26,227 nt of DNA from a virus: the IMG/VR virus record IMGVR_UViG_3300023278_000504, positions 1 to 26,227 of that record. The stretch is one strand, 5' to 3'. This document shows positions 1-26,227 of this stretch, one piece after another. A program made the position numbers and the translations under genes. Position 1 is the first letter of the stretch. Each line of letters opens with the position of its first letter. The notes beneath the pieces were generated by a model that worked only from the letters and a program-made list of their open reading frames with translations, did not search any database and had not been told where the DNA came from.

Positions 1-3000
1 GGTAACTTGAGACGCATTATAAGTATAAAACTTTTTTTCTGTCCATAATGTAGTAGTAATATCTCCTCCATAAACATTATTACTGCTTAATGTGTTTGAA
101 GAACTAATTGTTGCGTTAACAAAATTATTTGTAGTAATATACTCACTTTCTTGTCTTTCAAAATAACTATCACCTCCATATTGAGATTTTAATACTCTAG
201 TAATATCTACAACTGCGTACATTCCTCTGTGCGGTTTAGTAGTTCCTCCTTTATACCCCCAAAAATGTAAATTATTAGATGTATATGGATTAGATCCTGC
301 AGCATCTTGTGCAAAATAAGGGTCTCTTTGGTTTGTTGGAGAAAGGCCTCCAGCAGCATTAATAATACGTTTAGAAAATAACCAATCATGCGCTTGGAAT
401 AAAATTGTTCTAGTACCAATACCTCCAAATGTTAGGTTCTGTGTTCTAGTAGTGCCAGCTACGTTAGTATACCCAACTATTTCTCTAATCCCTGCATTGC
501 GAAATTTACGGTCTGTTCCATTATAATCTTTTATTTCAGTATAAGCATCAGCCCCATTACCGTGGTCTACAAAAAACATGTCTTTAAGTTTTCCAAAAGT
601 TCTTGCACATGAATATCTATTCCACATAGAAGTACAATCAATAAGTGCTGTTGATTTACTATAAATATCTTCAGCAGAATCTGCTTTGGGGAAAGTAGAC
701 TGAGAAATGCTTTTGAATTGCGCCCTGTCTCTAATTCTACCCGTAACATCTATAGTTGTAGTTGATAAAATACCGTCTTTTGATTCTCTTTGAGCAGAGT
801 ATAAAGAAACTGGTTTTATTCTATAGTCGTTTTCTGTACTTAAAGAATTTTCTTCTCTATTTTCAAAGCCATTTAATTTAGCTCCAGTAATCATTTTTAA
901 ATCTGGACAATCTATTGTGCCAAATCTCCAATCAGTTTTTGTATTACTATTTGCGTAATTAAATCCAAAAGTTGTTGCTAAATCAGGAGCATAGCCGTCA
1001 AACCTTTCTGATGAGTTTTTAATTTCGTCTTTGATATAAAGATCTCCTTGACCAATTTCTACTCCTTTCCATTTACCTGCTTTTAGTACTCTTTGTGTAA
1101 TAGTAGGAAGGCCAAAAGTATTCCAACCGTCTTTATTTTTTATATTGAATTCAAAATTGTCTACTCCTACTTTTTCTCCAAAATAAGTACTGCCATTGCC
1201 AAATATACTACCAACAGATTGAGCTGTAAGCATCGGTCTTTCTCTTAATTCTACCGTGTGCATTACTCCTTCTGCTATAATAGTTCTGTCTTTTTCTCTA
1301 CGAGGAGATCTTACTATAGAATATCCTGAAATATTATCTTTAATTGATGAAACATCTACATTAAATTTAATTCCTATACTATGTCCATAAGTACCTCCAC
1401 CTTCTTTAGCAGGCACTTTACCACCAAAATTACCAGAAGCAAGGCCACCAAAAGGCGCACTATATCTTATTATACCATTAGTATATTGTGCGAGACTTAG
1501 AGGGACAAAACCAGTGGGCAGCTGTTCCCCATCTCCTGCAGAAGGAAATCTAATATCTCCAATCCATTTAACTTCAGAAGCTTTACCTGTTTTAGAATAA
1601 AATACTATTCCAAATCTATATACTTCATCCCGCATATATCCTGTAAAATTTGCTTCAAAACTTGGGTTTTTAAAATTAGGAAATCCAGGGCCTATATCAA
1701 CATTTTCTCCATTAATATTTACATCAATATTATCTGTAGCAGGAACATTTACAAAAGGAGAGTTACTGTTGTATTCAGTGTCTCTTGCCGTTGAGGGGGA
1801 AGGTCCAAAGGTTTGTGTTACTTCAGCAATAGGCTCAGATTTACTTGAATTATCTAATAAAAATTGTGTAGAAACAAATTCATAAGAAACGTTAGGGCCA
1901 GTTCCCCCTTTTGTTATTCCATCAATCTGATAAGAATAATCTAAGGACGCTTCACTTCTTCCAGACGCAATTAATGCTTCTAATGTACTATCATTGTTAT
2001 AAGGATTAATAACATCTTCTCTTTCTCCTATTAACCAATTAGGGTCTGCTTCTTGGTCATTAGTTAACGAAAAATTGCCTCCTGCTCCTACATATGTTTT
2101 TTTCCCTTGTGAATTTGTAAATCGGTAAGCTCTAGTGTCTAATTCTATATCAAAACCACTTACAGAAACATTTCCTACTAATAATGAATTATCTTTAATA
2201 GTAATAGTTTTTACTCTGTCAAAATCTACACTATCGTCTGTTAAAGAAGACAAAGGTATTACTTCTTTTAAGTCAACATCTGATATTGTAAATTCAAAAT
2301 CTATGGTGTCAGATATAAACGTATCTTCGTATAAGTATACAGTAAAATTTCCTGGGTCTGCTTCATGTGCAGCATATATTGTTATTTGGTCATACCCTTT
2401 AGGAAGGTTGAATATTTTAAAATCTATAGATTTAGTTGTAGGTACAGAAGTAATTGCGTAATTAGTTGTATGATAATCTGTGTCTCCTCCCCCTACGCCT
2501 ACAGAGGGGTCATCCACTATTATGGGAATACCTGCACTAAATGGGGCTACAGAAGTGACTCCCCCATTAATTCTACTTATTCTATAAGTTACGTACCATA
2601 TGCCGCTACTTAAATTTCCATTAGACATATCTTTTCTACCAAGTATAGCAGGAGATAATACAGTTTCTGGATTAAGAGAAAATTCTTGTGCTCTAAATGC
2701 AAATAAATTAGGGTCTGCTAAATTAGCTCCCCTAAGCACATTTTTATTATCTGTCCAATAAACTCTTTGTACATTTTCATTTTCATAACGAGCTTTAGCT
2801 TCTACAGGGTGCTCTACTGATAAATCAATTGCTCCATTGTATAATAATACTAAACTGTAATATGCAGGGTTTTCAGGTCTAGCTACATCGTAACTAAATT
2901 TCCATATTTGGCCAAAATTTCTAGGACCAGTTTGGTTTTCAGTAAACAATATAATATCATCTCTAAGCTCAGTACTGCCTATAACAATAAAGTCTCTAGT

Positions 3001-3495
3001 AATAGGATATATTTGAGGAGTATGATAAATATCTGCAGATATACTTTGAATAGGGGTAGCAAAATTATATACAGCAATTCTATCAATACTGTCTAATATT
3101 CCTATTTTATATTGCAACTGTAGAGGAAGTGTGCTATTTTTTTCTTCTATAAGTGCTTTTATTTTACTTAATAGTTCAGTAGAAGTTGTAAAAGTTATAT
3201 TAAAGGCAACAATAGATGTTTGAGGGTATCCAGTATCTATAAAAAAATCATTAATAGTTTTAATACTATTTTCTTCAGTGTCCGCATTTGTAATATCTAT
3301 AATAGACATACTTAGTATTTCAGTAAAATCTATTACAAATTTAGTACCTGAAACATTTTCTAATGCTCCACTAGATAATCCATCACTGGTTAAAGGTCTA
3401 ACATTATTAGCATCTATATATTTTGAATTACTATACTTATGTTTAGAAGTATCTTTATCCATTCCACCAATAAAAGTATTAATATGTTGTCCCAT
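1..3495 (-). CDS. Large tail stabilisation/muzzle-type protein (P22 gp10-like), partial
   Basis: I checked this frame codon by codon from ATG at 3495 to the left edge and found no stop, giving 1165 codons; the C-terminus lies outside the window. The N-terminus (IGGMDKDTSKHKYSNSKYID, then NNVRP) has the Gly-Gly-Met-Asp plus Tyr/Asn-Val-Arg pattern typical of P22 gp10-like and crAss-like tail stabilisation proteins. In crAss-like virions a protein of this kind forms the large distal tail (muzzle) ring. The rest is rich in beta-prone, Asn/Thr/Gly-rich segments with no visible membrane span or enzymatic motif. It starts 2 bases after the stop of the 273-residue tail gene, so the two are probably cotranslated. 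Openness of the frame is certain; the family call is by pattern and size. Confidence 0.75.
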   Translation of the reverse strand, partial: MGQHINTFIGGMDKDTSKHKYSNSKYIDANNVRPLTSDGLSSGALENVSGTKFVIDFTEILSMSIIDITNADTEENSIKTINDFFIDTGYPQTSIVAFNITFTTSTELLSKIKALIEEKNSTLPLQLQYKIGILDSIDRIAVYNFATPIQSISADIYHTPQIYPITRDFIVIGSTELRDDIILFTENQTGPRNFGQIWKFSYDVARPENPAYYSLVLLYNGAIDLSVEHPVEAKARYENENVQRVYWTDNKNVLRGANLADPNLFAFRAQEFSLNPETVLSPAILGRKDMSNGNLSSGIWYVTYRISRINGGVTSVAPFSAGIPIIVDDPSVGVGGGDTDYHTTNYAITSVPTTKSIDFKIFNLPKGYDQITIYAAHEADPGNFTVYLYEDTFISDTIDFEFTISDVDLKEVIPLSSLTDDSVDFDRVKTITIKDNSLLVGNVSVSGFDIELDTRAYRFTNSQGKKTYVGAGGNFSLTNDQEADPNWLIGEREDVINPYNNDSTLEALIASGRSEASLDYSYQIDGITKGGTGPNVSYEFVSTQFLLDNSSKSEPIAEVTQTFGPSPSTARDTEYNSNSPFVNVPATDNIDVNINGENVDIGPGFPNFKNPSFEANFTGYMRDEVYRFGIVFYSKTGKASEVKWIGDIRFPSAGDGEQLPTGFVPLSLAQYTNGIIRYSAPFGGLASGNFGGKVPAKEGGGTYGHSIGIKFNVDVSSIKDNISGYSIVRSPRREKDRTIIAEGVMHTVELRERPMLTAQSVGSIFGNGSTYFGEKVGVDNFEFNIKNKDGWNTFGLPTITQRVLKAGKWKGVEIGQGDLYIKDEIKNSSERFDGYAPDLATTFGFNYANSNTKTDWRFGTIDCPDLKMITGAKLNGFENREENSLSTENDYRIKPVSLYSAQRESKDGILSTTTIDVTGRIRDRAQFKSISQSTFPKADSAEDIYSKSTALIDCTSMWNRYSCARTFGKLKDMFFVDHGNGADAYTEIKDYNGTDRKFRNAGIREIVGYTNVAGTTRTQNLTFGGIGTRTILFQAHDWLFSKRIINAAGGLSPTNQRDPYFAQDAAGSNPYTSNNLHFWGYKGGTTKPHRGMYAVVDITRVLKSQYGGDSYFERQESEYITTNNFVNATISSSNTLSSNNVYGGDITTTLWTEKKFYTYNASQVT

Positions 3496-3497
3496 TA

Positions 3498-4319
3498 CTA
3501 TATAGAGTTATGATTAATTTTTTGTTGTTGGTTTCCTAATTGCTTAAATCCGTTACTATGGTGATTAATATTAGGTATAAGTCTTACAAACTCATTTTTC
3601 CAAGTTTCCATTTCATCCATAGTAGGTAAATGGGCTGCACTGTTTGCTTTACCTACATACCAATCCCTTTCTCTTTGTATATAAGTAAATCTTCCTTGGT
3701 CCATCTTACCTTGTATATAAAGTTTTTGTGCTATTTTCTCCGCAATGTAATACTTAACAGCTTGCTTATAAGCTTGGTTATCTGGTATCATTGGAAATCC
3801 TTCTGCATCTGTTGGAAAAGCTTTATACGCCATTACTAGTTCTCCTTCTTCAAAGTTAGTAAATATGTAGCAATCATTAATAGTATAAGTTAAATCCCCA
3901 TCACAAGCATTTTTTAATAAAGATTTTCCCCCAGCAGTTAAGTCAGATGTAAATGTTCCTATGTTACTAGTTGTAGCTACAGGTAAATGAGCTTCTAGTT
4001 TTTGTGCTCCACTATGAAAAGAATCTCCTGAACCACGGAGCATAGTTCCTGTACTACTTTCCATTACTTGCACAGGATATAACATATCGCAAGGTAATGC
4101 TCCTCTGTAATTCTTTATAACAATAGGGCAAGGATGATTAATATCTATATTACCATCAGTTACTTTATCTACATACTGTTTAGGAGCAGCTATTAAATCA
4201 AGACACTCTCCTACCCACTCAATGCAATCTACCCAATTAACTTCTTGCGACCAACCAAAGTCTCTATAGACACCATCAATGATAGTACCCATCTTTGTAT
4301 ATTTTCCGTTTAGTGCCAT
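3498..4319 (-). CDS. Conserved crAss-like tail/ring structural protein
   Basis: A 273-residue protein with ATG start. The first 55 residues contain the run GVYRDFGWSQEVNWVDCIEW followed by a predicted helix (about 35-55). This start resembles a small structural protein found beside the P22 gp10-like gene in crAss-like phages, probably a tail ring or connector component. Residues 60-165 are beta-rich and contain IVIKNYRGALPCD; residues 180-230 are helical and charged (KQAVKYYIAEKIAQKLYIQG); the C-terminal 30 residues are Asn/Gln-rich and likely disordered. It is preceded by a 30-base AT-rich gap after the 718-residue fibre and followed 2 bases later by the giant tail gene. The exact ring assignment is inference from position. 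Confidence 0.6.
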   Translation of the reverse strand: MALNGKYTKMGTIIDGVYRDFGWSQEVNWVDCIEWVGECLDLIAAPKQYVDKVTDGNIDINHPCPIVIKNYRGALPCDMLYPVQVMESSTGTMLRGSGDSFHSGAQKLEAHLPVATTSNIGTFTSDLTAGGKSLLKNACDGDLTYTINDCYIFTNFEEGELVMAYKAFPTDAEGFPMIPDNQAYKQAVKYYIAEKIAQKLYIQGKMDQGRFTYIQRERDWYVGKANSAAHLPTMDEMETWKNEFVRLIPNINHHSNGFKQLGNQQQKINHNSI

Positions 4320-4349
4320 GTTGCTTTAAGTTTTATTTATATTATTTTT

Positions 4350-6506
4350 TTAAAAAGTGGTTGGTTTTTCAAATTCGTTTTGTACTAAAATTCCTACTCC
4401 ACTTACAATATCAGCATTTGAACCTGAGTTATTTCTTAGTGCAAAGTAGAAACCGCCTAAAACAAATGGATCAGTAGCCCCAGCCGTATAAGAAGCAAAA
4501 GTAATTTGCTGGCCTTCTACATCTGAGGATCTAATAACTGGAATTTCACTAGCAATAATACTATCATCAGCATATCGTCTGAGTGATAAACCATAAGTCT
4601 GAACATTTCCTGTATCAATACCAAAATTTACTCTAAAAGTATGATGAAGTCTTTGTCCTGCATAAGGTTCCGCAGAATAAGGTACTAAACAATGGTCATT
4701 TGCAGCTACTGATAATCCCGTAAAAGGATTTGTTATAGTACCTGCAACATCCCCTGTAACATTAGTAATTGAAATACCATTGTTAATTGCTTCAGTTGTG
4801 CAAAACCGTAATCTAGCATCCTTATTTCCGAAAGGACTTGTTGCGTCTGCGTCTATATTAAAAACTCTTACGTTATCAGCGTTTAAAGCTGTTTCATGGC
4901 TTGTAACAAAATTTGCAGCCGTAGTGTTTAAATTACTGCCAAAAGTTAAGAGATATGTAGTTCCATTTACACTTACATTAGCAGTGCCGCTTGTACCGCT
5001 TAGTTCTATTTCAATACCAAATTGTATATTAAATTCGTTGTATGAAGTTGTACCTCCTGTTACTTTATCAGTAGCTGCAAAAAAAGTAAAACCATTTGCA
5101 TAAGCCCCATTATTGAAAGCTACTGGAGCTGCTAAAGTTTTAGACCATTGGGTACTTGAAAGATTTCTAGCTGTACTTCCTACACCGCCACCTACTGAAG
5201 CCCATGTATTATCCCCTCTAAGAAATGTAGTTGCGTCTGCTGTACCTGTTGCGGAAAGCATAGGTATATCTACAGCTCCTGCTGCAATAGTTAATGCTGT
5301 ATCTCCTGTAACATCCCCAGTGTGAGTAGCATTAGTCACTTTTGCATTATTGGCTACAACTTCATTAAATTTAGCTGCAGGCATAACTCCAGCAAATGTT
5401 GCATCAGCATCAGTTAATGTTACATTAGTACCATCACTTGAATTTATATCCATTGCTATAGCTGATATTGGCCCAAGAGATAAGTCTGTAGAAACATTGC
5501 TTACTTTAGCATTGTTGGTTGTTATGTCTGATGCTTGTTGTGTTGAAATACCTACTTTAAGCGTGTTTGTGTCAACATCTGAAACAAGTTGAGCAGTAAC
5601 GCCTACTTTAGCTGTATTCAATACAATAGCAGCATTTTTGTCTCCTTCTAGGGCTGTTGCAGCAGTTGTTCCAAATCCTGGAAAAGTTACTTTAGAATTG
5701 TTAGTTGTTATATTGCTAGACTGTGTTCCAGTAATAGTTGTTGTGTTGCCTTCTAAAACTGTACCAACTGTAGTACCAAAGTCTTTATTAAATGCTGTGT
5801 TTTGAGTAATAAGAGGCTGTCCTCCTAAATTAGATAATGAAGTAACAGGATTAGTAACGTCTGATAAGTTATTTGTTGAGACTAAATCACCTGTTCCTGG
5901 TAAAGGGGTAGCCCATGTATTGTCTCCTCTTAAAAATGTGGTAGCACTAGGGATTCCTGTTGCAGATAATGATGGAGTTAGATTGGGGTCACTTGCTGTA
6001 CCTATATTAAATAAATTTATAAACGTACTATTACCGACTGATAAGCTTTGAACTCCGTTAGAGTCTGTAGCCCACTCTAAGCCAGTTGCTCCTGCATTAA
6101 CACGTAGAACCTGTAAAGCAGAGCCTATTGTTAATTTTGATGCAATATTTGCACCACTTCCAACAGCTAAATCTCCTATTGCATCCCATATTGTGTCTGT
6201 AGCAACATCTCCTCCACCGCCTCCTGAAGGAGCTTTCCAACTAGCAGTAGTTGCGGAATCAGCACTAAGCACCCAACCTGCAGTTAATCCTGATAAATCT
6301 AATAAGTTAAGTTCTGAAGCAGCTGCTGTAAGATCAGTTAAGTTATTTAGCGTGGCTAAAGCGCTACTCATAGTTACTATAGTAATTCCATCACTTATAT
6401 TGCCATATATGTAACCATCTACAAAATGTCCTTCGGTAAACCTTCTATCAGTTTTACCTATACTACCTTCATTATCTTCTCTAGGAGTTATCGGTATTGT
6501 TGCCAT
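4350..6506 (-). CDS. Repeat-containing tail fibre/appendage protein
   Basis: A 718-residue fibre-like protein. Residues 1-40 (TPREDNEGSIGKTDRRF) look like a virion-attachment start. Residues 45-100 end in a Gly5 linker. The motif TTFLRGDNTWA occurs twice (about 189-199 and 426-436), as is common in phage tail fibres. Between the copies lies a beta-repeat region with recurring ITTNN.KV-type units (about 265-395) and THTGDVTGDTALTIAAGAVD (394-413). Residues 440-718 form a separate, probably globular beta domain with TYLLTFGSNLNTTAANFV and a hydrophobic end. This order suggests a trimeric shaft with a C-terminal tip. It may be a receptor-binding or short tail appendage. No hydrolase motif is visible. 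It begins 1 base after the stop of the 141-residue gene. Confidence 0.7.
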   Translation of the reverse strand: MATIPITPREDNEGSIGKTDRRFTEGHFVDGYIYGNISDGITIVTMSSALATLNNLTDLTAAASELNLLDLSGLTAGWVLSADSATTASWKAPSGGGGGDVATDTIWDAIGDLAVGSGANIASKLTIGSALQVLRVNAGATGLEWATDSNGVQSLSVGNSTFINLFNIGTASDPNLTPSLSATGIPSATTFLRGDNTWATPLPGTGDLVSTNNLSDVTNPVTSLSNLGGQPLITQNTAFNKDFGTTVGTVLEGNTTTITGTQSSNITTNNSKVTFPGFGTTAATALEGDKNAAIVLNTAKVGVTAQLVSDVDTNTLKVGISTQQASDITTNNAKVSNVSTDLSLGPISAIAMDINSSDGTNVTLTDADATFAGVMPAAKFNEVVANNAKVTNATHTGDVTGDTALTIAAGAVDIPMLSATGTADATTFLRGDNTWASVGGGVGSTARNLSSTQWSKTLAAPVAFNNGAYANGFTFFAATDKVTGGTTSYNEFNIQFGIEIELSGTSGTANVSVNGTTYLLTFGSNLNTTAANFVTSHETALNADNVRVFNIDADATSPFGNKDARLRFCTTEAINNGISITNVTGDVAGTITNPFTGLSVAANDHCLVPYSAEPYAGQRLHHTFRVNFGIDTGNVQTYGLSLRRYADDSIIASEIPVIRSSDVEGQQITFASYTAGATDPFVLGGFYFALRNNSGSNADIVSGVGILVQNEFEKPTTF
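5200..5234 (-). repeat. Fibre repeat unit, copy encoding LRGDNTWA (C-terminal copy)
   Basis: This stretch is one of two diverged direct copies inside the 718-residue fibre gene; the other is at 5911-5945. Both contain gcccatgtatt followed by a similar 24 bases, and both encode the ending of TTFLRGDNTWA. The two copies differ at several mostly synonymous positions, so they look like an old intragenic duplication kept at protein level. Confidence 0.6.
5911..5945 (-). repeat. Fibre repeat unit, copy encoding LRGDNTWA (N-terminal copy)
   Basis: This is the partner of the copy at 5200-5234 within the same fibre gene. It encodes the same TTFLRGDNTWA motif with different codons. The copies are about 710 bases apart and flank the beta-repeat shaft, marking the boundaries of repeated fibre modules. 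Confidence 0.6.
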
Positions 6507-6507
6507 A

Positions 6508-6933
6508 TTAAAAGTATTTAGGGGCTATACAAGTTTGACCATCTATAAATTCCCAATATATATCCGTGTTTAATAAATTTTCTGTAGGAACTAAACATCC
6601 ATTTGCTATATCTAATTCAAATAAAGTATTTTCCAATATTTCTAATATAGGAGATAAAGTTTGTAATAAAGATTCTCCAGTATTTACATCTATATTTTGC
6701 TCAAAATAAGAACTTACGGCAGGTACGTTAAATACTTCGTTTTCTATATTAGACAGTCTATTATTTACTTTAGCTTGTTTTCTAATAGCAACAGTATCAA
6801 TACTTGCCGCCAACATAAGTCTATTATTAGAAGTACCTTTAAATACTTTACCTTCTTTGGTAACATATTTATAACCAGGTCTAGCTTTAGCCTGCTCATT
6901 AATAATTTTTATTTGTTCGTCAGTATAAGCCAT
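6508..6933 (-). CDS. Hypothetical virion-associated protein
   Basis: A 141-residue protein of unrecognised family. The N-terminus (ARPGYKYVTKEGKVFKG, residues 17-33) looks like a small beta element. Residues 45-70 are helical (SIDTVAIRKQAKVNNRLSNI), and the C-terminal third contains a hydrophobic helix (LLQTLSPILEILENTLFELD, about 88-107). Its ATG overlaps the stop of the 166-residue connector-like gene by one base (TAATG), and the fibre gene begins 1 base downstream. This placement suggests a small tail component or a chaperone/adaptor for the adjoining fibre. That function is inferred from context only. Confidence 0.6.
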   Translation of the reverse strand: MAYTDEQIKIINEQAKARPGYKYVTKEGKVFKGTSNNRLMLAASIDTVAIRKQAKVNNRLSNIENEVFNVPAVSSYFEQNIDVNTGESLLQTLSPILEILENTLFELDIANGCLVPTENLLNTDIYWEFIDGQTCIAPKYF

Positions 6934-7433
6934 TACATGTAATAATCTCCTTCAAAGTTTTCATCAGTTACTAAAGCAGTTATTGCTCTCTTATTAGTTC
7001 TAGTAGGAATAAAGCAGTATGCTGACTTATTCTTACAAGTAGAACGATAGTTACTGAAGTGCCATTTATACTCATAACCATCAGAATGCTCGTTGGTATG
7101 GTATACTAGTTTCTTAGTAGCTTTAGCTTCAGGGTCAGTAGCCCACAATTCATTAGTTAGTTTCCAGTTAGGATTAAGTTTATCTTTCTTTAAGTTACCT
7201 TCTTTATCAAAAATACTAGGTTTATATTTTTTAATCCTAAGTGTCCCCAATCTGGCAGGCATTAAAAATTCAAAAGTTTCCTCTAACATTAGTCGGGAAA
7301 CTTCTTTATTAAATTCATTTAATACTTTAGAATGTAAACGTTGAGAAACGGGCCCTTCGGCTGTCTTTTTGTAAGACCTGTATATAGCTCCCCGAGCATA
7401 ATCTATTTGTATTTTTTTTGGCCCTCTTATCAT
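6933..7433 (-). CDS. crAss-like connector/ring-type structural protein (166 aa)
   Basis: A small basic protein starting with MIRGPKK. Residues 18-36 contain IYRSYKKTAEGPVS, followed by a helix with FNKEVSRLM (41-49) and MPARLGTLRIKKYK (58-71). I recognise this RGPK...YK...PVS...LGTLRI.KYKP layout as a conserved crAss-like structural family near the tail ring genes, although I cannot name the ring it forms. A beta-rich C-terminal half holds YEYKWHFSNYRSTCKNKS (120-137). Its start overlaps the upstream stop by four bases (ATGA), and its stop overlaps the next start by one base, so it is translationally coupled on both sides. The short length fits a head-tail connector subunit. Confidence 0.6.
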   Translation of the reverse strand: MIRGPKKIQIDYARGAIYRSYKKTAEGPVSQRLHSKVLNEFNKEVSRLMLEETFEFLMPARLGTLRIKKYKPSIFDKEGNLKKDKLNPNWKLTNELWATDPEAKATKKLVYHTNEHSDGYEYKWHFSNYRSTCKNKSAYCFIPTRTNKRAITALVTDENFEGDYYM

Positions 7434-8134
7434 TGTACTGGTGACGCATCGCTTTTAGCATTATTAGTACTGTCTGCTTGCTGTACTTCTGCTTGAGCAG
7501 TTATCATTAAGTTAGATTGTAGTATAGATTGTTTTAATCCTGGTATCATCCACGCTTTAATAGGATAATTCATATCATCTGTATAACAAGGTTCACCTGT
7601 TTCTGAACAGTCATTAAACACTGCAGCAGCAGAAGGGTCTTCTGCAATTAAGCTAACACTAATGTTTGCTAAATTTTTATATCTAGGATTTTTACTATAC
7701 ACATAAATGTATCCTTTATGTCTAAATGTAAATATCATACTTCCCGTAAATCTAGCATGAGCTACAAAAGGTATTCTGTCTTTTTCTACGTGTGAAAAAG
7801 GCTCGCTTTTTACATTAATAGGGGCTACTCTTGTAATACCTTGTTGATTATGTAATTCTATAGTATCAGGTAGTTTCATTGTGCTACGTAATATAGGACA
7901 ATCTAATACAATATCACAGCAATCAGAAGCATCTACTTCTTCTAGTTCTACACATAAAGTTTGTATAATGTCTGAATCAATAGTTCTACTTCTATTAAGT
8001 TCATTGCGTATAAACAAAGCTCTCTGGTTATGTATCCAGAATTTAATTTGCCGTAAGTCTATGTCACTATCATCAGATAGTTGAGGTCTTACTATACCTA
8101 GTAAGTCATGCGCTATTTCATTAAGTGATGCCAT
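7430..8134 (-). CDS. Tail ring/adaptor-type structural protein (234 aa)
   Basis: A 234-residue protein when started at ATG 8134. A longer version from TTG at 8143 adds only three residues and is less likely. The N-terminus is helical with IRQIKFWIHNQRALFIRNEL-like spacing (about 28-46), then a Cys-containing loop (DCCDIVLDCP, 71-80) and a beta-rich middle (FVAHARFTGSMIFTFRHKGY, 123-142). A 30-residue Gln/Asn/Ser-rich tail follows IKAWMIPGLKQSIL (192-205). The helix-loop-beta layout matches ring or adaptor proteins of the crAss-like tail (P22 gp4-type position). It follows the lysis cassette and overlaps the next gene by four bases. Structural role is likely; the exact ring is uncertain. Confidence 0.6.
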   Translation of the reverse strand: MASLNEIAHDLLGIVRPQLSDDSDIDLRQIKFWIHNQRALFIRNELNRSRTIDSDIIQTLCVELEEVDASDCCDIVLDCPILRSTMKLPDTIELHNQQGITRVAPINVKSEPFSHVEKDRIPFVAHARFTGSMIFTFRHKGYIYVYSKNPRYKNLANISVSLIAEDPSAAAVFNDCSETGEPCYTDDMNYPIKAWMIPGLKQSILQSNLMITAQAEVQQADSTNNAKSDASPVQ

Positions 8135-8153
8135 AATATACAATAATACTTAA

Positions 8154-8771
8154 TTATTTTTTACTTTTAAAGGATAAGACCTTTGAAAATCTAATGTTAT
8201 GCGTTTTATCTACTAACCCATAACGATACCCATACATATATCCTTTCTTAGTTTGTATGTCTAGTATAGGAGATACATTAAAAGACTTTTCATTGCCGCC
8301 TATTTCAGCTCCTATAAATAGTTTAAGTTTTTTCTTTTCTATTACAGTATTATTATTAATAGTTACAGTATCTATTTTAAGAATATATTTAGGAAATTTA
8401 GGAGTATATTTAAGTACTTGACTTAATATTAATCCAGTAGATGTAGAAGTTATAGTTCCAGACAATAAAGAATCTTCATAGGGATTAACATATTCATAAG
8501 TAGAATCTAGAATTCCTTGTCCCTGAATATAAATAGTATCGTATAATATAGTAGGAGTAGTAATAGTGGTGTTAACATATTTAGTAATGGGGGGCATTAT
8601 TATAGTATCTGTGTGAGAAATACGTATAGTATCTGTAGTATGTTTCAAAGTATCAATAGTTTCTTTGCCTATATCTTTAAAATACTTTTTAGACCCACCA
8701 CATTCCTGGAGAAATAGAATATAAATTAATAGTACTGCTATTACTATATATGTTAATTCTATGTTCTTCAT
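8154..8771 (-). CDS. Membrane-anchored spanin-like lysis protein
   Basis: A 205-residue protein with one N-terminal membrane segment (residues 7-21, YIVIAVLLIYILFLQ) followed immediately by ECGG. Cys24 could be lipidated, but LQEC is not a good lipobox. Residues 35-80 are a Thr/Ile-rich extended stretch with repeated TDTI-type pairs (DTLKHTTDTIRISHTDTIIM). Residues 150-205 are basic and beta-prone (GAEIGG, then GYMYGYRYGLVDK), as seen in outer-membrane-contacting segments. Position after an amidase, two holin-like genes and a CHAP hydrolase supports a spanin or envelope-disruption role in a Gram-negative host. It could instead be a membrane-associated phage protein of other function; there is no second lipoprotein gene nested inside that would confirm a classical spanin pair. 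Confidence 0.5.
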   Translation of the reverse strand: MKNIELTYIVIAVLLIYILFLQECGGSKKYFKDIGKETIDTLKHTTDTIRISHTDTIIMPPITKYVNTTITTPTILYDTIYIQGQGILDSTYEYVNPYEDSLLSGTITSTSTGLILSQVLKYTPKFPKYILKIDTVTINNNTVIEKKKLKLFIGAEIGGNEKSFNVSPILDIQTKKGYMYGYRYGLVDKTHNIRFSKVLSFKSKK

Positions 8772-8836
8772 ATTTCAATTTAGTAAAAAAAGGCTTAGTA
8801 TTAAATTTTTTAAAAATTCTTATTATTTTTTTCATT

Positions 8837-9361
8837 TTAATTCAATACTTTAGGTTTAATAAAACCTAACATTCTTAACCCATTATCATTTGTAAAATTA
8901 ATAGGCCTGCTTTTAGAAGCTACTATATAGCCTTCTCTGCCTCCCTTATCGTTTGTGTTGCCTTCTATTGTCTTTATAGTATCTTCCCCAACCTCCATGA
9001 CTATGGCAGCGTGTCCCGTGCTCTGAGCTTTTCCTTTTTTATAAGTTTGCCAAATTACTATGTCACCTTCTTCAGGAGTTTTACTTGTCCACTTAATAGC
9101 TTTAAAATGTCTGAATGTTCTTACTGTACCTGCACTAAATTCTTTTTTTAATATAGGTAACATTTCTGAAGCAAATTCTTTATACGCCTCTACCCAACAT
9201 AGCTCAGTAAATAGACAGCACCAAGCGTAACCATCGCGCATACCTATAGAAGTCATTTTTTTATCAAACTCTGGGTCTTTAAAGCCCATGTTTCCCTTAT
9301 TTTCTTCTTGTCCTAAATATTCAAAAGCATAGCTTTTAATACTTCCTCTTATAGTTTCCAT
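8837..9361 (-). CDS. CHAP-domain peptidoglycan hydrolase (endolysin or virion lysin)
   Basis: A 174-residue protein from ATG 9361; TTG 9376 or GTG 9373 would extend it into the upstream gene. It has a single CHAP fold: catalytic Cys48 in DGYAWCCLF (43-51), His117 in STGHAAIVMEV (114-124), and the acidic/amide residue in IEGNTND (132-138), preceded by the typical PEEGDIVIW (96-104). CHAP enzymes cleave peptide bonds or the amide link in peptidoglycan. It has no signal peptide or separate wall-binding domain, so it would need the neighbouring holin to reach the wall. The upstream holin-like stop lies 4 bases before the chosen start. Adjacent Cys48-Cys49 leaves slight doubt over which is the nucleophile. 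Confidence 0.85.
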   Translation of the reverse strand: METIRGSIKSYAFEYLGQEENKGNMGFKDPEFDKKMTSIGMRDGYAWCCLFTELCWVEAYKEFASEMLPILKKEFSAGTVRTFRHFKAIKWTSKTPEEGDIVIWQTYKKGKAQSTGHAAIVMEVGEDTIKTIEGNTNDKGGREGYIVASKSRPINFTNDNGLRMLGFIKPKVLN

Positions 9362-9365
9362 AATT

Positions 9366-9611
9366 TTATCCACCAAACTTGCTCATCCACCAAGCTTTAA
9401 TTGCTAATATTATTGCAGAAACCCCTGTTCCTGCTCCTGTTCCGTAAAGTACAGATGTTGATTTTATATTATTTATTTGTTTTTTGTTTTCACTTGTTTT
9501 TTTCTCTACTGTATTCATTCTATGGATTAATCCAGTAGTACCAAGATCATTTCCTACCATAGCAGTATGAATATCCCTTAATAATTTTATGTGTTCAGGA
9601 TCTAGTGACAT
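9366..9611 (-). CDS. Small membrane protein, holin/antiholin-like
   Basis: An 81-residue protein. Residues 1-50 are hydrophilic and partly coiled-coil (MNTVEKKTSENKKQINNIK, 32-50); residues 53-74 form one Gly/Ala-rich membrane segment (GTGAGTGVSAIILAIKAWW), with a short Lys/Gly end. This one-span layout with an N-terminal soluble helix is like XhlA-type haemolysin/holin partners. It lies directly between a second small membrane protein and the CHAP enzyme, which supports a role in timing membrane permeabilisation. It could also be an antiholin. No family could be confirmed by eye. Confidence 0.6.
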   Translation of the reverse strand: MSLDPEHIKLLRDIHTAMVGNDLGTTGLIHRMNTVEKKTSENKKQINNIKSTSVLYGTGAGTGVSAIILAIKAWWMSKFGG

Positions 9612-9621
9612 AATATAAAAA

Positions 9622-9810
9622 TTATTTTTTTAAACCTCTAAGACTTACTACAGCATCTACAACCGCCTGACCTCCTATGTATATCATTGCTACATCTACC
9701 CAATCGTTAGATGCTATCATTCCAAAGCCAATAAAGAAACTAGCTACTATAAAAACGCTTAATTTCTTACTTATAAAATACCCTAAAAATTTATCTACTT
9801 TTGCTTTCAT
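9622..9810 (-). CDS. Putative holin (62 aa)
   Basis: A 62-residue protein with a basic N-terminus (MKAKVDKFLGYFISKK), a clear membrane span (LSVFIVASFFIGFGMIA, 17-33), and a second amphipathic or membrane-associated segment (VAMIYIGGQAVVDAVVSL, 40-57), ending in RGLKK. Size, charge distribution and placement 2 bases downstream of an amidase gene fit a small phage holin that opens the inner membrane. A 10-base gap separates it from the 81-residue membrane protein, and the two may act together. The sequence does not say which is effector and which is antagonist. Confidence 0.65.
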   Translation of the reverse strand: MKAKVDKFLGYFISKKLSVFIVASFFIGFGMIASNDWVDVAMIYIGGQAVVDAVVSLRGLKK

Positions 9811-9812
9811 AA

Positions 9813-10454
9813 CTATACTATTTTATTTTTTTCTACTTCTAAAATCATGTCCATGTGAATCTTCGCTATTCTATCTCTACCCTCTTCGCTTAATAAAAGA
9901 GCAGATTCTTTTCTATTTGTCATAAAGAAATTCTCAGAAAGTATTGCAGGCATAACAGTCTTGCGTAATACCCAAAAGTTAGACTCTTGGTCTGCATCTC
10001 CGTCCCTTGTATCCTTTCTCATTTTGTGGTCTGGAAACTCCTCCTTAGCATTGTTAAATAATATCTCTGCTATCTTATCGCTTTTAGTTTCTCCTACACT
10101 AGTATAAACAGCCCACCCATGAGCAGACTCTTTGCCGAAACCGTTTGCGTGAATAGACACGTAAATACAAGGCTTGCCTCCTTTGTCTCTTTGTTGGCGG
10201 TAAATGTCATTTGCCTTATCTGTTCTCTTTCTTAGAGAAATTTCTTCTTCTGTATCTACTAAATTAACACAATCAATCCCTGCATCTGTACACGATTTCA
10301 TTAATCTTTTAACGATAGCTCTATTAAATACGCCCTCTAGTAATTGAGTTCCATCTTCCCAAACTGGAGAACGCTTACCAGCCGTTTGGTACTTGCCATC
10401 TATTACTCCTCCATGTCCATTGTCAAATAGCCAAATATAATTGCTTTCTTTCAT
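9813..10454 (-). CDS. N-acetylmuramoyl-L-alanine amidase (Amidase_3 family)
   Basis: A 213-residue zinc amidase that cuts the bond between N-acetylmuramic acid and L-alanine in peptidoglycan. Expected residues of the Amidase_3 fold are visible in order: His14 in FDNGHGG (10-16), Glu40 in LLEGVFN (38-44), His102 in VSIHANGF (99-106), and catalytic Glu174 in ILSENFFM (171-178). The length matches a bare catalytic domain with no wall-binding repeat and no signal peptide. It begins 9 bases after the fibre gene and is followed 2 bases later by the putative holin, so it opens the lysis cassette. It is the most likely main endolysin of this phage, alongside the CHAP enzyme. Confidence 0.93.
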   Translation of the reverse strand: MKESNYIWLFDNGHGGVIDGKYQTAGKRSPVWEDGTQLLEGVFNRAIVKRLMKSCTDAGIDCVNLVDTEEEISLRKRTDKANDIYRQQRDKGGKPCIYVSIHANGFGKESAHGWAVYTSVGETKSDKIAEILFNNAKEEFPDHKMRKDTRDGDADQESNFWVLRKTVMPAILSENFFMTNRKESALLLSEEGRDRIAKIHMDMILEVEKNKIV

Positions 10455-10463
10455 AGCTGCTTT

Positions 10464-12731
10464 TTAAGGTGTAATTGTATAACCGTTGCCTCCTGTTATG
10501 TACCAAGACGGAGTACCACTTAAGTCATTTATAAATTGTAAAGTTACTGTGTCTCCTTCACTATTTATATTAATTGTAGTTCCTCCTCTTAAATTAGAGG
10601 GTAATAGGCTTATTCCTCCACTCGCACTGGAGTTAATACAAACTAAAGTAAGTATTTGCCCAAATTCTCCGTCTGCTATTGTGTGAGTATCAAAATTAAG
10701 CGGCAGTGTGCCAATTGCAATAGTTGATTTACTCAAATCTATAAAAGTGTTCGCACCAGGAAAAACAATAGAATTCCCACTATGCCTAACTTTTCCACTT
10801 GTGGTAAATTCATCTGATGAAGTTAAAACAGTTGAGTTAACATCAGGCATTCCAACAGGTCTTAACCCTAAATCAGATAATACTGTACCTAAGTCTGTAT
10901 TTACTAATGGTTGTACTATTGGTGTAGATCCATAAAATGCTAATTTCTGACTAGTTGCAGTACCTATTTTAGTACCTGTAGTAGTATCTAAAATCATGTT
11001 AATGCCATTATCTCCCATATAAAGATCTCCATTAGCTAGATACAATGAATAGTTCTGGCCTGATGCTCCTGATGCACTAAAATTTCCTGCTATATTATCT
11101 CCAGAAGTTGCACCAAGTAAGCTTACTGCTACCCCTTGTACTTGCCCTGTTCCAGCAACTGCGCTCACTATTTCAACTCCTTTAGTAGTAACAGTACCGC
11201 CAACACCTTGAATATTTGCACTAAATCCAGCCCAGTTAGCTCCCGCAGAAGTAAGATTTGTACTAGCATCATACGCTTTATTACTAGCAGTTCCTCCTTG
11301 AGCATTTGAGCTTACTCCTTTATTAAAAGTTGTCCCTGCTCCAGATGAATCAATGTTTGCAGCAACACAACTACCCGTTGTAATTGTGTTATATACCTTT
11401 AAAGAAGTTGCAAAAGCTTGGTTTCTTAATGTTACAGCTGAGAGTGAGTCCACAGCACCATTAATACCTAATTGGTCTCCATCATCTAATATTAAAGAAT
11501 CTATTAAACTTGTTCCTGCAGCATCAAATTTAGGCAAAATATTAGCAGTTCCTGATGTAGTACTAGTAGCTCTTTGTGTATTACCAATAGTAAAGTAATT
11601 AGTACCGTCATTAATAAGTTTAAGTCCTGCTTTATCTATATTAATAATAGCAGAAGCTGCTCCGTCAATTGTTCCTCCAGTAGTTACTATTGTTATTGCA
11701 TTAGTTCCTGCAGTTTCTACATCCCATATTTCAGGTTCAAACCTTGAGGGAGATATTAAAGTGCTTGGGTTAGGCAATGTTATTGTACAAACCCCTACAC
11801 TAGTGCGTGTAACATACCATAACTTAGAATCACTTTCCGTTAATATTTTAGAAGCAGTAGATATTACAGATGAGTTATAAATTTCTTGGTCAAATACATT
11901 TCCCAATTCTAAAGGAGTTATTGCAGAATCAGCATTAGATAAAGCAAGAGCTTCAGCATTAGTTGAAATTCTGGTAGCACCTGCAATAGTAGTAGTACTA
12001 TTTGTAAGTTTATTTTTAGGTATCCAAACTGTACCACTAGCATATAAAAGAATACTTTCTCCATTAGCAGTAATACTCATTGTAGAAGTGGTGTCTAAAA
12101 AAGTATCTGAACCAGCTACATTAATTATAATATTATAAGTTTCTGCATTATTTCCTGCATCTACTATATAAAATTCTGTTCTGTCTGCAGAGGCTAAAGT
12201 AGAAGTGTCTGGAAGTGTGATAGTACAAGTACCTGCAGTAGTTCTGGTCACATTAATAGTACCTCTGTCTGCATATGTTAAAGTTGCAGTAGCGTTGTTT
12301 ACAGTAGTCTTTTTTAATACATCATACTCTATTTTACTTCCTACGTACTCAGTAGTAGCAAGTGCAGTACTTTCTACTGTATCTACAGCTGTTACTCCAG
12401 TGGTAGTACTACTAAGAGATGCTCCAATTGCATCAGATTTTAAAGCTAAAGCAGAGTCTACATACGTTTTAGTAGTAGGATGTAGTCCTGAAGTAGGGGC
12501 TCCTGATAAAGTAATGTCTCCTGTTAGTACGCCTCCAGCTAGATTTAATTTATCTGCAGTAAGAGCTGCTACCGCTATGTCATTAGAAATTTCATAAGCA
12601 GCTTGACTAGCAACAATAGCTGCTGTAATTGCAGCGCCTGTTACTTTATAATCTACTCCTGCTACGTTTACTACGTACTCTTCTGTTCCGTCAGTTATAG
12701 GTCTTGATGTTAAATCTGTTATTAATGTCAT
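10464..12731 (-). CDS. Tail fibre / receptor-binding-type protein (755 aa)
   Basis: A 755-residue fibre. Residues 62-93 hold the classic fibre repeat LTGDITLSGAPTSGLHPTTK followed by TYVDSA. Residues 250-280 carry a second fibre motif (TRISTNAEALALSNADSAIT). Two homologous beta domains are seen: about 144-238 with TAGTCTITLPDTSTL, and 290-384 with SVGVCTITLPNPSTL, each ending in a Trp/Tyr-phi-phi-G pattern. A third, weaker copy occupies the C-terminal 110 residues (TFIDLS to SWYITGG). Residues 398-620 are a Gly/Ala/Ser-rich stretch resembling fibre-linked peptides (ILPKFDAAGTSLIDSLILDD). Trimeric, beta-rich organisation is expected. No chaperone or hydrolase motif is seen. The gene follows a small unknown gene by 3 bases and immediately precedes the amidase. 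Confidence 0.8.
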   Translation of the reverse strand: MTLITDLTSRPITDGTEEYVVNVAGVDYKVTGAAITAAIVASQAAYEISNDIAVAALTADKLNLAGGVLTGDITLSGAPTSGLHPTTKTYVDSALALKSDAIGASLSSTTTGVTAVDTVESTALATTEYVGSKIEYDVLKKTTVNNATATLTYADRGTINVTRTTAGTCTITLPDTSTLASADRTEFYIVDAGNNAETYNIIINVAGSDTFLDTTSTMSITANGESILLYASGTVWIPKNKLTNSTTTIAGATRISTNAEALALSNADSAITPLELGNVFDQEIYNSSVISTASKILTESDSKLWYVTRTSVGVCTITLPNPSTLISPSRFEPEIWDVETAGTNAITIVTTGGTIDGAASAIINIDKAGLKLINDGTNYFTIGNTQRATSTTSGTANILPKFDAAGTSLIDSLILDDGDQLGINGAVDSLSAVTLRNQAFATSLKVYNTITTGSCVAANIDSSGAGTTFNKGVSSNAQGGTASNKAYDASTNLTSAGANWAGFSANIQGVGGTVTTKGVEIVSAVAGTGQVQGVAVSLLGATSGDNIAGNFSASGASGQNYSLYLANGDLYMGDNGINMILDTTTGTKIGTATSQKLAFYGSTPIVQPLVNTDLGTVLSDLGLRPVGMPDVNSTVLTSSDEFTTSGKVRHSGNSIVFPGANTFIDLSKSTIAIGTLPLNFDTHTIADGEFGQILTLVCINSSASGGISLLPSNLRGGTTININSEGDTVTLQFINDLSGTPSWYITGGNGYTITP

Positions 12732-12734
12732 GTC

Positions 12735-13199
12735 TTAAGTTTCTTTTGATGAAAATAGTTGTAAATTTCCTGTACCTAAATGCGGTTGATTTATAAGTTC
12801 TGTTTCTCCTGGAGTTTTGTTTAATGTTATTGGCCCACCTCCCCCTAGCCCTAGTTCTTTCTGAACAGGTTCTTCCCAAAATGAAGTGTTATAAGAGGTT
12901 TCTTTGTTTAAAAAATGTAATCCTGTAATTATTTGAATGTTTTTAATTATATTATCAACACATTCTTCCGTAATACCATTATGTACTCCGTTTTGTTCAG
13001 CAGTAGTAATAGGACAATACCCTAATAAAGCCATATAACAAGCTACTACATATTCGTATTTCATAAATTCAACTTCATCAAGTAGTTGTCCGTATTTAAG
13101 GTTGCCTACTATTTTATCAGTCTGTGAAGATATCCAAAGACCAATATCTACTCTTCTTTTAAGTAAATCGTTTTCTGTATAATATTTTACTACTGCCAT
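12735..13199 (-). CDS. Hypothetical small structural-region protein (154 aa)
   Basis: A 154-residue protein of unrecognised family. Residues 1-60 are mixed helical (YYTENDLLKRRVDIGLWISS); residues 76-95 contain two Cys (GYCPITTAEQNGVHNGITEECV); residues 115-135 hold a Gly4 turn (LGLGGGGP). The C-terminus is polar (LGTGNLQLFSSKET). Its ATG overlaps the stop of the collagen-like gene by one base (TAATG), and the 755-residue fibre starts 3 bases after its stop. Coupling to fibre genes on both sides suggests a tail or head-decoration part or a fibre-assembly factor. No enzymatic motif is visible, so no function is assigned. Confidence 0.6.
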   Translation of the reverse strand: MAVVKYYTENDLLKRRVDIGLWISSQTDKIVGNLKYGQLLDEVEFMKYEYVVACYMALLGYCPITTAEQNGVHNGITEECVDNIIKNIQIITGLHFLNKETSYNTSFWEEPVQKELGLGGGGPITLNKTPGETELINQPHLGTGNLQLFSSKET

Positions 13200-14077
13200 T
13201 AACTAAGTTGTAAATAAGCTACTTCTAATGATATACGAGACCCTACCCAAGCGCTTATAGCACCGTCAGTGCCAATTTCTTTATAATCTCTTGTTCTTCT
13301 GCCTTCTTTTAAAGACGCTTTATTTTCTTTTGCTTGTTTTTCTTCTTGATTTATTCTAGATTTTTTAGCAAGAAGTTGTCTCTTTTCTGATAATACATTT
13401 CTTTCTTCTTTAACAATTCCTGAACCTGCTATTCCATAATCTTTAGTAAGTGTATTATAAAAATTAGATTTTTTTAATTTTGTTTTTTCTTTTATAGTTT
13501 CTTTAGCTATGACGGCTTCTCCTGCATCATATAATCTTTCAATTTCTGCAAGATAAGATTTTTCTTTTTCTGTAGGATAAGCTATATAAGCCCACAACCC
13601 AACAATGTCATCATTAATTGGCCATAAATTAGGGTCTATATCAAGGTTTACTATTCTAAAATCTTTATTTTTACCAAATCCTTTTATTTCAAAATCACTT
13701 TTAGCAATAATAGTGGGATCATCTGCTAGAGGATTTTCAGTAGTGTGGTTCATTAATCTAAGGCCCGCTTTACATATTGTATTTCCTGTATCTGCTCCTA
13801 TAATTACTTTTACACTACTAAGAGTATTTAAACTGTTTGTAGTAGTATGTCCTACTAAAACATAATGCCCTGCTGGCACTTCAAAAAAAGAAGCAGAGCT
13901 TTTACAACTAAACGATACATCTGTTTTGCCCAAGTTACCTGGACCTTTTGCTCCTTGATCTCCTTGTGGGCCAGTATTTCCTTGTTCGCCATTTTCTCCA
14001 GTAGCTCCTTTAGGACCACTAGGTCCTTCGCCAAGTCTTATTGCATTATTGTTATTTGTATAAATATAAGTAGACAT
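13199..14077 (-). CDS. Collagen-like virion protein with basic coiled-coil tail (292 aa)
   Basis: Residues 18-47 are ten uninterrupted Gly-X-Y triplets (GPSGPKGATGENGEQGNTGP, continuing to GDQGAKGPG), indicating a collagen triple helix and hence a trimer. A beta-rich globular domain follows (about 52-175, containing FFEVPAGHYVLVGHTTTNSL and IVGLWAYIAYP). Residues 175-270 are strongly charged and helical (KEERNVLSEKRQLLAKKSRI, then NQEEKQAKENK). The final 25 residues are hydrophobic (GAISAWVGSRISLEVAYLQL). Collagen-like segments occur in phage fibres and head decorations. It overlaps the second collagen-like gene upstream by one base, so the two may form a mixed fibre. The coiled-coil tail is absent from the partner. 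Confidence 0.8.
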   Translation of the reverse strand: MSTYIYTNNNNAIRLGEGPSGPKGATGENGEQGNTGPQGDQGAKGPGNLGKTDVSFSCKSSASFFEVPAGHYVLVGHTTTNSLNTLSSVKVIIGADTGNTICKAGLRLMNHTTENPLADDPTIIAKSDFEIKGFGKNKDFRIVNLDIDPNLWPINDDIVGLWAYIAYPTEKEKSYLAEIERLYDAGEAVIAKETIKEKTKLKKSNFYNTLTKDYGIAGSGIVKEERNVLSEKRQLLAKKSRINQEEKQAKENKASLKEGRRTRDYKEIGTDGAISAWVGSRISLEVAYLQLS

Positions 14078-14706
14078 TATCTCATTTCTAGTGCGTAAGC
14101 TCTGTGTTCTGTTCTAGTATTTCCCGACGGTTTTCCGTAATTTACGTCTGTAAAAGCTTCTTTTGCTTTTCCTGCATCTGCTTTCATTGCAACTGCTGTG
14201 TCTTTTGCTTCTCCTATCGCTCCTTGTAAAATTAAAACTGTTTCCGTATTAGGTAAGTTTTTTAATTGAGCTGTTAATATTTTATAAACATGTATATTTG
14301 TTTGATTTTCAGAAACGTTAGCTTCTGACACTGTTTGAACTCTTCCTCCAGAATCTATAAATATTAATCTAAAAAATAAAAAAGATTCTCCATTTGGAGA
14401 TTTAATACTATATGCTATTTTTGAATATTCTGGAGTAAAAATGTCAGTGCCTGCAAAAATACAGAAAGCTAATGTATCCCAATTGTTTGAGTTTTTAGAA
14501 ATTTTTGCTTTAATGTCAACAAATGGCTTAGAGCCTTCTTGTAAATTAATGTCTAATTTATTATCTCCTGAAGGTCCTATTGGTCCTGCTGGACCTCTTG
14601 CTCCATCTTTACCATCTTCTCCTTTTATTCCTGAAGACCCTCTTTTTCCTTGGTTTCCTTTAGATATTTGGCCAGCACTTATATTATTGTTTTCTGAACA
14701 TCCCAT
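14077..14706 (-). CDS. Collagen-like virion protein (209 aa)
   Basis: Residues 17-49 are eleven Gly-X-Y triplets (GNQGKRGSSGIKGEDGKDGA, then RGPAGPIGPSGDN), predicting a trimeric collagen helix. A beta-rich domain follows (about 52-165, with DTLAFCIFAGTDIFTPEYSK and ESFLFFRLIFIDSGG). The last 45 residues are Ala/Lys-rich and may be a helix or linker. The N-terminus MGCSENNN has Cys3, which could crosslink, but there is no signal peptide, so lipidation is unlikely. It follows the cysteine-rich protein by 1 base and overlaps the next collagen-like gene by one base (TAATG). A head fibre or decoration role fits its place directly after the head module; a tail fibre role cannot be excluded. Confidence 0.8.
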   Translation of the reverse strand: MGCSENNNISAGQISKGNQGKRGSSGIKGEDGKDGARGPAGPIGPSGDNKLDINLQEGSKPFVDIKAKISKNSNNWDTLAFCIFAGTDIFTPEYSKIAYSIKSPNGESFLFFRLIFIDSGGRVQTVSEANVSENQTNIHVYKILTAQLKNLPNTETVLILQGAIGEAKDTAVAMKADAGKAKEAFTDVNYGKPSGNTRTEHRAYALEMR

Positions 14707-14707
14707 T

Positions 14708-15262
14708 TTAACAAGTTTTAGCGCAATAATTATTAATTAAATCTATTAAGCATTTAAATTTATCTATATCTCCAACTGCTGCACTTGCAGTAGCTGCATC
14801 TAAATATGTTTTGGCTTCTAAAGCTCTACGTAAATCACTGCCGTCACAGTCGCAAATATCAATATCTGCTAATAAGCAATGAACACAATTACGTGCTTGC
14901 CCTAAAAGAAGTATAGTTTGTGTGTTTGTAATAACTCCTTCTAACGGAGTAGTGACTTCATAAACAAATAACCACTCGCCATCAGCAATTAATAAATCAG
15001 TACCTAAACTTAAGTCCTGTGTTCTAATGGCATTATCTGTTGTACTATCTGCTGTAGGAAAAATTGGATATAAATCTAAAATAATTTCTGTTCCTCCTGG
15101 AGGCGTTATTTTTAATATTGCTGCAGTAGCATCTGTAGTGTTTTCAGCATCTCCCCAACCGCCTGGGTTAGTTGAAGCATTATACGCACCAGTAGTTTCA
15201 TTAAAGAGTATTTCCCTTGCGTTATCACTCTCTCTAATATTAAAGTCTATGTATATTGACAT
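14708..15262 (-). CDS. Cysteine-rich virion-region protein (184 aa)
   Basis: A 184-residue protein with a beta-rich N-terminal domain of about 120 residues (PPGGTEIILDLYPIF at 54-68; GEWLFVYEVTTPL at 95-107). A compact C-terminal helical domain contains seven cysteines: Cys126, 129, 137, 139, 171, 180 and 184, in the pattern RNCVHCLLADIDICDCD...KCLIDLINNYC. No cysteine occurs in the first 125 residues. The paired CxxC and CxC spacing could bind a metal or form disulphides. It is the first gene after the terminator at 15292-15325, so it probably starts a new transcript, and it abuts the collagen-like genes. I do not recognise a named family; similar small Cys-containing proteins occur near crAss-like head genes from memory only. 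Confidence 0.65.
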   Translation of the reverse strand: MSIYIDFNIRESDNAREILFNETTGAYNASTNPGGWGDAENTTDATAAILKITPPGGTEIILDLYPIFPTADSTTDNAIRTQDLSLGTDLLIADGEWLFVYEVTTPLEGVITNTQTILLLGQARNCVHCLLADIDICDCDGSDLRRALEAKTYLDAATASAAVGDIDKFKCLIDLINNYCAKTC

Positions 15263-15291
15263 TCTAAAATGGTTACAGGGTTAAAAATACT

Positions 15292-15325
15292 AAAAAAACT
15301 ATGAGGAAACTTGTTCCCCATAGTT
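15292..15325 (-). terminator. Rho-independent terminator after the Ala-rich structural gene
   Basis: On the minus strand the RNA forms a 10-bp stem AACUAUGGGG / CCUCAUAGUU with one G-U pair and a 9-base loop, followed directly by a run of seven U (the As at 15292-15298; the inner two are shared with the stem foot). It starts 26 bases after the stop of the gene at 15352-16599. This should end or reduce transcription between the head module and the fibre module. Confidence 0.85.
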
Positions 15326-15351
15326 AATTTTATAATACAGCTAGTTATAAA

Positions 15352-16599
15352 CTATACTGCAGCAACAGTTATTCCTGTTAAATCCTCAAGTACAGCCCAA
15401 AGACCGTTAGCATGATTCATATAAGTACTTGCCCCTAATGTACTAGGAGAAGCAATAGATATTTGCTTAGGAGACACTTCATTTTGAAATCCTACTAAAG
15501 AAGAATCTTCAAATACAATTGTAGTTGTATCATAAGTCAAAGCACTGTCAGTTGCTCCAGCAAAAGAGTGGATAGTTGGTTCACCCATTCTGTAACTTTC
15601 ACCTTCAAATCCTTTTAAGAACCATTCCTTTTCAGCAATTTCTTTATAAGTACCTGTTCCTTTGTAAGCATTAGACTCTCTTAGAGAGGCAGTAGAACCA
15701 AAGTCTTTAAGGATTAATTCCCAACGTACTTGCTTATACTGTTCTTTTCCAACTACAAAGCTTAAAGGCTTACCAGTTATTTTAAAACCAGCAGCGGCTC
15801 CACCAGCTTGCGCAAGAGTAATAACATCTGCATCAGCAGTTGCAGTAGCATACACACCAGAAGCAGCAACTACAGGTCTGTCTAATGTATACATGTCACC
15901 TGCAGAAATAGCAATTACTTTATAAACGCTATCTGCTACGGTTGCTCCAGCACCTACAGCACCAAATCTTAAGAAGTCACCTACTACAGCAGTTAATGCA
16001 GCAGCACCTGTAACAACTTTAGAACCGTTTACTACAGTAATATTAGCTCCTTCAGTTGCACCAGCAGCTGCAGAGTAAATATCAAACTGTAAATATTCTT
16101 CAGCTTCTCTAGCAAAGTTTTTTATTCCTGATACAACTAAGTTGTAAGCAATATCCATTTGTGATGGTGCAGCTACTCCAGATTTCCATTGGAAATGTTT
16201 GATGTAACGTCCATCAGTGTTAGATGTTAAAAGCTCTTGAACCATTACATCTACCATGTATAAGTTGTTTGCAGTTAATGTAGCAATAGAACCAGTAGTC
16301 CCATTATACCCGACAGAATCTGATTGTTCTGTAGCGGCAACATAAGCTTTAGTAGAAATAGCTTTTACGCTAGAAGCTTTAATTGCTTCAGATACAAAAG
16401 CTGGTTTTGAATCAGAACCTCCTACTGCAATAATGAAATTATCATTAGCAGCTGATGCTGCTAGTCTAGATCCACCAACAGAAAAGAGAGCTACCTCTCC
16501 ATCTAATAAAGCTGAAATAGCTTCTGTAGCAACAGGCGCACCTGCTGCAACTTTTCCTAACGCTAAATATTCTACGTTTCTTGATTGTGTAATACTCAT
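15352..16599 (-). CDS. Ala/Gly-rich major structural protein (tail-tube-like or auxiliary capsid)
   Basis: A 415-residue protein, rich in Ala, Gly, Ser and Val. Residues 1-100 are beta/alpha mixed (VEYLALGKVAAGAPVATEAI). Residues 110-175 hold YMVDVMVQELLTSNTDGRYI and a helix. Residues 190-275 form a beta insert (VNGSKVVTG, VGDFLRFGAVG, YTLDRPVV). Residues 285-350 contain QVRWELILKDFGSTASLRES and EKEWFLKGFEGESYRMGEP, a pattern I associate with abundant structural proteins in Bacteroidota phages. It has a very A-rich leader (AAAAACAAAAAAA just before ATG) and its own terminator, both suggesting high expression. It closes the head module. Alternative roles are tail tube, hub or head auxiliary protein; the sequence alone does not decide. 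Confidence 0.65.
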   Translation of the reverse strand: MSITQSRNVEYLALGKVAAGAPVATEAISALLDGEVALFSVGGSRLAASAANDNFIIAVGGSDSKPAFVSEAIKASSVKAISTKAYVAATEQSDSVGYNGTTGSIATLTANNLYMVDVMVQELLTSNTDGRYIKHFQWKSGVAAPSQMDIAYNLVVSGIKNFAREAEEYLQFDIYSAAAGATEGANITVVNGSKVVTGAAALTAVVGDFLRFGAVGAGATVADSVYKVIAISAGDMYTLDRPVVAASGVYATATADADVITLAQAGGAAAGFKITGKPLSFVVGKEQYKQVRWELILKDFGSTASLRESNAYKGTGTYKEIAEKEWFLKGFEGESYRMGEPTIHSFAGATDSALTYDTTTIVFEDSSLVGFQNEVSPKQISIASPSTLGASTYMNHANGLWAVLEDLTGITVAAV

Positions 16600-16646
16600 T
16601 TTTTTTGTTTTTTAATTTATATTTATTTATTTATATGATTACTTAT

Positions 16647-17360
16647 TTATTCTGTTAAACTCTCCTCACTTTGCTTTATCTGATATGCTTGTGGGTCTGT
16701 TATCCCAGTTGCAATTCTTACAGCAATATCAACAATTTCTTCATGCATAGCTTCATTTAATTCTGAAGTTACATTTCCTAAAAGGTCAATGTCTGAAGGT
16801 AATTTAATATATCTTACATGATAAGTATCTACAGTAGTATCTGCATTTGCAACAATTTCATGTCTTAATGCAGGCGTTGAATTTACTATATCATGACTAA
16901 AATCTAATCTCCAAATTAAATCCTCATTGGGCTTTTTAAAAGGGTTTTTGATATTAGCATTGTACTCATCATGTGTGATAGGTTTAACGCTAATTCTATC
17001 TCCATCAAAGCATGCGTTTGTATGTGATATAGTAGCCTCTTCCATTAGTGTATAAAGAAAGTCTATAGGTAAGTCAAAGAATACTCCATTAGGAAATACT
17101 CCTGTTTGGTCACTAGTATTAGTACTAGCGGAAATGTCTACTCCTCTAACTAATTCCGATAAATCTTTTCTTCTCTTCTCAGTAGCTTCTACTCCTTCAC
17201 GGTACTTATTACCTTTGTAATTGTACCTATGTTTAACAGCTTGTAATTGGGCTTTATTTAAAAATAATTGTATCTCTTCCTGAGAATAACCAGGAGCCGC
17301 AAGGTTAGTAACTTTGTCGTACAATATTAAAAATGATAATTCCAATTCTGCTGCTGTCAT
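16647..17360 (-). CDS. Head-tail adaptor/ring-type protein (237 aa)
   Basis: A 237-residue protein. The N-terminus SFLILYDKVTNLAAPGYSQE (9-28) followed by EIQLFLNKAQLQAV (29-42) is a helical start I recognise from crAss-like and other Bacteroidota phage adaptor/ring proteins. A basic helix (KYREGVEATEKRRKDLSELV, 52-71) is followed by a beta-rich core (GVFFDLPIDFLYTLMEEATI and TVDTYHVRYIKLPSDIDL). The C-terminal helix (EEIVDIAVRIATGI) is followed by an acidic tail. Its start overlaps the stop of the 293-residue gene by one base. Order after capsid genes fits a head completion or portal-bound ring protein. The family layout is clear, the exact ring assignment is not. Confidence 0.65.
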   Translation of the reverse strand: MTAAELELSFLILYDKVTNLAAPGYSQEEIQLFLNKAQLQAVKHRYNYKGNKYREGVEATEKRRKDLSELVRGVDISASTNTSDQTGVFPNGVFFDLPIDFLYTLMEEATISHTNACFDGDRISVKPITHDEYNANIKNPFKKPNEDLIWRLDFSHDIVNSTPALRHEIVANADTTVDTYHVRYIKLPSDIDLLGNVTSELNEAMHEEIVDIAVRIATGITDPQAYQIKQSEESLTE

Positions 17361-18241
17361 TATTTAGAGTTTTCTATTCTACCTTTAATTTTAATAACTT
17401 CTTCACTGTTTTTAGGATTAGCTAAGAAATCTAATACAGACCCCATAGTTTCTCCAATTACAGTTTTGTTATCTGCAGTTTTAAATACCATACCATCTCT
17501 GATAAGTGCTCTAGCTGCTAATGCATTATGAACAAGTACTTTAGAAGCATATTGCTCATCTCTAACTATGTCTAAAAAGCCAGATAAATCTTGTATAATC
17601 AAACGTTCTAGTTCTGCAATACAGAATCCTGCTTTAGCGTTTGGTGCAACTTGTTTACCTCCAGGTCTAACAGTATTGTATACATTCAAGAAGTCTCTCA
17701 TCTTCTCTGCAGAATGTTCTACTTTACCCATAAACTTATATGCTTCCATTTTACTAGAAGCTGCTTTTACTTTTTCTTCATTTTCATGACCTTCTTCAGT
17801 AATGCAAAATCTGTATGTACCTTTCTTTAGTTTTTGGTCTGCAGAAGGTGAAACAGTTTCTGTGTTCTGTAAAAGAACTTTGTACTGTAAGTATTCAATA
17901 GGTTTAGATAAATCTAATACCTTAGTATTTTTGTCTAGTTTTACTTTAAAAGCATCCCAGTAATTATCTCCTTTGTTGTGTACATTTAGATCATTTTTTC
18001 CTAATGCTAATCCTGCTGCATCACTTTCAAAGTATATTCTTTCTTCTTTTGTCAACGGTTCTTTATATTGTCCCGTATTTCTATCTCTTGGTAATGGTAA
18101 ATCTACTGAACTAGTTTTAAACAGAAATTCTGCTTCATGTCCTGCAGGTAGCCATCCACCTTTTCTTTTAATAGGTACTACTAACACTCTTTTGTTAGGT
18201 AGTGTAAAGGTTTTAGTTCCTTCTTTTATCGCTTCTTCCAT
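17360..18241 (-). CDS. Conserved head-module protein of unknown function (293 aa)
   Basis: A 293-residue protein between the major capsid and adaptor genes. The N-terminal half is beta/basic (RVLVVPIKRKGGWLPAGHEA, 18-37, then PLTKEERIYFES at 62-73, and IEYLQYKVLLQN at 115-126). The C-terminal half is helical (KMEAYKFMGKVEHSAEKMRD at 164-183; FCIAELERLIIQDLSGFLDI at 206-225; SKVLVHNALAARALI). No catalytic triad or metal-binding pattern stands out, so I do not call it a protease. The leader ends AAACAAGAGCAA before ATG. Its position suggests a head-assembly, scaffold-associated or packaged protein. The gene following the capsid in crAss-like phages is often conserved but unassigned, and that is all I can say. 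Confidence 0.6.
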   Translation of the reverse strand: MEEAIKEGTKTFTLPNKRVLVVPIKRKGGWLPAGHEAEFLFKTSSVDLPLPRDRNTGQYKEPLTKEERIYFESDAAGLALGKNDLNVHNKGDNYWDAFKVKLDKNTKVLDLSKPIEYLQYKVLLQNTETVSPSADQKLKKGTYRFCITEEGHENEEKVKAASSKMEAYKFMGKVEHSAEKMRDFLNVYNTVRPGGKQVAPNAKAGFCIAELERLIIQDLSGFLDIVRDEQYASKVLVHNALAARALIRDGMVFKTADNKTVIGETMGSVLDFLANPKNSEEVIKIKGRIENSK

Positions 18242-18283
18242 TTGCTCTTGTTTAATTATTTAGTTATTTCTTCTTATTAATTA

Positions 18284-18291
18284 CAAATATA
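18284..18291 (-). promoter_or_regulatory. Possible Bacteroidota -7 promoter element
   Basis: The minus strand reads TATATTTG here, an exact fit to the Bacteroidota -7 consensus TAnnTTTG, 42 bases upstream of the 293-residue gene. There is no matching TTTG at the usual -33 position, which falls inside the hairpin. A short AT-rich match can occur by chance, so this is tentative. Confidence 0.25.
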
Positions 18292-18293
18292 AA

Positions 18294-18319
18294 GGAAAGA
18301 GGCTTACGGGCCTCCTCCC
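18294..18319 (-). terminator. GC-rich hairpin just downstream of the major capsid gene
   Basis: The minus-strand RNA folds as GGGAGGAGGC / GCCUCUUUCC: ten pairs, two of them G-U, with a six-base loop CCGUAA. It starts 19 bases after the capsid stop. It is the only GC-rich patch in a very AT-rich gap. The following bases are UUUAUAUUUG rather than a clean U run, so it may be a leaky terminator or a 3'-end stabilising or processing hairpin for capsid mRNA. Confidence 0.6.
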
Positions 18320-18338
18320 AATATAGATATATTTTATA

Positions 18339-19814
18339 CTATGCTAATTCAGATGGAATTAACGTAGCCGTTCTAGACGGATCTTTTACCATTGCTCCAA
18401 CCATACAAGCTCTGTGGTACGTGTACCCATCTGTAGAGTTAGACATGATATTTTTCTCTCCGTTTCCAGCAAAAGGATGACGTAAACCAGCTTCATAGCC
18501 CATTATGTCTTCTTGTCCTTTAGCGTAAACTTTACGGATATTTGGCTCTCCATCAGAAGTACCAACGTCAAGGATGTCATATCTGTAAGATTCAGCAACA
18601 CCACCATTTGAATGGTAAATCTTGTTACGTTCTCTATCGTCATATAAACTATCAACAGATAAGTTTACTTTGATTCCTTGAGGTCCCATATACTCTAAGA
18701 ACTGTCCTCCATATCCAAGTCCCATTTTTACTCCGTCAGAACCTTTTGTAGTATACATTCTGTCTTCGTTAAATAATGGTGTGAATAATTGACTGTGGTT
18801 TTCTAAAGCTTCGTGGAATTGGATTGCTCCTCTTTCCCCTGTTCTTAATACAAACTCTCTTTTGTCTCCTGGAAGTTTTCCTTCAGATAAATCTAAAAGT
18901 ACACTTAAAAGATATTTGATAGAGAAGTTAGAGTATACAGAAGTATTAGATGCTTCCATTTGTTGACGGATACCTGCACCTTGCTTCTTAATGTGCCCAG
19001 ATTTACCAAAGTTCTTGTAAGAACCATCAGTAGCTTTATTAGCTCTAGCATACATTAATACTTTGTTTTTCTCTTGACGGAACTGGTTGTCAAACATATA
19101 ATCCTCATACTGTGTCCAAGTAGAATGTGCTTTTCCTTTACCATCTTTCCAAGCAGTAGCAAACGGTCTGTGTACCATGTTACCTGGAGTAGTGTGTTGC
19201 ATTCTAATCATTGTAAACGCATTTCTCATTTTAAATGGAGAAACAAAGTTCACTAGACCACCTTTCTTAGAAAGTGTTTGTTCTACTAAAGACCAATCCT
19301 TAGAGAACCTTTTAGATGCAGATAATTCCTCAAAAGGAACGAATAAATCTGGATCACCAGTAATTAATTTACATCTATAAACCCAGTTAGTTCCTTCAGG
19401 AAGTGGGTCAGCAATTACTTGCATAGAATAAATTTCGTTTTTCTCACCAACAATAACATTCTCATCAGAGAACCATTGTTCTGGAAAAACTAATTCAAAC
19501 TCTGTAAAGTTCTTACCTGCTTCAGAAGCTGCAGTAATAGCAACACCTCCGATACGTGCCTCTACTAGAGGTACATTTTTCTTAGCAGAACCTATCAACT
19601 CCCAAGTAAAATCATCATCACTATCTAATGTTAGTGGTGAAAATTGTTCTAGGTAAGAGTCTAAGTCTAAACCAAAGTTAGTTTGATGAATCCTAGTCAT
19701 CAATTTTGAAGCTACCTGCGGGTTAGACTGATAAATAGCTCCTAAGTGATTCTTAGTAGTTAAACCAGTCCACGCCTGTGCTTCTGTCATTTGAAACGGT
19801 GAAATTTTCGGCAT
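18339..19814 (-). CDS. Major capsid protein (crAss-like, HK97-type fold expected)
   Basis: A 491-residue protein in the usual capsid slot after portal and scaffold-like genes. The N-terminus (MPKISPFQMTEAQAWTGLTT, then KNHLGAIYQSNPQ) matches my memory of crAss-like major capsid proteins. Residues 60-120 contain DSDDDFTWELIGSAKKNVPL; the middle (about 185-270) has the basic run MRNAFTMIRMQHTTPGNMVH and a disordered loop. The C-terminus is beta-rich (YEAGLRHPFAGNGEKNIMSN, then YTYHRACMVGAMV). No N-terminal protease motif is apparent. Its leader is AAACAAATAAA-ATG with no Shine-Dalgarno sequence, a hairpin follows the stop, and GC content is higher than in neighbours, consistent with high expression. 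The HK97 fold is family knowledge, not visible in the sequence. Confidence 0.85.
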   Translation of the reverse strand: MPKISPFQMTEAQAWTGLTTKNHLGAIYQSNPQVASKLMTRIHQTNFGLDLDSYLEQFSPLTLDSDDDFTWELIGSAKKNVPLVEARIGGVAITAASEAGKNFTEFELVFPEQWFSDENVIVGEKNEIYSMQVIADPLPEGTNWVYRCKLITGDPDLFVPFEELSASKRFSKDWSLVEQTLSKKGGLVNFVSPFKMRNAFTMIRMQHTTPGNMVHRPFATAWKDGKGKAHSTWTQYEDYMFDNQFRQEKNKVLMYARANKATDGSYKNFGKSGHIKKQGAGIRQQMEASNTSVYSNFSIKYLLSVLLDLSEGKLPGDKREFVLRTGERGAIQFHEALENHSQLFTPLFNEDRMYTTKGSDGVKMGLGYGGQFLEYMGPQGIKVNLSVDSLYDDRERNKIYHSNGGVAESYRYDILDVGTSDGEPNIRKVYAKGQEDIMGYEAGLRHPFAGNGEKNIMSNSTDGYTYHRACMVGAMVKDPSRTATLIPSELA

Positions 19815-19842
19815 TTTATTTGTTTTTTATTTGTTTACTTAT

Positions 19843-21033
19843 TTATTTATTAAACATTAAAGATAGACTATTCATCATTTCATCCTCAGCTCTTTCAGAC
19901 CTGTTTTCAGTCTTCTTAGGATTTCCATAAGAGTGTCCAGTACTCTTTGTGTTTAATACGCTCTCCAAATCTGAAGTAGCACTGCTCTTTGCAGATTTTT
20001 TTATTTTAGACCAATCAGTAAAACCTTTTGTGATGTCAGCTAAATAAGCTACAGTCATATCAAATTTTACTGGGTCTTGTTGTCTAACAGTCATTGTATA
20101 ATTTTGAGCTTGCCCATTAGCGTCTTTACCTACTATTCTAGTCAAGTTATTAAACAATCTGTCTTTAATTACTTTATTTATTTTAACACCAGGAATAATT
20201 TCCTCTACACTATCAACAGATTTTCCAATATACTCTATCTGAGCTACGTATTGGTCACTCATTTCTTTTTGTTGGTGTTCAAATTTTTTCTTAATGTGTT
20301 CTTGCTTTTGTTTAGCTAAGTGTGATAATTCAACTATAGCATCAGCAGCTTCTTCTTCTAACCCTCCAGAGTCTCCTAAAGTTTCAACTAACTTAGAAAT
20401 TCTTTTTTCGGAAAATCCTTTAGAAGCATAAAAGTCTCCTACTAATTTCTTTTGTAAGTCTTCACTTTCTGATATAGCTTCAGCAGTAATTTTAGAGTAA
20501 TTAATTTCATCCATTTTAGGTCCTTTCATTGCTTCATAAGGAACTCCTTTAGAAACTGCCATTGCCAAATCAATAAAGTCTGGTGGAAAAGAATTTATAA
20601 AAGTAGCCTTAGCTATTTCTAATTCTCTTTGCATAGCATTGGTTAATACTCCAAAAGGATCATCTGATTCTGCTACTGCAGCGGCAAACTCTTCTTGGTC
20701 AAAATCTGAAAGCAAGCCCTTTTCATGTAGTAGAGAGGCAAATGGAGTAACAGGAGAAGAATCTCTATTTTCACTTCCAGGGCTTTTATCTTTATCTTCT
20801 GATGTGTCTTCTGTCTTACCAGTAGGAATTTCAATTTTATCTTCTTCTTTTTCTGCTTTCTCAACTGTCTCTTTAGCTTTGGGTACTTCTGTTTCTGTAT
20901 CGTTATCTTCCACTATTATAATATCTTCAGCTTCTTCCTCTGCTTTAGATTCTGTGGTAACGTCTTGTAGATCTATTTCCTCATCTGAGATAAGGTTAAA
21001 ATCAAGGTTAAATAATTCTTCTGTGTTTTCCAT
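19843..21033 (-). CDS. Acidic scaffold-like head assembly protein
   Basis: A 396-residue protein just upstream of the capsid gene. Residues 1-92 are highly acidic and probably disordered (ESKAEEEAEDIIIVEDND, then KETVEKAEKEEDK). Residues 100-200 are helical (LLSDFDQEEFAAAVAESDDP). Residues 225-275 form a coiled coil (SHLAKQKQEHIKKKFEHQQK). The C-terminus (about 355-396) is Ser/Lys-rich then ends in an Asp/Glu/Met/Leu helix (EDEMMNSLSLMFNK). This charge distribution, helicity and place between portal and capsid are usual for phage scaffolding proteins, whose C-terminal helix binds the capsid shell. No protease residues are seen. It might alternatively be an internal head protein. Confidence 0.6.
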   Translation of the reverse strand: MENTEELFNLDFNLISDEEIDLQDVTTESKAEEEAEDIIIVEDNDTETEVPKAKETVEKAEKEEDKIEIPTGKTEDTSEDKDKSPGSENRDSSPVTPFASLLHEKGLLSDFDQEEFAAAVAESDDPFGVLTNAMQRELEIAKATFINSFPPDFIDLAMAVSKGVPYEAMKGPKMDEINYSKITAEAISESEDLQKKLVGDFYASKGFSEKRISKLVETLGDSGGLEEEAADAIVELSHLAKQKQEHIKKKFEHQQKEMSDQYVAQIEYIGKSVDSVEEIIPGVKINKVIKDRLFNNLTRIVGKDANGQAQNYTMTVRQQDPVKFDMTVAYLADITKGFTDWSKIKKSAKSSATSDLESVLNTKSTGHSYGNPKKTENRSERAEDEMMNSLSLMFNK

Positions 21034-21120
21034 TTGTTTACAATATTAGTTATTATTTGTTTTTTCTCCTATTAATTATTACATCTTCTAATAAATAAAA
21101 TTAGTCCCTATAGCTAAAAC

Positions 21121-23634
21121 TTACTTAGCTACTAGTTTTGGCTTTGCTTTTATTTCTAATTTTTTTATCTTTAAATCATTAATTCTATCTTTCTCTGCCT
21201 GTCTTTCTGAACTACTTCTATCTTTTTCTTTTTGTACTTCTGAACTACGCCTATCTTCATCTTTAGCTCTAATAGAGTCTTCTGCTTTTTGTTTGTCTGC
21301 TTCTATTTTTTTCTCAGCAACTTTATTTTTAGCATCTTCCATTATTTTTCTAGCCTCTATTTCTTTCTCTTTAATTATCTCATTAGTTTTTGCTTTGTGT
21401 AATTCTAAAGCGTCTGGTATTCCATTGTTGTTATGGTCAGCCATTTTTTCATTCCACTTACCTTCTAATTTCATTTGCTCTATTTGCATTTTGAAAGTAT
21501 ACTCAGTCTCTATTTTAGTTAATTCAAACTGTTGCTGTGCTTGTTGTGCTTGTTGAGCTGCTTTTAATTGCTCTTGTTGCATTTTTTCAGCCTGTTGTTG
21601 TTGTTCTTGTTCTCTTTGTTGTTTTTCTTTTTCTTTAGTTTCAATCTTTCTACGCATGTCAGATAGTGACGGAGTAGTGTAAATATCCATAATACCAGCA
21701 AAATCAATCATCCCGTTTTGCATACCCGCTTGTGCAAGCCCTTTCATTGATTGTAACAATTCTGCATCATCGGAAGCATTAGAAATATGTATATCATATT
21801 CTGCAGAAGCAAATTTAGCGGAATCTATAGTGAGCATAGCAGTGGACATATCATCTAACATATATTGTAGCTTCTTATCTTTACCGTCTCCCCAAGCTAA
21901 TCTTGCAGTATCTAATAAAAGAGCTAATGCTTTTTTCTTTACATTGTTATGTATAGCAAACCATTTTTCAGTAATATGAGAAGACTGAGATACAGCTCTT
22001 TCTACATTACCTACTAGTTCTCTATTTTCTATTTGCCCTTGTCTTTGTTTAGTTACTCCAGCTATATCTCCTAGTTGTGATTCTAAGAATTGTAGCATCA
22101 TAACATGTTGTTGGATGTAGTTACCTAATTCTAAGTTAATAGTATCAGACTGTACATTCATTTGTCCAGCAAGTTTTCCTTGTGCTACTCCTTTCTTAGC
22201 TTCTTTAAAACTATCACGCACTGCCCAGCCATTAACTTCTGCATAGTGCATCCATTTATCTATGCTCCAGTTATCAGGTACTTGTGCTAAATCAAGAGTA
22301 GCTATTCTACCCTTAGCTTTTGCAAACGCCATTTCTGTTCTATACATAAATACATTATATAGATACTGATAAGGCTTCATTCTATCCATTAGAGATTTAG
22401 CTCTACTAGTATTAATATTATATGCTATTCCTGTGTATCCTGGTTTACACACAGAAGGATTTCCCGTACTTCTAAACTGAATATCTCTAGGTTGCATTTT
22501 TATATAAATGTCTTTTCCTATTCTTGTTCCTTCCCACCATTCTCCTATCCAAAACCATTTAATTTCTTCTCCAGCCTCTTTGTTTACTTTGTAATCTTCA
22601 GAAACTAATGTCTTTTCTTGAGAACCGTCTTCATCATAATAAGTAAGAGTACCTACTTTTTTAAGAGACCTCCATAATACTCTAGTAACTCTTAAGTTAC
22701 CTTCACTATCCCAAAATTCTCCATAGAATCTATTTCCTGATCCTAGTTGGTCAGTATCAATTAATCCATCAAGAACAAGAGAATGTTCTTTTTCTCCAAT
22801 AGAAATCATACCGTCACCGTCTGCCGTGGTTAAGCCTGAGTCTATTTCTTTTATATGTTTAGGGGTTAAGTAGTCATGATAATTATCAATAACTTTTCCT
22901 GGTGAATGATATCCGTCTTCCACTATAATGTCAGAATCTTCTATCCAAGGAGATTCCCCGCTTCTTACTGTATGTAAGTTTAATGGGTTTACTTTCCTTA
23001 AAATAGGTTCTCCTCCAATAATGTCTGAACAGTATATCTCTTCTCCAACTATAAGAGCATCTTCAAATCCTTTAGCAAATTCTTCTTTAAGGTCTAAAAG
23101 GCTCCATAGGTATTTAAGGATATGGGTTGCTGTTCTTTCTCTGAGGTCTTGAAATTCGTATAAGTGATATTTTTGCATTTCTGCAAGTTCTTTTTCTACC
23201 TCTTTCTCATCAAAATTTTCTGCTATAATTTTTTCTGTTATGTATTTGACTAGTTGTTGGTTTAGTTCTTGCTCTTTATCAGAGATAGCGTCATCGTTAC
23301 CTACTCTTGCTTTCCAATCAAATCTTCTTTTTCTTTCCTCCCCTACTAATAAATCAATCTTTGGGTTTGCTATAGGATAATTTTGCATTGTTGCTGGGAA
23401 ATTTGCTCCTTTAATCCCCATTGGATTGCAGACTTTTTCTACATCTGCTGTATCTAGTATATCGTTTGCTAAATTGTAGTTAGCTACTTTATTTTGGTAT
23501 GAAGCTCTTATTCCGTTGCTTCTAAAAATTGCTAAGTCTTCTCCTGCTTCTACGCAACTTTCTGCCCATTTTTGTGTTTTCTTTCCTGATGACAATTTTT
23601 GTGGTGGAAAGTATAGTGTACTTTGGTGTGACAT
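21121..23634 (-). CDS. Portal protein with long C-terminal coiled coil
   Basis: An 837-residue portal, the dodecameric channel through which DNA enters the head. Residues 85-110 (NYPIANPKIDLLVGEERKRR) match the start of the portal clip/wing region. Residues 170-240 hold EEFAKGFEDALIVGEEIYCS and ILRKVNPLNLHTV. Residues 400-440 contain AYNINTSRAKSLMDRMKPYQ, typical of portal proteins. Residues 501-545 form the crown-side helix (QQHVMMLQFLESQLGDIAGV). From about 661 to 830 the protein is a Gln/Lys/Glu-rich coiled coil, interrupted by DHNNNGIPDALE (733-744), which looks like a calcium-binding loop. The far end has repeated RSSEVQKEKDR-type units. It follows terminase after a 94-base gap. The usual core is about 650 residues, so the extension is real extra length. 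Confidence 0.85.
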   Translation of the reverse strand: MSHQSTLYFPPQKLSSGKKTQKWAESCVEAGEDLAIFRSNGIRASYQNKVANYNLANDILDTADVEKVCNPMGIKGANFPATMQNYPIANPKIDLLVGEERKRRFDWKARVGNDDAISDKEQELNQQLVKYITEKIIAENFDEKEVEKELAEMQKYHLYEFQDLRERTATHILKYLWSLLDLKEEFAKGFEDALIVGEEIYCSDIIGGEPILRKVNPLNLHTVRSGESPWIEDSDIIVEDGYHSPGKVIDNYHDYLTPKHIKEIDSGLTTADGDGMISIGEKEHSLVLDGLIDTDQLGSGNRFYGEFWDSEGNLRVTRVLWRSLKKVGTLTYYDEDGSQEKTLVSEDYKVNKEAGEEIKWFWIGEWWEGTRIGKDIYIKMQPRDIQFRSTGNPSVCKPGYTGIAYNINTSRAKSLMDRMKPYQYLYNVFMYRTEMAFAKAKGRIATLDLAQVPDNWSIDKWMHYAEVNGWAVRDSFKEAKKGVAQGKLAGQMNVQSDTINLELGNYIQQHVMMLQFLESQLGDIAGVTKQRQGQIENRELVGNVERAVSQSSHITEKWFAIHNNVKKKALALLLDTARLAWGDGKDKKLQYMLDDMSTAMLTIDSAKFASAEYDIHISNASDDAELLQSMKGLAQAGMQNGMIDFAGIMDIYTTPSLSDMRRKIETKEKEKQQREQEQQQQAEKMQQEQLKAAQQAQQAQQQFELTKIETEYTFKMQIEQMKLEGKWNEKMADHNNNGIPDALELHKAKTNEIIKEKEIEARKIMEDAKNKVAEKKIEADKQKAEDSIRAKDEDRRSSEVQKEKDRSSSERQAEKDRINDLKIKKLEIKAKPKLVAK

Positions 23635-23728
23635 ATATTATGCTTTTTCAAGGAATTTACAATAATAACTAAAAAAAGTTACATATATAAGTATTCCGAT
23701 TATCAATTTATCTTCTTATAGCTAATAC

Positions 23729-26074
23729 TTAATTATTATATTTAGACATATCAGGCAACAAAGGTCTTTCGCTTCCTGTATAATTTCTGCTCCAAAATTC
23801 GTCTGTATTAAGCCCTTCACTAGGTGTTTCATAGTTTACTTCTCTCTGCTCTCTATCTGCACGTAGTATCATAAGTACTCCTGCTGCAGATACTCTATCT
23901 GCATTTATATTAGGATGCCAAGCTATTAATTCTTTTATATACCCTACTGACCTAATGGTCTGTAGGTTAAGTTTATTTTCTTGTTCTACTTCTTCTCCTT
24001 CGTCATCGTACTTTAGTTGTTTATACGCAGATTGTACTAACCAAGTTGCTTGGAGTCTTCTTCCCCAAGCATTTATTTTTTTAGAAGAATTAACTCCTTT
24101 AGATTTATTTCCTATCTTAGATATTGTACCCATGTCCATATCTCTGATAATTTCAGGAGTGTCTGCCAATAAATGTAAACTATTTTTATTTTTAAAGTAT
24201 GCATATAACCCTTTCTTATCATTTTCATATAAAGCTTGTCCGTTATAGAACATCAACAATCTACGTGCCGTTTCATAACAGTCTTCTGCAGAAAATGTTC
24301 TTCCCGTAAACTCAGCAACTATTCTATCAGTTACTGTATTCATTAATAGCATTGAGAATAAAGAATTAGTCCCAGATTCATCATCATCTATAGGATCTAT
24401 TCCTGCAATATATAAGCCGTGAGGAGTATTACCTGTATTATCTTTATAGGGCATTTCAAATAGTTCTATAGCCCCTTCTTTGTTTTTATTATCTTTAATA
24501 GGAAAATCTCTTTGTGGATATAAATTGTCATCATTTACCCAAGTAACTTCTCTGTCTCCAGACACTGCCAATCTGCCTGTCCAATGTGGTGAAACAAATT
24601 TAGAAAATTTTGGCATTATTTCAGATAAATAATCTTTTAAATCTATAACAGGAAAGATAGTTCCTGAAGTGCGCATTACTGCTTCTTGTGGTACTATTGG
24701 CTCTTCGGCCATTGCTTGTATAATAGCATTAGGATCTGTAGATCTGTATTTTACTTGTCTTCTATTAGATAGTATTTCAAGCAATGCTTTTATAACATCA
24801 GGTTCTCCGTTTGTGTCATCATAACAACCGTTCCTGTTCATATATGCACCCCAAAAGAATCCACACTCCATTTCGTCATTGGTATTCTTATCATATACAT
24901 TAGGTACTGAATATATATTATAAGCTCCAGGAGAATAAAATAATTTTTCTGACCCCTCAAAGGAAGCTCCTTCCGTACCGCCTGTTCCCCCTGCAAGCAT
25001 AAATCCTGAACCTACATCTCCATCTTCTACTGCCTTACGATTTACACCCCAAGCTTTTTCTAAGTTAGGAAATAGTCCATCTTCTTCATAATGAATAAGC
25101 GGCCCACGAATACCCCTTGCTTTATCAGGATTATCTTTAAGGGATATTCCATAAACTGAAGATAGTAATCCTTTACGTATTCCGTAGTCATCTACATATC
25201 CCAGTTGTAATTCCATAGCTCTAGCACTATTAACTAATCTCATTCTTGGGAGAGGAGTAGCTTCTGCTATCCAATCTAATACGTCCGTTACTTTACCCCA
25301 AATACCTTTATCTCCTTGTAGGAAAGTTTTTTCAGAAGCTAAGTGGAAGTTAGGATTACCTGAGCCTGGTATAGTGTACATATTGCAAGGAGATATACTT
25401 CCCATTTTAAATGAGAAACCTACACCCCTTGTCTTTAGTAATTTACCGTGCTGTCCAGATTCTCTAGCTTGATCAATATAATGATAGTATAAATAATCTC
25501 CTAACCAAGGTTTAGGAAACTTTCTATTTCTAGAGCCTTTTCCTTTTTTCTTTTTCTTTACATCTAAAGTACATATCTTCTTTAGCCACTGCTCAGGAGT
25601 TAGTTCTATAGATTCTGTAATTACTAGCCATATAGGAGAGTAATTCCAGTAGAAGTATAAGTAACCAGGTATCCATTCTCCGTCAGGTCTTGAGTGTCCG
25701 TCTTTCCAACGTCTTTGCTCTTCTCTCCAAAACTCTGCGTATTCACTTTTAGGATTACCGTTTTGTGGTATGTTAGTGTACCTACCATGTTCTTCAAAGA
25801 ATAGTGCTCTTTCTCTAAAGAAATCCATATCACTTAATATATGCGGCTTAGTTATATCTATATCTCTTCTGCCTTCCCAATTAACTCTATCTCCTTTAAC
25901 CATATAAGGTCTATCTAAGATAGTGCCTCTTATTTCTTCAGGCTGCACTAGCCAATTAATAAGGCCTACTGTTTCTATAATTTCTACTAGCTCAGTATAT
26001 ATTTCTTTAGGAAGAACTTTGATAAGCTCTTCTGTAAGGGGCATTTGATATTTATTAAAATTAGTGTAATCCAT
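23729..26074 (-). CDS. terL: Terminase large subunit (packaging ATPase and nuclease)
   Basis: A 781-residue packaging motor from ATG 26074; a TTG 15 bases upstream would add five residues and overlap the preceding gene more. The first 200 residues are an N-terminal extension with the Trp/Tyr-rich YLYFYWNYSPIWLV (138-151). The ATPase domain has a deviant Walker A, KTRGVGFSFK (214-223), and Walker B LIHYEED (326-332) with the catalytic Glu pair. The RNase H-like nuclease domain shows YIAGIDPIDDDESGT (555-569), supplying the first acidic residues, and a late Asp in NADRVSAAGVLM (724-735). The deviant Walker A and long N-terminus fit crAss-like terminases. It heads the head operon, overlapping the preceding stop by 14 bases. 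Confidence 0.93.
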   Translation of the reverse strand: MDYTNFNKYQMPLTEELIKVLPKEIYTELVEIIETVGLINWLVQPEEIRGTILDRPYMVKGDRVNWEGRRDIDITKPHILSDMDFFRERALFFEEHGRYTNIPQNGNPKSEYAEFWREEQRRWKDGHSRPDGEWIPGYLYFYWNYSPIWLVITESIELTPEQWLKKICTLDVKKKKKGKGSRNRKFPKPWLGDYLYYHYIDQARESGQHGKLLKTRGVGFSFKMGSISPCNMYTIPGSGNPNFHLASEKTFLQGDKGIWGKVTDVLDWIAEATPLPRMRLVNSARAMELQLGYVDDYGIRKGLLSSVYGISLKDNPDKARGIRGPLIHYEEDGLFPNLEKAWGVNRKAVEDGDVGSGFMLAGGTGGTEGASFEGSEKLFYSPGAYNIYSVPNVYDKNTNDEMECGFFWGAYMNRNGCYDDTNGEPDVIKALLEILSNRRQVKYRSTDPNAIIQAMAEEPIVPQEAVMRTSGTIFPVIDLKDYLSEIMPKFSKFVSPHWTGRLAVSGDREVTWVNDDNLYPQRDFPIKDNKNKEGAIELFEMPYKDNTGNTPHGLYIAGIDPIDDDESGTNSLFSMLLMNTVTDRIVAEFTGRTFSAEDCYETARRLLMFYNGQALYENDKKGLYAYFKNKNSLHLLADTPEIIRDMDMGTISKIGNKSKGVNSSKKINAWGRRLQATWLVQSAYKQLKYDDEGEEVEQENKLNLQTIRSVGYIKELIAWHPNINADRVSAAGVLMILRADREQREVNYETPSEGLNTDEFWSRNYTGSERPLLPDMSKYNN

Positions 26075-26227
26075 CTTCAAATAGCCCAAAAGTACGTGCT
26101 CCTTTTTGTCTGTTCTCTGCTACTTTAATTTCTTTTACCATTTCTCTTTCTGCAGCTTTAAGGTCTTGCATAATACTCTTTACATCTTTAAGAGCTTTGG
26201 TTATATCTCCTACTTTAGTAACAGGTG
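26061..26227 (-). CDS. C-terminal fragment of a gene upstream of terL (possible small terminase)
   Basis: On the minus strand an open frame enters at the right edge and ends at TAA 26061-26063, coding at least 54 residues. They are strongly charged and helical: ITKALKDVKSIMQDLKAAER, then EMVKEIKVAENRQKGARTFG, ending LFEDGLH. Its stop lies inside the terL start, a 14-base overlap, which suggests a coupled gene pair. Small terminase subunits often precede terL and are helical, so that is the first guess, but too little is present to confirm it. Confidence 0.6.
   Translation of the reverse strand, partial: PVTKVGDITKALKDVKSIMQDLKAAEREMVKEIKVAENRQKGARTFGLFEDGLH

Follow-up and report, generated by a model that had tools for sequence, protein, structure and literature searches.

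What do two adjacent collagen-like genes in a crassvirus genome build: fibres on the head, a single composite fibre, or two separate fibres on the tail? Crassviruses are very abundant, and their attachment to the host surface is poorly resolved; in PhicrAss001 the tail fibres are too flexible for good modelling. We address the question for a stretch of 26,227 nt (the window), whose source is a fragment of a crassvirus genome. The two genes, here called CLP-A and CLP-B, are laid out as follows.

14077..14706, minus strand: CLP-A, 209 aa, collagen-like and very probably a fibre protein (open reading frame; conserved in 8 viruses; predicted structure)
14560..14658, minus strand: CLP-A collagen run, 11 Gly-X-Y triplets, residues 17-49 (glycines aligned among relatives)
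14080..14559, minus strand: CLP-A head domain, residues 50-209, predicted beta-sandwich (AlphaFold model; fold matches)
14075..14079, minus strand: TAATG, the CLP-A stop and CLP-B start, a one-base overlap (sequence)
13199..14077, minus strand: CLP-B, 292 aa, collagen-like, very probably a fibre protein and by profile a CLP-A paralogue (open reading frame; conserved in 8 viruses)
13937..14026, minus strand: CLP-B collagen run, 10 Gly-X-Y triplets, residues 18-47 (triplet scan)
13253..13570, minus strand: CLP-B insertion ahead of the conserved last strand, charged and probably helical, about residues 170-275 (alignment; sequence and charge count)

Both collagen runs are uninterrupted. When each protein was shuffled 20,000 times the longest run obtained was 7, and 0 of 20,000 shuffles reached the observed value, which rules out a chance Gly-rich stretch as the source of the runs; no further run of such length is present in any frame of the window. 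The Pfam Collagen family scores CLP-A and CLP-B at 23.2 and 18.9 bits, respectively, below its gathering score of 27.2, as expected because the runs are so short. The open reading frames, triplet scan and shuffles agree with the sequence-only reading of this locus, which described two adjacent collagen-like genes that overlap by one base and carry 10-11 triplets near the N-terminus. CLP-A and CLP-B are very probably virion fibre proteins.

The surroundings of the pair are those of a Crassvirales virion module. Pfam recognises the major capsid protein (MCP), an auxiliary capsid protein (AUX) and several ring proteins, with an E-value of 4.8e-153 for the MCP against Crass_capsid. The window MCP is ~43% identical to the MCPs of the cultured relatives Cellulophaga phage phi14:2 and PhicrAss001, and up to 95% identical to those of uncultured IMG/VR contigs. 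The genes used for orientation are these.

18339..19814, minus strand: major capsid protein, MCP (Pfam PF23898)
16647..17360, minus strand: tail ring protein 3/4 (Pfam PF25710)
15352..16599, minus strand: auxiliary capsid protein, AUX (Pfam PF25650)
14708..15262, minus strand: tail-hub-A-like protein, 184 aa (model, fold match to 7qoj_H, profiles, synteny)
12735..13199, minus strand: 154-aa protein in the hub-B position (position)
10464..12731, minus strand: long fibre-like protein, 755 aa (kept in the same relatives as the CLP pair)
7430..8143, minus strand: tail ring protein 2 (Pfam PF25702)
3498..4319, minus strand: tail ring protein 1 (Pfam PF24228)

On the minus strand the genes run in the order TerL, portal, a 396-aa protein, MCP, a 293-aa protein, ring 3/4, AUX, the 184-aa protein, CLP-A, CLP-B, the 154-aa protein, the 755-aa fibre (no family match in Pfam), lysis genes, ring 2, further genes and ring 1. 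The tail block also contains the lysis genes, for a CHAP-domain protein and an amidase (8837-9376 and 9813-10454), which separate the long fibre from ring 2. The corresponding order in PhicrAss001 is MCP (gp32), gp33, ring proteins gp34 and gp35, AUX (gp36), hub proteins gp38 and gp39, ring protein gp40, and gp43 (protein names from PMC10172136). The CLP pair thus falls between AUX with the hub-A-like gene on one side and ring 2 and ring 1 on the other, in a block colinear with gp34/35-gp36-gp38-gp39-gp40-gp43. Because the neighbours are the hub-A-like gene and ring genes, in the order seen in PhicrAss001, we place the CLP-A and CLP-B genes in the tail block and not in the head block. A role as head fibres had been suggested from position, but position does not support it, since the pair lies in the tail-hub block, flanked by the hub-A-like gene and, further on, by ring 2.

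The assignment of the 184-aa protein to the hub A slot follows from this colinearity and is consistent with its predicted structure. The model (pLDDT 88) aligns over both domains with 7qoj_H, a chain of the PhicrAss001 tail barrel (TM 0.44, a middling Z of 7.7, 151 residues). Chain H carries no name in the hit table; we take it to be gp38 because chain G of 7qoj is gp38 and the hub holds two gp38 copies. The 184-aa protein also matches predicted structures of phi17:2 and phi14:2 structural proteins, and its family profile matches phi17:2 gp058 (93.8%) and phi14:2 g087 (91.7%); gp38 itself matches distant relatives of the family at a profile probability of 52.9%. Pfam crAss_THA matches PhicrAss001 gp38 and its DAC15 counterpart but not the 184-aa protein, sequence profiles alone retrieved no PDB relatives of the family, and tblastn searches for the 184-aa protein in phages and in bacterial genomes found nothing. 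The 154-aa protein agrees with gp39 in position and small size only: the hhalign probability is under 1%, and a profile search with the 154-aa protein returned chance-like matches only. The start of the 154-aa protein, YYTENDLLKRR, resembles by eye that of PhicrAss001 gp22 (FFTQEDYRKIEKW), which docks in the hub by its first 26 residues (PMC10172136); the likeness may be chance.

We gathered relatives of the window from IMG/VR by an MCP search; IMG/VR searches with CLP-A or CLP-B as single proteins gave no matches. A search of these relatives for the pair, which the sequence-only reading had put forward, found it at the same position in seven of them (L002, L004, L010, L011, L012/L020, L021 and L081), that is, in 8 viruses including the window. 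The pair is therefore a conserved module; its presence in 8 viruses also rules out an artefact of a single assembly. In every relative the two genes overlap by one base or are separated by a spacing near zero. The collagen run begins at residue 17 of CLP-A in 8/8 viruses and at residues 18-20 of CLP-B, and alignments reveal recognisable N-terminal peptides (MATSENNCxDNYSLPxG in CLP-A, MSTYTNNNNAI in CLP-B) and a conserved terminal strand (YAxExR in CLP-A, YLQI or similar in CLP-B). Few of the sequences compared vary as much as the heads: mean identity between the window and its relatives is 29% for the CLP-A head and 24% for the CLP-B head, against 54% for the 184-aa protein and 82% for the MCP. 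The CLP-B of L020 (8689-9768) is without the C-terminal strand that is kept by the otherwise near-identical L012 (16683-17807), and overlaps the following gene at its end; this may be a natural truncation or an assembly error.

The two heads had been described as unrelated globular domains, one with a coiled-coil tail and the other with an Ala/Lys tail. Profile comparison of the full-length proteins gives 98.7%, partly via collagen, and with the collagen removed the heads still match (84.7%, E-value 6.7e-6). By their profiles CLP-A and CLP-B are sister proteins that diverged after a duplication, so the heads are better described as paralogous. The tails, too, are better described otherwise: in the alignments, and for CLP-A also in the model, they are insertions that precede a conserved C-terminal beta-strand. 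The AlphaFold model of CLP-A has pLDDT mostly 80-92 outside its insertion (~residues 168-199), which is modelled as a short helix and then a stretch of low confidence; confidence returns in the last strand. The predicted CLP-A head has among its best fold matches the Pgp3 C-terminal domain, CBM6 modules and TNF-like lectins, with Z of 7.5-8.9; such middling Z-scores indicate a common fold and not a function. Trimeric TNF-like lectins are among these matches, and the predicted fold would be compatible with trimers. Among 50,697 phage records we found no homologues of either head, the matches being to collagen stretches apart from one weak match, to phage Rogue1.

The slot after the hub-A-like gene is also occupied in many other contigs. 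A scan with the 184-aa family yielded 41 loci, in many of which one or two fibre genes, encoding 109 to 1207 aa and often with collagen runs, follow the hub-A-like gene. At least 2 Cys occur in the first 15 residues of 14/31 first genes after the hub-A-like gene and of 10/270 other ORFs (>=150 aa), counts that are not independent since the loci are related. The Cys-cluster starts (MSCC, MCNCN, MGCGCGGC), often followed by collagen, occur in L016, L025, L045, L047-L051, L053, L054, L060, L068, L071 and L073, and possibly form a disulphide anchor. The hub-A-like proteins have a Cys-rich segment at their end, and in PhicrAss001 disulphides stabilise the hub (PMC10172136); the slot fibres may be anchored by disulphides at the hub-A-like protein. 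In the clade of the window CLP-A has kept one Cys close to its start. Downstream of the hub slot, L045 (9297-12542; also L052) encodes a 1081-aa protein that includes two collagen runs as long as 87 and 102 triplets.

We propose that CLP-A and CLP-B are two separate, homotrimeric, collagen-stalked and jelly-roll-tipped adhesins at the tail hub or collar, a reading to which, taken as a whole, we give about an even chance. An N-terminal peptide of ~16-18 residues would anchor each protein in the virion, a collagen triple helix of ~30 residues would form the stalk, and a TNF/CBM-like jelly-roll head would stand at the far end. Because the CLP genes occupy the crassvirus tail-hub slot, we infer docking on a hub or collar built from the adjacent hub-A-like protein. 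The two heads would bind different features of the host surface, probably carbohydrate. Tail is favoured over head by the hub-A-like neighbour, by the other occupants of the slot and by gene position, which can mislead, as in PhicrAss001, where gp21, a head protein, is encoded between the portal and the tail fibre gp22. Were the pair instead two head fibres filling two kinds of hexon pocket, each held by its N-terminal peptide, there would be a precedent in PhicrAss001, whose two head fibres differ and occupy separate hexon environments (trimeric gp21 in planar and dimeric gp29 in winged hexons; PMC10172136). SPP1 gp12 likewise is a collagen-like capsid decoration, and the gene for AUX, which is a capsid surface protein, lies two genes upstream of the pair. 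We nevertheless regard the head as an unlikely site: the pair sits after the hub-A-like gene and within the tail-ring block, two trimeric collagens do not resemble a trimer-plus-dimer scheme, and Pfam Head_fiber_dimeric (PF25641) matches gp29 but neither CLP. When CLP-A, CLP-B and their relatives were compared with Pfam, Collagen and one chance-like match each were all that emerged, with no head-fibre family among them.

The one-base overlap had further been read as a hint of a heterotrimer. In the window, CLP-B and the gene after it overlap by one base as well, as do two further gene pairs, and because such overlaps are so common in this genome we discount the overlap as evidence of co-assembly. 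A single heterotrimeric collagen fibre, its ratio fixed by coupled translation, would still suit adjacent paralogues so closely spaced in all relatives. Within any one clade the first collagen segment of CLP-A stops at about the same residue as that of CLP-B, and PhicrAss001 builds its hub as an A2B heterotrimer (PMC10172136). However, collagen lengths and interruptions differ between the partners in most relatives: L011 and L021 interrupt the collagen of CLP-B only, and in L002, L012 and L081 the CLP-B collagen has an inserted domain and that of CLP-A a two-residue break. These mismatches, and the strong divergence of the heads, leave the heterotrimer with a small probability. The mismatches speak against an obligate one, and an obligate heterotrimeric collagen that matches the A2B hub and is held by N-terminal disulphides seems to us very improbable; a CLP-A/CLP-B heterotrimer, if true, would be a genetically encoded phage heterotrimeric collagen. 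In the CLP-B of L002, L012 and L081 the extra domain within the collagen is followed by a short second collagen segment. Serial stacking in a composite tail fibre, with CLP-A on the hub and CLP-B on CLP-A, would recall PhicrAss001 gp22, which docks on the hub and carries further fibre proteins (PMC10172136), and would fit the N-terminal Cys, present in CLP-A of 8/8 viruses and absent from CLP-B of the window and its closest relatives. We doubt it strongly, since the two proteins are built alike, each from a short anchor, a stalk and a head that varies, whereas a serial adaptor should keep a conserved distal end.

A conserved, small, collagen-stalked pair with diverging heads in the tail-hub slot offers compact, expressible candidates for receptor binding. 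Moreover, the slot itself, with hub A and then Cys-rich fibres that often carry collagen, is found again in many environmental contigs; through it fibre docking could be tested in uncultured relatives.

Collagen-like phage fibres are known, and the variant here is a set of paired paralogous collagen-stalked fibres in a crassvirus tail-hub operon. The literature that we searched, mostly outside subscription journals, held no relevant report on crAss-like phages with collagen and did not describe a conserved pair of paralogues in such an operon. SPP1 gp12 (PMC6316719) resembles the CLPs as a short collagen-like trimer displayed on a phage; unlike them it is the product of a single gene beside capsid genes and, at 64 aa in all, has no large head domain. 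The Escherichia coli prophage protein EPclA (PMC3368898), which is trimeric with a C-terminal trimerisation domain, and FibU of Staphylococcus phage 80alpha (PMC7048315), reported as dimers on the baseplate, share with the CLPs a collagen segment within a tail fibre, but differ in their anchors and heads and do not form a coupled paralogous pair. Within the crassviruses, PhicrAss001 gp21 and gp29 are like the pair in being two different short fibres per virion with N-terminal anchors, and unlike it in that collagen is not mentioned, in their genes and positions, and in sharing no family match. The tail hub of PhicrAss001 (gp38, gp39) and its trimeric fibre gp22 (PDB 7QOJ, 8CKB; PMC10172136) differ in that gp38 and gp39 are adjacent, with no fibre genes where the window has the CLP pair, and in that gp22 lacks collagen and matches a beta-helix. 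They are alike in the gene block and the hub-A-like neighbour, and gp22 has the short N-terminal peptide anchor that we propose for CLP-A and CLP-B.
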